A program made the position numbers and the translations under genes. From positions 58,645 to 122,644 of the forward strand of contig CANXME010000228.1 of NCBI GenBank assembly GCA_948144175.1: 64,000 bases of DNA. Direction: 5' to 3'. Source of the stretch: Closterium sp. NIES-65. Its lineage: Eukaryota; Streptophyta; Zygnematophyceae; Desmidiales; Closteriaceae. Positions 1 to 64,000 of the stretch are shown here, in pieces. Numbering within the stretch: the first letter of the stretch is position 1; each line of letters opens with the position of its first letter. The notes below the pieces were generated by a model, which had not been told where the DNA came from, made no database searches, and was given only the letters and a program-made list of their open reading frames with translations.

Positions 1-429
1 CAGAGTCACATGTGTCACATTGAGTCAGGGTCAGGGAAGCTGCTATGGGGAACTGATGTCATGTTGATTAAAGCCCGAGGTCAGCATGGTAATTTTTCAA
101 GTTATGTGGGCTTGAAACAGTTCGCGAAAATCTGAAAATCGTGAATTTCGAAAATGTGTGTGGGGCGAAACCGAATTCAGGAGGTGGGAAAAACAGTCTT
201 CGCCACGATACTATGCGACAGCTGTCCCCGAGGAAATGGGAGGGCCGAACGACCCAGTGTGCAACAGAGCACTGCTCCCGCCCCAGCACTGGTGGGGCAC
301 ACTGCGCTTCTCTTGGGGTTGAAATGGTGGGGAACGCGAAAATCACGCGAGTAAGAGTGAGGCAGTACACTGAACAATATTTCCTGTGATTACTAATCGA
401 CTAAAATATTTGGATAAGTTTGAGACAAT
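1..429. other. No gene recognised
   Basis: Several short overlapping open frames occur here on both strands, but none shows a domain, a codon pattern or splice signals that would support a gene. I see nothing else in the stretch. Confidence 0.5.
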
Positions 430-895
430 ACACGGAGACAGGGAAGGGGATGGGGGGAAGCAGGGAACGGGATGGGGGGAAGCAGGGAAGGGGATGGGGG
501 GGAGCAGGGCAGAGGGTAGGGGGAAGCAGGGAAGGGGATGGGGGGAAGCAGGGAAGTGGATGGGGAGAAGCAGGGAAGGGGATGGGGGGAAGCAGGGAAG
601 GGGATGGGGGGAAGCAGGGAAGGGGATGGGGGGAAGCAAGGAAGGGGATGGGGGGAAGCAGGGAAGGGGATGGGGAGAAGCAGGGCAGGGGGTGGGGAGA
701 AGCAGGGAATGGGATGAGGGGAAGCAGGGCAGAGGGTGGGGGGGAGCAGGGAAGGGGATGGGGGGGAGCAAGGCAGAGGGTGGGGGGAAGTAGGGAGCGG
801 GATGGGGGGAGCAGGGCAGAGGGTGGGGGGAAGCAGGGAAGGGGATGGGGGGGAGCAGGGCAGAGGGTGGAAGGAATCAGGGCAAAGGGGGAAGT
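430..895. repeat. Purine-rich minisatellite (about 21-24 bp unit)
   Basis: A degenerate tandem array of a unit close to gggatggggggaagcaggg runs for about 460 bp. The plus strand is almost all purine, so the minus strand reads as Pro/Ser/Leu/Phe-rich frames in several registers. These long frames are by-products of the repeat and not proteins. Strand asymmetry and G-runs make triplex or G-quadruplex formation possible. Confidence 0.9.
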
Positions 896-1308
896 AGGGC
901 TGGTGGGAGAACGGGTGGTTGGGAAAAACAGAGACAGGGGGCAACAATTTGGGGGAAGTGAGGGCGATGAGGGAAAGCGCGTGGGGGAAAAGAACATCTG
1001 CATACCCTTCTGTCCTATCCCCTCTGTGTCTCTCATTCAGTCCCTTCCCCTCAGGAGGAAGAAGGGTGGAAGAAAGGGTGAGAGAGAGGTTTGAAGAAAG
1101 AGAGATAGAGAGAGGGAGAGGGAGGGAGGGAGAGATGGAAGGGAGGAAGAGGAGAAGAGCGTATGACAAGCGGAATAGAATGTGGGGAGGAAGGCGGGTG
1201 GTATGTGGGGGAGATGGAGGCGGGTATGTGGGGAGGCGAGGGCGACGGGCAGAAGCGAGGGTGTTATGGCGACGAGGAAAACGAAGACGTTGAGGAGGAG
1301 AGCGAGAG

Positions 1309-1520
1309 ATGAGAAGAAGCGCGGGTGACGGGGAAGCAAGGGCGACGACGGGAAGCGCGGGTGACGGGGAAGCAAGGGCGACGACGGGAAGCGCGGGTGA
1401 CGGGAGAGCAAGGGCGACGACGGGAAGCGCGGGTGACGGGAGAGCAAGGGCGACGACGGGAAGCACGGGTGACGGGGAAGCAAGGGCGACGACGGGAAGC
1501 GCGGGCGACAAGCAGAGGCG
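1309..1520. repeat. 36-bp minisatellite
   Basis: About five and a half copies of a 36-bp unit containing gcgggtgacggggaagc and gggcgacgacgggaa follow each other with few changes (for example gggagagc for ggggaagc). The period is a multiple of three, so all frames stay open through the array. This explains the long overlapping open frames here, which I do not call genes. Confidence 0.9.
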
Positions 1521-3374
1521 AGGGCGGCGAGGGTCGGCGAGGGAGATGAGGGAAATTGCGGGCAACGAGGAAAGCGGTATGACGTGGGAAAGAGCGGCCG
1601 ACGAGGGGGAACATATGAGACTAACGGCAGCGCGCGTCTGGCGACCCTGTACGGCATTCGCGTGAGCGACCCGTGCCTAGAACGGTACGATCGGGTCGCG
1701 AGGCTGAACCGCAGCGAGTGTGAAAAAGAGCAACTTGTGCGACGCGAGCTTGAAAGCAAGGCGCGAGTAACGCGACGATTGTTCACTAACGTAAGTGCTG
1801 CGGGTGAACGGGTTGTAACACGAGACCGGCGACGTGAGGGGGAAATCGGGGCGTGCACTGACTAAGATGGTTGAGGTGGATACCTTTTTTTTTTCCCGCA
1901 CAAAAAAAAGCCCTAACAACGACTCGCTTTTGCCGACTAACGCTAGTTTTTGTCTTGGAGCCTCCTAGTCTATGAGTACGACTTGGTAAGCAAGTTATGT
2001 GAGTGGTGAACAGTGCATATGGTTGGCGATCATCGCGTCAGTTCTGTTTTTGGGCACTCGGATTCCGTTGTCGCAGGATGATTGCCTGGGGTTGCGAGAG
2101 TTTCTTCAAAACAAGTAAGGTAACCATGTTTTTTGCGATTTCAAGTTCAAGAATCTTGAACTTGAAAATTACCATGTTGTACCCGGGCTTTAAATTCCAA
2201 GGTATGATGTTATGCATCTCGGCTTTATTTGGCAACGATGCTCATGTATACACGACTCGTGGAATATGTGGCATACCAAAATCTATTCCTGTCACACTGT
2301 TGCACTCCGCTGAACATTGTCTGCTGGACAAATGTGAACGTGTTAATGTAAATTAGTTATGTGCTATTGATGTCAATAGAGTGTTCATTATGTTTTGATA
2401 AAAAATAACTAGTAGAACATCAAGACTTAGTTGCCGAGAGGATCAATTTAGAGTGAAGATTAAAACCAGATGGAAACGAAACCAGATGTACAATTAACAT
2501 GATTGAAAACGAAACCAGGTGCAAACATGTAAGGGGTATGCCACCTAGAGTTTCGTGCACCAGCTGGATCTCACAGCTCGCTACTCACTAAGATAGCCAT
2601 CCCAGCTTCTCTGGCTGACCAAACACTAGCACGGAGCAACTTTGATCGACGGTGTAGATTTGCTGCTGGATAAGTAGGGCCTCCAGACGACGCATGAGTA
2701 ACATGGCACTTGGTTCCTCCTGTCAGCCACCCTCACCTTCCCTCGTCGTCGGAAAGAACCGCCGCCCATTTGTCACATGACTTAACCCGTGAAAACTCGC
2801 CACGCATGTCGAGAGTGGATCCACGTCGGAGGTGCGCTATGTGCGGTTCAGGAACAATGTCGGTGCAATCATTCCATGCGCTGCAATGTCGGTGCCATTG
2901 ACGGTTCCGGAAACGGTAGAGTGTTTCCAGCCTTTCGTTTGCATCCCAGCCGCTGCTTTTCCTTCCCCGCCGGCTCATTTCGCGTCATCCACGTGAATGT
3001 GATGGCAATGAGATGCCTTGGTCGATTGATCTTATCCGTTCATGAAGTTCTAGATTGGTTCGTGAAGATCCAATGGCTGTCGACCGAGCTGATCAATTAT
3101 AGCGCGCTGGCAACCATTGCTAACATTTCGGAGGGAGCGTGGGGCTCCGACAGCCGGGGATCGAGCCTAAGAAGGCTCCCACATTGGCGGGATCTCGAAG
3201 CTAGAGCCACACCGAACCCATTCCGAACCGCGCTGCCTGGTTGTGCGGCCTACAGAAGGTAGTGAGGCAACGGGCACTTGCCTGGCTTGGCTGTGAGTAC
3301 AAGTGACCAAGGCAATGAGTATTCCTCTTCAATCACACCTCGATTGTTCGAGCTTTATTTGAGTCACATCCCGT
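1521..3374. other. Intergenic, no confident gene
   Basis: AT content rises after about 1870. A perfect palindrome lies at 2139-2167 and a short imperfect duplication (aaaacgaaaccag) at 2470-2520. Open frames at 2003-2356 and 2789-3262 have no recognisable domain. The latter could hold 5' exons of the gene starting at 3465, but I cannot support that. Confidence 0.5.
2139..2167. repeat. Perfect 14-bp palindrome
   Basis: The arms TTTCAAGTTCAAGA and TCTTGAACTTGAAA are exact reverse complements separated by one base. The word accatgtt flanks the palindrome on both sides as a direct repeat. Nothing indicates a function. Confidence 0.9.
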
Positions 3375-3464
3375 TTGATCTATCCACCTACTGCTAGAAC
3401 CTCTTGCTGGATTTTGTTGTCGGAACTCTTGCTAGATCGTTCCAGCTTACACTCGTTGAATCGA

Positions 3465-4796
3465 ATGGCCCTTATCCACCCTGAATCGGCTCTCGCTCTA
3501 GCTGTTGCTGCTGCCGCTTGCTTTGGCGACGCTGCACAATACTTCTGGGACGTTCCGAGCTGGCTCGCCTGCTCGCCAGCAAGTTCCACTCCGTTTGAAT
3601 GGCTGACGGAGTGGACGGATGCTGATGAAATCGAGTTGAGAAGCGGCTCTGTCAAGAGCAGCTCAACTCAAAATGACGAAGATGAGCTTCTGCCGCTGCT
3701 GCTGCTGGCGGATTACGATCTGGTGGACCCTCGTGAGTTTATAACCACTGAATGGACGCCAGAGGATGAGGCGTACCTGAGAACTGGTGTTCTCAGCCTT
3801 GGTGACAGTGAGAGTGACTGCGAATGGCTGACAGAAAATTCGCAGGTGGACCCCTCTGAGTTCATCACCGAGTGGACGGACGCTGATGAAGCGTATCTGA
3901 GAGACACGACTCCCAGGTGCTTCTCAGCACCGAGTGAGGGTGACAGGCTGCTGCTGTCGTCAAAGCTGAAGCCTATGACAGCAGCTGCTGTGGCGTACAG
4001 GGTTGGCAGGTTTGCTGAAGTGACCAGCAAGCGGGAATGTCGTGCTCCTTTAGGCTTTTCACGGTTGAGACCTGCTGTGGTCCGGGCTGCTGCTGCAGCT
4101 ATGGGTGCTGTTGCTTCTGCTGTGGGTGCTGCTGCTGATGCTGTGGTTGCTGCTGCTGACGCTGTGAGTGCTGCTGCTGTCAATGCTGCTGCTACTATCG
4201 CTGCATCATCGGCAGCACCTTCAAAGCCGGCAGTCAAAGTTGCAGCTTCCAGGCCAGCAGCAAAGGTTGCAGCTTCCAAGCCAGCAGCAAAGGCTGCAGC
4301 TTCCAAGCCAGCAGCAAAGGCTGCAGCTTCCAAGCCAGCAGCAAAGGCTGCAACTCCCAAGCCTGCAGTCAAGGCTGCAGCTCCCAAGCCTGCAGTCAAG
4401 GCTGCAGCTCCCAAGCCTGCAGTCAAGGCTGCAGCTCTCAAGCCTGCAGTCAAGGCTGCAGCTCCCAAGCCTGCAGTCAAGGCTGCAGCTCCCAAGCCTG
4501 CAGTCAAGGCTGCAGCTCCCAAGCCTGCAGTCAAGGCTGCAGCTCCCAAGCCTGCAGTCAAGGCTGCAGCTCCCAAGCCTGCAGTCAAGGCTGCAGCTCC
4601 CAAGCCTGCAGTCAAGTTTGCAGCTCCCAAGCCTGCAGTCAAGGCTGCAGCTCCCAAGCCAGCTGCAGCTTGCAAGGCTGCAGTGAAACCAACAGCAGCT
4701 CCTGCCACGGCCAGTGCCAGTGCTTCTCGTGTGGCGCCTCTGAGGCAAACAGTGCAGAAGGGGTCGCAGGGAAGAACAAGGAGGTCAAGTGGGTAA
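3465..4796 (+). CDS. Low-complexity protein with EWT motifs and KPAVKAAAP repeats
   Basis: I do not recognise this gene. The frame is open from 3375; I chose the Met at 3465 because the leader before it has no protein character, and an upstream spliced start remains possible. The protein is about 443 residues. Its N-terminal part carries an acidic motif, E-W-T-x2-D/E-x3-L-R, three times (EWTDADEIELR, EWTPEDEAYLR, EWTDADEAYLR), each preceded by a similar FEWL or EFIT context. The middle is Ala/Val-rich. The C-terminal third is about 15 copies of a 9-residue unit close to KPAVKAAAP (27 bp each, 4230-4670), giving a very basic Lys/Ala/Pro tail like histone H1 or other chromatin proteins. The tail composition suggests nucleic-acid binding, but this is only inference. 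An AATAAA follows the stop. Confidence 0.6.
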   Translation: MALIHPESALALAVAAAACFGDAAQYFWDVPSWLACSPASSTPFEWLTEWTDADEIELRSGSVKSSSTQNDEDELLPLLLLADYDLVDPREFITTEWTPEDEAYLRTGVLSLGDSESDCEWLTENSQVDPSEFITEWTDADEAYLRDTTPRCFSAPSEGDRLLLSSKLKPMTAAAVAYRVGRFAEVTSKRECRAPLGFSRLRPAVVRAAAAAMGAVASAVGAAADAVVAAADAVSAAAVNAAATIAASSAAPSKPAVKVAASRPAAKVAASKPAAKAAASKPAAKAAASKPAAKAATPKPAVKAAAPKPAVKAAAPKPAVKAAALKPAVKAAAPKPAVKAAAPKPAVKAAAPKPAVKAAAPKPAVKAAAPKPAVKAAAPKPAVKFAAPKPAVKAAAPKPAAACKAAVKPTAAPATASASASRVAPLRQTVQKGSQGRTRRSSG

Positions 4797-4854
4797 GTAA
4801 GTCAGGCTGCACAAGCATCCTGACAGAAACAATTATCTCATATTCCTAGGTGGA

Positions 4855-4860
4855 AATAAA
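4855..4860 (+). promoter_or_regulatory. Candidate polyadenylation signal
   Basis: AATAAA lies about 60 bp after the stop codon of the KPAVKAAAP-repeat gene. Position and sequence fit a 3'-end signal, but green-lineage signals are loose and this is weak evidence on its own. Confidence 0.3.
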
Positions 4861-5224
4861 GATTCCCTAGATACTTTGTATATATTTATGTATATTGTAA
4901 ATTCTATTCATGAATGTGTGATTTTTAACCTGTTTGGTGAATATATCTACTGCATTGTTCAACAGTAGATGGGGTACAAAAGTTGAGTACAAATCTTTTG
5001 AATATGAGGAGTCCACTCCAGTTTTATATATTTTTTCTTCACCTTCATAAGAGTTGCTTGGGCCTGATTTCAGTGTGCTCCTGTCGCTGGAGAATCCTGA
5101 GGGACGTTGAGTCCAGGCCCTGAATTCCAATGTCTCATGCTTCTCACCTTTTCGGTTTTCAAAAGTTGGCCGTTTAGTTTATGTTTCCGATGCTCAGGCA
5201 TGAGCTTCTTCCATTTCCCATAAA
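4861..5224. other. AT-rich intergenic stretch
   Basis: This is the 3' flank of the upstream gene. The open frames are short and lack domains. I see nothing further. Confidence 0.5.
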
Positions 5225-5580
5225 CCAGGCAACATTCTATGCATCAGGCGTTTGGTTCCCATAATTCTGTCCATCAAACATCTGATCTCCATTTCCCTTG
5301 CACCTGCCATATGTTCTTTTGTAATCCGTGAATTCAGCATGTATCAATTATCCAATTTTCATCCTACATGCATCAGGCATGTGATCCCTATTTCCAATGC
5401 ATCATGCGTCGAATTCTCAATTTACCATGCATCAGGCATTGGATTCTACTGATAACCATATATCAGGCATCCGAATCCACTTTCCATATATGAAGCATTT
5501 GCTTCAGGCATCCCGAACCTCAGCTTTCGCATTTTGCCATTGTCATGCATTTTTTTCGTTTTCCATTTTCCAGGCAACCT
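5225..5580. repeat. Degenerate 'atgcatcaggcat' repeats
   Basis: The motif (at)gcatcaggc(at) and variants such as ccatcaaacat and gcatcatgcg recur roughly every 30-45 bp, separated by diverged text rich in ttccat and gaattc. It looks like an old, decayed tandem repeat. No coding signal is visible. Confidence 0.65.
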
Positions 5581-5957
5581 AATTTGCCCCCAGTTCCAAG
5601 GTATTGCTTTGTTTCCGTATCGGTACTCTTTGGTGTCTTAACCTTTTCCTTGTTGTGTGCAAGTCGTATGTGCTTTGACGGGTGTTACAAACTGCAGCAA
5701 CAACGATGTGAAGGGCCTTGTGGACAAGTACACTGTGCTATGAGGCAGAGATGTTGCTGACAGGTACTCTTGGCCATGGAGGTTGTTACTGCAGATTGTT
5801 ACACTGAATGCACTGAGAAGGTCCATCATGGGAGATGCTGATAATATCCTCACTGTTGAAAAGAGAATACAGACAGGTACTGGTGTGTGGGAGTGTGGGT
5901 ATGAGAGCTCTGTTCCAGCCAGCCTATCTGCCTGCTGAAATTGTTGCTGCCTGTTGT

Positions 5958-6185
5958 GAAGGGATGTGCTTGAAGGCATTTGCTTGAATGCATGTGCTTG
6001 ATTGCATGTGCTTGAGGGCATGTGCATGAAGGCATTTGCTTGAAGGCATGTGCTTGACGGCATGTGCTAAGGCATGTGCTTTACGGCATGTGCTAAAGCA
6101 TATGCTTGAAGGCATGTTCTTGAATGCGTGTGTTTGAAGGCATGTGCAAGCAAGTGTGCAAAGGCATGGCATAAGGGCATGCATG
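5958..6185. repeat. 16-bp tandem repeat (ggcatgtgcttgaa)
   Basis: About 14 imperfect copies of ggcatgtgcttgaa(g/t) occur, with variants (gcatttgcttg, gcatgtgctaa). The minus-strand open frames rich in His, Ala and Met across this array are by-products of the repeat. Confidence 0.85.
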
Positions 6186-6742
6186 GCTTCAATGTGAGAC
6201 TGGAAACATTACCATTATGGTTTTTGTGCGCTGATTGGAAACTGATGATTGGATAATTAAAACACTGCAGCTGTAGGGTATCACTTGTGCCAATTTCAGA
6301 TAGTGCATGCAAGCGTTCCTAAGAGGGGCCAGCCAAGTAGTTGGACATTATGATGTCAAGTTATAAAGTACTTACGGTATCTTGCAAAATATCTGTCTTG
6401 CCAAATATCCCTCTATTTATTTCCAAAGCTGTTACCACACTAGAAGCTGCCCTCAGAGCTATGAGGGTACTATGGCCCATAATCCAAGATTCAGAGTCAT
6501 GTCAAACCATAACTCAGCACCAGTACATCAATTGCAACTTCTGCTGTCTACCCTGGTTGCTCCTCTATATATCTGCAGAGCAAATGCCGCCTGAGACGAA
6601 GTCGCAGCTTGAGTGTGACGGGGAGGTAAGGTGAGGTCAGGTAATGGCCATGAGAGAGGAGGAAGTGTGGAGCGAGTGTGTCAGGGGTGTGGAGGGAATG
6701 TGGAGGAGGTAAGGCGAGGTTAGTCAAACGTCGGTGGGTTAA
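6186..6742. other. Intergenic, no gene seen
   Basis: A frame at 6341-6634 has no domain. A small purine-rich stretch (gaggaggaagtgtgg...) lies at 6650-6720. This is the downstream flank of the minus-strand trihelix gene. Confidence 0.5.
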
Positions 6743-6812
6743 GTGTGGGCTTGCAGCTGGGCGAGCAGGACCTGCGGCATGGCGTCACACTCCACCTCCC
6801 TTGCCTCCGAAA
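6743..6812 (-). pseudogene. Decayed second copy of the last trihelix exon
   Basis: On the minus strand this stretch translates as AEAREVECDAMPQVLL followed by AQLQAHT and a stop. It matches the true last exon at 6849-6959 (AEAREVECDAMLQVLLSQL...) but lacks that exon's first residues and its acceptor site. It is a partial tandem duplication just downstream of the gene, and could serve as an alternative terminal exon only if an acceptor exists that I cannot see. Confidence 0.7.
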
Positions 6813-6848
6813 TAAGCTGGTTATTGAGAAATATCACGAACTGACTGG

Positions 6849-9355
6849 TCAAACGAAGGTAGGGTAGGTCTGGGCTTGCAGCTGGGAGAGAAGGACCTGC
6901 AGCATGGCGTCACACTCCACCTCCCTCGCCTCTGCCTTCTGTGCTCTCCGCTCCTCCTCCTGCCAGCACCAGCACCAGCAACAAGAACACGCACAGGAAA
7001 GGGACTGTGTGAGGCATAGGCAGGACACTGAGTCTCCCGCAGGTGACACTTTCTGCGCTCTCCATTCACTCCTTCTGGCAGAGCTGCCATCACAAGCAGC
7101 TACAACAAAGGGCACAGCATGAGAAGCACACCTGGAAGAAACAACCAGCAGCAGCAGCAGCAGCAGCAACCCAAACCAATCTGAACCAAGCACAAGTAGC
7201 ATGCAGCAAGCAAGCAAGCACAAGCAGCAGCAATTCTCAACAAGATCGCAGCGTCATTGCAGTCCATGCCCTTAAGTGAACGTGCCACCATGCCATCACA
7301 TCACTCGATCAAGCCACCACGCTATCACACGATCAATCAAGCCATCATGCCCAAAAATCTCATCCAACCCTTACAACATCACACCCAGCACCCCCCATCA
7401 CTACCTCACGCCACTTCACATCTTCAGCCAGTCGCCTCTTCTCCTGCTCCTCCAGCCGATCAATCCACGCCCCGCCCAAGCAACCTTGCAGCATGCATAC
7501 CCTCAAGCAAACAAGCCCAAGCATATCCGAGCTCCATGCAACACCCCTTCCCCTCATCCCTACCTCACGCCACTTGACATCTTCAGCGAGTCGCCTCTTC
7601 TCCTGCTCCTCCAGCCGCTCAATCCAAGCCTCGCCTCTCTCCTTGCCCCTCTCCTCCACCCGCTCGCCCTCGTCGCCCCACTGCCCCTCCAGCAGGGCAT
7701 GCTGCTTCAGCAGCTCGCCCTGCACCTCCCACATCTTATCCAACCGCTTCTTATCTACCTTCATCCCTAGCCACCCCTCGCCCAGCTTCCTCCGCAAGCC
7801 CTCCTTCTCAGCATCCCCTCTCGAATCCACTCGCGTCCTCCCTGCGCCTCTGCCTGCTGCGCTTGCCCCTGCACTGCCACGCCTTCCCCTTCCCCCCGCC
7901 GTTCCCCCCTTGCTTCCTCTCTTCCGCTTCTTGCCGGCTGCATCTCCCTCCCCTTCCTCCTCCCCATCGTCTCCCTCCCCCTCTCCATCGTACTCTTCCT
8001 CTTCCTCCTCCTCTTCTTCCTCCTCCCCACCTTCCTCCCCCTCCCCGTCCTCCCCTTGCATTCCAAACAATCCCTCCGACCCAAACAACGAACCCCCTCC
8101 TGCAGCAGCCCTTGCCAAGCCTGCAGGTCTGGCGCCTGCCGAGCCTGCAGGTCTGGTGTCGACGACGCCATGACCCAGGGCGGCCACTCGCGCAGCCTGC
8201 TCTGCGCGAATCTTGAAGATGACTGTGAGCTCATCGAAGAAAGGACACGCCTTGCCCTGCCGCTCCGATAGCTCCATGCTCTGGGGAGGGGGGCGGGGGG
8301 GTGTGGGGGACAGCGGGAAGGGGACGGGAGAACAGAGCATTTATGACCTGCTCTGCACGGATCTTGAAGATGACTGTCTGCTGTTCAAAGAAAGGACACG
8401 CCTTGCCCTGCTGCTCTGAAAGCCATGCATGCGCGGGGGGAAGAGGGCGGGTATGGGGGGAAGGAAGGAGGGGGGAGGAGTTGCCATGCATGCATGGCCT
8501 GCTCTCCTTGATGAAAAGGTGTCGTGTGCCATTGTAACGAGGTGACGCGGATCTTGAACACGCCTTGCCCTGCCGCTCTAACAGCTCCATGGGGAAGGTG
8601 GTGGTGGGAGCGTGGAGGGAGTGGGGGAGAGGGAAAGAGAGGGGGGAAAAGGGAAGGGCAGGGAGGGGGGGGAGGGGAAGTTGGGGGAAGAGGGAGATGG
8701 CACGCGTGGGAGTGGATACTGATGCGTGTGTGCGGTGCTGCCCTGCTCCGCTCGCCACGAAATTGAGAATGCTTTACGATCGCCAGGACGTCGAGGGAGG
8801 AACGGATATGATGCGTGAGTGAGTGCGGTGCGTTGGAGGCCTTGTCCCGCCGCTCCAACAGCTGGGTTTTGAGATTTTTCAAAAGCCGCTTCAATAGCTG
8901 GATGTTTTGGTGATGCGGCGGCACATGCAGGCGGGAGGAAGGGAGCGGGGCGGGGGGGAAGGGGAAGGCGGGGGAGTGGGGGGGAGGGGGTCTGAAAGGA
9001 GTGGACGGCCCACATCAAGAAACGAATGAGTGTTTTACCTCGTTGAACAGCACGGCGCTTACTGTACTCGTTAGTTGCGTTGTTAGTTAGCACAGCGCGT
9101 CACCTTGTATCGGTTGAAGAGAACGGTCCACTTGGCCTTGCATTGCACCATGGATCGATGATACCCCTGCTTCTTCATCTCGGTCGAAACCCACTCCCAC
9201 ATGCGCTTCCCGCCAAAATCCACCGCCCCGCCATCCTCCTCGTCATCATCACTGGCGTTGCCGGCCTTGGCATTAATCGACCGACTCGTTTCGCGCTCCA
9301 CGCGTTCCCGCAGCGCGATCAACGCCCGCGACTCGTCCGCGGACCATCGCTCCAT
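6849..9355 (-). CDS. Trihelix (GT-type) DNA-binding protein, three phase-0 exons
   Basis: This is a putative nuclear transcription factor of the trihelix family. Exon 1 (9355-9104) starts at a Met followed by RWSADESRALIALRE and then carries two more helices with W at MWEWVS and QCKAKWTVLFNRYK: the three-tryptophan pattern of the family. The donor is AAG|GTGACG. Exon 2 (8280-7564) follows a long pyrimidine tract and CAG. It begins SMELSERQGKACPFFDEL, the conserved end of the trihelix domain, then an acidic stretch of about 20 Glu/Asp, a basic KKRKRG segment and a C-terminal coiled coil (RLEEQEKRRLAEDVKWRE). The donor is GAG|GTAGGG. Exon 3 (6959-6849) follows CAG and encodes EEERRAQKAEAREVECDAML to the stop. 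All introns are phase 0 and the product is 359 residues. Introns 1 and 2 contain partial copies of the exons. The exon choice is inferred from sequence only. Confidence 0.8.
7405..7471 (-). repeat. Duplicate of the end of trihelix exon 2 (in intron 2)
   Basis: This repeats 7564-7629 almost exactly and encodes the same RLEEQEKRRLAEDVKWRE segment, again ending GAG|GTAG. It is in phase 0, so including it would lengthen the coiled coil without changing frame. No strong acceptor is seen directly upstream. Confidence 0.8.
8344..8882 (-). repeat. Partial copies of the start of trihelix exon 2 (in intron 1)
   Basis: Three diverged copies of the exon-2 start lie upstream of the true exon. The copy at about 8344-8430 reads LSEQQGKACPFFEQQTVIFK. 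The copy at about 8535-8600 reads MELLERQGKA with an internal deletion. The copy at about 8838-8882 reads TQLLERRDKAS. G/C-rich tracts that read as polypyrimidine on the minus strand separate them, as in the intron before the real exon. They look like tandem exon duplications at different stages of decay. Confidence 0.75.
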
Positions 9356-10480
9356 TGAGTATCGCTGATGACTATAGAGAAGGCTGGAGCAGGTTGGAGA
9401 TTAACTGTCACTTTGGAGCAAAGTTGTTGCACAGAAACTGTCAACGCTGCTCCTGTGCCAATCTATTTGGATGGTATACCAGAGAAGCTTTGGGAGCTCT
9501 GGGCGCTCGCTATTCAGGTTATTCAAACCAGGAGATTTGAGCGCTCGCTAAGAACGAGAACGGCCAATAGGGACGACTTTGCGAAGAGCAGGGAGGCGTG
9601 CAAAATTTTGCAGGTTACTCGTACACCTGATGCTCACCCCATGCGCGCGAATTTGCCTTGCGCCGGATGGATACGCTGCACCCGAGGTTGTTTCCCCAGC
9701 TTCATGCACCTACATTACAAGCACGTCAAGCAGAAGAGACCGAAGTCAAGCAGAAGAGACTGAAGTCAAACAAGGTAACTAGGTAGCAGGGTCTTGTTTA
9801 TAAGCACATGCGAATTCTTTTTAGCTAGCTGCGAATTGACGAACTTAAGCGAACTGCCTCGTTACAGCTTATACGCCCCCTTCACAAGGCAACCGGGAGG
9901 AGCTCAAACAGGCATCATGTGTACTGGGAAGACGTCGCCCGAATCCCTCAGGGAAAACCCGTTCGCCCCTGCGGGTTTTCCTCGGAGGGATTTCCTTTTT
10001 CCCGCCGTCGCCTAGCGAAGCACGCGAGGGGCGGGAGCCAGCCCACCCGCCCGCCCGAAACGAGCCACGCCAGCTCGGAGTGACGCGAGGTGGTCCTCGC
10101 TCGAGCTGGCGTTGACCCCACGTGCTCCTCCCGGTCTGCACCAACCCCGCCTGCACCAACCCCCCTGTCCGTCGAGTAAATCCGCCTCCGTCGACGGATT
10201 CCGTCTCGACCCGACGGAAAGTGGTGCAGAGAAAAGCGCGGCAGAACGCGCCACAGACCAGCTGACACTGAAATAAAAGCGTATACCTAAACAAATAAAT
10301 ACATAAACTGCAATTCTCATTAATACGTAATCATCAATTTTAATCTTATTCATGCGCAGGTGCCAGGTAGAACACATGTCGATGGTCTCGCTCGCTACCC
10401 GTGCGCCATAGAGCAAGTGAATATGAACTTAATGAGAATGCATTCTTGTACCACTGGGCCCAGCTTTTCTAGCACGCTGC
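9356..10480. other. Upstream flank of the trihelix gene
   Basis: Open frames occur on both strands but none has a domain. A short direct duplication (gtcaagcagaagagac) lies near 9725-9765 and a nested hairpin at 10067-10112. The region probably includes the trihelix 5' UTR and promoter, but no element can be named. Confidence 0.45.
10067..10112. repeat. Nested inverted repeat
   Basis: The outer arms ACGCCAGCTCG (10067-10077) and CGAGCTGGCGT (10102-10112) are exact reverse complements. An inner stem GCGAGG/CCTCGC (10085-10100) closes on TGGT. The pair would form one long interrupted hairpin. Confidence 0.8.
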
Positions 10481-10489
10481 AGGGACCGA

Positions 10490-11400
10490 CTCAACCGAGT
10501 ACGAAGACGAGGGTTCAGGCGTTACTTTCACCGACCAGCTCGGCTCTGCTTGGTCGAACAGCATTCGCCGAGACCAGCTCGTCGAGCACAGCACGCCGAG
10601 CAGTGCCCATAGAAGGGTTTCGTCAACCACTAATGTGCATTAGCAATGCACGTCGGCGTCGTCGACTGGATCCCGTCGAGCAGAGCCTGCGACAGCATTT
10701 TTGTCGTCGACCGTCCCGTCGTCGACATAAAACGAAGTGTTGTCGAAGAGAGTTTGAAAACCAATCACTGCCATAGGTCAACTACCAACCTTTTCAGGTA
10801 ATGTACAAATCATACAATTTGGAAAGCTATACGATAGTTTGTTGAATATGATGTTTTTTATGTATTTATTACATAGACAAATATGGTCTGTTCGACGGGG
10901 TAATAAAATGCAGCTGACAAACTCTACTGCAACAATAACATTGCTTGTGTCGATTGTCCACGTTGACGATATGTATTAACGTATAGTAAAACTCGAGCAT
11001 TGTTGATTAGTTATGTGATTGTGAGTCTCGATGCTACAAAGAGAAGTGAAACAGGGTGCTGGCGGCGATATATATGCTTGGTCGGTTGAAATAAACTTCT
11101 CGACCGCTATGCTCTATCTGTCGAAATCTTTCGTTTTGACGACTGGGGATAATGCGCAGCTCGACAATTTCTGCGTCGAATGCAGATGCTGACTTGCCAA
11201 AATCTAGAAACGGTTTCTGCTGTCGATAATCAATTTCATCGAACAGCGTCTCGGAAATTTCGCCTGTGAAATCGGAACCTTATCGAATGAGTTTCCCTGT
11301 TCGACAGAAAGTAATGCAGTACTGTTTCGACAAAAATGTGAAAGTGTAGGGGCAAAGATTTTCAATGTGCTTTGTCGAAACGTTTAGCGGAATCCTTAAG
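10490..11400. other. GTCGA/TCGAC-dense host DNA, left part
   Basis: I count about 17 occurrences of GTCGA or TCGAC in roughly 900 bp, about ten times the chance level. No gene is recognised. The same word density continues at 33361-33830 on the far side of element A, so this was one locus before A inserted. Confidence 0.7.
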
Positions 11401-11532
11401 TGTCAGAACATTATAGCTTACATATTTGTGTAGGCTATAGTGGGGTATCCCATAAGGGGTACAACCCAATTAGGGTTTCCTATTTGTACTCACTTCGTTC
11501 ATAGTCATTCCATTCTCGTTCACTTCTTCTCA
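11401..11532 (+). repeat. 5' LTR of element A
   Basis: The LTR starts TGTCAGAACA and ends CTTCTCA. It differs from the 3' LTR by cataagggg versus catagggggg-type text near position 54 and in the terminal CA. Confidence 0.95.
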
Positions 11533-11546
11533 TGGTATCGAGCAGG
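11533..11546 (+). promoter_or_regulatory. Primer binding site, element A
   Basis: tggtatcgagcagg begins directly after the LTR. It resembles the complement of the initiator tRNA-Met 3' end (tggtatcagagc) but lacks two bases, so priming may be weakened. Confidence 0.75.
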
Positions 11547-12673
11547 TTCCCCTGTGGGAACTGTTCGTAGGGTCCACCACCGCTACCTCGTAACTTTTTT
11601 TTTTCTGCCCGGAGCGCGCTCCGGGCCCTAGTACTTTTTTTTTTTTTCGATCTGCCCTAGCGCTCTGACGGCCGCCCGCCCTAGCGCCCGAGCGCCGCCG
11701 CCCTAGCGCCCTGACGGCCGCCCGCCCTAGCGCCCTGACGGCCGCCCGCTCTAGCGCCCGAACGCCGCCCGCCCTAGCGCCCTGACGGCCGCCCGCCCTA
11801 GCGCCCTGACGGCCGCCCGCCCTAGCGCACGAGCGCCGCCCGCCCTAGCGCCCGAGCGCCGCCCGCCCTAGCGCCCGAGCGCCGCCCGCCCTAGCGCCCT
11901 GACGGCCGCCCGCTCTAGCGCCCGAGCGCCGCCCGCCCTAGCGCCCTGACGGCCGCCCGCCCTAGCGCCCTGACGGCCGCCCGCCCTAGCGCCCGAGCGC
12001 CACTCGCCCTAGCGCCCTGACGGCCGCCCGCCCTAGCGCCCTGACGGCCGCCCGCCCTGACGCCTGAGCGCCGCCCGCCCTAGCGCCCTGACGGCCGCCC
12101 GCCCTGACGCCTGAGCGCCGCCCGCCTTAGCGCCCTGACGGCCGCCCGCCCTGACGCCTGAGCGCCGCCCGTCGTCGCCCCAGCGCCCTAGCGCCCGACG
12201 CCCGCGACCCGCCCGTCGCAGCCGCCCGTGAGCTGCCTGTACGCCGCCCACCGAGCCGCCCGTGCACCCGCCCAGCGTGAGCCGCCCACGACCGCCCAGG
12301 CCGCCGTCCCTGAGCCGCCCGTGCCGCCGTCCCTGAGCCGCCTGTGCAGCCGCCCGCGAGCCGCCAGTGCAGCCGCCCGCGAGCCGCCAGCGAGCCGCCC
12401 GTCGCGACGCCCGCGCCGCACGAGCCGCCCGTGCAGCCGAGCCGCCCCAGCCGCCCGTGCAGCAGACCCGCCCGAGCCGCCCGAGCCGCCCGAGCCGCCC
12501 GCGCCGCCCCAGCAGCCCGAGCCGCCCGAGCCGCCCGGGCAACCTGAGGAGCCGAGCTCCTGCTCCTGCGGGGCTGCTGCTGCTCCGAGGCTTGCGCAGC
12601 TGCTGTTCTGCCGAGTTGCTGAGCCGCTGTGCTACCCGACTCTTCCTGCCCGGTGAGACTATCAGCTGCTGCA
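11547..12673 (+). repeat. Leader of element A: palindrome, T-tracts, GC minisatellite
   Basis: A perfect 20-nt palindrome (gcccggagcg followed by its complement, 11608-11627) lies between a T10 tract (11595-11604) and a T13 tract (11635-11647). About 20 units of gccctagcgccctgacggcc / gccctagcgcccgagcgcc type follow to about 12190, then a GAGCCGCCC-type repeat up to gag. Open frames in this part are by-products of the repeats. Confidence 0.85.
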
Positions 12674-13740
12674 ATGGCCACCCCCAGTGTCCTGGCTTTT
12701 GACGCTGAGGGTCGCGCCATTGACTTTGCAGTCTGGATTGAGGACCTGCAGCTGTACTTACTGTGCGATGCGATCGATGAGGTTTCTCTCTTTGACTTTG
12801 TCTCTGGAGCTGTCCCTGCCCCTCTTGCTGATGCTGACCCTGCTGTTCGCTCCAAGTGGGCCACACGCGATGCTGCTGCACGTCTTGCTGTGCGTCGCCA
12901 CCTCCCTTCCTCCGAGCGTGCTCACTTTAGTCAGTGCAAGACCGCTCAGGCCTTGTACGACGCTGTAGTTGCGCGCTACTCCTCCCCTTCCACTGCTACA
13001 CTGAGCCGCCTCATGCTACCGTACCTCTTCTCTGACCTTGCAGCCTTTCCCACAGTCACTGACCTCTTTACCCACCTTCACGCTAGTGACACTCGCTACC
13101 GAGCTGCGCTTCCTGCTGCCTTCCAAGCCGAAAACCCCCCTCCCATGTACATCACTCTCTACTTTCTTGTCACCCGTCTTCCTGAGTCCCTTCGTGCTGT
13201 TAGGGACCAGTTTCTCTCTGTCTGTCCGACCACTCTCACTGTCGACCTCCTTGAGAAGTCCCTGCTAGCGGCAGAAAAGAGCATAGTCGCTGTAGGGGCC
13301 TCTCGTGGTGACCCGCGCACCCCCATCTTTGAGGGGTGTTCTCCTTCCCCCCTGTTACCCTCTGTCGCCTCTGCTGCTGCGGCCGACCTCGTTGGTTTAG
13401 AGTCGGTCGGTGCGGCGTCTGCCCCCAGCGGTAGGCGTCGCTCTGGCAGGAGCAAGGGGGGCAAGGGAGCGGGTGGAACTAGCAGGGGCGGTGGCGGAGG
13501 AGGTGGGGGCGGCGGAGGGAGTGCGGGTGGCGGTGGGAGTGGAGGCGGGGGTGGGGGTACTAGTGGCGGCGGTGGAGGCGGAGGTGGCGGCGGAGGTGGT
13601 GGCGGTGGAGGCAGTGGGAGCGGCGGGGGCGAGGGCGGCGGTGGCGGCGGTGGCGGCGGTGGCGGCGGTGGTGGCGGCGGCGGCGGTGGTCGGAGTGGCT
13701 CGTTCCAGAGGAGCGGCGCTGGGGGTGGCCACCGCCACCA

Positions 13741-13771
<31 letters not shown>

Positions 13772-14920
13772 TGCTCTCGCAACGTCCCCGCCCCCCAGCA
13801 GCTCCGTGAGTGGTACTCACAGCGTCAGCGTGGTGGGGCGTTCGGTCCCTGCACCTACGTCCTTCGCACCGGCGACCGCGCGGGTGAGCAGTGTGGGGGC
13901 ACCCACGCCGCTCGTCGCTGCTTTGCCCGCCTGACCGACGCTTGGCGCCAGCAGTTTCCGGAGGCCTCTGAGATCCCCCGCTGGGGAGCGCTGTCTAGGG
14001 CTGGTGAAGCTGTGTTTGATCTTGACTTTGATGCTATTCTTGCTGCCATGTATGCTGTGACTGTTAGTGATGAGGGTGACTGTTACCGGTGCTTTCCGCC
14101 TGACCCGGGCATAGGTACTGCTGTGTCAGGTGCCAGTGAGGCTGGTGCTCTAGGTGCCAGTGCGTCTGTGCTCTCAGGTGCTCGTGAGTCTGCCCTCTCA
14201 GGTATTGTGTCGGCTTCTCCCTCCCACACCTTCACCCTTGACTCTGGGGCGTCTCGCTCCTTCTTTCGGGACCGCACCACTCTCACGCCGCTTAGTCGGC
14301 CTGTTGCGGTGTCCCTGGCTGACCCCTCTGGGGGTCCTGTCCTGTCTCGTTTCTCCACAGTCCACCCGTGTCCGGCGGCCCCCTTCGGCACCCTGACTGG
14401 TCTTTCCCTCCCCTCGTTCTCTACGAACCTGGTGAGTGGTGCTGACCTACAGGATGCGGGTGTCCACCAGTTCACTCCTGCTCGTCAACGGGTGACACAC
14501 TGCACAGAGGCTAGCACAGTTCGTCACCTGGCTACGTTTACACGTCAGCCTGGGTCGAGCCTGTACACAGTGACCACTGCTTCTCCCCCAGTTCCTGCGT
14601 CTGGTAGAGTCCCTTCGTCTGGTCAGGTGTTTGCTGCAGCGTCCAGGTCTGCTCCTGAGTCTGCCCCCTGTTCGTGTCGCCGTCTGTCTCACGAGACCCT
14701 CCTCTGGCACCACCGCCTTGGCCACCCCTCTCTGCTTTGGCTCAGAGGCATGGCCTCCCGTCTTCTTGTGTCTGGTCTCCCCCGGTCCCTCCCTCCCCTT
14801 CCTCCGGGCCCTGGCCCTGCCTATGTCCCCTGTGTCGAGGGGCGCCAGCGTGCTGCCCCTCACTCCTCCCAGTTTCCTCCGACAGAGGCTCCGTTGCAGA
14901 CGCTTCACATGGACGTGTGG
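12674..14920 (+). pseudogene. Element A gag-pol, part 1 (Gag, protease, start of integrase)
   Basis: I chose the Met that begins MATPSVLAFDAEGRAIDFAV because all full-length copies share it. Residues 1 to about 230 are the copia-type Gag N-terminal domain. A long Gly-rich linker (13480-13700) and a Gln run encoded by CAG repeats (13740-13771) follow. Next comes PQQLREWYSQRQ and an unusual zinc-knuckle candidate, C-x13-C-x3-H-x4-C (13850-13925). The protease motif DSGAS is near 14240, the GAG-pre-integrase HHRLGHPS near 14710 and the CVPC zinc motif near 14825. Integrase starts at LHMDVW, whose Asp is the first catalytic residue. The frame is cut at the TGG codon by element C and resumes at 21902. 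Confidence 0.9.
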
Positions 14921-15052
14921 TGTCAAACATTATAAATGTTATGCTTGTGTAGGCTACAGTGGGTTAGCCTATAGGGGGTACACAATTCTAGGGTTTCCTA
15001 CTTGTACTCATTTCACTGCTAGTTCATTCATTCCTGTTCGCTTATTCTCACA
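14921..15052 (+). repeat. 5' LTR of element C
   Basis: TGTCAAACATTATAAATG ... TTATTCTCACA. It has one difference (c versus g) from the 3' LTR. The subfamily differs from that of A, B and E. Confidence 0.97.
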
Positions 15053-15066
15053 TGGTATAGAGCGGG
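15053..15066 (+). promoter_or_regulatory. Primer binding site, element C
   Basis: tggtatagagcggg follows the LTR without spacer; it is an initiator tRNA-Met type PBS with a variant centre. Confidence 0.8.
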
Positions 15067-16290
15067 TCCTTCTACGGACCGGTTTTTTTTGGGCCCACCG
15101 AAGCGCCCCCCGAGGCGCGATCTTTTTTTAGCGACCCCTCGGGTCGCCATTTCCCCTGCGGCCCCGCCGCCTTCACTGACGCGGCCCCGCCGCCCTCTCT
15201 GTCGCGGCCCCGCCGCCTGCTCTCACGCGGCCCCGCCCCGGCTTCTACGCGGCCCCGCCCCGGCTTTCACGCGGCCCCGCCGACGGCTTTGTCGCGGCCC
15301 CGCCCAGGCCCTTACGCGGCTCCGCCGCCTGCTCTCGCGCGGCCCCGCCCCGGCTTCTACGCGGCCCCGCCCCGGCTTTCACGCGGCCCCGCCGACGGCT
15401 TTGTCGCGGCCCCGCCCAGGCCCTTACGCGGCTCCGCCGCCTGCTCTCACGCGGCCCCGCCCCGGCTCCTTCGCGGCCCCGCCACCTGCTCTCGCGCGGC
15501 CCCGCCCCGGCTTCTACGCGGCCCCGCCCCGGCTTTCTCGCGGCCCCGCCGACGGCTCTGTCGCGGCCCCGCCCAGGCCCTTACGCGGCCCCGCCGCCTG
15601 CCCCCGTCGCGGCCCGGTCACCTCCTGACGGCCCCGCCGTCCCTTCGTGACGGCCCCGCCGTCCCTTCTTGACGGCCCCGCCGTCCCCTCCTGACGGCTC
15701 CTGCCGTCCCCTTCTACCGGCCCCGCAACTGCACCTGCTGGCCCCGCCGCTGCACCTACCGGCCCCCCACCACCCACCCCCCCTTTTCCCGTCGCCCGTC
15801 GCGGCTCCTTCGGGGGCCGCAAGCGGCCCCCTCAGGTCGCCTCGACAGGCGACGGGAGAGGCCAGCAGAGGGGTGGCAGGTGTGTGGCCTCCCCTGCTTC
15901 TCCTCCTCCTTCATCTCCCACTGCAGCAGCCGAGCCGCTCACCTGCAGCAGCCGAGCCGCCCCACAGCCGAGCCGCCCTGCCGCCGAGCCGCCGGGTCGC
16001 TGAGCTGCTGAGCTGCAGTTGCTGCCGAGCCGCCCTGCCGCCAAGCCGCCGAGTCACCGAGCTGCTGAGCTGCAGTTGCTGCTGAACCGCCTTGCCGCCG
16101 AGCCGCCCGAGTCGCCCGAGCCGCCAAGCCGCCGAACTGCCGAGCCGCTGGGTCGCCGAGCCTACTCTTCCCACCACTGGTGAGCTCTTGCCCTGCTAGC
16201 ACACTGCGCGTCGCCTGCTTGCCTGCCTGCCTGCCTTTTGGCTTGCCTGGCTGCCTGCCTCCCTGCTGCTAGTCCTGCTCCTGCTTCTAC
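15067..16290 (+). repeat. Leader of element C: hairpin, T-tract, GC minisatellite
   Basis: Hairpin GCGCC/GGCGC (15103-15118) with a CCGA-containing loop is followed by T7 and a second hairpin GCGACCC/GGGTCGC (15131-15147). A cgcggccccgcc-based minisatellite runs to about 15720, then GAGCCGCC repeats. The segment at 15780-15930 resembles the middle of element F (52130-52370). Confidence 0.85.
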
Positions 16291-19200
16291 TTGCGGAGCC
16301 ACATGCAACCCCAGCGACGCCGGCGTGAGTCCCTCACGCCCCAGCAGCTGCGTGAGTGGTACGCTGGTTGGGGCTGTAGGGGTGGCGACGCTACTCCTAC
16401 TACCACTCCTGCTGCTTCTACTCGTGGTGGCGGCCAGATGCAGCTCCCGCGACCCTCTCGCGTGTCTCTCACGCCTCGCCAGCTTCGTGAGTGGTACGCT
16501 CAGAGTGGAGGGTCTCTCACTGCTGTTCGCTGCTCTTACGTGATTCGCACTGGTACTCGGACTGGTCAGCCTTGTGGGACACGTAGTCATACACCGTCCC
16601 GCTGCTTCGCCCGTCTGAGCGACGCCTGGCGTACCGTGTTTGGCGACGAGGCTGAGCTTCCCGACTGGGTGGAGTTACTTAGGCAGAGGGTGGATATATA
16701 TGCTCTTGACTATGATGCTATTCTCACTGCCATGTATGCATTGCCTACTAGTGCTGACAGTGCCGGTCACCTGTGCGTCCCGCCTGACCCAGGTATAGGA
16801 CCTGCTGCTCTAGCTACTGGTGAGGCTGCTGCTCTAGGTGCTAGTGAGTCTGCTTCCTCAGGTGCGGGTGAGGCTGCGCTCTCAGGTACCGCGTTGGCTT
16901 CGGCCTCCCTCACCTTTACACTTGACTCTGGGGCTTCTCGCTCCTTCTTTCGGGACCGCACCACACTCACGCCGCTTGGTCGGCCGGTTGCAGTCTCCCT
17001 GGCTGACCCCTCTGGGGGTCCTGTCCTCGCTCACTTCTCCACTGTCCTCCCGTGTCCGGCTGCCCCCTCGGGCACCCTGTCTGGCCTGTACCTCCCCTCG
17101 TTCTCGACGAACTTGGTGAGTGGTGCAGACCTACAGGATGCGGGGGTTCACCAGTTCACTCCTGCGAGTCAGCGGGTGACCCACTGCACGGACGCACGCA
17201 CAGGCCGGCACCTGGCCACGTTCTCGCGTCGGCCGGGGTCGAGCCTCTACACCCTGACCACTGAGTCTCCTCCTGTCCCCGCGTCCAGTCAGGTAGCAGC
17301 GTCGGGTCAGGTGTTTGCTGCTGCGTCCAGGTCTGGTCCTGAGTCTGCCCCCTGTACTTGTCGCCTCCTGTCTCACGAGACTCTCCTGTGACACCACCGT
17401 CTTGGTCACCCCTCCTTGCCCCGTCTTCGGAGCATGGCTTCCCGTGTCCTTGTCTCTGGCCTTCCCCAGTCTCTCCCTCCTCTCCCCTCCGGGCCAGGAC
17501 CTTCCTGTGTCCCCTGTGTCGAGGGTCGCCTCCGGGCTACTCCTCACTCCTCCCACTTCCCCCCGACAGAGGCTCCCCTGCAGACGCTTCACATGGATGT
17601 GTGGGGCCCAGCCCCCGTCCGTGGGCAGGGTTACGAGCGCTACTTCTTGTTGGTGGTTGACGACTACTCGCGTTACACCACAGTCCTCCCCTTGCGCAGC
17701 AAGGGTGAGGTCACTGAGGTGCTGATCGACAGGATCCGCGAGGCTCGTCTCCAGCTCAGGAAGAGCTTCGGCTCGGACTTTCCTGTTCTGCGTCTGCACT
17801 CTGACAGAGGCGGAGAGTTCTCTTCTCGCCTTCTGCGAGACTACTGTCGTGCACGGGGGATCCGCCAGACCTTCACGCTTCCGGACTCACCACAGCAAAA
17901 TGGGATTGCTGAGCGCCGCATTGGCATGGTCATGGATGTCGCTCGTACGTCCATGATGCATGCGGCTGCCCCCCATTTTCTGTGGCCGTTTGCGGTGAGG
18001 TACGCGGCGCATCAGCTCAACCTTCACCCCCGGGTCTCTCGGCCTGCGATGTCCCCAGCCTTGCTGTGGACGGGGAAGGTTGGCGATGCGTCTGTGTTCC
18101 GTGTCTGGGGATCTCGGGCGTTTGTCCGCGACTTGTCTGCGGACAAGCTGTCCCCTCGTGCTGCTCCCTGTGTCTTCCTTGGCTTCCCCACTGACGCCCC
18201 AGGGTGGCAGTTTTACCACCCCTCCTCTCGTCGTGTTCTGACCTCCCAGGACGTCACGTTCGACGAGTCAGTCCCCTTCTACCGTCTCTTCCCCTACCGC
18301 ACTCCTTCCCTCCCCCCTCCCCCGGACTTCCTTGTGCCGGTTCCCCCCCCGGTAGACCCCCTCCCCCCTCAGGTTCCTGCCCCCTCAGGTGTGTCCCAGG
18401 TAGACGCCGTTGACCCGGTCGAGGTTACTGGTGACTCTGGTGCTGCTGCGGGTGCTGAGCCTGGGGGTGCTGACTCTGGGGGTGCTGTGCGCGGGGGTGC
18501 TGAGCCTGGGGGTGCTACTGCTGGGGGTGCTGGGCCTGAGGGTGCTACTGCGGAGGGTGCGGAGCCTGGGGGTGCTGAGCCGGGGGGTGCTGTGCCTGGA
18601 GGTGCTGGGTCTGGGGGTGCTGGGTCGGGAGCTGCTGAGCCTGGGGGTGCTGCGTCTGGAGCTGCTGAGCCCGGGGTTTCTCCTGCTGCTGCGTCTCGCC
18701 GGGAGCCCCTCTCTCCACAGGAGCTGCGCGAGTGGTTTGCTCGCCGCTGGAGGCGTGCTGCTGAGTCTGGAGGTGCTGCTGGAGCTGGAGCTGGAGCTTC
18801 TTCGACCGTCGAGGGTGCGGGTGCTGCCGGTCCCGGAGCTCCTGGACCTGCGGGTCCTCCTGGAGCTGGAGCTGCTGAGGGCGTTGGTGCTGAGCCTACT
18901 GCTGTTGGTCCTGCCGCTGGAGGTGTGGGTGGCGCTGGTGCTGTCGCTGAGGGTGCTGGTGCTGTCCCTGCTGCGTCTGGAGCTGCTGAGCCTGGGGTTT
19001 CTCCTGCTGCTGCGTCTCGCCGGGAGCCCCTCCCTCCACAGGAGCTGCGCGAGTGGTACGCTCGCCGCTGGAGGCGTGCTGCTGAGTCTGGAGGTGCTGC
19101 TGGAGCTGGAGCTGGAGCTTCTTCGACCGTCGAGGGTGCGGGTGCTGCCGGTTCCGGAGCTGCTGGACCTGCGGGTCCTCCTGGAGCTGGAGGTGCTGAG

Positions 19201-21558
19201 GGCGTTGGTGCTGAGCCTACTGCTGTTGGTCCTACCGCTGGAGGTGTGGGTGGCACTGGTGCTGTCGCTGAGGGTGCTGGTGCTGTCCCTGCTGAGTCTG
19301 GAGCTGCCGCGCGGCCTCGGCCGTACTTCGTTCCGCTCCTACAGCAGGTTCTTGGTCTTTCTCCTTCGGTAGAGTGTCCACCGCCTGTCCAGTCGCAGTC
19401 ACTGTTGGAGCCTTCCTCTCCTCTGCCTGCTCCCTCTCCTTACACTGGTCCTACTGGAGGTCTTGCTGAGCGTCGTGAGCCTGCGTCTCGTCCCGCGTCG
19501 CCTGTTCGTGCTGCTCGCGCTAGTGGTCGCGGTTCGCGTCAGCGTCCTCCTCCTGTCCCTGGCACGCACCGGATGTCTCTGCGTCCGTCCACTGCTCCTC
19601 TGCGTGCCCCTTTGCCTTCTCCTCCTGAGTCCTCTCTTCCTGCGCTTGCCGACCCTGAGTCGGACTCTCTTCGCGCTGCCAGTCCTACTGTCACGCGTCT
19701 GCTTGCTACTGTCGTCACTGACCCCTCTTTTGAGTCCACTGCTGCGTCTGCTCTAGTCGCTGAGCTCGTTGACTTTGCTGCTCGCTGTCGTCTCGACTAC
19801 GCTGCTGGTCTTGTTACTGAGTCTGCGTCTGTCTGTCCTCCGTCCGTCGGGGGTGAGTGTGCTCTTGGCACGGACGTCCTAGAGGACAGACAGGAGGAGT
19901 TACAGTGTCTAGCGGCTGCTTCACCTCATCTCGCGTCTGTACTGCTTGCCCCTGAGGGAGACCCGGATGCACTAGACATCCCGACTCCGCGTTCTTACGC
20001 GGAGGCCGTAGAGGGTCCCTACTCCTCTCAGTGGCAGGCAGCTATGGATGCAGAGATGGCTTCCTGGAAGTCCACAGGCACCTACGTTGACGCAGTTCCC
20101 CCTCCTGGGGCGAACATCGTCAGTGGCATGTGGATCTTCCGGGTGAAGCGGCCGCCGGGCTCTCCACCTGTCTTCAAGGCGCGGTACGTTGCTCGTGGCT
20201 TCAGTCAGCGGCAGGGAGTTGACTACTTTCAGACCTTCTCTCCCACCCCGAAGATGACCACTCTTCGGGTGCTGCTGCACATAGCCGCTCAGCGCGACTA
20301 CGAGCTTCACTCTCTTGACTTCAGCACTGCGTTCCTGCAGGGTAGCCTGCACGAGGAGATCTGGCTGCGCCGTCCACCTGGCTTCACAGGGACTTTCCCT
20401 CTTGGCACCCAGTGGAGCCTCCGACGGCCAGTCTACGGTCTCCGCCAGGCACCACGTGAGTGGCACGACACACTGAGGACTACGCTTGCGGCTCTTGGGT
20501 TTGCTCCTTCTACTGCTGACCCGTCGCTGTTTCTGCGCACCGACACTTCACTGCCGCCGTTCTACATCCTCGTGTACGTCGACGACTTGGTCTTTGCCAC
20601 AGCGGACACTGCTGGACTCGCCCACGTGAAGTCCGAACTGCTGAAGAGACACACGTGCACAGACCTGGGTGAACTGCGCAGCTACCTTGGCTTGCAGATC
20701 ACTCGGGACAGAGCACGCCGCACCATTACCTTGACTCAGTCACACATGGTGCAGCAGGTCCTTCAGCGCTTCGGCTTCACGTACTCCTCGCCTCAGGCCA
20801 CTCCTCTGCCTACTCGCCACTCACTCTCAGCTCTGCCTTCGGATGAGTCCGTAGAGTCGAGTGGTCCGTATGCAGAGCTTGTTGGCTGCCTCATGTACCT
20901 GATGACCTGCACACGACCTGACCTTGCATATCCTCTGAGCATTCTTGCACGCTATGTTGCTCCTGGGAGACACAGACCAGAGCACATGGCTGCAGCGAAG
21001 AGGGTATTGCGCTACCTGTGCAGTACGTCGGGCATGGGGCTTGTGCTTGGAGGGCGGAGTCCAGTGGTCCTTACCGGCCACGCGGACGCTTCTTGGGCTG
21101 ACGACCAGGCTACGCAGCGGTCGTCACAGGGTTACACCTTCAGCCTTGGTTCCGGCTCTGTCTCGTGGCGGTCTACTCGCTCGTCTTCAGTTCTCGGCTC
21201 CAGTTGTGAGGCTGAGATCTACGCCGGGGCCATGGCTGCACAGGAGCTTCGCTGGCTCACCTACCTGCTGACTGACCTTGGAGAGCCGCCTCGTTCTCCT
21301 CCAGTGCTGTACGTAGACAACAAGGCCATGCTGGCCTTGTGTCGAGAGCAGCGCTTGGAGCACAGAACGAAGCACATTGCTCTCCGCTACTTCCTTGCTC
21401 GTGAGCTGCAGCAGCGTGGTCAGTTGCGACTTGCGTACGTGGCCTCTGAGGCCAACACTGCTGATGTCTTCACCAAGGCACTCGCGCCTTGTGACCATCA
21501 GCGCTTTTGCACCCAGCTGGGTCTTGTGCCTGTCTTGCCTCACTTGCTCTCCTCTTGA
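16291..21558 (+). pseudogene. Element C pol (protease, integrase, RT, RNase H)
   Basis: The frame starts MRSHMQPQRRRRESLTPQQL. Two copies of an LTP-Q/R-QLREWY motif lie at 16340 and 16471. The zinc-knuckle candidate here is C-x13-C-x4-H-x4-C. Protease DSGAS is near 16925. TGA replaces the conserved Trp codon in LLWHHRLGHP at 17389-17391. Integrase keeps MDVW, HSDRGGEF and QQNGIAERR. The integrase-RT linker is unusually long (18410-19370): a GGAEP-type repeat, then two copies of [15 protein letters not shown] separated by about 315 bp. RT has FSTAFLQGSL and YVDD, and RNase H has GHADASW and SCEAEIYAG. Stop TGA at 21556-21558. Confidence 0.9.
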
Positions 21559-21753
21559 CTTCACTTGTACTGTGACATATATATATACCTGCTCTTGCTT
21601 GTCTAGTTTTATATATATGTCTGTACTCCTGCATGTGAACTGGCCTCTGGCCCTGCTCTTGTGCTCGGACTTTGTGGTGACTTTGTGATCCACCCTGAGC
21701 TTGCTTTGCTTTGCTTGACTGGTCTTGTGACCCCTTGTTCTCCCCCACTTTGC

Positions 21754-21764
21754 CTATGGGGGTG
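21754..21764 (+). promoter_or_regulatory. Polypurine tract, element C
   Basis: ctatgggggtg lies directly before the 3' LTR. The same 11 bases precede the 3' LTR of all six elements. Confidence 0.8.
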
Positions 21765-21896
21765 TGTCAAACATTATAAATGTTATGCTTGTGTAGGCTA
21801 CAGTGGGTTAGCCTATAGGGGGTACACAATTCTAGGGTTTCCTACTTGTACTCATTTCACTGCTAGTTCATTCATTCCTGTTGGCTTATTCTCACA
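21765..21896 (+). repeat. 3' LTR of element C
   Basis: It pairs with 14921-15052 (131 of 132 identical) and is followed by TSD tgtgg. Confidence 0.97.
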
Positions 21897-21901
21897 TGTG
21901 G

Positions 21902-22183
21902 GGCCCAGCCCGCGTCCGTGGACAGGGTCACGAGCGCTACTTCCTGCTGGTGGTTGACGAGTACTCGCGTTACACCACAGTCTTCCCCTTGCGCAGCAAG
22001 GGTGAGGTCACTGAGGTGTTGATCGACTGGATCTGCGCAGCTCGTCTCCAGCTCAGGCGGAGCTTCGGCTCGGACTTTCCTGTTTTGCGTCTGCACTCAG
22101 ACAGAGGCGGAGAGTTCTCCTCTGGCCTTTTGCGTGCCTACTGTCGTGCGCGAGGCATCCGCCAGACCTTCACGCTTCCGGAC
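21902..22183 (+). pseudogene. Element A pol, part 2 (integrase core)
   Basis: This continues in frame from the TGG codon at 14918. It carries the second catalytic Asp in HSDRGGEF and stops at the GAC codon where element D inserted. The TSD copy cggac is at 22179-22183. Pol resumes at 29618 with SPQQNGIAE, which holds the catalytic Glu. Confidence 0.9.
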
Positions 22184-22313
22184 TGTCAGATTATTATAGC
22201 TGATGCATGTTTGTAGGCTATAGTGGGGTAGCACATATGGGTTACAGTTTGCTAGGGTTGTATTTGTACCCAACTCTGACTTAGTCAATTCATTCCTGTT
22301 CATTCCTTTCACA
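22184..22313 (+). repeat. 5' LTR of element D
   Basis: TGTCAGATTATTATAGCTG ... CCTTTCACA. It has one difference from the 3' LTR (gggtta versus ggggta). Confidence 0.97.
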
Positions 22314-22327
22314 TGGTATAGAGCGGG
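22314..22327 (+). promoter_or_regulatory. Primer binding site, element D
   Basis: tggtatagagcggg follows the LTR directly and is identical to the PBS of element C. Confidence 0.8.
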
Positions 22328-23303
22328 TTCCCTGTGGGAACTTCGCCTAGGGCCCACCGAAGCGCGCCCCGAGGCGCGCGATCCTTTTTTTTTAGCGACC
22401 CCCCCCCGAGTCGCCCTTCCCCTGCGGCCCCGCCGCCCTTCGTTCGCGGCCCCGCCGTCCAGTCGCGGCCCCGCCCTTACGTCGCGGCCCCGCCCTTACG
22501 TCGCGGCCCCGCCACTAAGTCGCGGCCCTGCCACTAAGACGCGGCCCCGCCACCCAGTCGCGGCCCCGCCGCCTACTCGGTCGCGGCCTCGCCGCCTGCT
22601 AAGACGCGGCCCCGCCGCCTGCTAAGACGCGGCCCCGCCGCCTGCTCAGCCGCGGCCCCGCCGCCCTCTACGACGCGGCCTCCGCCGCCTGCAGACGCCG
22701 CGGCCTCCGCCGCCTGCTCAGCCGCGACCCCGCCGCCCTCTACGACGCGGCCTCCGCCGCCTGCTCAGCCGCGGCCCTGCCGCCTCCTACGACGCGGCCC
22801 CGCAGCCTGCTCAGCCGCGGGTGCTTCCAGCGGCCCTCCGCTGCATCCTGACGGCCCGCCGCTGCACCCTGCGGCCCCGCCACTGCGCCTGTCCCGGCTC
22901 CGCCACTGCACCCTGACGGCCCCGCCGTCCCCTGTCTCGGCCCCACTGCTGCACCCTGACGGCCCCGCCGTCCCTTGTCCCGGCCCCGCCACTACACTGC
23001 AGCCGAGCCGCCCAGCAGCAGCCGAGCCGCCCAACAACAGCCGAGCCGCCCATCAGCAGCCGAGCCGCCCAGCAGCAGCCGAGCCGCCCAGCAGCAGCCG
23101 AACCGCCCAGCAGCAGCCGAGCCGCCCAGCAGCAGCCGAGCCGCCCGGTACCTGAGCCGCCCGAGCCGCCCGAGCCGCCCGAGCCGCCCGAGCCGCCCGA
23201 GTCGCCCGAGCCGCCCGAGCCGCCCGAGCCGCCCGAGCAGCCCGAGCCGCCTGCTGCTGACCTACCCGACTCTCCCATCCCGGTGAGACTTTCAGCTGCT
23301 GCC
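22328..23303 (+). repeat. Leader of element D: hairpin, T-tract, GC minisatellite
   Basis: Hairpin GCGCGCC/GGCGCGC with loop CCGA (22362-22379) is followed by T9 (22385-22393). Then come a gtcgcggccccgcc minisatellite and GAGCCGCCC / AGCAGCC repeats up to gag. All frames across it are by-products of the repeats. Confidence 0.85.
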
Positions 23304-26300
23304 ATGGCCACCCCCAATGTTCTCACTTTTGACACTGAGGGGAGGGCCATTGACTTTGCCGTCTGGATCGAGGACCTGCAGCTGTACTTACTGTGTGATG
23401 CGGTAGATGAGGTCTCTCTTTTTGACTTTGTCTCTGGCGCTGTCCCTGCCCCGCCTGCTGATGCTGACTCTGCCGTTCGCTCCAAGTGGGCGACCCGCGA
23501 TGCTGCTGCACGTCTTGCTGTGCGTCGCCACCTCCCTTCCTCTGAGCGTGCCCACTTTAGTCAGTGCAAGACCGCTCAGGCCTTGTACGACGCTGTAGTT
23601 GCGCGCTACTCCTCCCCTTCCTCCGCTACCCTTAGCCGCCTCATGCTACCGTTTCTCTTCCCTGACCTCGCTTCCTTTCCCACTGTCGCTGACCTCGTTA
23701 CCCACCTCCGCGCTAGTGACACCCGCTACCGCGCTGCCCTTCCTGCTGAGTTCCGCGCTGCGAACCCTCCTCCCATGTACATCACTCTCTACTTTCTCGT
23801 CACCCGTCTCCCTGAGTCCCTTCGTGTCGTTAGGGACCAGTTTCTCTCTGTCTGTCCCACCACTCTCACTGTCGACCTCCTTGAGGAGTCCCTGCTAGCG
23901 GCTGAGAAGAGTATTGTCGCTGTAGGGGCCTCTCGGGGTGACCCTCGCACCCCCATCTTTGAGGGGTGTGGTCCCTCCCCCCTGCTGCCCTCTGTCGCCT
24001 CTGCCGCTGCGGCCGACCTCGTTGGTTTTGAGTCGGTCGGCACGGCGTCTGCCCCCAGTGGCAGACGCCGCGCTGGCAAGGGCAAGGGAGGCAAGGGAGC
24101 GGGTGGAGCCAGAGGGGGCGGTGGAGGAGGCGGTGGGGGTGGAGGGGGGAGTGGGGGTGGCGGGGGGGGTGGTGGCGGGAGTGGAGGTAGTAGTGGCGGC
24201 GGTGGAGGCTGAGGTGGCGGCGGAGGTGGTAGCGGAGGAGGCGGTGGGAGCGGTGGGAGCGACGGTCCTGGTGGGGGAGGTGGCGGTGGCGACGGGGGTG
24301 GCGGTGGAGGCGGGGGTGGCGGTGGAGGAGGGAGTCGGAGTGGCTCGTCCCAGCGGAGCAGCTCTGGGGGTGGTCAGCGCCAGCAGCAGCAGCAGCAGCC
24401 GCAGCAGCAGCCGCAGCAGCAGCAGCGCTCTCGCACCGTCCCCGGCCCTCAGCAGCTCCGTGAGTGGTACTTGCTGCGTCAGCGCGGTGGTGCGCTTGGT
24501 CCCTGCCCCTACGTTCTTCGCACTGGTGACCGTGCAGGGGAGAGGTGTGGAGGCGCCCACACAGCCTGTCGCTGCTTTGGCCGCCTGACCGACGCCTGGC
24601 GTCAGCAGTTTCCGGAGGCCGCTGAGATCCCCCGCTGGGGAGAGCTGTCTAGGGCTGGTGTAGCTATTTATGATCTTGATTTTGATGCTATTCTCTCTGC
24701 TATGTATGCTGTGACTGGTAGTGATGAGGATGACTGTTACCGGTGTTTCCCGCCCGGCCCGGGCATTGGTACTGCCGCGTCAGGTACTGGTGAGGCTGCT
24801 GCTCTAGGTGCCAGTGCGTCTGTGCTTTCAGGTACTGGTGAGTCCGCCCTCTCAGGTGCTGTGTCGGCTTCGGCCTCTCACACCTTCACCCTTGACTCTG
24901 GAGCGTCTCGCTCCTTCTTTAGGGACCGCACCACTCTCACGCCGCTGAGTCGGCCTGTTGCGGTGTCCCTGGCGGACCCCTCTGGGGGGCCTGTCCTGTC
25001 TCGCTTCTCCACTGTCCTCCCGTGTCCGGCGGCCCCCTCTGGCACCCTGACTGGTCTCTACCTCCCCTCGTTCTCGACGAACTTGGTGAGTGGTGCTGAC
25101 CTCCAGGATGCAGGTGTCCACCAGTTCACCCCTGCTCGTCAGCGGGTGACCCACTGTACGGAGGCGGATACAGGTCGCCACCTGGCTACGTTTACACGTC
25201 GGCCGGGGTCGAGCCTGTACACACTGACCACTGCTTCTCCTCCAGGTACTGCGTCTGGTAGGGTCCCTTCGTCTGGTCAGGTGTTTGCTGCAGCGTCCAG
25301 GTCTGGTCCTGAGTCTGCCCCTTGTTCGTGTCGTCGTCTGTCTCACGAGACCCTCCTCTGGCACCACCGCCTTGGCCACCCCTCTCTGCTTCGGCTCAGA
25401 GGCATGGCCTCGCGGGTCCTTGTGTCTGGTCTTCCCCGGTCCCTCCCTCCCCTTCCTCCGGGCCCTGGCCCTGCCTGTGTCCCCTGTGTCGAGGGGCGCC
25501 AGCGTGCTGCCCCTCACTCCTCCCAGTTTCCTCCGACAGAGGCCCCGTTGCAGACGCTTCACATGGACGTGTGGGGCCCAGCCCGCGTCCGTGGACAAGG
25601 TCAGGAGCACTACTTCCTGCTGGTGGTTGACGACTACTCGCGTTACACCACGGTCTTCCCCTTGCGCAGCAAGGGTGAGGTCACTCAGGTGTTGATCGAC
25701 TGGATCCGCGCAGCTCGTCTTCAGCTTCGGAGAAGCTTTGGCTCTGACTTCCCTGTTTTGCGTCTGCACTCGGACAGAGGCGGAGAGTTCTCCTCTGCCC
25801 TCCTGAGTGCCTACTGTCGTGTGCGAGGCATCCGTCAGACCTTCACGCTTCCGGACTCACCACAGTAGAATGGGATCGCTGAGCGCCGCATTGGCATGGT
25901 CATGGACGTCGCTCGTACGTCCATGATGCATGCGGCTGCTCCCCATTTTCTGTGGCCGTTTGCGGTCAGGTACGCTGCGCACCAGATCAACCTCCACCCC
26001 AGGGTCTCTCGACCGGAGACCTCCCCAGCTCTGTTGTGGACGGGGAAGGTTGGCGATGCGTCGGCGTTCCGGGTCTGGGGATCTCGGGCGTTTGTTCGCG
26101 ACCTGTCTGCGGACAAGCTGTCCCCTCGTGCTTCTCCCTGCGTCTTCCTCGGGTTCCCCCCCGACGCCCCTGGGTGGCAGTTTTACCACCCCACCTCTCG
26201 ACGTGTTCTGTCCTCCCAGGACGTCACGTTCGACGAGTCGGTACCCTACTACCGCCTCTTCCCCTACCGCACTCCGTCCCTCCCCCCACCCCCGCTCTTC

Positions 26301-29273
26301 TTGGTACCAGGTCCCCCCCCGGTAGTCCCCCTCCCCCCTCAGGGTCCTGCCCCTTCAGGTGTGTCTCAGGTAGACGCGGTCGAGCCTGTCGAGGTCACTG
26401 GTGACTCTGGTGCTGCTGCGGGAGCTGAGCCTGGGGGTGCGGAGTCTAGGGGTGCTGAGCCTGGAGGTGCTGAGCCTGGGGGTGCGGAGTCTGGGGGTGC
26501 TGGGCCTCGGGGTGCTGAGCCTGGGGGTGCTGTGCCTGGGGGTGCTGAGCCTGGGGGTGCTGTGCCTGGGGGTGCTGTGTCTGGGGGTACTGAGCCTGGG
26601 GGTGCTGAGCCTGGAGGTGCTGAGCCTGGAGGTGCCGAGCCTGGAGGTGCTGTGCCTGGGGGTGCTTCGTCTCGCCGGGAGCCGCTCTCTCCACAGGAGC
26701 TGCGTGAGTGGTTTGCCCGGCGCTGGAGGCGTGCCGCTGGTGCTGGTGGTTCTTCGGCTGCGGAGGGCGCTGCTGCCACGCGACCTGGCGGTGCTCGTCC
26801 TGTGGGTGCTGGAGCTGCTGGGTCTGAGGGTTCTCCTGGAGCTGGTCCTGCTGAGGACGTTGGCGCTGAGCCTGCGGTTGGTGGTCCGACTGACGGTGCT
26901 CTTGGTGCTGCTGCTGGAGGTTCTGGAGCTTCTGGTGGTTCTGCTGGAGGTGCTGCTGGAGTGGGTGCTCCGGCCGGAGCTGCTGGTTCTGTTCCTGCTG
27001 TTTCTGGCGTCGCCGCGCGGTCTCGACCGTACTTCGTTCCGCTCCTGGAGCAGGTTCTTGGTCTTGCTCCTACTCCTCCTCCCTTAGAGGGTCCGCAGCC
27101 TGTCCGGTCACAGCCACAGCTAGAGCCTGCCTCCCCTTTCCCTGCTCCTTCTCCCTACGCTGGTCCGACAAGAGGCCTTACTGAGCGTCGTGAGCCTGCG
27201 TCTCGTCCTGCGTCGCCTGTTCGTACTGAGCGCGCTAGTGGTCGCGGGTCGCGTCAGCGTCCTCCTCCTGTCCCTGGCACGCACCGGATGTCACTGCGTC
27301 CGTCCACTGCTCCTCTGCGTGCCCCTTTGCCTTCTCCTCCTGCTTCCTCTCTTCCTGCTCTTGCCGACCCGGAGTCGGACTCTCTTCGTGCTGCCAGTCC
27401 TACTGTCACGCGTCTCCTTGCTACTGCTGTCACTGACCCTTCCTTCGAGTCGTCTGCTGCGTCTGCCCTTGTCACTGAGCTTGTCGACTTTGCTGCGCGC
27501 TGTCGTCTAGACTACGCTGCTCGTCTTGTCGCTGAGTCAGAGTCCGCCTGTCCTCCGTCCGTCGGGGGTGAGTGTGCCCTTGGCACGGACGTCCTAGAGG
27601 ACAGGCAGGAGGAGTTCCAGTGTCTAGCCGCTGCTTCACCTCGTCTCGCGTCTGTACTGCTAGCCCCTGAGGGAGACCCGGATGCACTAGACATCCCGAC
27701 TCCGCGTTCTTACGCGGAGGCCGTAGAGGGTCCCTACTCCTCTCAATGGCAGGCAGCTATGGATGCAGAGATGGCTTCCTGGAAGTCCACAGGCACCTAC
27801 GTTGACGCGGTTCCCCCTCCTGGGGCGAACATCGTCAGTGGCATGTGGATCTTCAGGGTGAAGCGGCCGCCGGGCTCGCCGCCTGTCTTCAAGGCGCGCT
27901 ACGTGGCTCGTGGCTTCAGTCAGCGGCAAGGAGTTGACTACTTTCAGACCTTCTCTCCCACCCCGAAGATGACCACTCTTCAGGTGCTGCTGCACATTGC
28001 CGCTCAGCGCGACTACGAGCTTCACTCTCTCGACTTCAGCACTGCGTTCCTGCAGGGTAGCCTGCACGAGGAGATCTGGCTGCGCCGTCCGCCTGGCTTC
28101 ACTGGGACTTTCCCTCCTGGCACCCAGTGGAGCCTCCGACGGCCAGTCTACGGTCTCCGCCAGGCACCGCGTGAGTGGCACGACACACTGAGGACTACGC
28201 TTGCGGCTCTTGGGTTTGCTCCTTCTACTGCTGACCCGTCGCTGTTTCTTCGCACCGACGCTTCCCTGCCGCCGTTCTACATCCTCGTGTACATCGACGA
28301 CTTGGTCTTTGCCACAGCGGACACTGCTGGACTCGCCTACGTGAAGTCCGAGCTGCTGAAGAGACACACGTGCACAGACCTGGGTGAACTGCGCAGCTAC
28401 CTTGGCTTGCAGATCACTCGGGACAGAGCACGCCGCACCATTACCCTGACTCAGTCACACATGGTGCAGCAGGTCCTTCAGCGCTTCGGCTTCACGTACT
28501 CCTCGCCTCAGGCCACTCCTCTGCCTACTCGCCACTCACTCTCAGCTCTGCCTTCGGATGAGTCCGTAGAGTCGAGTGGTCCGTATGCAGAGCTTGTTGG
28601 CTGCCTCATGTACCTGATGACCTGCACACGACCTGACCTTGCATACCCTCTGAGCATCCTTGCACGCTATGTTGCTCCTGGGAGACACCGACCAGAGCAC
28701 ATGGCTGCAGCGAAGAGGGTATTGCGCTACCTGTGCAGTACGTCGGGCATGGGGCTAGTGCTTGGAGGGCGGAGTCCAGTGGTCCTTACTAAGCACGCAG
28801 ACGCTTCTTGGGCTGACGACCAGGCTACGCAGCGGTCGTCACAGGGTTACACCTTCAGCCTTGGTTCCGGCTCTGTCTCGTGGCGGTCTACTCGCTCGTC
28901 TTCGGTTCTCGGCTCCAGTTGTGAGGCTGAGATCTACGCCGGGGCCATGGCTGCACAGGAGCTTCGCTGGCTCACCTACCTGCTGACTGACCTTGGAGAG
29001 CTGCCTCGTTCTCCTCCAGTGCTGTACGTAGACAACAAGGCCATGTTGGCCTTGTGTCGAGAGCAGCGCTTGGAGCACAGAACGAAGCACATTGCTCTCC
29101 GCTACTTCCTTGCTCGTGAGCTGCAGCAGCGTGGTCAGTTGCGACTTGCTTACGTGGCCTTTGAGGCCAACACTGCTGATGTGTTCACCAAGGCACTTGC
29201 GCCTTGCGACCATCAGCGCTTTTGTACCCAGCTGGGTCTTGTACCTGTCTTGCCTCACTTGCTCTCTTCTTGA
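23304..29273 (+). pseudogene. Element D gag-pol with two stop codons
   Basis: It starts MATPNVLTFDTEGRAIDF. All domains are present in the copia order: Gag, Gly linker, Gln run, C-x13-C-x3-H-x4-C, protease DSGAS, GAG-pre-integrase, integrase, GGAEP linker repeat (26413-26667), [16 protein letters not shown] with YIDD (28287-28300; YVDD in the others), RNase H. In-frame TGA at 24210-24212 replaces a Gly codon in the Gly linker. TAG at 25866-25868 replaces the second Gln of PQQNG next to the integrase catalytic Glu. The stop is TGA at 29271-29273. No frameshift was found. Confidence 0.9.
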
Positions 29274-29471
29274 CTTTACTTGTACTTTGACATATATATA
29301 CCTGCTCTTGCTTGTTTAGTTTTATATATATGTCTGTACTCCTGCATGTGAACTGGCCTCTGGCCTTGCTCTTGTGCTCGGACTGTGTGGTGACTTTGTG
29401 ATCCACCCTGAGCTTGCTTTGCTTTGCTTTGCTTGACTGGTCTTGTGACCCCTTGTTCTCCCCCACTTTGC

Positions 29472-29482
29472 CTATGGGGGTG
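29472..29482 (+). promoter_or_regulatory. Polypurine tract, element D
   Basis: ctatgggggtg directly before the 3' LTR. Confidence 0.8.
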
Positions 29483-29612
29483 TGTCAGATTATTATAGCT
29501 GATGCATGTTTGTAGGCTATAGTGGGGTAGCACATATGGGGTACAGTTTGCTAGGGTTGTATTTGTACCCAACTCTGACTTAGTCAATTCATTCCTGTTC
29601 ATTCCTTTCACA
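29483..29612 (+). repeat. 3' LTR of element D
   Basis: It pairs with 22184-22313 (129 of 130 identical) and is followed by TSD cggac. Confidence 0.97.
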
Positions 29613-29617
29613 CGGAC

Positions 29618-32600
29618 TCCCCGCAGCAAAATGGGATTGCTGAGTGCCGCATTGGCATGGTCATGGACGTCGCTCGTACGTCTATGATGCATGCGGCTGC
29701 CCCCCATTTTCTGTGGCCGTTTGCGGTCAGCTACGCGGCGCATCAGATCAACCTTTACCCCAGAGTCTCCAGGACGGAGACCTCCCCAGCCTTGCTGTGG
29801 ACGGGGAAGGTTGGCGATGCGTCGGCGTTCCGGGTCTGGGGATCTCGGGCGTTTGTCCGCGACTTGTCTGCGGACAAGCTGTCCCCTCGCGCTGCTCCCT
29901 GCGTCTTCCTGGGGTTTCCCCCCGACGCCCCTGGGTGGCAGTTCTACCACCCCACCTCTCGACGTGTTCTGTCCTCCCAGGACGTCACGTTCGACGAGTC
30001 GGTACCCTACTACCGCCTCTTCCCCTACCGCACTCCGTCCCTCCCCCCACCCCCGCTCTTCTTGGTACCAGGTCCCCCCCCGGTAGACCCCCTCCCCCCT
30101 CAGGGTCCTGCCCCTTCAGGTGTGTCCCAGGTAGACGCGGTCGAGCCTGTCGAGGTCACTGGTGACTCTGGTGCTGCTGCGGGAGCTGAGCCTGGGGGTG
30201 TGGAGCCTGGGGGTGCTGCGCCTGGGGGTGCGGAGCCTGGGGGTGCTGAGCCTGGGGGTGCTGAGCCTCGGGGTGCTGAGCCTGGGGGTGCTGAGCCTGG
30301 GGGTGCTGAGCCTGGGGGTGCTGAGCCTGGGGGTGTTGAGCCTGGGGGTACTGAGCCTGGGGGTGCTGTGCCTGGGGGTGCTGTGCCTGGGGGTGCTGAG
30401 CCTGGGGGTGCTTCGTCTCGCCGGGAGCCACTCTCCCCACAGGAGCTGCGTGAGTGGTTTGCCAGGCGTTGGAGGCGTGCTGCTGGTGCTGGTGGTTCTT
30501 CGGCTGCAGAGGGTACTGCTGCCGCGCGTCCCGGCGGTGCTCGTCCTGTGGGTGCTGGAGCTGCTGGGTCTGAGGGTTCTCTTGGAGCTGGTGCTGCTGA
30601 GGGTGTTGGCGCTGAGACTGCCGCTGGCGGTCCGACCGACAGTGCTCCTGGTGCTGCTGCTGGAGGTTCTGGAGCTACTGGAGGTGCTGCTGGAGGTGCT
30701 GTAGGAGTGGGTGCTCCTTCTGGGGGTACTGGTGCTGTTCCTGCTGTTTCTGGCGTTGCCACGCGGCCCCGACCGTACTTCGTTCCGCTCCTGCAGCAGG
30801 TTCTTGGTCTTACACCTCCTCCTCCCTTAGAGGGTCCACAGCCTGTCCAGTCACAGCCACAGCTACAGCCTGCCTCCCCTTTGCCTGCTCCTTCTCCCTA
30901 CGCTGGTCCGACTGGAGGTCTTACTGAGCGTCGTGAGTCTGCGTCTCGTCCTGCGTCGCCTGTTCGTACTGCGCGCCCTAGTGGTCGCGGGTCGCGTCAG
31001 CGTCCTCCTCCTGTCCCTGGCACGCACCGGATGTCACTGCGTCCGTCCACTGCTCCTCTGCGTGCCCCTTTGCCTTCTCCTCCTGCTTCCTCTCTTCCTG
31101 CTCTTGCCGACCCGGAGTCGGACTCTCTTCGTGCTGCCAGTCCTACTGTCACGCGTCTCCTTGCTACTGCTGTCACTGACCCTTCCTTCGAGTCGTCTGC
31201 TGCGTCTGCCCTTGTCACTGAGCTTGTCGACTTTGCTGCGCGCTGTCGTCTAGACTACGCTGCCAGTCTTATCGCTGAGTCTGAGTCTGCCTCTCCTCCG
31301 TCCGTCGGGGGTGAGTGTGCCCTCGGCACGGACGTCCTTGAGGACAGGCAGGAGGAGTTCGAGTGTCTGGCCGCCGCTTCACCTCATCTCGCGTCTGTAC
31401 TGCTAGCCCCTGAGGGAGACCCGGATGCACCAGACATCCCGACTCCGCGCTCTTACGCGGAGGCGATAGAGGGTCCCTACTCCTCTTAGTGGCAGGCAGC
31501 TATGGATGCAGAGATGGCTTCCTGGAAGTCCACAGGCACCTACGTCGACGCTGTTCCCCCTCCTGGGGCGAACATCGTCAGTGGCATGTGGATTTTCAGG
31601 GTGAAGCGGCCGCCGGGTTCTCCGCCTGTCTTCAAGGCGCGTTACGTGGCTCGTGGCTTCAGTCAGCGGCAGGGGGTTGACTACTTTCAGACCTTCTCCC
31701 CCACCCCGAAGATGACCACTCTTCGGGTTCTGCTGCACGTTGCTGCTCACCGTGACTACGAGCTGCACTCTCTCGACTTCAGCACTGCTTTCTTGCAGGG
31801 CAGCCTGCACGAGGAGATCTGGCTGCGTCGCCCACCTGGCTTCACTAGGTCCTTCCCTCCTGGTACTCAGTGGAGTCTCCGGCGTCCAGTCTACGGTCTC
31901 CGCCAGGCGCCACGTGAGTGGCACGACACACTGAGGACTACGCTCGCGGCACTTGGGTTTGCTCCTTCTACTGCCGACCCGTCGCTGTTTCTGCGCACCG
32001 ACACCTCTCTGCCGCCGTTCTACATCCTCGTGTACGTCGACGACTTGGTCTTTGCCACAGCTGACACTGCTGGACTCGCCTACGTGAAGTCCGAGCTGCA
32101 GAAGAGACACATGTGCACTGACCTGGGTGAACTGCGTAGCTACCTTGGCTTGCAGATCACCCGGGACAGAGCACGCCGCACCATTACCCTGACTCAGTCA
32201 CACATGGTGCAGCAGGTCCTTCAGCGCTTCGGCTTCACGTACTCCTCGCCTCAGGCCACTCCTCTGCCTACTCGCCACTCGCTCTCAGCTCTGCCTTTGG
32301 ATGAGTCCGTAGAGTCGAGTGGCCCGTTTGCAGAGCTTGTTGGCTGCCTCATGTACCTGATGACCTGCACACGACCTGACCTTGCATACCCTCTTAGCAT
32401 TCTCGCACGCTATGTTGCTCCTGGGAGACACCGACCAGAGCACATGGCTGCAGCGAAGAGGGTATTGTGCTACTTGTGCAGTACGTCGGGCATGGGGCTA
32501 GTGCTTGGAGGGCGCAGTCCAGTGGTCCTCACTGGGCATGCGGACGCTTCTTGGGCTGACGACCAGGCTACGCAGCGGTCGTCACAGGGTTACACCTTCA

Positions 32601-33016
32601 GCCTTGGTTCCGGCTCTGTCTCGTGGCGGGCTACCCGCTCGTCTTCTGTTCTCGGCTCCAGTTGTGAGGCTGAGATCTACGCTGGGGCTATGGCTGCACA
32701 GGAGTTACGCTGGCTCACCTACCTGCTGACCGACCTTGGAGAGCCGCCTCGTTCTCCTCCAGTCTTGTACGTAGACAACAAGGCCATGCTGGCCTTGTGT
32801 CGAGAGCAGGGACTGGAGCACAGGACGAAGCACATTGCTCTCCGCTACTTCCTTGCTCGTGAGCTACAGCAGCGTGGACAGTTGCGACTTGCGTACGTGG
32901 CCTCTGAGGCCAACACTGCTGATGTCTTCACCAAGGCACTTGCGCCTTGTGATCATCAGCGTTGTTGCACGCAGTTGGGTCTTGTGCCTGTCTTGCCTCA
33001 CTTGCTCACTTCTTGA
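29618..33016 (+). pseudogene. Element A pol, part 3 (end of integrase, RT, RNase H)
   Basis: It resumes in frame after element D with SPQQNGIAECRIGMV, where Cys replaces the Arg of the usual AERRIG. A GGAEP-type pentapeptide array (30187-30413) and [14 protein letters not shown] form the linker to RT. TAG at 31487-31489 replaces the Gln of SSQWQAAMDAEM at the start of RT. RT keeps FSTAFLQGSL and YVDD; RNase H keeps GHADASW, SCEAEIYAG and ANTADVFTKAL. Stop TGA at 33014-33016. Apart from the nested insertions this TAG is the only break seen in A. Confidence 0.9.
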
Positions 33017-33217
33017 CCTTGCTTGTACCTTCACCTATATATACTCTTGCTCTTGCTTACTTGACTCTTGTATATCTCTATATATGATCTTGCATGTGAA
33101 CTGGCCTTCTGGCCTTTGAACTTGTGCTCGGAATGTGTGGTGACTTTGTGATCCACCCTGAGCTTTGCTTTGCTTTGCTTGACTGGTCTTGTGACCCCTT
33201 GTTCTCCCCCACTTTGC

Positions 33218-33228
33218 CTATGGGGGTG
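33218..33228 (+). promoter_or_regulatory. Polypurine tract, element A
   Basis: ctatgggggtg directly before the 3' LTR. Confidence 0.8.
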
Positions 33229-33360
33229 TGTCAGAACATTATAGCTTACATATTTGTGTAGGCTATAGTGGGGTATCCCATAGGGGGTACAACCCAATTA
33301 GGGTTTCCTATTTGTACTCACTTCGTTCATAGTCATTCCATTCTCGTTCACTTCTTCTAA
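33229..33360 (+). repeat. 3' LTR of element A
   Basis: It pairs with 11401-11532 (130 of 132). It ends CTAA where the others end CTCA, so the terminal CA is mutated. It is followed by ctaag. Confidence 0.93.
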
Positions 33361-34085
33361 CTAAGTACTGTCGAACATCCCGGGAGCACCTCTTGTCGAA
33401 CATCACATTTGAGTTTTCGTCGAAGAAAAAATATTTGCCGTGAATTCGAAATGTTGTCGAAGGCGATACACCCTTTTAATGCCAACCAAGGCTCTGTCGA
33501 AGACAGGAAATTGCAGAACTGAAGTGTTAACGCCCTTCCTTCGAGAATTGATACATTTTCGACGGAAATACCCCTTCCGTCGAGAACAAAATTTTTGCAC
33601 ATTTTCGACGGAAATACCCCTTTCGTCGAGAATGGTATATTATTTTTAGGGCCTTAACTTGGCTGATATTTGAGTTACGAAACACTGTGTAGGCGATTCC
33701 CTGGCGACTTGCCACGGGGTGTAACCAGTGTTGTCGGGGATGCACGGTGCTCGACGGCAATTGGCCAATGTCCGTCGAGCACTGTTCGACAAATGTCCCC
33801 GAAATTGCAACAGTACGGCCGACATATATATTGGCATAAGAATACGACATTGAACCCGCGGGTTTCTGCGGGTTTTTTTTGCCTGGTCAGTCTGGAATTT
33901 CCGGGGGCCCGGAGGGATTCCGCGGGTTTTTCGTTTTGCCTCAATTCCCTTTGCGCCAGGGCGGGCGGGGCGGCATGTGATGACGTCACCCGTGTGTATA
34001 TAATTGGCAAATGCTTTCGGGAAAATATGCCACACGTAATCAACAAGGGTCTCGATAATATGTTTGGTAAAAAAAAAAAACGGGT
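33361..34085. other. GTCGA/TCGAC-dense host DNA, right part
   Basis: This is the right half of the locus split by A. About 12 GTCGA/TCGAC words occur in the first 430 bp. A 34-bp unit with TTCGACGGAA...CCGTCGAGAA occurs twice (33553-33586 and 33599-33632, one difference). A hairpin lies at 33747-33782. The stretch 33855-33930 repeats gcgggttt. No gene is recognised. Confidence 0.65.
33747..33782. repeat. Hairpin with 11-bp perfect arms
   Basis: GTGCTCGACGG (33747-33757) pairs with CCGTCGAGCAC (33772-33782). The loop contains the palindrome ATTGGCCAAT. Outside it, ttgtcgggga and tccccgaa can extend the stem after a bulge. Confidence 0.8.
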
Positions 34086-34090
34086 ACGGT

Positions 34091-34222
34091 TGTCAGAACA
34101 TTATAGCTTACTTGTTTGTGTAGGCTATAGTGGGGTATCCCATAGGGGGTACAACCCAGTTAGGGTTTCCTATTTGTACTCACTTCGTTCATAGTCATTT
34201 CATTCTCGTTCATATCTTCTCA
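34091..34222 (+). repeat. 5' LTR of element B
   Basis: TGTCAGAACATTATAGC ... CATATCTTCTCA, identical to the 3' LTR. Confidence 0.98.
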
Positions 34223-34237
34223 TGGTATCAGAGCAGG
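34223..34237 (+). promoter_or_regulatory. Primer binding site, element B
   Basis: tggtatcagagcagg starts directly after the LTR. The first 12 bases match the expected complement of initiator tRNA-Met exactly. Confidence 0.9.
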
Positions 34238-35256
34238 TCCCTTCCTAGGGACTGTTCCTAGGGCCCACCGAAGCGCGCCCCGAGGTGCGCGTTTTTTTTT
34301 GGCGACCCTCCGTGTCGCCCTTACCGCCGTGCTCCCGCTTAGGCCCCTCGTCGGCCCCGCTTAGGCCCCTCGTCGGCCCCGCTTAGGCCCCTCGTCGGCC
34401 CCGCTTAGGCCCCTAATCGGCCCCACTGAGGCCTCGTCGGCCCCGTGTAGGCCCCGTCGGCCCCGCTACGGCCTCGAGTCGGCCTCGCTTAGGCCCACTC
34501 GGCCCCGCTTAGGCCCCGCTTAGGCCTCGTCGGCCCCGCTTAGGCCCCGCTACGGCCCCGCGTCGGCCCCGCTTAGGCCCTGTCGGCCCGCCCAGGCCCC
34601 GCTACGGCCCCTCGTCGGCCCCGCCTAGACCCCGTCTGCCCGCCGTCGCCCCCGCTACAGCCCGCCGCCGGCCCCGCTACTGCCAGCCGTCGGCCCCGCT
34701 ACAGCCCGCCGCCGGCCCTGCTACAGCCCGCCGACAGCCCGCTGTCGGCCCAGCTACAGCCCGCCGCCGGCCCTGCTACAGCCCGCCGTCGGCCCCGCTA
34801 CAGCCCGCAGTCGGCCCCGCTACAGCCCGCCGTCGGCCCCGCTACAGCCCGCCGTCTGCCCCGCTACAGCCCCGCTACAACCCCGCTATGGCCCGCCGTC
34901 GGCCCCGCTACAGCCCAGCTACGGCCCGCAGTCTGCCCCGCCGCTCGTGCTGCAGCCCGCCGCGCCACCGTGCAGCCGCCCGTGCAACCGCCCACCGTGC
35001 CGCCCGTGAGCAGCCCCAGCCGCCTGTGCGCCGCCCGTGCAGCCGCCCGCGCCGCCCGTGAGCCCCTGCGTCACCCGAGCCGCGCGAGCCGCCCGAGCCG
35101 CCCGAGCTGCCCGAGCCGCCCGAGCCGCTCGAGCCGCCCGAGCCGCCAGAGGAGCCGCGCTCCTGCTCCTGTGGGACCACTGCTGCTCCTGGGTTGTGTT
35201 ACAGTGCCGCTGGCCTACCCGACTGTTCCTGCCCGGTGAGACTGTCAACTGCTGTC
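34238..35256 (+). repeat. Leader of element B: hairpin, T-tract, GC minisatellite
   Basis: Hairpin GCGCGCC/GGTGCGC with loop CCGA (34273-34290) is followed by T9 (34292-34300). A second hairpin in GGCGACCC..GTGTCGCC follows. The minisatellite unit here is ggccccgcttaggcccctcgtc, changing to cccgccgtcggccccgctacag. GAGCCGCCC repeats precede gag. Confidence 0.85.
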
Positions 35257-38200
35257 ATGGCCACCCCCACGGTCTTAGCTTTTGACGCTGAGGGTAGAGC
35301 CATTGACTTTGCAGTCTGGATTGAGGACCTGCAGCTGTACTTACTGTGTGATGCGATAGATGAGGTCTCTCTCTTTGACTTTGTCTCTGGCGCTGTCCCT
35401 GCCCCTCCTGCTGATGCTGACCCCGCCGTTCGCTCCAAGTGGGCGACCCGCGATGCTGCTGCACGTCTTGCTGTGCGTTGCCACCTCCCTTCCTCCGAGC
35501 GTGCCCACTTTAGTCAGTGCAAGACCGCTCAGGCCTTGTACGATGCTGTAGTTGCACGCTACTCCTCCCCTTCCTCCGCTACGCTTAGCCGCCTCATGCT
35601 GCCGTTTCTCTTCCCTGACCTCGCTGCCTTTCCCACTGTCGCTGACCTCGTTACCCACCTCCGCGCTAGTGACGCTCGCTACCGCGCTGCCCTTCCTGCT
35701 GAGTTCCGCGCTGCAAACCCTCCTCCCATGTACATCACTCTCTACTTTCTCGTCACCCGTCTCCCTGAGTCCCTTCGTGTCGTTAGGGACCAGTTTCTCT
35801 CTGTCTGTCCCACCACCCTCACTGTCGACCTCCTTGAGGAGTCCCTGCTAGCGGCTGAGAAGAGCATCGTCGCTGTTGGGGCCTCTCAGGGTGACCCTCG
35901 CACCCCCATTTTTGAGGGGTGTTCTCCTTCCCCCCTGCTGCCCTCTGTCGCCTCTGCCGCTGCGGCCGACCTCGCTGGTTTTGAGTCGGTCGGTGCGGCG
36001 TCTGCCCCCAGCGGTAGACGCCGCACTGGCAAGGGCAAGGGGGGCAAGGGCGCGGGTGGAGCTAGAGGGGGCGGTGGCGGGGGAGGTGGGGGTGGCGGGG
36101 GGAGTGGGGGTGGCGGTGGAAGTGGTGGCGGGAGTGGAGGTACTGGTGGAGGCGGTGGAGGCGGGGGTGGCGGCGGTGGAGGTAGCGGAGGGGGCGGGGG
36201 AGAGGGTACCGGTGGGGGCGGTGGCAGTGGAGACGGGGGTGGCGGTGGAGGCGGGGGTGGCGGTGGCGGCGGAGGTCGGAGTGGCTCGTCTCAGCGGAGC
36301 AGCTCTGGGGGTGGCCAGCACCAGCAGCAGCTGCAGCAGCAGCAGCAGCCACAGCAGCAGCGCTCTCGCACCGTCCCCGCACCTCAGCAGCTCCGTGAGT
36401 GGTACTTGCAGCATCAGCGTGGTGGTGCGTTTGGTCCCTGCCCCTACGTTCTTCGCACCGGCGACCGTGCGGGTGAGAGGTGTGGAGGCACCCACACAGC
36501 CCGCCGCTGCTTTGGCCGCCTGACCGACGCCTGGCGTCAGCAGTTTCCGGAGGCCGCTGAGATCCCCCGCTGGGGGGAGCTGTCTAGGGCTGGTGTAGCC
36601 ATTTATGATCTTGACTTTGATGCTATTCTTTCTGCTATGTATGCTGTGACTGGTAGTGATGAGGATGACTGTTACCGGTGTTTCCCGCCCGACCCGGGCA
36701 TTGGTACTGCTGCGTCAGGTGCTAGTGAGGCTGCTGCTCTAGGTGCCAGTGCGTCTGTGCTCTCAGGTACTGGTGAGTCTGCCCTCTCAGGTACTGTGTC
36801 GGCTTCGGCCTCTCACACCTTCACCCTTGACTCTGGAGCGTCTCGCTCCTTCTTTCGGGACCGCACCACTCTCACGCCGCTGAGTCGGCCGGTTGCGGTG
36901 TCCCTGGCTGACCCCTCTGGAGGGCCTGTCCTGTCTCGCTTCTCCACGGTCCTTCCGTGTCCGGCAGCCCCCTCTGGCACCCTGTCTGGTCTCTACCTCC
37001 CCTCGTTCTCGACGAATCTGGTGAATGGTGCTGACCTACAGGATGCGGGTGTCCACCAGTTCACTCCTGCTCGTCAGCGGGTGACCCACTGCACGGAGGC
37101 TAGCACGGGTCGCCACCTGGCTACGTTTACACGTCGGCCAGGGTCGAGCCTGTACACACTGACCACTGCTTCTCCTCCAGGTGCTGAGTCTGGTAGGGTC
37201 CCTTCGTCTGGTCAGGTGTTTGCCGCAGCGTCCAGGTCAGGTCCTGAGTCCTCCCCCTGTTCGTGTCGTCGTCTGTCTCACGAGACTCTCCTTTGGCACC
37301 ACCACCTTGGCCACCCCTCTCTGCTTCGACTAAGAGGCATGGCCTCCCGTCTTCTTGTGTCTGGTCTCCCCCGGTCTCTACCTCCCCTTCCTCAGGGCCC
37401 TGGCCCTGCCTGTGTCCCCTGTGTGGAGGGGCGCCAGCGTGCTGCCCCTCACTCCTCCCAGTTTCCTCCGACAGAGGCCCCATTGCAGACGCTTCACATG
37501 GACGTGTGGGGCCCAGCCCGCGTCCGTGGACAGGGTCAGGAGCGCTACTTCCTGCTCGTTGTTGACGACTACTCGCGTTACACCACAGTCTTCCCCTTGC
37601 GCAGCAAGGGTGAGGTTACTGAGGTGCTGATCGACTGGATCCGCGCAGCTCGTCTTCAGCTCAGGCAGAGCTTTGGCTCTGACTTCCCTGTTTTGCGTCT
37701 ACACTCGGACACAGGCGGAGAGTTCTCCTCTGGCCTTCTGCGTGCCTACTGTCCTGCGCGAGGCATCCGCCAGTCCTTCACGCTTCCGGACTCCCCGCAG
37801 CAAAATGGGATTGCTGAGCGCCGCATTGGCATGGTCATGGACGTCGCCCGTACGTCCATGATGCATGCGGCTGCCCCCCATTTTCTGTGGCCGTTTGCGG
37901 TCAGGTACGCGGCGCATTTGATCAACCTCCACCCCAGGGTCTCCAGGCCGGAGACCTCCCCAGCCCTGCTGTGGACGGGGAAGGTTGGCGATGTGTCGGC
38001 GTTCCGGGTCTGGGGATCTCGGGCGTTTGTCCGCGACTTGTCTGCGGACAAGCTGTCCCCTCGCGCTGCTCCCTGCGTCTTCCTGGGGTTTCCCCCCGAC
38101 GCCCCTGGGTGGCAGTTCTACCACCCCACCTCTCGACGTGTTCTGTCCTCCCAGGACGTCACGTTCGACGAGTCGGTACCCTACTACCGCCTCTTCCCCT

Positions 38201-41174
38201 ACCGCACTCCGTCCCTCCCCCCACCCCCGCTCTTCTTCGTACCAGGTCCCCCCCCGGTAGACCCCCTCCCCCCTAAGGGTCCTGCCCCTTCAGGTGTGTC
38301 CCAGGTAGACGCGGTCGAGCCTGTCGAGGTCACTGGTGACTCTGGTGCTGCTGCGGGAGCTGGGCCTGGGGGTGCGGAGTCTGGGGTGCTGAGCCTGGGG
38401 GTGCTGAGCCTGGGGGTGCTGAGCCTGGGGGTGCTGAGCCTGGGGGTGCTGAGCTTGGGGGTGCTGAGCCTGGGGGTGCTGAGCCTGGGGGTGCTGAGCC
38501 TGGGGGTGCTGTGCCTGGGGGTGCTGTGCCTGGGGGTGCTCTGCCTGGAGGTGCTTCGTCTCGCCGTGAGCCACTCTCCCCACAGGAGCTGCGTGAGTGG
38601 TTTACCAGGCGCTGGAGGCGTGCTGCTGGTGCTGGTGGTTCTTCGGCTGCAGAGGGTACTGCTGCCGCGCGTCCCGGAGGTGCTCGTACTGTGGGTGCTG
38701 GAGCTACTGGGTCTGAGGGTTCTCCTGGAGCTGGTGCTGCTGAGGGTGTTGGCGCTAAGACTGCCGCTGGCGGTCCGCCTGGCAGTGCTCCTAGTGGTGC
38801 TGCTGGAGGTTCTGGAGCTACTGGGGGTGGTGCTGGAGGTGCTGCTGGAGCAGGTACTCCTGCTGGGGGTACTGGTGCTGTCCCTGCTGTTTCTGGCGTC
38901 GCCGCGCGGCCCCGACCGTACTTCGTTCCGCTCCTGCAGCAGGTTCTTGGTCTTACACCTTCTCCTGGTCCTCCTCCTCCTCCCTTAGAGGGTCCACGGC
39001 TTGTCCAGTCACAGCCACAGCTACAGCCTGCCTCCCCTTTGCCTGCTCCTTCTCCCTACGCTGGTCCGACTGGAGGTCTTACTGAGCGTCGTGAGCCTGC
39101 GTCTCGTCCTGCGTCGCCTGTTCGTCCTGCGCGCGCTAGTGGTCGCGGGTCGCGTCAGCGTCCTCCTCCTGTCCCTGGCACGCACCGGATGTCAGTGCGT
39201 CCGTCCACTGCCCCTCTGCGTGCCCCTTTGCCTTCTCCTCCTGCTTCCTCTCTTCCTGCTCTTGCCGACCCGGAGTCGGACTCTCTTCGTGCTGCCAGTC
39301 CTACTGTCACGCGTCTCCTTGCTACTGCTGTCACTGACCCTTCCTTCGAGTCGTCTGCTGCGTCTGCCCTTGTCACTGAGCTTGTCGACTTTGCTGCGCG
39401 CTGTCGTCTAGACTTCGCTGCCAGTCTTGTCGCTGAGTCTGAGTCTGCCTGTCCTCCGTCCGTCGGGGGTGAGTGTGCTCTTGGCACGGACGTCCTTGAG
39501 GACAGGCAGGAGGAGTTCCAGTGTCTGGCCGCCGCTTCACCTCATCTCGCGTCTGTACTGCTAGCTCCTGAGGGAGACCCGGATGCACCAGACATCCCGA
39601 CTCCGCGCTCGTACGCGGAGGTGATAGAGGGTCCCTACTCCTCTCAGTGGCAGGCAGCTATGGATGCAGAGATGGCTTCCTGGAAGTCCACAGGCACCTA
39701 CGTCGACGATGTTCCCCCTCCTGGGGCGAACATCGTCAGTGGCATGTGGATTTTCAGGGTGAAGCGGCCGCCGGGTTCTCCGCCTGTCTTCAAGGCGCGT
39801 TACGTGGCTCGTGGCTTCAGTCAGCGGCAGGGGGTTGACTACTTTCAGACCTTCTCCCCCACCCCGAAGATGACCACTCTTCGGGTTCTGCTGCACGTTG
39901 CTGCTCACCGTGACTACGAGCTGCACTCTCTCGACTTCAGCACTGCTTTCTTGCAGGGCAGCCTGCACGAGGAGATCTGGCTGCGTCGCCCACCTGGCTT
40001 CACTAGGTCCTTCCCTCCTGGTACTCAGTGGAGTCTCCGGCGTCCAGTCTACGGTCTCCGCCAGGCGCCACGTGAGTGGCACGACACACTGAGGACTACG
40101 CTCGCGGCACTCGGGTTTGCTCCGTCTACTGCCGACCCGTCGCTGTTTCTGCGCACCGACACCTCTCTGCCGCCGTTCTACATCCTCGTGTACGTCGACG
40201 ACTTGGTCTTTGCCACTGCTGACACTGCTGGACTCGCCCACGTGAAGTCCGAGCTGTAGAAGAGACACACGTGCACAGACCTGGGTGAACTGCGCAGCTA
40301 CCTTGGCTTGCAGATCACCCGGGACAGAGCACGCCGCACCATTACCCTGACTCAGTCACACATGGTGCAGCAGGTCCTTCAGCGCTTCGGCTTCACGTAC
40401 TCCTCGCCTCAGGCCACTCCTCTGCCTACTCACCACTCGCTCTCAGCTCTGCCTTCGGATGAGTCCGTAGAGTCGAGTGGCCCGTTTGCAGAGCTTGTTG
40501 GCTGCCTCATGTACCTGATGACCTGCACACGACCTGACCTTGCATACCCTCTTAGCATTCTCGCACGCTATGTTGCTCCTGGGAGACACCGACCAGAGCA
40601 CATGGCTGCAGCGAAGAGGGTGTTGCGCTACTTGTGCAGTACGTCGGGCATGGGGCTAGTGCTTGGAGGGCGCAGTCCAGTGGTCCTCACTGGGCACGCA
40701 GACGCTTCTTGGGCTGACGACCAGGCTACGCAGCGGTCGTCACAGGGTTACACCTTCAGCCTTGGTTCCGGCTCTGTTTCGTGGAGGGCTACTCGCTCGT
40801 CTTCTGTTCTCGGCTCCAGTTGTGAGGCTGAGATCTACGCTGGGGCTATGGCTGCACAGGAGTTACGCTGGCTCACCTACCTGCTGACCGACCTTGGAGA
40901 GCAGCCTCGTTCTCCTCCAGTCCTGTACGTAGACAACAAGGCCATGCTGGCCTTGTGTCGAGAGCAGCGACTGGAGCACAGGACGAAGCACATTGCCCTC
41001 TGCTACTTTCTTGCTCGTGAGCTGCAGCAGCGTGGACAGTTGCGACTTGCGTACGTGGCCTCTGAGGCCAACACTGCTGATGTCTTCACCAAGGCACTTG
41101 CGCCTTGTGATCATCAGCGTTGTTGCACGCAGTTGGGTCTTGTGCCTGTCTTGCCTCACCTGCTCACTTCTTGA
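35257..41174 (+). pseudogene. Element B gag-pol with one frameshift and one stop
   Basis: It starts MATPTVLAFDAEGRAIDF. Gag, Gly linker, Gln run, zinc knuckle (C-x13-C-x3-H-x4-C), protease DSGAS, and integrase with MDVW, HSDTGGEF (Thr where the others have Arg) and QQNGIAERR are all in one frame. At 38383-38386 a GGGG replaces the GGGGG of other copies inside the linker repeat, shifting the frame for the rest of pol. The original protein resumes in the next frame with [18 protein letters not shown] at 40257-40259 interrupts RT after YVDD. RNase H is intact to the TGA at 41172-41174. Confidence 0.9.
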
Positions 41175-41371
41175 CCTTGCTTGTACTCTTGCATATATAT
41201 ATACCTGCTCTTGCTTGTTTAGCCTTATATATATATGCCTTCTCTTGCATGTGAACTGGCCTTGTGGCCTTGACCTTGTGCTCGGACTGTGTGGTGACTT
41301 TGTGATCCACCCTGAGCTTTGCTTTGCTTTGCTTGACTGGTCTTGTGACCCCTTGTTCTCCCCCACTTTGC

Positions 41372-41382
41372 CTATGGGGGTG
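41372..41382 (+). promoter_or_regulatory. Polypurine tract, element B
   Basis: ctatgggggtg directly before the 3' LTR. Confidence 0.8.
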
Positions 41383-41514
41383 TGTCAGAACATTATAGCT
41401 TACTTGTTTGTGTAGGCTATAGTGGGGTATCCCATAGGGGGTACAACCCAGTTAGGGTTTCCTATTTGTACTCACTTCGTTCATAGTCATTTCATTCTCG
41501 TTCATATCTTCTCA
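41383..41514 (+). repeat. 3' LTR of element B
   Basis: Identical to 34091-34222; followed by TSD acggt. Confidence 0.98.
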
Positions 41515-41555
41515 ACGGTGACTGCAAAGGGTGTTTTCACGTGGTTGATAACACG

Positions 41556-41880
41556 TTTCACGGAATCAGTCACAATCAACGGGGAAAAAAAAAACGCGAA
41601 TGGTCACAGATGAAACTCCCGCCCAAAAAACGAGAATACCCAAAACGAACCTGGAAACATTTTCGGATGAATCAACCCTAAACACAATTCGCCAGGTGTT
41701 TAGGGTTGATCCGTTCCCGAATCGCCTCAGTTTCCGATTGGGTGTTAGTTTTTTTAGAAGTTATCTGATTGGTTCGGCGCGAGCGGGAATTTTGTAGAGT
41801 TTCGAGAGTTTTTGGCGGGAGCTACATGTGTGACCATTCGCGTGATTTTTTATCAGTTGTGAGTTACTGAATCTGTGACC
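41556..41880. mobile_element. Foldback / MITE-like sequence
   Basis: About 70 bp at each end are imperfect inverted repeats. The best-matching core is acgcgaatggtcaca...ctcccgcc (41594-41624) against its complement at 41814-41844. Outer parts (ggaatcagtcacaatc against gagttactgaatctgtgac) also pair. In the centre a perfect 15-bp inverted repeat, ATCAACCCTAAACAC (41671-41685) and its complement (41696-41710), encloses 10 bases. No coding capacity. The size (about 325 bp) and structure suggest a MITE, but I could not identify a TSD. Confidence 0.6.
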
Positions 41881-41885
41881 CCACT

Positions 41886-42017
41886 TGAGAAAGTATGAAC
41901 GTGAATGAATGAGTATGAAGTGAAGTGAGTACAAATAGGAAACCCTAATTGGGTTGTACCCCCTATGGGATACCCCACTATAGCCTACACAATAGTATAA
42001 GCTATATAGTTCTGACA
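41886..42017 (-). repeat. 3' LTR of element E
   Basis: Reads TGTCAGAACTATATAGC ... TACTTTCTCA on the minus strand; identical to the copy at 49323-49454. Confidence 0.98.
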
Positions 42018-42028
42018 CACCCCCATAG
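42018..42028 (-). promoter_or_regulatory. Polypurine tract, element E
   Basis: ctatgggggtg on the minus strand, adjacent to the 3' LTR. Confidence 0.8.
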
Positions 42029-42228
42029 GCAAAGTGGGGGAGAACAAGGGGTCACAAGACCAGTCAAGCAAAGCAAAGCAAAGCTCTGGGTGGATCACAA
42101 AGTCACCACACGGTCCGAGCACAAGTTCAAGGCCACAAGGCCAGTTCACATGCAAGATCATATATAGAGATATACAAGAGTCAAGCAAGCAAGAGCAAGA
42201 GTATATATAGGCGAAGGTACAAGCAAGG

Positions 42229-45200
42229 TCAAGAGGAGAGCAAGTGAGGCAAGACAGGCACAAGACCCAACTGCGTGCAACAACGCTAATGATCACAAGG
42301 CGCAAGTGCCTTGGTGAAGACATCAGCAGTGTTGGCCTCAGAGGCCACGTACGCAAGTCGCAACTGTCCACGCTGCTGTAGCTCACGAGCAAGAAAGTAG
42401 CGGAGAGCAATGTGCTTCGTTCTGTGCTCCAGTCGCTGCTCAGACACAAGGCCATTATGGCCTTGTTGTCTACGTACAGAACTGGAGGAGAACGAGGCTG
42501 CTCTCCAAGGTCGGTCAGCAGGTAGGTGAGCCAGCGTAACTCCTGTGCAGCCATAGCCCCAGCGTAGATCTCAGCCTCACAACTGGAGCCGAGAACAGAA
42601 GACGAGCGGGTAGCCCGCCACGAAACAGAGCCGGAACCAAGGCTGAAGGTGTAACCCTGTGACGACCGCTGCGTAGCCTGGTCGTCAGCCCAAGAAGCGT
42701 CTGCGTGCCCAGTGAGGACCACTGGACTGCGCCCTCCAAGCACTAGCCCCATGCCCGACGTACTGCACAAGTAGCGCAACACCCTCTTCGCTGCAGCCAT
42801 GTGCTCTGGTCAGCGTCTCCCAGGAGCAACATAGCGTGCGAGAATGCTAAGAGGGTATGCAAGGTCAGGTCGTGTGCAGGTCATCAAGTACATGAGGCAG
42901 CCAACAAGCTCTGCAAACGGGCCACTCGACTCTACGGACTCATCCGAAGGCAGAGCTGAGAGCGAGTGGCGAGTAGGCAGAGGAGTGGCCTGAGGCGAGG
43001 AGTACGTGAAGCCGAAGCGCTGAAGGACCTGCTGCACCATGTGTGACTGAGTCAAGGTAATGGTGCGGCGTGCTCTGTCCCGGGTGATCTGCAAGCCAAG
43101 GTAGCTACGCAGTTCACCCAGGTCAGTGCACATATGTCTCTTCTGCAGCTCAGACTTCACGTAGGCGAGTCCAGCAGTGTCAGCTGTGGCAAAGACCAAG
43201 TCGTCGACGTACACGAGGATGTAGAACGGCGGTAGAGAGGTGTCGGTGCGTAGAAACAGCGACGGGTCGGCAGTAGACGGAGCAAACCCAAGTGCCGCGA
43301 GCGTAGTCCTCAGTGTGTCGTGCCACTCACGTGGCGCCTGGCGGAGACCGTAGACTGGACGCCGGAGACTCCACTTGGTACCAGGAGGAAAAGACCCAGT
43401 GAAGCCAGGTGGGCGACGCAGCCAGATCTCCTCGTGCAGGCTGCCCTGCAAGAAAGCTGTGCTGAAGTCGAGAGAGTGCAGCTCGTAGTCACGGTGAGCA
43501 GCAACGTGCAGCAGAACCCGAAGAGTGGTCATCTTCGGGGTGGGGGAGAAGGTCTGAAAGTAGTCAACCCCCTGCCGCTGACTGAAGCCACGAGCCACGT
43601 AACGCGCCTTGAAGACAGGCGGAGAACCCGGCGGCCGCTTCACCCTGAAAATCCACATGCCACTGACGATGTTCGCCCCAGGAGGGGGAACAGCGTCGAC
43701 GTAGGTGCCTGTGGACTTCCAGGAAGCCATCTCTGCATCCATAGCTGCCTGCCACTGAGAGGAGTAGGGACCCTCTATCGCCTCCGCGTAAGAGCGCGGA
43801 GTCGGGATGTCTGGTGCATCCGGGTCTCCCTCAGGGGCTAGCAGTACAGACGCGAGATGAGGTGAAGCGGCGGCTAGACACTGGAACTCCTCCTGCCTGT
43901 CCTCAAGGACGTCCGTGCCAAGAGCACACTCACCCCCGACGGACGGAGGACAGGCAGACTCAGACTCAGCGACAAGACTGGCAGCGTAGTCTAGACGACA
44001 TCGCGCAGCAAAGTCGACAAGCTCAGTGACAAGGGCAGACGCAGCAGACGACTCGAAGGAAGGGTCAGTGACAGTAGCAGCAAGGAGACGCGTGACAGTA
44101 GGACTGGCAGCACGAAGAGAGTCTGACTCCGGGTCGGCAAGAGCAGGAAGAGAGGAAGCAGGAGGAGAAGGCAAAGGGGCACGCAGAGGAGCAGTGGACG
44201 GACGCAGTGACATCCGGTGCGTGCCAGGGACAGGAGGAGGACGCTGACGCGACCCGCGACCACTAGCGCGCTCAGGACGAACAGGCGACGCAGGACGAGA
44301 CGCAGGCTCACAACGCTCAGTAAGACCTCCAGTCGGACCAGCGTAGGGAGAAGGAGCAGGCAAGAGGGAGGCAGGCTGGAGCTGTGGCTGTGACCGGACA
44401 GGCTGCGGACCCTCTAAGGGAGGAGGAGGAGGTGTAAGACCAAGAACCTGCTGGAGGAGCGGAACGAAGTACGGTCGGGGCCGCGCGGCAACGCGAGAAA
44501 CAGCAGGAACAGCACCAGCACCCCCGGCAGGAGCACCCACGCCAGCAGTACCTCCAGCAGCACCTCCAGAAGCTCCAGAACCTCCAGCAGCAGCACCACG
44601 AGCACCGTCAGTCGGACCGCCAGCAGCAGGCTCAGCGTCAACACCCTCAGCAGCACCAGCTCCAGGAGAACTCTCAGACCCAGCAGCTCCAGCACCCACT
44701 GTACGAGCACCGCCAGGACGCGCGGCAGTAGTACCCTCTACAGTCGAAGAACCTCCAGCACCAGCAGCACGCCTCCAGCGCCTGGCAAACCACTCACGCA
44801 GCTCCTGTAGGGAGAGTGGCTCCCGGCGAGACGAAGCACCCCCAGGCACAGCACCCCCAGGCTCAGCACCCCCAGGCTCAGCACCCCCAGGCACAGCACC
44901 CCTAGGCTCAGCACCCCTAGGCACAACACCCCCAGGCTCAGCACCCCCAGGCTCAGCACCCCCAGGCCCAGCACCCCCAGACTCCGCACCCCCAGGCTCA
45001 GCACCCCCAGACTCCGCACCCCCAGGCTCAGCTCCCGCAGCAGCACCAGAGTCACCAGTGACCTCGACAGGCTCGACCGCGTCTACCTGGGACACACCTG
45101 AAGGGGCAGGACCCTGAGGGGGGAGGGGGACTACCGGGGGGGGGACCTGGTACCAAGAAGAGCGGGGGTGGGGGGAGGGAAGGAGTGCGGTAGGGGAAGA

Positions 45201-47041
45201 GGCGGTAGTAGGGTACCGACTCGTCGAACGTGACGTCCTGGGAGGACAGAACACGTCGAGAGGTGGGGTGGTAGAACTGCCACCCAGGGGCGTCGGGGGG
45301 AAACCCCAGGAAGACGCAGGGAGCAGCGCGAGGGGACAGCTTGTCCGCAGACAAGTCGCGGACAAACGCCCGAGATCCCCAGACCCGGACCGCCGACGCA
45401 TCGCCAACCTTCCCCGTCCACAGCAGGGCTGGGGAGGTCTCCGGCCTGGAGACCCTGGGGTGGAGGTTGATCTGATGCGCTGCGTACCTGACCGCAAACG
45501 GCCACAGAAAATGGGGGGCAGCCGCATGCATCATGGACGTACGGGCGACGTCCATGACCATGCCAATGCGGCGCTCAGCAATCCCATTTTGCTGCGGGGA
45601 GTCCGGAAGCGTGAAGGACTGGTGGATGCCTCGCGCCCGACAGTAGGCGCGCAGAAGGCCAGAGGAGAACTCTCCGCCTCTGTCAGAGTGCAGACGCAAC
45701 ACAGGAAAGTCGGAGCCAAAGCTCTGCCTGAGCTGAAGACGAGCTGCGCGGATCCAGTCGATCAGCACCTCAGTAACCTCACCCTTGCTGCGCAAGGGGA
45801 AGACTGTGGTGTAACGCGAGTAGTCGTCAACAACGAGCAGGAAGTAGCACTCCTGACCCTGTCCACGGACGCGGGCTGGGCCCCACACGTCCATGTGAAG
45901 CGTCTGCAGCGGGGCCTCTGTCGGAGGAAACTGGGAGGAGTGAGGGGCAGCACGCTGGCGCCCCTTGACACAGGGGACACAGGCAGGGCCAGGGCCGTGA
46001 AGAAGGGGAGGTAGAGACCGGGGGAGACCAGACACAAGAAGACGGGAGGCCATGCCTCTGAGCCGAAGCAGAGAGGGGTGGCCAAGGCGGTGGTGACAGA
46101 GGAGGGTCTCGTGAGACAGACGACGACACGAACAGGGGGAAGACTCAGGACCAGACCTGGACGCTGCGGCAAACACCTGACCAGACGAAGGGACCCTACC
46201 AGACTCAGTACCTGGAGGAGAAGCAGTGGTCAGTGTGTACAGGCTCGACCCTGGCCGACGTGTAAACGTAGCCAGGTGGCGTCCCGTGCTAGCCTCCGTG
46301 CAGTGGGTCACTCGCTGACAAGCAGGAGTGAACTGGTGGACACCCGCATCCTGGAGGTCAGCACCACTCACCAGGTTCGTCGAGAACGAGGGGAGGTAGA
46401 GACCAGACAGGGTGCCAGAGGGGGCAGCCGGACACGGAAGTACCGTGGAGAAGCGAGACAGGACAGGCCCCCCAGAGGGGTCAGCCAGGGACACCGCAAC
46501 CGGCCGACTCAGCGGCGTGAGAGTAGTGCGGTCCCGAAAGAAGGAGCGAGACGCTCCAGAGTCAAGGGTGAAGGTGTGAGAGGCCGAAGCCGACACAGTA
46601 CCTGAGAGGGCAGACTCACCAGTACCTGAGAGCACAGACGCACTGGCACCTAGAGCAGCAGCCTCACTAGTACCTGACGCAGTAGTACCAATGCCCGGGT
46701 CGGGCGGGAAACACCGGTAACAGTCATCCTCATCACTACCAGTCACAGCATACATAGCAGAAAGAATAGCATCAAAGGCAAGAACATAAATGGCTACACC
46801 AGCCCTAGACAGCTCCCCCCAGCGGGGGATCTCAGCGGCCTCCGGAAACTGCTGACGCCAGGCGTCGGTCAGGCGGCCAAAGCAGCGGCGGGCTGTGTGG
46901 GTGCCTCCACACCTCTCCCCCGCACGGTCGCCGGTGCGAAGAACGTAGGGGCAGGGACCAAACGCACCACCACGCTGACGCTGCAAGTACCACTCACGGA
47001 GCTGCTGAGGGGCGGGGACGGTGCGAGAGCGCTGCTGCTGC

Positions 47042-47088
<47 letters not shown>

Positions 47089-48150
47089 CTGACCACCCCC
47101 AGAGCTGCTCCGCTGGGACGAGCCACTCCGACCCCCGCCTCCACCGCCACTCCCGCCTCCACCGCCACCCCCGTCTCCACCGCCACCGCCCCCACCGGTA
47201 CCCTCGCCCCCGCCTCCTCCGCTACCGCCTCCGCCGCCACCTCCGCCTCCACCACCTCCACTAGTACCCCCACTCCCGCCACCACCTCCACCGCCACCCC
47301 CACTCCCCCCGCCACCTCCACCTCCTCCGCCACTGCCTCCTCTAGCTCCACCCGCTCCCTTGCCCCCCTTGCCCTTGCCAGAGCGGCGTCTACCGCTGGG
47401 GGCAGACGCCGCACTGACCGACTCAAAACCAGCGAGGTCGGCCGCAGCGGCAGAGGCGACAGAGGGCAGCAGGGGGGAAGGAGAACACCCCTCAAAGATG
47501 GGGGTGCGAGGGTCACCCCGAGAGGCCCCTACAGCGACTATGCTCTTCTCAGCCGCTAGCAGGGACTCCTCAAGGAGGTCGACAGTGAGGGTGGTGGGAC
47601 AGACAGAGAGAAACTGGTCCCTGACGACACGAAGGGACTCAGGAAGACGGGTGACGAGAAAGTAGAGAGTGATGTACATGGGAGGAGGGTTTGCGGCGCG
47701 GAACTCAGCAGGAAGGGCAGCGCGGTAGCGAGCGTCACTAGCGCGGAGGTGGGTAATGAGGTCAGCGACAGTGGGAAAGGCAGCGAGGTCAGGGAAGAGA
47801 AAAGGTAGCATGAGGCGGCTCAGTGTAGCGGAGGAAGGGGAGGAGTAGCGTGCAACTACAGCGTCGTACAAGGCCTGAGCGGTCTTGCACTGACTAAAGT
47901 GGGCACGCTCGGAGGAAGGGAGGTGGCGACGCACAGCAAGACGTGCAGCAGCATCGCGGGTCGCCCACTTGGAGCGAACGGCGGGGTCAGCATCAACAGG
48001 AGGGGCAGGGACAGCGCCAGAGACAAAGTCAAAGAGAGAGACCTCATCTATCGCATCACACAGTAAGTACAGCTGCAGGTCTTCAATCCAGACTGCAAAG
48101 TCAATGGCTCTACCCTCAGCGTCAAAAGCTAGGACTGTGGGGGTGGCCAT
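42229..48150 (-). pseudogene. Element E gag-pol with two indels and one stop
   Basis: It starts MATPTVLAFDAEGRAIDF at 48150. Gag, Gly linker, a Gln run (about 20 residues, 47035-47092), zinc knuckle, protease and integrase are intact. A C-run of 9 instead of 8 (45136-45144) shifts the frame in the linker before RT. The next frame continues through the GGAEP repeat (44823-45030), RT with YVDD and part of RNase H. TGA at 42810-42812 replaces the Arg of HRPEHM. A one-base loss near 42441 shifts the end of RNase H after VDNKA. The family stop would be at 42229-42231. Confidence 0.9.
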
Positions 48151-49307
48151 GACAGCAGCTGACAGTCTCACCGGGCAGGAAAAAGCCGGGTAGGTCAGCG
48201 GCACAGGAACACCGCCCACGAGCAGCAGTGGTCCCACAGACGTAGGAGCGCGGCTCCTCTGGCGGCACGGGCGGCTCGGGCGGCTGCAGCGGCTCGGGCG
48301 GCTCGGGCGGCTCGGGCAGCGCGGGCGGCTCGGGCGGCTCGGGCAGCTCAGGCGGCTCGGGCGGCTCGCGCTGCTCGGGTGACGCAGGGGCTCACGGTCG
48401 GCGCACGGGCGGCGCACGAGCGGCTGGAGCTGCTCACGGGCGGCACGGTGGGCGGCTGCATGGCTGCGCGGCGGGCTGCAGCACGAGCGGCGGGGCAGAC
48501 GGAGGGCCGTAGCGGGGCTGTAGCGGGGCCGACGGCGGGCTGTAGCGGGGCCGACTGCGGGCTGTAGCGGGGCCGACGGCGGGCTTTAGCGGGGCTGTAG
48601 CGGGGCCGGCGGCGGGCTGTAGCGGGGCCGACAGCGGGCAGTAGCGGGGCCGACGGCGGGCCGACGGCGGGCTCTAGCAGGGGCCGGCGGCGGGCTGTAG
48701 CGGGGCCGACGGCTGGCAGTAGCGGGGCCGGCGGCGGGCTGTAGCGGGGCCGACGGTGGGCTGGAGCGGGGGCCGACGGCGGGCTGTAGCGGGGCCGACG
48801 GCGAGCTACAGCAGGGGCCGACGGCGGGCTGGAGCGGGGCCTACGGCGGGCCGACGGGGTCTAGGCGGGGCCGACGAGGGGCCGTAGCAGGGCCTAGGCG
48901 GGCCGACGGGGCCTAAGCGGGGCCGACGCGGGGCCGTAGTGGGGCCGAAGTGGGGCCGACGAGGCCTAAGCGGGGCCGATAGGGCCTAAGTGGGGCCGAC
49001 GAGGGGCCGTAGCGGGGCCTAAGCGGGGCCGACGGGGCCTAAGCGGGGCCGACGCGGGGCCGTAGCGGGGCCTAAGCGGGGCCGACGGGGCCTACGCGGG
49101 GCCGACGAGGCCTAAGTGGGGCCGACTAAGGGCCTAAGCGGGGCCGACAAGGGGCCTAAGCGGGGCCGACGAGGGGCCTAAGCGGGGCCGACGAGGGGCC
49201 TAAGCGGGAGCACGGCGGGAAGGGCGACACGGAGGGTCGCTAAAAAAAAAAAACGCGCGCTTCGGGGCGCGCTTCGGTGGGCCCTAGGAATAGTCCCTAG
49301 GAAGGGA
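48151..49307 (-). repeat. Leader of element E: hairpin, T-tract, GC minisatellite
   Basis: On the minus strand the order from the PBS is: hairpin GCGCGC...GCGCGC with CCGA in the loop (49255-49272), T12 (49242-49253), a GCGACCC-type stem, then a ggccccgcttaggcccc minisatellite changing to cccgccgtcggccccgctacag, then GAGCCGCCC repeats to gag. Confidence 0.85.
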
Positions 49308-49322
49308 CCTGCTCTGATTCCA
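49308..49322 (-). promoter_or_regulatory. Primer binding site, element E
   Basis: tggaatcagagcagg on the minus strand directly after the 5' LTR; one mismatch (a for t) to the initiator tRNA-Met complement. Confidence 0.85.
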
Positions 49323-49454
49323 TGAGAAAGTATGAACGTGAATGAATGAGTATGAAGTGAAGTGAGTACAAATAGGAAACCCTAATTGGGTTGTACCCCC
49401 TATGGGATACCCCACTATAGCCTACACAATAGTATAAGCTATATAGTTCTGACA
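49323..49454 (-). repeat. 5' LTR of element E
   Basis: Identical to 41886-42017; flanked by TSD ccact at 49455-49459. Confidence 0.98.
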
Positions 49455-49902
49455 CCACTTACCAAGCCCGTCAGCAAACCCGATAGGGTGATCATAAGAG
49501 TTTTGTTTTTACTACTCACGTTATCGCGTCCCATGTTGGTTACTTGTGACATAATTTCCCAATGCTTTCTCTCCCGCAGTCTCGTCTTCACGTCGTTCAC
49601 CCTGGAAAAAAAACATATACTACAGCAATAGCGAGCTGTACCTGCCCAGGCTCAGCACCCTATACTGGCAGCGATTTCCGCCGCCATTTCAAAACAAGAC
49701 TCGACGTTTACGTCGAAAGGGTTGCATAGAGTTGTATCCTTTTTATAAGAAACATTGTGGTACTTATAGAAGTATCTACTATAGTGGGTTTTATGTTTGC
49801 AACTACTGTACTGTATCTGATGTGTCAGCAAGTTCAGTAGTATTGTATATAGGATTTGGTGCCTCCTTCTAAGCTGGCAGAAATTTCTTGCCAGTCCATC
49901 CG

Positions 49903-49965
49903 GGCCCTGGTGGAAGGAATCCCACCAGGTCCCCCTCCTGGTGGAAACGGGTTTCCACCAGGGCC
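49903..49965. repeat. Nested perfect inverted repeat
   Basis: Outer arms GGCCCTGGTGGAA (49903-49915) and TTCCACCAGGGCC (49953-49965) are exact complements. Inner arms CCACCAGG (49922-49929) and CCTGGTGG (49937-49944) are also exact, and are themselves related to the outer arms. Confidence 0.9.
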
Positions 49966-50235
49966 GCACGCGGATGCCTGGTGTGTCGCGACTCGCAGCT
50001 GGGAATCGCACGCGAGAGGGAGTCCCCCGCCCCCTCCCAGGTCCCTAGCGAGATCCGGGCGGCGGAGCAAGCTGGCGGGGTGGTCCCGCGCCGAGCCCGG
50101 GCCACGCCAGCGCCACGCAGCGTGGTCCCAACCCCGGCCCCCCCCGGGCCCAGCCCTGGCTCGCGAAACCCCTCGCGAAACTCATCGCTCTCCAATCCGA
50201 GGGCGAGGGCCGAACCCCAGCGCGCCGAAACGGAT

Positions 50236-50500
50236 CCGGCCAATCGTAGCCGTTTCCGAGTGGTCTGTCCCTCGGAGAACCCTCGCGAAGCATTTCGCAT
50301 GCAAATCCGCGCGTGCGAATGGCAATTCGGGCTGGCCGAAAAGGATTCGGCCAATGGGAGCCGGTTTCGAAGCGACGGGTGAATCGGCGCGCGTGCGAAG
50401 CCATCTCCGTGCTTCCCGAAATGGAGCCGGCCAATCGCCATCGTTTACGAGCGTCGGAATGCTCGCAAGACCCTCGCGAACAATCGTTCCCGGAAAGCAT
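50236..50500 (+). promoter_or_regulatory. Possible promoter region with three CCAAT words
   Basis: Three ggccaat(c/g) words lie in a diverged repeat about 620-890 bp upstream of the proposed start of gene P. CCAAT is a known promoter element for NF-Y. The same words may simply be a decayed tandem repeat. Confidence 0.25.
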
Positions 50501-51527
50501 GCTGGGATTAAATTTACGGAGCGGAGTGTACGCCATTCGAAAGATCAAACGATATAATCTCTAATGCATCGGGGAAATATTCAATTGCGAGTTTACGTGT
50601 AATATAACGGAGTGTAGTGTTAATTCGGGTGACCCAAATTGGTGTACCTGATCGTTACCTTGGACCTCGGCGGTCGCGACGAGGAAAATTCTCTCTCCGC
50701 GGGAGTTGGCAGCCCGCTACGAACGGGGCTCGCGGATGGTGTGCAACGTGGCGGACGTTGGCTGCACAAGCGTGCATGTTGCGGACCTCCCCGCTTGTCA
50801 AGTCGAAAGCGGCGCGGGGTGAGAGGCCCGCGCAGTTTGACCGTGAGTGCCGTCTCTTGATTCCCCTCGGCCCTCTCTTAGGTTCTCGGTACGGGCACCT
50901 GGTGCTAATTTTCGTTCTCCGTCTTCACATCTTGTTTTCTTCCTGCTCGTCCGTTCCACGTAGAGTTCCTCATCGCCTAGTGCTAGCAAAGACTCTGCTT
51001 GGCCGCGTTCGCGCTTGGTAGCGTTAAGCTTAGCTCTTATTTTCTGCCGTGAGCACTGTTTCGCGTACCGTTCGTCCTAGATACACCGTACCTGTGGTCG
51101 CACTCTTGCGGTCGTACCAGTAATGAACCGCGAAATGAAGGCGCTTAGAGCTGGGTCGAAGGAGGCCGCCTCCTGTCCGACCATCATCTCTGTTGCGGGA
51201 GCCACGGTGGACCTCCCCCCCGAACAGTGGAAGCTGCTCGCTGAGGATAAGCATCCGTTCACGGCCCGTCTGTTCGACTTTGTCACCGGGTGAGATCCAT
51301 GCGTTCCATTCCCTGACTTCACTATGCACGCGTTGTTTATGGTCGCGGTGTTTAGGCTGTTCGCGACATGTCAGCAATATTTACTAGGGGGTAGTGCAGG
51401 CCGCGGCATACCTCCGCTGTGCTTTTAGGTCGCGTTGTTTATGGTTGAGCTTTTTCCCGCCGTGTTTTACACCGTCCCGCACAGCGTGATTGTCCGGAGG
51501 TATATGGAGAAGGAGGTGCATGAGCAC

Positions 51528-51651
51528 TGTCAGAATATTATGCTCTAGCCTGTAGTGGGGTGCTCTATAGCGAGTACAACCCTTCTAGGGTTTGCTATTT
51601 GTATCCTCATTCTTGCTAGTGCAACCCTCTTCTTTCTTCTAAATTTTCACA
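51528..51651 (+). repeat. 5' LTR of element F
   Basis: TGTCAGAATATTATGC ... AAATTTTCACA, identical to the 3' copy. Confidence 0.97.
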
Positions 51652-51666
51652 TGCTATCAGAGTAGG
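51652..51666 (+). promoter_or_regulatory. Primer binding site, element F
   Basis: tgctatcagagtagg directly after the LTR; initiator tRNA-Met type with two differences from that of element B. Confidence 0.75.
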
Positions 51667-51744
51667 TCGATCCCCTTGGATCGATCCTGTGGGTGGGCTC
51701 ACCACCTCGTTGCTTCCGCTGCAACTGCTACTGCTACTCTCTGT

Positions 51745-51877
51745 GCCGCACGCCCCGTGGCGTGCGGCAGTTTTTCTTCCCGCCGTGCGCCCCGAGGCGC
51801 GCGGCAATTTTCTGCCCGCCGTGCGCCCCGAGGCGTGCGGCGGTTTTCTGCCCGCCGTGCGCCCCGAGGCGTGCGAC
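51745..51877 (+). repeat. Four tandem leader hairpins of element F
   Basis: Units begin at 51745, 51782, 51818 and 51854 (36-37 bp period). Each can form a stem of about 10 bp around a four-base loop: arms GCCGCACGCC/GGCGTGCGGC around CCGT in the first, and GCCGTGCGCC with its near-complement around CCGA in the others. Short T-containing spacers separate them. The stem-loop matches the single leader hairpin of elements B, C, D and E. Confidence 0.85.
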
Positions 51878-52096
51878 GGGTTTCTGCCCCGTCACTCGGC
51901 GCGTCGCCCCCGGGAGGCGCTGCGACGGGCGACGGGGACCCGTGCGTCGCCCCCCGTCGCCGCTCCTATCGGCCCCGAACCGCCGCCAGCAGCCCCGTCG
52001 TCGCCGCCAGCGGCCCCGCCGCCGCCACTTGCGGCCCTGGCCCCGCCCCGGCCATGCCTCGTCGCCAGCCGCGGCGCACCGGGGGCACGTGCACCG

Positions 52097-52132
<36 letters not shown>
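52097..52132 (+). repeat. 36-base C homopolymer
   Basis: An uninterrupted run of 36 C lies in element F. The minus strand is poly-G. The true length may differ because such runs are hard to sequence. Confidence 0.85.
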
Positions 52133-52499
52133 ACCTTTTCCCGTCGCCTGTCGAGGCGACCTGGGGGAAGGGGGCGAGCGTCGCCCCTTCTGCCGCCTGC
52201 TTTGGCGCCCAGGGAGGCCGCACGTCGCCCCCCCCCCCCGTAACCTCTCTACCCACCATCCCGCCCTGCCCTGTGTTCGGGTTTGGGGGTGGCGAGTGGG
52301 GGGTGGCGGGTGTGTGGTCTCCCCTGCTCCTCCTCCTCCTCTGTCTCCCACTGCTGCAGCTGCCGCTGAGGGGGGTGGGTGTGTGGGAGTCGACGGAGTG
52401 GTGCTAGGGGGTGGGGTGTGAGTGACCCTAGGGGTGCAGTAGGGGGTGTGTGAAATGGGGGTGGGATAGTTTGGGGAGGTTGAAGGGGGTGGCCGCCGA

Positions 52500-52715
52500 G
52501 AAGCCAGCAGCTCCAGTCGCCCGTGAGACCGTTGCGCCAGTCGCCCGTGAGCCCGTTGCGCCAGTCGCCCGTGAGTCCGTTGATCGTCTGCCGCTACTTT
52601 TAGCCGCGGAGCCAATTACTCCAGTAGCCCGTGTGCCAGTTGCTCCAGTTGCCAGTATGCCAGTTGCTCCAGTTGCCCGTGTGCCAGTTGCTCCAGTTGC
52701 GCCGTGTGTCAGCAG
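52500..52715 (+). repeat. 21-24 bp tandem repeat in element F
   Basis: Units such as ccagtcgcccgtgagcccgt and ccagttgcccgtgtgccagt repeat about nine times. One frame (52450-52785) reads PVARxPVA repeats, but there is no start context or domain, so I treat it as a minisatellite. Confidence 0.75.
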
Positions 52716-52918
52716 CTTCAGCTGCCGCCCACTACCTCCTCTCCTCTCATATTCCCTCCTCCTCCACACTAGCCCTCTGCGGTAGCCTCTAGCTTTGCTC
52801 ATAATTGTGAACTTTAAACTATTGCTTCTTGAACTTGTGCTCAGAATGTGTGGTGACATTGTGATCCACCCTGAGCTTGTACTGCTTTGCTTGCTCTGCT
52901 GATTACACCCCACTTTGG

Positions 52919-52929
52919 CTATGGGGGTG
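52919..52929 (+). promoter_or_regulatory. Polypurine tract, element F
   Basis: ctatgggggtg, identical to that of the five pol-bearing elements. Confidence 0.8.
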
Positions 52930-53053
52930 TGTCAGAATATTATGCTCTAGCCTGTAGTGGGGTGCTCTATAGCGAGTACAACCCTTCTAGGGTTTGCTAT
53001 TTGTATCCTCATTCTTGCTAGTGCAACCCTCTTCTTTCTTCTAAATTTTCACA
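52930..53053 (+). repeat. 3' LTR of element F
   Basis: Identical to 51528-51651; followed by TSD agcac. Confidence 0.97.
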
Positions 53054-56000
53054 AGCACGTCCGAATCGTGACGAGCGGTGTTGTCGCGGACATAGTCGCG
53101 GGTCGCGATGAAGCGGTCCAAGCCTTTGCCGGTTTGATGGAGTGCAGCCTGGTGGTTTTCTGCATCTGGTCCGAGTGAGTGTTCATTGGGAGTGTTCACT
53201 TGTACAGGGAATGCACTCGTTTACGTGGTTTAGCGCGGTCGTCAATGGCACGTTCAGGGACTTGATCGACAAGAAGCGCTCGAACGCGAGCATGCTCATT
53301 ATGCTTCACCCTGACCACCTGTCGCTTGACGGTGACGAGACTTGGAACACGCGGTTCGTTCGCGTTGCTATTCCCACTGGTGGTGCGGAACACGTCACCG
53401 CGGTGGAGGCGATTGTGGAGTGAGTACCGCGTACTGGTTTATCATCAGTACCACGTTCATTTCCGCACCGAGGCTCATGTCGCTAACCGTGCGTTCGTGT
53501 GGATATGTATGTGCTTTTGGGCAGGTGGTTTCAGGGTCGCGTTGACGAGGATTTTGCACGCGGCTCCATTCAGTGCACCCGCTCCCGCCAGCTTAAGGAT
53601 CCCAAGTGTCTGTTGGATCTGGTACGTCTGTGTTGTGTACGTGTTCTCGATGACCGCGAATAGTTGCAGTGGTGCTAACAAACCCCATGTTATGTTTTCC
53701 AGGACGCGACGTCATTGAAGGGCTCCTGCGGCAATCTCGCTTGTTTGTTCGCGTTCGACAAGATCCTTGCCCAGTTGGACGCGGTCGCTCCCAGTGGATC
53801 CGGGCCGCAATTCTCGAGGCCAACCGCGAAGACTCTGAATGCACTGCGGCATGAGGCGTACCAAACCGCCGAAGAGCTCGCGTTCAACTTGAGCGTGGAT
53901 TTGACGCGACCCAAGCACGGCGGTGAGGCTGAAGGTGCTGAAATGGGGAAGGTGCAGAAAGTGGCAACGGGTGTGCAAGTTGCTGACCATGGTGTTCTCG
54001 CTCTCACAGGTGCCGCTGGTGTTTCGAACCGCGGAGGTGCTCGGGGGGGGGACGGTGGTCCACGCTAATGGCGAAGGGGCCGAGGATACCGCGACTAAGG
54101 GTGCAACCCGCGATGAGGCTGACCGCACTGTTGTGCGTGAGGGGGAGGAGTCGAGCGAGGAGGAGGCGGAGGCTCACGTGGTAGCGGCCGCGGCATCCAG
54201 CAGGCCCACTACATCCGGCAAGAGCATCAACCACCTCGCGCAGCACTTGGCCCCCGGTGCTGGAAGCGCGGGCCCGAGTGGTGAGGTCGCGGGCAAGAGT
54301 CCCGTGACAGGTGCGCGTGATCACGCGTCCCTATCCTCGTTGCCATCGCATAAGCTTGCTGCCGAGATCCTGCAGCTCGAATGCAGGCTTGCAGCGCAGG
54401 CCGAAGAGAACGCACGGCTGAAGAAACGCCAGGAGTCGGGGGTTGGTGGGGTCGCGGTCGTGGGCTCTGAGGAGCTTGCGTCCGCGCTTGCTAATGCGGT
54501 TCGGGTGTTGGAGAAGGAGGCGAGGGCGATCGCGCAGGAAAGAGCGGCCCTGGTCGATACGCGTAACCAGGAGGCGTTGGTGCTGGGGCGAGTGGACGCG
54601 AGGCTGGACAGGTGCAGGGGGTGGTGGCAGACTCCATGGAAACCGCTCAGAAGAAGCTGACGGACGAGGTTGCGCGGAAGATCGACAACATGTCGACCGC
54701 GGTCTCCGCGACAGCAGAGCGGGCAGTCACCACCAGCGGGGTCACGAACGCGCTGCACACCCTCATCGCGCTCGTTGGAGGAGGCCCCCCGCCGCGCACG
54801 GATAATGAAGGAACGGCCGCGACGGAGATTGCCGAGCCCGGGGATGCAGAGCATGGAAAGCGGGCAACGGGTGCGAAGGCGGAGAATCAACGGGGGGCGA
54901 AGAGGCAGAGAGGTCCCCAGGCAGCGGCTGCGGTGCGCAATCCGAGCGTGCAGGACATGCTGAAGCAGAAGTGGGGCGCTACATTGCGAGGTGCAGCACC
55001 GCCTGGTCAACCGGGTTCGAGCTCGTGCTCCATCCCACCTGGAGAAGCTGCACCCAAACCACCGGGCCCTGCCGGGGCAACCGCAACAGTGACAACTACT
55101 GTGGGTCGGGGCAAGGGTAAGGCGGAGGATGGAGAGGCGCCGGCTGCTGCGGGTTCGCTGGCCTCCAGGCGTGAGGTCCAGTCCGCAGCGGCTGCTGCGG
55201 CAGAGGGCAGGCAGACCACGCTCGCACCCGCTCGTGCTGCAATCACCACGGGAAATCTGCACAGCGCACTGGCATCTGCAAGTCCTATCGCGGCCTCGGT
55301 CGAGGTCAAGGCGGAGAAACGCGGACGGGGTGGCAAGAAGTTGCCCCCTCCACCCGTGTACACGATCGACGAGGACGATGCAGATGAGGAGCTGGAGGGT
55401 CTCGTGAGCAGGTGGGTCGAGGCGGGCGACGGAGGAGAGCAGGGTGGGGAGGCCGTGGTCGATGTTTATAGCGGCGGGGAGAGCGCGGACGAGCAAGACG
55501 GAGACCCCGTGGTCGTGGAAGGTGGCACAACGGGAGGACATGGTGACACCGGCCCCAAGCGCAGGGGCTGCGGCATCCGCGCTCCACCCAGGGGCGGGCC
55601 CGGATTGGTTTCTGAACCCCATCTGGGGGGGAAGAAGCGATGGCTCGGACATGGCAACCGCCAAGACCTGCAGTACAAGACCGCGATCGCAATGTATCCC
55701 TACGACGGGAAGGTCGACCCCAGGCTGAACCTGAGCCAGCAGCAGATCCGAGAATGGGCCGCGGACCTGTCCATCGCCGAGGGGTTACATACGGGCCTCT
55801 TAATCACCATGCACTACCGCAACCTCGTGGCAAGCAAGGACAGGTGAGCTGTGCCAATCCACCATCATCTAGTGCGTTCATACGGTTTGGTATGTTATCA
55901 TGTTCTGGCCGCTCCAACCCACTGCGTGGCAGGTGGCAACGCATGTTCGATTCCTATCGCGGGCTAACCAAGCCTGGAATGCACACCACCAACGTAATTG

Positions 56001-56509
56001 CATGGGCTGCGGTGGTAGGCAAGGAGGCTGCAGCAGAAGAAGCGGATCTCGGCGATGTGGAGCCGACGGACTACGCGGGAGCGATCGCATGCGCCATTGC
56101 AATGGTGTGGGAGGTCACTCGCGGTTCTAACGTCACTGCCGCAGCGGATAATGGAAATCTGGCCGCCCGAGCTGCTGGTTGCTATGGAGAGCGAAGCCGT
56201 CTCTTCCCCGTAGTATCCGCGTTTGTCATCAATGCGGTGCGAAAGCGCAATTGCCGCGAACATCAGCAGGCTGAGGAAGATGAGCCACAAGTTGTCGCGG
56301 ACCCGAAGGCGGTCGCCGCCGCGATCGTGTCTGGAGTCGTGAACGAGGTCGTTGCAAAGTCTCGCGATCTCAGGCACATTGAGTTGGCCGCCCGCGAAAC
56401 GGTGGACGTTATCATCACCTGGTGCGACTGCTCGGTGGCAGGGAAGCAGATGGATTCCTTGGGTTTGTACCTTGCCCTGCCCAAGGATCGTGTGAAGAAG
56501 CGGACTTGA

Positions 56510-56903
56510 GTGCGTGTAGTATCGCGTAGCATGTGCACAGCTTGTCCGCCATGCTTGAGTTCTACTTGCGGTGGATTGTGCTGGGCTTGCGGATCTGTGT
56601 GCATGTAGTATATCGTGTGTGTGTGTGTATGTGCGCGCGCGCGTGAGAACATAGTGTTGACATTTGGAACAATATGTGCTGGAGTTATACTCGCGGTGGA
56701 CTGTTCTTAACTTACGTACTTTGTGTGTGATCTTTTGTAGGATTCAGTGGGTGCGTGTGTTTGCGCGTGTGCCATTTTAGTAGTAATCTGCATTCGACTC
56801 AGGTATTCCCACACATTATCACTGTACACACTACGACGCAAACAATCTATATACATTAGGCAACAGCAGCCCACGATCACCACGGCCGCGATGTAAATCA
56901 GCA
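56510..56903. other. Spacer between convergent genes P and Q
   Basis: It contains a (gt)n/(gc)n microsatellite (about 56611-56645) and AT-rich text. No gene is seen. It should hold the 3' UTRs of both genes. Confidence 0.5.
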
Positions 56904-57743
56904 CTATTTTCGCGCAAAACAACAACACTCGCGGTCGATTATAGGGACCCATAACATCGCACCCGAAGACAGTGATATCAAGACGAACAAAAGCGAGGTC
57001 AATCCATTTACTGTAAGTCTGGCATCAGCGCACAGTACTGGGGGCCACGCGACCGTGAACTCAGACGCGGGAAGAGAGGCATTGATGAGACGGTCGCGAA
57101 CAAGCATCCATTTCACACGCAACTGCAACTCCACCGGAGAACCCTTCTTGAGCTGGCTCAGTTCCAGGTCAACACTCTTCTTCTTTACCGCGATCCCTTC
57201 CGATACACCCGACATGCCCACAGCTCCTGACACGAGGTCGAGCTTGTCGAGCACTACCGCGATGTCGTCTCCTTGCTCCACCCTGTGGGCGATGAAGTTC
57301 ATGAGTCGCTTGACACGGTTTATCACGTTCTGACCGCCTCCCTCCTCCCCAATGAGCGCGGCCATTCGCGTAACTGCACCGCGGGGCTGGGCCAGAAGCG
57401 ACTCTGGACTCTCGCGGATCAGCGGGTGCGTTGTCTTGTACAGCTTCCATCCGTCTGACGGTTTGGTGGCGTTGACCCATGGAAGGACGATCGCGTCCCG
57501 AATCGTCTGTTCCCTGGTGGGCGGTGCGGGTTTCTTCCGCGTCCCCTGCTCGGTGGGAGTTGTGGCATTGGTCGGCGCGGCCGCGGCTCCAGGATTGGTT
57601 GCCTAGTTTCGGAACCGCGGGTCGGCCCTGAGCTGCTCACGGTGAGCCGCGACAGCTGGGCCTCCAAATTATTCACGCGCTCGTCCTTCGCGGCCAGCTT
57701 CCGATCGCGATCCTCCAGCAGCCCCTCCAGCTCTTTCACCCGG
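56904..57743 (-). CDS. Probable C-terminal exons of gene Q (coiled coil and tail)
   Basis: Directly after the TAA at 57744 another frame reads NRVKELEGLLEDRDRKLAAK, a continuation of the coiled coil that ends the recombinase core. From CTCACC|GTGAGC to AAACTAG| a 38-bp intron would keep phase 0 and join it to ATNPGAAAAPTNATTPTEQG and then DAIVLPWVNATKPSDGWKLY, MAALIGEEGGGQNVINRVKR and a helical segment to about 57015, where a GTAAAT donor follows RLT. Without that splice the frame ends at 56904 in a hydrophobic stretch. The junction with the core needs an unseen splice or a frameshift, so this may be a separate gene. Confidence 0.4.
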
Positions 57744-59831
57744 TTATGAGGTCGCGACCAACTCTAGGCCCAGTCTGGTGTTGTCCGCTTGTGAACGAGT
57801 CAGGTACTCAGTGAGGATGGTCACTTGGTTCTGCGCGTCCATTCTGGTACTCACCTCCTGCATGGACAGAAAGCGACCGCGAACTTGTTATGGTTTGGCA
57901 TTGACATCACAGCCGAAAGATAACGCGACCATGCAGTACTTACTGCGGGCTGGGTCAGTGTAGGTGTGTTGCGCTGTACTATGGCGAGTTGATTTGCCAA
58001 TGAGACATCTGCAGCCCACGACGCAAATTCCTCCGTCTGGCAGAGCGGGTTGTTGACCACGTACGGGTGTCGCGGCTGGTGGATGTAATACATTGCCAGG
58101 TCTTGCGCGACCGCCATCCTAGCGTCACCATCCAGCTCCTTCATTATGTTTAGCCCCGTGGTGTCCTGCTTCTCCGGCTTCTGCTTTTTCACCATCTTGC
58201 GGTTGTAATCCTTGCACTGTGACAAGAAAACAACGCGGTAGTGAACGCGGTGCCAGAGGGTTATGTGGGATGCTTGCGGTCGCGTATGCGCGGCCCACAC
58301 ATACATGTTGCTGTTCTTTGTCCGCGGCGGCCCATGGGAAAATGTGCTTCCTCAGTAGCTCATCCAGCTTATCGCTGACCGGAACAGTTGCGCGACCCAG
58401 GAAGTAGTCACCGTCAACCCCGGTGAAGCCCGCCTTCAGCAGCACGGCCTCCCTCGGAATGGTTGTGAGGTAGTGCTTAGTCATCACGTTGATGAAGCGC
58501 CAACCCCCCAGCCTCGCCAGCTGATCCGAAGGCATTCCGTCCGCGGACACGTGCTGCGCCCCCCCAGCCCTGGTCGCGTGTACCGCACGCGAGCATGTGA
58601 TTCCCGCATCCTGGAGAATCTTCGCCGCCCAGTCGTGATGAGTCGTGGGCGGTATTTGCTTCTCATTGCCAGCGCGAAGGGGGAAGAACAGGTATTGATC
58701 GTACCACGTCGAGGGTTCCGTAAAGTCGAGAGGGGGGGCTATGTCCTTGTAGAGGATGGGAACCAAGTCGTACACCCAGTGCAGCCACAGCAGCGTGGCT
58801 CCGACCGCGCACAACGTCCAATCTATGTGCCTCATAGCAGATATGTAGTTGAGCGAGAAGTCCTTGTTTGTCTTGCCCGTCCTGCACGCGCAAACAAACA
58901 TGAACGCATTCCTCAGTCGATCGGTCTCCGATTTTGCGCCGAGCTTCCACATCATCATGTCTGGCAGCTGCAGGTTTCTGATCGTGCATCCGTGGGCCAG
59001 AGTGTGATGGCCGAGCACGGTCATCGTCCGGATGCAGAGGTCGCGATGCATTGCCTGCGTGTATGCTTTCTTGGCTAGTGTGAAGCTGGTCAAGATCGCG
59101 TCCATGCTGGTCTTCCGCATCATATAGTTGAACTCGTCCGGGGTGTACGTGTCCGCGGCCGTGCCTCGATGGCGATCCATGTGTTCCCTGCGCATCGATT
59201 GGGGCGATAGTGGCGGGTGTTAGTGGACGCGGGTATTGTTGGGCATTAAATGCGTTCACTGAGAACGTATACTTACGCGATAAACCGCTTGTACTGGTTG
59301 CGTACTTGAACGCGGACCCAGATGCGACACTCCGCAAAGTCGCGCAGCAGGTTCAGAACGGGCTTCCTGAAGATGGCCTTGTCCAGCTTGATGAGCAGGT
59401 TCAAAGCCTTGAGACGCCCCATCAGCATTGCCGGGGTGCACTGGCGTCTCTTCTTCAAGGTCTTCTCTGGCCGCTTGAGTGTGGCCATCCTGTCCGCCTG
59501 CGCGACTGTCTCGTTCGCGAGGAAGGTCACGTATTTGCGTAAGCGCCACGGATTCGTCTCAGAGCCGTGGAACCACTGCTCGTCGCCCTCCGCCATCTTC
59601 CAGTCACCACCCATGTTCTGTTCGAGCGCGGCCCCTATCTCGTCGGGGTCCGCGTTTCTCAACGCCGGCCTCATCACCAAACCTACCCGCGTCCAGTTTA
59701 GGCAGCTCGTGAGCCATGAACCGCTTGTACTCGTTGGCCCAACCGCGATACTTCTTCAGCGTGGCCTCAGAGACACCGTAGAGGATTCCGTAGCACATCT
59801 CTCGTTTCGCGGCCGGTGGTGTCGTCCACAC
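57744..59831 (-). CDS. Gene Q: Crypton/Ndc10-like tyrosine recombinase core
   Basis: Five exons join in phase: 59831-59687, 59634-59277, 59187-58305, 58216-57944, 57857-57744, about 590 residues. The first two encode a helical DNA-binding-like region (TLKKYRGWANEYKRFMAHEL, NPWRLRKYVTFLANE). The third holds the catalytic domain: a candidate first Arg in FVCACRTGKTNKD, then HATRAGGAQHVSADGMPSDQ with the HxxR box (58572-58583), RLGGWRFINVMTKHYLTTIP with the candidate Tyr nucleophile (58470-58472), then LLKAGFTGVDGDYFLGRA and a HIFPW end. This is the layout of the CBF3/Ndc10 DNA-binding domain found in Crypton transposons, whose enzymes cut and join DNA through a 3'-phosphotyrosine. The fourth exon shares AMY...WAADVSLA with gene P. 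The fifth is coiled-coil-like. It could be a mobile-element gene or a domesticated copy. Confidence 0.75.
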
Positions 59832-59860
59832 CTAGCCTGTTCCAATCCGCGATAGGGACC

Positions 59861-61189
59861 TCAAGGTCCCTCCGCGTACCCCGCACCCGTTCGTTGTCTT
59901 TCGCCCTCCTCCTCGTTGAGCCCGGACAGCGAGTTCGATAGGTAGTTTTCGTCATCGCCATTCCAACTATCGTCCGCATCGTCAGCGTCGTCCTTGTCAT
60001 CCTCATCGCTTGCCCCCTCGCTCCCCTCCCGGGAGACGTTGCGTGCCGTGTGCGGCACTACATCGACTCTCCGCCTCCTTATACACGGTCTATTAACTGG
60101 CCCGTTACCGGACCCCGCCGTTCGCGTTAACACCGCTACCCGAGCCGCCGTTACCTGTCACCTCATGCGCTCCCTGCCCGTTCGCACTATACTCGTTCGA
60201 TCCCACACCTGTCCCACGTCCCGCGCTTGCTCTCCCACCCCTTCGTCTCGCACCTCTCCCTCTAGCCGTGCTCCCTCTCTCCCCTGTCCCTCTTCCCGCG
60301 TTCCCTCTCGCACCCGTCCCTCTTCCCCTTACCGCGTTTCCGCTTGCACCCACTCCACGCCCCGCGTTCGCCTGTGGTTGCCCACCTACACCAGTCGCGT
60401 ACGCTACAGTCGGATGCGCGGGGGTGCGGATGTGGATGTCGGGGTTTCCGGGCAACAGTGAGTTCACGTTCCATATTGGCGGCGAATGTGCACGCGCGAT
60501 CGCATTCATCCCCGCTCCACCATTTCACCGCACGCCCTAAACCACCGGCATCCGCGTTCGATGATGGGCCCGTCTGTTCGCGCCCAGTGTGTACCAAACC
60601 GACAACTAATGCTTCTCTAGGGTCCTTGGCGGGGCTTGCACCGCTGGCTGGCTTTCCGGATGAATCGCGCTGGGGAATGGTGTTGACGGCGCGACAGGAG
60701 GCGTCGCGACAGATGCGGGTGCGTGCACCATGGGGGTCTGGTTTAACGCCGAAGTACCCGTACCTGAATCCCACGTTCGAGTACTGCGGCCCTACGAAGC
60801 CACGCACAGGCATCCCAAAGAGCTGGCTAGTGGGCACGGACGGGGACGCAATGTGTTGTCCAACGGGATGAGTCGTGGAAACTCCTTGCGCGGGTAACAT
60901 TTACCCGGTTGATTTTGTAAACGCGACCGCCGCTGCTGCAAACGGTATTTGTGGTCGCGGTGCTAGGTGGAGCCCCGTTTGACCAGTTGCTGTGGGTGGA
61001 ACGCGGGCATCCGGGACCCAAAACCACGGGCTGCACGTATGGGGTGCTCCATGTGGGGTTGAGCGCGTTCACCCCATGCACGGGAGCGGTAGGCGGTTCG
61101 GCATTATGGATTTGATGCGCGGTTGTGTTGCCCGGAGCATTGATGGAGTCGTGAAGTATTGGTGCCGCGACGCGATTCACGGTATGCAT
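59861..61189 (-). CDS. Possible N-terminal exons of gene Q (low complexity)
   Basis: Minus-strand frames here have protein-like but low-complexity character: an Asn/Pro/His-rich part (60900-61189), FVGPQYSNVGFRYGYFGVKP (60700-60830), an Arg/Gly-rich RG repeat (60180-60400) and an acidic segment with SEGASDEDDKDDADDADD (about 59950-60010). They lie just upstream of the recombinase core in the same direction, and the last ends near a G|GTACGC donor. I could not fix the splice sites or the start, so this is a weak call. Confidence 0.35.
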
Positions 61190-62200
61190 GCGGCGTGCGA
61201 GGATTGCACCTACTCCTATTCACCGCGTGCGTCAACATGATGCGCAGTCACTACTTGTACACCTGGGTGTGACTTAGGACCCGTCTACCTCGCGACCGAT
61301 TTGCTCGCGGACATTCGAGCGCGGCACACAACGTAACCGCGATACTGGTGTCCCGTTTTCCGTCTAAGTCAGGTGAATCCAGTGTGTCATGAGAGGGAAG
61401 AGCTTGGTATGCAACTGGCGATCGGAAAGTGGAAAATGTAGGCATGCTCGGAGTAATGACCGGACACTGCGTGGACGTGCTTGACACGTTATTCGTGATC
61501 GCGCATCGACCAAACAGCCACAGCTGTGTGGCTCGTTTCAAATTGCTGCACGTGTCAGCCAGCATGGAGCCTACCAGATCCCGCCAGCTGTAACCGAACC
61601 GGATCTCGCTGTGCGCTTTCCGTACCCATCCTTGTGCGAATTTTGTTCGCGATAAGTTGCGAGATAGCACAACCCAATAGTAGACACTCCTTTGGTGTCC
61701 CGCGGTTGCATGCGCGGGATGTCCCGCTCGTCAATGTTACCGACCAATCGTGTTCGTTTTCTACCGAGTCGCGCATGCATCGGCGCGTAAGAACGAGATG
61801 GGTTCTTTAGGTTTTTTGGGGGCTGCGGAGCTTTCGGTGGCCAGCCTGGTGGGTTTCACTGAGCACGCAAGGCCGCGCTAGGTCCAAACCTGGTGGGATT
61901 CTGGGTGGCCGACTTCGGCCCACGCTTCCCGCGATTTCTCCGCGCCTCGTGCATCCCAAGGCGTGGGCGGGGTTTTTGCCGAGTCGCGCCGTATGAACAT
62001 CCCAGCTCCACCACGACCCCAACCAAAGCCCAAGATATCTGTCCCTTTCACAGCTGTCAAACTCGAATTCGAGGCTTTTCATTTCTTGGTTCTTGTTCTT
62101 GGTTCCTCTCGAGAAGCACCTGCTTTTGCTCACTCCATTTCCTCCCCGCCCCAATTTCTTCTCTAGCCATTTCTCCTAACACCCCGCCGTCGCTACCTCC
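61190..62200. other. No confident gene
   Basis: Frames at 61251-61670 (minus) and 61526-61810 (plus) have no domain. The stretch 61800-62000 is GC-rich with repeated cctggtggg words, and 62100-62165 is pyrimidine-rich. It may include the start of gene Q. Confidence 0.4.
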
Positions 62201-62204
62201 CACC

Positions 62205-62610
62205 TAGCCGTCGCTCTCCCTCCCATTCCCCGTATCCTCTCCCTCACTCTCCGCCGTCACCTCTCCCTCCCACTCCACCATCGCCCCTTCCTCCCACCTC
62301 ACAATCACTCCGTCCCACCCCGCCATCTCCTCTCCCTTACCTCCCCACCGTCGCCTCTCCCTCCTCCCCACCGTTGCCTCTCCCTCCTCCGCGCCGTTGC
62401 CTCTCCCTCCTCCGCGGCCATCGCCTCTCCCTCCTCGCGCCGTTGCCTCTGCCTCCTTCCGCGCCGTCGCCACTGCCTCCTCCGCGCCGTCGCCTCCGCC
62501 TCCTCCGCGCCGTTCGCCTCTCCCTCCTCCGCGCCGTCGCCTCTCTCCCTCCTCGCGCCGTCGCCTGTCCCTCCTCCCCGTCGTCGCCCTCCCCTCCTCC
62601 CCGCTCGTTT
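62205..62610. repeat. CT-rich minisatellite (ctccctcctccgcgccgtcgcc)
   Basis: About 17 imperfect units of 21-24 bp occur. The plus strand is nearly all C/T with cgccgtcgcc cores. Long minus-strand frames rich in Arg, Glu and Gly are by-products of the repeat. Confidence 0.85.
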
Positions 62611-62619
62611 GCGCCCGGA

Positions 62620-63587
62620 GCGCAAGCGGCGGATTGGTGCGCAAGTGCAGATTGGTGCGCAATCGCGGGTTGGTGCTTCATCGCAACTCTGCAGGTGTTC
62701 GCGGGAAACAGCCGGCGGTAAGCTTGGCGATATCGCATCCCCTGCAGTTTGCTTGCGGTGTTTTTTTCTAATTGCCCTCTGTTTCCGAGCTGCCTGCGAT
62801 CTCCCGCAGTTACCCTAATTTCGATTTGTGCCAGTCACGGAACAGTTAGGCCGGGCAATCGGTTGCAAAACTCATCCCGTTGGGTCGATGAACACCGCTC
62901 GGTTGAAATTCGGTGGCGGGGTGGTGTGATAGAACTCCGCGCTGAACTAATATGTAAAAAACTGGTTGAAGACTGAAAATGAACACGGTCAATGTATGCG
63001 AATCTTTTGTAAGTTTTGGGAATCACATTGTCTCATTCCCATGAAGAAATGGTAGACGCGTACGCCTCCGGTTACCAGAACACTTACCGTTGGCAAATGA
63101 CCGTAGCGGTAACCAGGTAAATGAGCCCTTCGGACGGGTCATTTTCAGCGCGCGAAAAATCCAGCTGGACCAGAATGTTGACGGAGTCGCCACACCCTGT
63201 TTACGTGCGAATACGGCACGTAACTTTTTGCTTTTGTCGTCGTTGAAGGTTAGGGGCGAAGGGTGTGGTACGCGGTTGAGAACGTTTTTGCGCACTTTTA
63301 TCGGTGCCCGCCATCATGCGGTCGTTCCCCTCCAGCCCCTCCATTTCCCTCTCACTCGAAGTGCACATTATTCTCGTAGAGCTGGTGTATAAGTAGCCCG
63401 CCATGGCGCCTCCCATAGAACCCGCTAACTCGCCGGAACCCGCCCGGTTTACCCGAGTTCGGCGGTTTTTTTTTTTAAGGAAATGACGCCTCGCCATGCA
63501 TTCTTTGCCTCGTACCGCATGGCCAGACGGGTGCTCGTCAGCTCAGGGTAGATCGTAGGGCGCGACTCGAGCTCAATTTTTTGGATG
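62620..63587. other. No gene recognised
   Basis: A small direct repeat (gattggtgcgcaa) is at 62634-62670. Short hairpins are possible at 63069-63110 (ggttacc/ggtaacc) and 63118-63146 (aaatga/tcattt). No domain is seen. Confidence 0.45.
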
Positions 63588-63815
63588 TACATTAGTTTTA
63601 AGGACGCCAAAGCCCGAAACGCGACTTCGACGACACACCAGTGCATGAGCGGCGTGCCGACAAAGGCGACAATTTGTTTGCGTCTCGCTGTTGAAGATCC
63701 ACGGGCCGCGAAATCAGCGCCGTTTGGTTTCTACATTAGTTTTAGGGTCGCCCCGACAGAAATAGCGACTTCGTCGCCGCACCATCGGATGCGCCGCGTG
63801 CCGACGCGTGGTATA
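63588..63815. repeat. 144-bp tandem duplication
   Basis: Text starting tacattagtttta at 63588 recurs at 63732 with the same downstream words (gcgacttcg, gtgccgac). The offset, 144 bp, is a multiple of three. On the minus strand both copies read a related peptide (VGTPLMHWCVVEVA and VGTRRIRWCGDEVA, both ending LKLM) and both end at a possible donor AAT|GTA. They could be duplicated exons of an unknown gene. Confidence 0.6.
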
Positions 63816-64000
63816 TTGCGCGGAGAAAGTGCCGCGGCTTGAGGGATTAGTGAGGTCGGTACCGTTTTAGTGTTTTTTTGCTTCTTTTTGCCATGTTCGT
63901 TTTAGAGCCACAGATTTGCCCCCTCTTGCCACTGAGGGGCCATGACCGTTTGTGCTCTGTGGTCTTTGCATGCAGGTCCAGGGATGTTGTTGAAGACATT
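63816..64000. other. Window end, possible exon start
   Basis: At 63968-63976 tgcatgcag|gtccag looks like a 3' splice site on the plus strand; an exon could begin at the window edge. There is too little sequence to judge. Confidence 0.2.

Follow-up and report, generated by a model that had tools for sequence, protein, structure and literature searches.

A multicopy Crypton-like element with a predicted Ndc10-type tyrosine recombinase in the streptophyte alga Closterium sp. NIES-65

Introduction

Tyrosine recombinases are best known from bacteria and bacterial viruses. The CryptonF elements of fungi and oomycetes are described, in the sections of PMC3212892 that deal with them, as DNA transposons that carry a tyrosine recombinase and have neither a reverse transcriptase nor long terminal inverted repeats, and some known Cryptons also encode a C48 peptidase. 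Most fungal CryptonF elements, as portrayed there, have 4-6 bp terminal direct repeats, and a passage of PMC3627910 gives the absence of target duplication as usual for Crypton-type elements. Algae harbor DIRS, PAT, and Kangaroo retrotransposons with a tyrosine recombinase, as set out in part of PMC4157794. The ALOG proteins of streptophytes, of plant-lineage, tyrosine-recombinase-element origin, stem from the DNA-binding domain of DIRS-type elements according to the relevant section of PMC3537659. Chlamydomonas is among the sequences named in a figure legend of PMC3212892, a legend in which the element type is not stated. Among the papers seen in our literature listings, none was noticed that describes a streptophyte Crypton.

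The locus described here lies in a window of 64,000 nucleotides (the whole stretch of DNA that was analyzed) from Closterium sp. NIES-65. An earlier note, made from the letters of the window, had proposed a Crypton/Ndc10-like tyrosine recombinase gene in a plant-type genome. The assembly does contain chlorophyll a/b-binding genes, one of which matches the chloroplast LHC chains 7xqp and 8htu, which we take to be moss entries, at ~401 bits; two multi-domain 9vfj chains rank higher for this gene, with whole-chain scores of 440-530 bits. Like CryptonF, to which the domain is linked, the Closterium element carries NDC10_II. Relative to CryptonF as characterized in the sections cited above, it differs in its length of 10.4 kb, in a gene that appears to have four exons, in the absence of a GCR1_C match (Pfam, all frames of the window copy and the L011 proteins), and in the absence of 4-6 bp terminal direct repeats, with a single shared base, T. 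Its second gene has no C48 peptidase match, unlike the Cryptons that encode one.

Extent and copies of the element

The feature in the window is one copy of a ~10.4-kb multicopy element with dozens of copies in the genome. It spans 62003 to 49893 (Table 1), far beyond the 57744-61189 initially assigned to it. At five other loci, paired end positions gave lengths of 10.24-10.52 kb without large inserts. The search for other copies and the comparison of their ends, both suggested by the earlier note, showed that the ends are common among unrelated flanks. The 21-base 3' end had 106 matches at ≤2 mismatches, and a reversed-pattern control had 0. The 5' end was present in 16 of 20 ten-kb loci (absent in L017, L026, L027, and L028) and the 3' end in 14 of 19 3'-end pieces, of which L043 stops short of the end and L044-L047 lack it; a copy on contig C1798 also has no 3' end. 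These copy numbers are lower bounds because only the best candidates of the searches were scored (129 of 572, 24 of 15029, 128 of 195, 125 of 325, and 40 of 1367). The match of a copy on contig C1175 to the short repeat was seen by eye only and was left out of the counts.

Table 1 Features of the element copy, in window positions
Feature	Position	Strand	Remarks
Whole mobile element, this copy	49893..62003	minus	12,111 bp including nested 1.5-kb repeat
Element 5' end GGGATGTTCATACGG	62003	minus	Common to dispersed copies with unrelated flanks
Putative 5' terminal recombination half-site	61989..62003	minus	Spacer part GGGAT, then arm GTTCATACGG
Gene 1 exon 1	59277..61238	minus	Ala/Gly-rich N-terminus, then conserved region
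Gene 1 exon 2	58305..59187	minus	Predicted tyrosine-recombinase catalytic domain (NDC10_II)
Gene 1 exon 3	57943..58216	minus	Inferred from splice motifs
Gene 1 exon 4	57011..57857	minus	Coiled-coil-like stretch and conserved C-terminal region; end approximate
Gene 2	51123..56509	plus	Convergent to gene 1; several exons; limits and start read from sequence
Nested short repeat	51528..53056		127-nt direct terminal repeats, 99% identical
3' subterminal palindromes CCTGGTGG/CCACCAGG	49893..49980	minus	Strong single-stranded DNA fold
Putative 3' terminal recombination half-site	49893..49903	minus	Arm CCGGATGGAC and spacer base T
Element 3' end CCCGGATGGACT	49893	minus	Common to dispersed copies with unrelated flanks

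The predicted fold of the 3' subterminal palindromes had an MFE of -28.3 kcal/mol (z -4.79), and 0 of 200 shuffles were equally good. An integron-like single-stranded folded 3' site was considered on account of this strong folding and was dropped because compensatory changes were seen in 0 of 25 pairs.

Genes of the element

Intact-looking copies carry two convergent genes: gene 1, whose predicted recombinase product has ~1,300 aa, and gene 2, for another protein. The core exon of gene 1 matched Pfam NDC10_II (E = 1.3e-13, 51.1 bits, cut-off 26.3), which answers the HMM check that the earlier note had asked for; the lack of an HMM match, named there as refuting evidence, did not occur. In the 13 aligned rows, seven of which are near-identical copies, K105, H203xxR206, W229, and Y239 are invariant, and Arg-I (position 65, assigned through a weak Cre alignment) is present in 12. 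The order of the catalytic residues is as in Cre, in an alignment that is weak and not significant (E = 0.36). Families with no more than ~40% identity still share the key residues and the NDC10_II score is high above the cut-off, so the recombinase call is well beyond chance, and gene 1 is predicted to encode an Ndc10/Crypton-type tyrosine recombinase, as proposed initially. The R-(K)-H-R-Y pattern is that of Cryptons in the broad sense, with His in place of Arg-I in the window copy. AlphaFold models had pLDDT values of 35 and 34 (13- and 16-row alignments), too poor to judge the fold.

When all six frames of the element were scanned against Pfam (E ≤ 0.01), NDC10_II was the only match; neither a reverse transcriptase nor a DDE transposase appeared, as in a DNA transposon, and there was no ALOG match. 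Parts of gene 1 had sub-threshold matches of a low-complexity or coiled-coil kind, to Cwf_Cwc_15 (E = 0.0037) and PKcGMP_CC (E = 0.0013). Further NDC10_II matches occur in the same genome (best 125 of 325 candidates scored). In viral contigs, 84 stretches fit the recombinase peptide patterns and 0 were confirmed.

The HATR box, MTKHYLTTIP, and the GF...YFLGRA...IFPW layout all occur where they had been noticed, in reading frames of the minus strand, and the low-complexity N-terminal part and the coiled-coil-like stretch are likewise present in such frames. The five minus-strand exons first read there were correct as to strand and not as to number: conserved splice motifs point to four exons and three introns, and the count of five is partly an artefact because the window contig carries 29 small indels relative to the same locus elsewhere. 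Nor does the gene end at 57744, since the spliced frame continues to 1,117 aa in copies L009 and L010 and to 1,300 aa in L011, whose type of frame would end at approximately 57011 of the window. Exon 1 is open in these three copies, in L009 and L010 as a single 652-aa frame between stops, and its conserved region is a putative core-binding domain.

A comparison of ~5 kb of the window contig (G000:C228) with its counterpart on contig C2357 (L009), which represents the same locus, showed 3 substitutions and 30 indel events. One of these events, of 83 bases, simply marks where the excised piece stops; the remaining 29 comprise 25 one-base and 2 two-base insertions and 2 one-base deletions. Small insertions break exon 1 of gene 1 and one-base insertions break the frame of exon 4; the stop at 57744 comes after a one-base insertion near 57751. 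The nested 1.5-kb repeat sits inside gene 2 and interrupts it, and other matching copies lack it. Judging from the change of Arg-I to His in gene 1 and from the interrupted gene 2, the window copy is probably disabled.

Gene 2 has a central coiled-coil/disordered frame and a conserved C-terminal part. It had no Pfam match above the cut-off (sub-threshold matches at E 0.05-0.1), and its central frame showed no similarity to the gene 1 tail. The best PDB match of the C-terminal frame, a ribosomal protein at E = 0.082, was judged to be due to chance. Our guess is that gene 2 encodes an accessory factor. The dN/dS values, calculated with the pair L026/L027 skipped, were 0.24 for the catalytic exon of gene 1, 0.29 for the last 208 aa of exon 1, 0.41 for exon 4, and 0.72 for the low-complexity N-terminal part, and 0.67 and 0.35 for the central and C-terminal parts of gene 2. 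With dN/dS below 1, the conserved parts of both genes appear to be under purifying selection.

Ends, junctions, and target sites

Queries made of joined flanks found an uninterrupted empty site elsewhere for 6 of 12 insertions; for the other six, no empty site was among the best 40 of 1367 candidates. All six empty sites join exactly at T^(G), with no base gained or lost and no target duplication, in agreement with Crypton-type elements. When the element ends are joined, they read CCGGATGGAC-TGGGAT-GTTCATACGG, an arrangement in which a 6-bp spacer separates two inverted arms of 10 bp. The arms match at 8 of 10 positions (32 of 20,000 shuffles were as good), and this half-site pair is the only terminal inverted repeat seen at the element ends. 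The element thus has no long terminal inverted repeats and is multicopy with defined ends and empty sites, as are Cryptons in the broad sense. Head-to-tail junctions occur in the genome. Contig C1769 has six perfect ones, with 99.57-99.97% similarity among the junction regions of five of them; three more, on contigs C2187 and C191, carry 1-2 mismatches.

The left half-site of the targets had an identity to the junction of 0.489, versus 0.189-0.342 at 30 shifted registers, and the right half-site 0.362, versus ≤0.314. The target base was T at -1 in 18 of 19 left flanks, a count that leaves out L016 (which adjoins the 3' end of another copy), L075 (picked for its junction resemblance), tandem loci, and duplicate flanks; one left flank, L020, carries G at this position. 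The base at +1 was G in 18 of 21 right flanks, leaving out L032, L063-L065, tandem loci, and duplicates. The right-hand resemblance is weak, as besides +1 only +6 and +11 reached p < 0.05. These comparisons indicate that the genomic targets are degenerate copies of the joined-end site.

A 20-mer starting with the 5' arm had 45 exact matches, tandem and haplotype duplicates included, and a further 57 places with 1-2 mismatches were left out. By-eye comparison showed that 37 of these left ends are preceded by GGGAT and eight by a spacer with 1-2 base differences, whereas positions +2 to +5 of the right flanks have no preference for GGGAT. Left-end spacers derive from the element and right-end spacers from the target, so that exchange is visible at one spacer border only, which suggests strand-biased recombination.

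Discussion

We favor, with a probability of roughly 0.85, a Crypton-like DNA transposon family whose recombinase joins its own ends and then recombines the junction with degenerate genomic sites. The crossover would fall between T and G at one spacer border, and no bases would be duplicated or lost because of this position. Reuse of the end of a resident copy as a target would produce head-to-tail arrays. The element presumably passes through a circular intermediate; no circle was observed, the tandem junctions agree with one without proving it, and such arrays can also grow by unequal crossing-over. The gene 1 enzyme presumably catalyzes these steps, and the exchange may involve one strand border only, being strand-biased and probably replicative. 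The fuller combination is put forward tentatively, at somewhat below even odds: exchange of only the T|G border in a strand-biased, replicative manner, a spacer that remains with the element through repeated cycles, accumulating copies, an accessory protein outside the known families, and a streptophyte lineage with no Crypton report in the literature searched.

Under the canonical two-strand scheme of phages and Tn916-type elements, both borders of the 6-bp spacer would be cut, leaving a heteroduplex to be resolved randomly or by repair. Both the enzyme family and the arm-spacer-arm layout of the site match classical tyrosine recombinases, whose sites have 11-13 bp arms and a 6-8 bp spacer in the description given in part of PMC3212892. 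Random resolution, however, predicts many target-derived left spacers, which is not what the left-end counts show, and the right flanks do not favor GGGAT; consistently biased repair could rescue this scheme, which we regard as possible but rather doubtful. Somewhat less probable to us is a very short overlap in which both strands are cut around TG and a symmetrical exchange is hidden since T and G are common to target and element. These two bases are the most strongly conserved at the junctions, and the empty sites join exactly there, but inverted arms 6 bp apart fit an overlap of 6 bp rather than 2, and the preferences for G at +6 and in the left arm of the targets also match the 6-bp spacing.

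Helitron-like transposition makes no target duplication, can yield tandem arrays, and goes with a hairpin near the 3' end. A rolling-circle origin of this kind would fit the exact, duplication-free insertions, the head-to-tail arrays, and the strongly folding 3' end of the Closterium element, and a copy may even be mobilized in trans by a Helitron elsewhere. It seems highly improbable, given that the six-frame Pfam scan found no Rep/helicase, that the sole recognized enzyme is a tyrosine recombinase apparently under purifying selection, and that joining the ends creates an inverted-repeat site which the targets resemble. The earlier note had left open a Crypton-like element or a domesticated descendant. 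The size of the protein and its additional parts at both termini might suggest a domesticated single-copy host gene, yet we give this practically no credence because dozens of copies share exact ends and six empty sites contradict it for this element family; the first option is the one borne out.

The element also differs from the retrotransposons with a comparable enzyme. A DIRS-type retrotransposon was rejected, as the six-frame Pfam scan of the Closterium element found no reverse transcriptase, unlike in DIRS, PAT, and Kangaroo. As a comparison of mechanism only, the proposed crossover recalls the SEs, which share tyrosine recombinase(s), a 6-bp spacer between two motifs, and products with one-strand exchange. 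SEs are bacterial and have several recombinases; their spacer comes from the left flank of the donor and changes at each move, whereas the Closterium spacer stays GGGAT inside the element.

When Kojima and Jurka wrote on Cryptons in 2011, there were, by the account in part of their paper (PMC3212892), no Crypton transposition studies and boundaries were hard to define. The Closterium family places an Ndc10-type recombinase family in the plant lineage. With its precisely defined ends, its filled sites paired with empty ones, a predicted recombination site, and copies that look intact, it makes the mechanism directly testable.

Identity of the recombinase gene

The earlier note described a Crypton/Ndc10-like recombinase gene of five minus-strand exons at window positions 57744-61189, and the motifs on which it relied, including HATR and MTKHYLTTIP, were found in the sequence. 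The exon bearing these two motifs matched Pfam NDC10_II (E=1.3e-13) and, below the Pfam cut-off, Phage_integrase (E=0.064). K105, H203, R206, W229 and Y239 of this catalytic exon were invariant across all 13 aligned rows, and R65 (Arg-I) was kept in 12, the exception being the window copy with H65. Loci L009 and L010 share H65, so the substitution is genuine rather than a sequencing artefact. The decayed relatives L086 and L091 also lacked arginine at this position, and in L086 proline replaces the histidine of HxxR. A profile of the aligned rows ranked Cre first among solved structures, at E=0.36 only; in this weak alignment HxxR, W and Y were in register, as was the Arg-I position in a still weaker stretch. 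The conservation and order of these residues support the predicted recombinase active site.

The window forms one end of contig C228, which belongs to an assembly of 874 Mb and 2,400 contigs. Over ~5 kb (window 57000-62003), C228 differed from the same locus on C2357 (L009) by only 3 substitutions but by 29 indels of one or two bases, 27 of which were insertions in C228. The contig thus looks poorly polished, and reading frames in the window are therefore treated with caution. These indels account in part for the note's five exons and for the stop at 57744, exon 1 being one 652-aa frame in L009 and L010. Gene 1 begins with a low-complexity N-terminus, followed by a conserved stretch that we take as the core-binding domain; then comes the catalytic exon, and the tail resembles a coiled coil. 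Splicing by motif was tried on 12 copies, in six of which the exact patterns missed a splice motif, and gave products of 1,300 aa (L011), 1,307 aa (L020), 1,117 aa (L009 and L010), 1,103 aa (L016) and 471 aa (L014). As read, the recombinase core on C708 has an internal deletion and a broken frame.

Limits, copies and second gene of the element

Alignments of dispersed copies started near window 62003 (BLAST starts 62003-62023) and stopped near 49890; the exact end bases, taken from the flanks, were GGGATGTTCATACGG and CCCGGATGGACT. With at most two mismatches, the genome contained 61 left and 106 right ends, and the reversed-pattern controls 0 each. Paired ends gave lengths of 10,240-10,517 bp at five loci free of large inserts (C1673, C2363, C1175, C1780 and C1883); other pairs were longer or shorter, for example 11,798 bp (C418), 11,945 bp (C1865) and 8,648 bp (C1657). 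The window copy measures 12,111 bp because a repeat is inserted in its gene 2. This repeat resembles a TRIM; related sequence adjoins copies L021, L026 and L027. A relative of it also surrounds the C1175 copy, as judged by eye.

Features of the window
Feature	Window position	Description
Element	62003-49893	minus strand
Nested repeat	51528-53056	~1.5 kb; 127-nt direct terminal repeats, 99% identical; in gene 2
Tandem palindromes	49893-49980	two, on CCTGGTGG/CCACCAGG; element 3' end
Copia-type cluster	12000-48600	several related LTR retrotransposon copies, both strands, two typed by Pfam; accompanied by GC-rich tandem arrays

Gene 2 is convergent to gene 1, and a Pfam search with it gave nothing above the cut-off. 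Among the matches listed, its N-terminal exons were 69% identical in C708, C379, C2028 and C1990; a further C708 exon reached 61%, and C926 and C1690 47-50%. Mean dN/dS between copies was 0.24 for the catalytic exon, 0.29 for the preceding 208 aa, 0.41 for exon 4 and 0.72 for the N-terminus of gene 1, and 0.35 for the C-terminus and 0.67 for the centre of gene 2. From these values, the conserved parts of both genes look to be under selection, and the low-complexity parts weakly so.

The element behaves like a Crypton and fits, as far as tested, the broad definition of that group. It lacks two CryptonF features that were tested, the 4-6 bp direct repeats and the GCR1_C domain, so we call it a Crypton-like element without the CryptonF label.

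Integration sites and mode of exchange

For six of 12 joined-flank queries (C2101, C1657, C2165b, C1780, C2165a and C708) an uninterrupted counterpart was found elsewhere, and in all six the flanks met exactly at the junction, with no base duplicated or missing. Over ~150 bp the flanks shared 99% identity with the C2101 empty site and 97% with that of C1657, values that the other haplotype would be expected to give and that suggest polymorphic insertions. The joined flanks of C708, C1780 and C2165a matched several places, so these insertions lie in repeats.

The joined element ends read CCGGATGGAC-TGGGAT-GTTCATACGG, whose arms are inverted repeats at 8 of 10 positions (equalled by 32 of 20,000 shuffles). 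The junction pattern with up to three mismatches had 13 genomic matches (control 0). Six were perfect and arrayed on C1769, and three with one or two mismatches lay on C2187 and C191; the remaining four (C1865 with two mismatches; C1175, C1641 and C1780 with three) we read as ordinary insertions at similar targets. Insertion targets resemble this joined-end site: identity was 0.489 for the left half-site, compared with 0.189-0.342 across 30 shifted registers, and 0.362 for the right, compared with at most 0.314. Position -1 was T in 18 of 19 targets, and position +1 was G in 18 of 21.

A spacer-free left-end pattern occurred at 102 places with up to two mismatches (reversed control 3). Its 45 exact matches, which include tandem and haplotype duplicates, carried GGGAT in 37 cases and a spacer one or two bases off in eight, a limit that a random 5-mer would satisfy about one time in ten by our estimate. 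Left ends chosen by BLAST, without a pattern, had GGGAT at 13 of 14 loci (GGTAT in L018), and no GGGAT preference was found at +2 to +5 of the right flanks. Classical two-strand exchange would mix element and target spacers. The simplest reading of the spacer data is that the T/G border alone would be exchanged, both when the ends join and at insertion. Biased repair and a 2-bp overlap are possible alternatives. Exchange at the T/G border only would be comparable to that of bacterial SEs (PMC9345347, PMC10214605).

At 34 of 100 listed places with the spacer-free pattern (e.g., C73:94947 and C1052:1219495) the sequence was GTTCAGGCGGCGCGGCTCGG, which is two bases off the element's 5' sequence and may mark where a related or a non-autonomous family ends. 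CCACCAGG also occurs near the 5' end, at element positions 108 and 152, and its copies and those of CCTGGTGG are possible binding sites of a putative accessory factor.

Host, diversity and activity

The assembly contained many chlorophyll a/b-binding matches. For one of these, the top two solved chains were from multi-domain 9vfj (presumably Euglena), at 530 and 440 bits whole-chain, scores raised by repeated domains. Single-domain chloroplast chains of 7xqp and 8htu (which we take to be moss) followed at ~401 bits, then other LHCII chains; most 6kac chains (assumed green alga) scored 353-354 bits. The host is therefore presumably a streptophyte. Contig C1798 carries a chlorophyll-binding match together with an element copy, which speaks against the element being contamination.

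A Pfam search of the assembly gave 325 NDC10_II candidates, of which 125 were scored; some of them (e.g., on C430) were outside the earlier list of recombinase matches, and none of 14 control genomes matched. C708, C379, C2028 and C1990 share the element's 5' end but differ at the 3' end, and this 11.75-kb subfamily also has matches to gene 2; the flanks of the four loci are near-identical, so they may represent a single duplicated insertion. At C450:1109270, 1131605 and 1162996, ~311 bp separate a 3' end from a 5' end downstream of it, both oriented alike, which suggests duplication of a head-to-tail arrangement whose members are separated by a short spacer.

With Arg-I lost and gene 2 interrupted, the window copy is probably dead. 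Five of the six tandem junction regions on C1769 were 99.57-99.97% alike (the first ~77% like those five), and dispersed copies taken as non-allelic were up to 98.7% alike over the first 6 kb. Judged by its sequences, the element family looks young.
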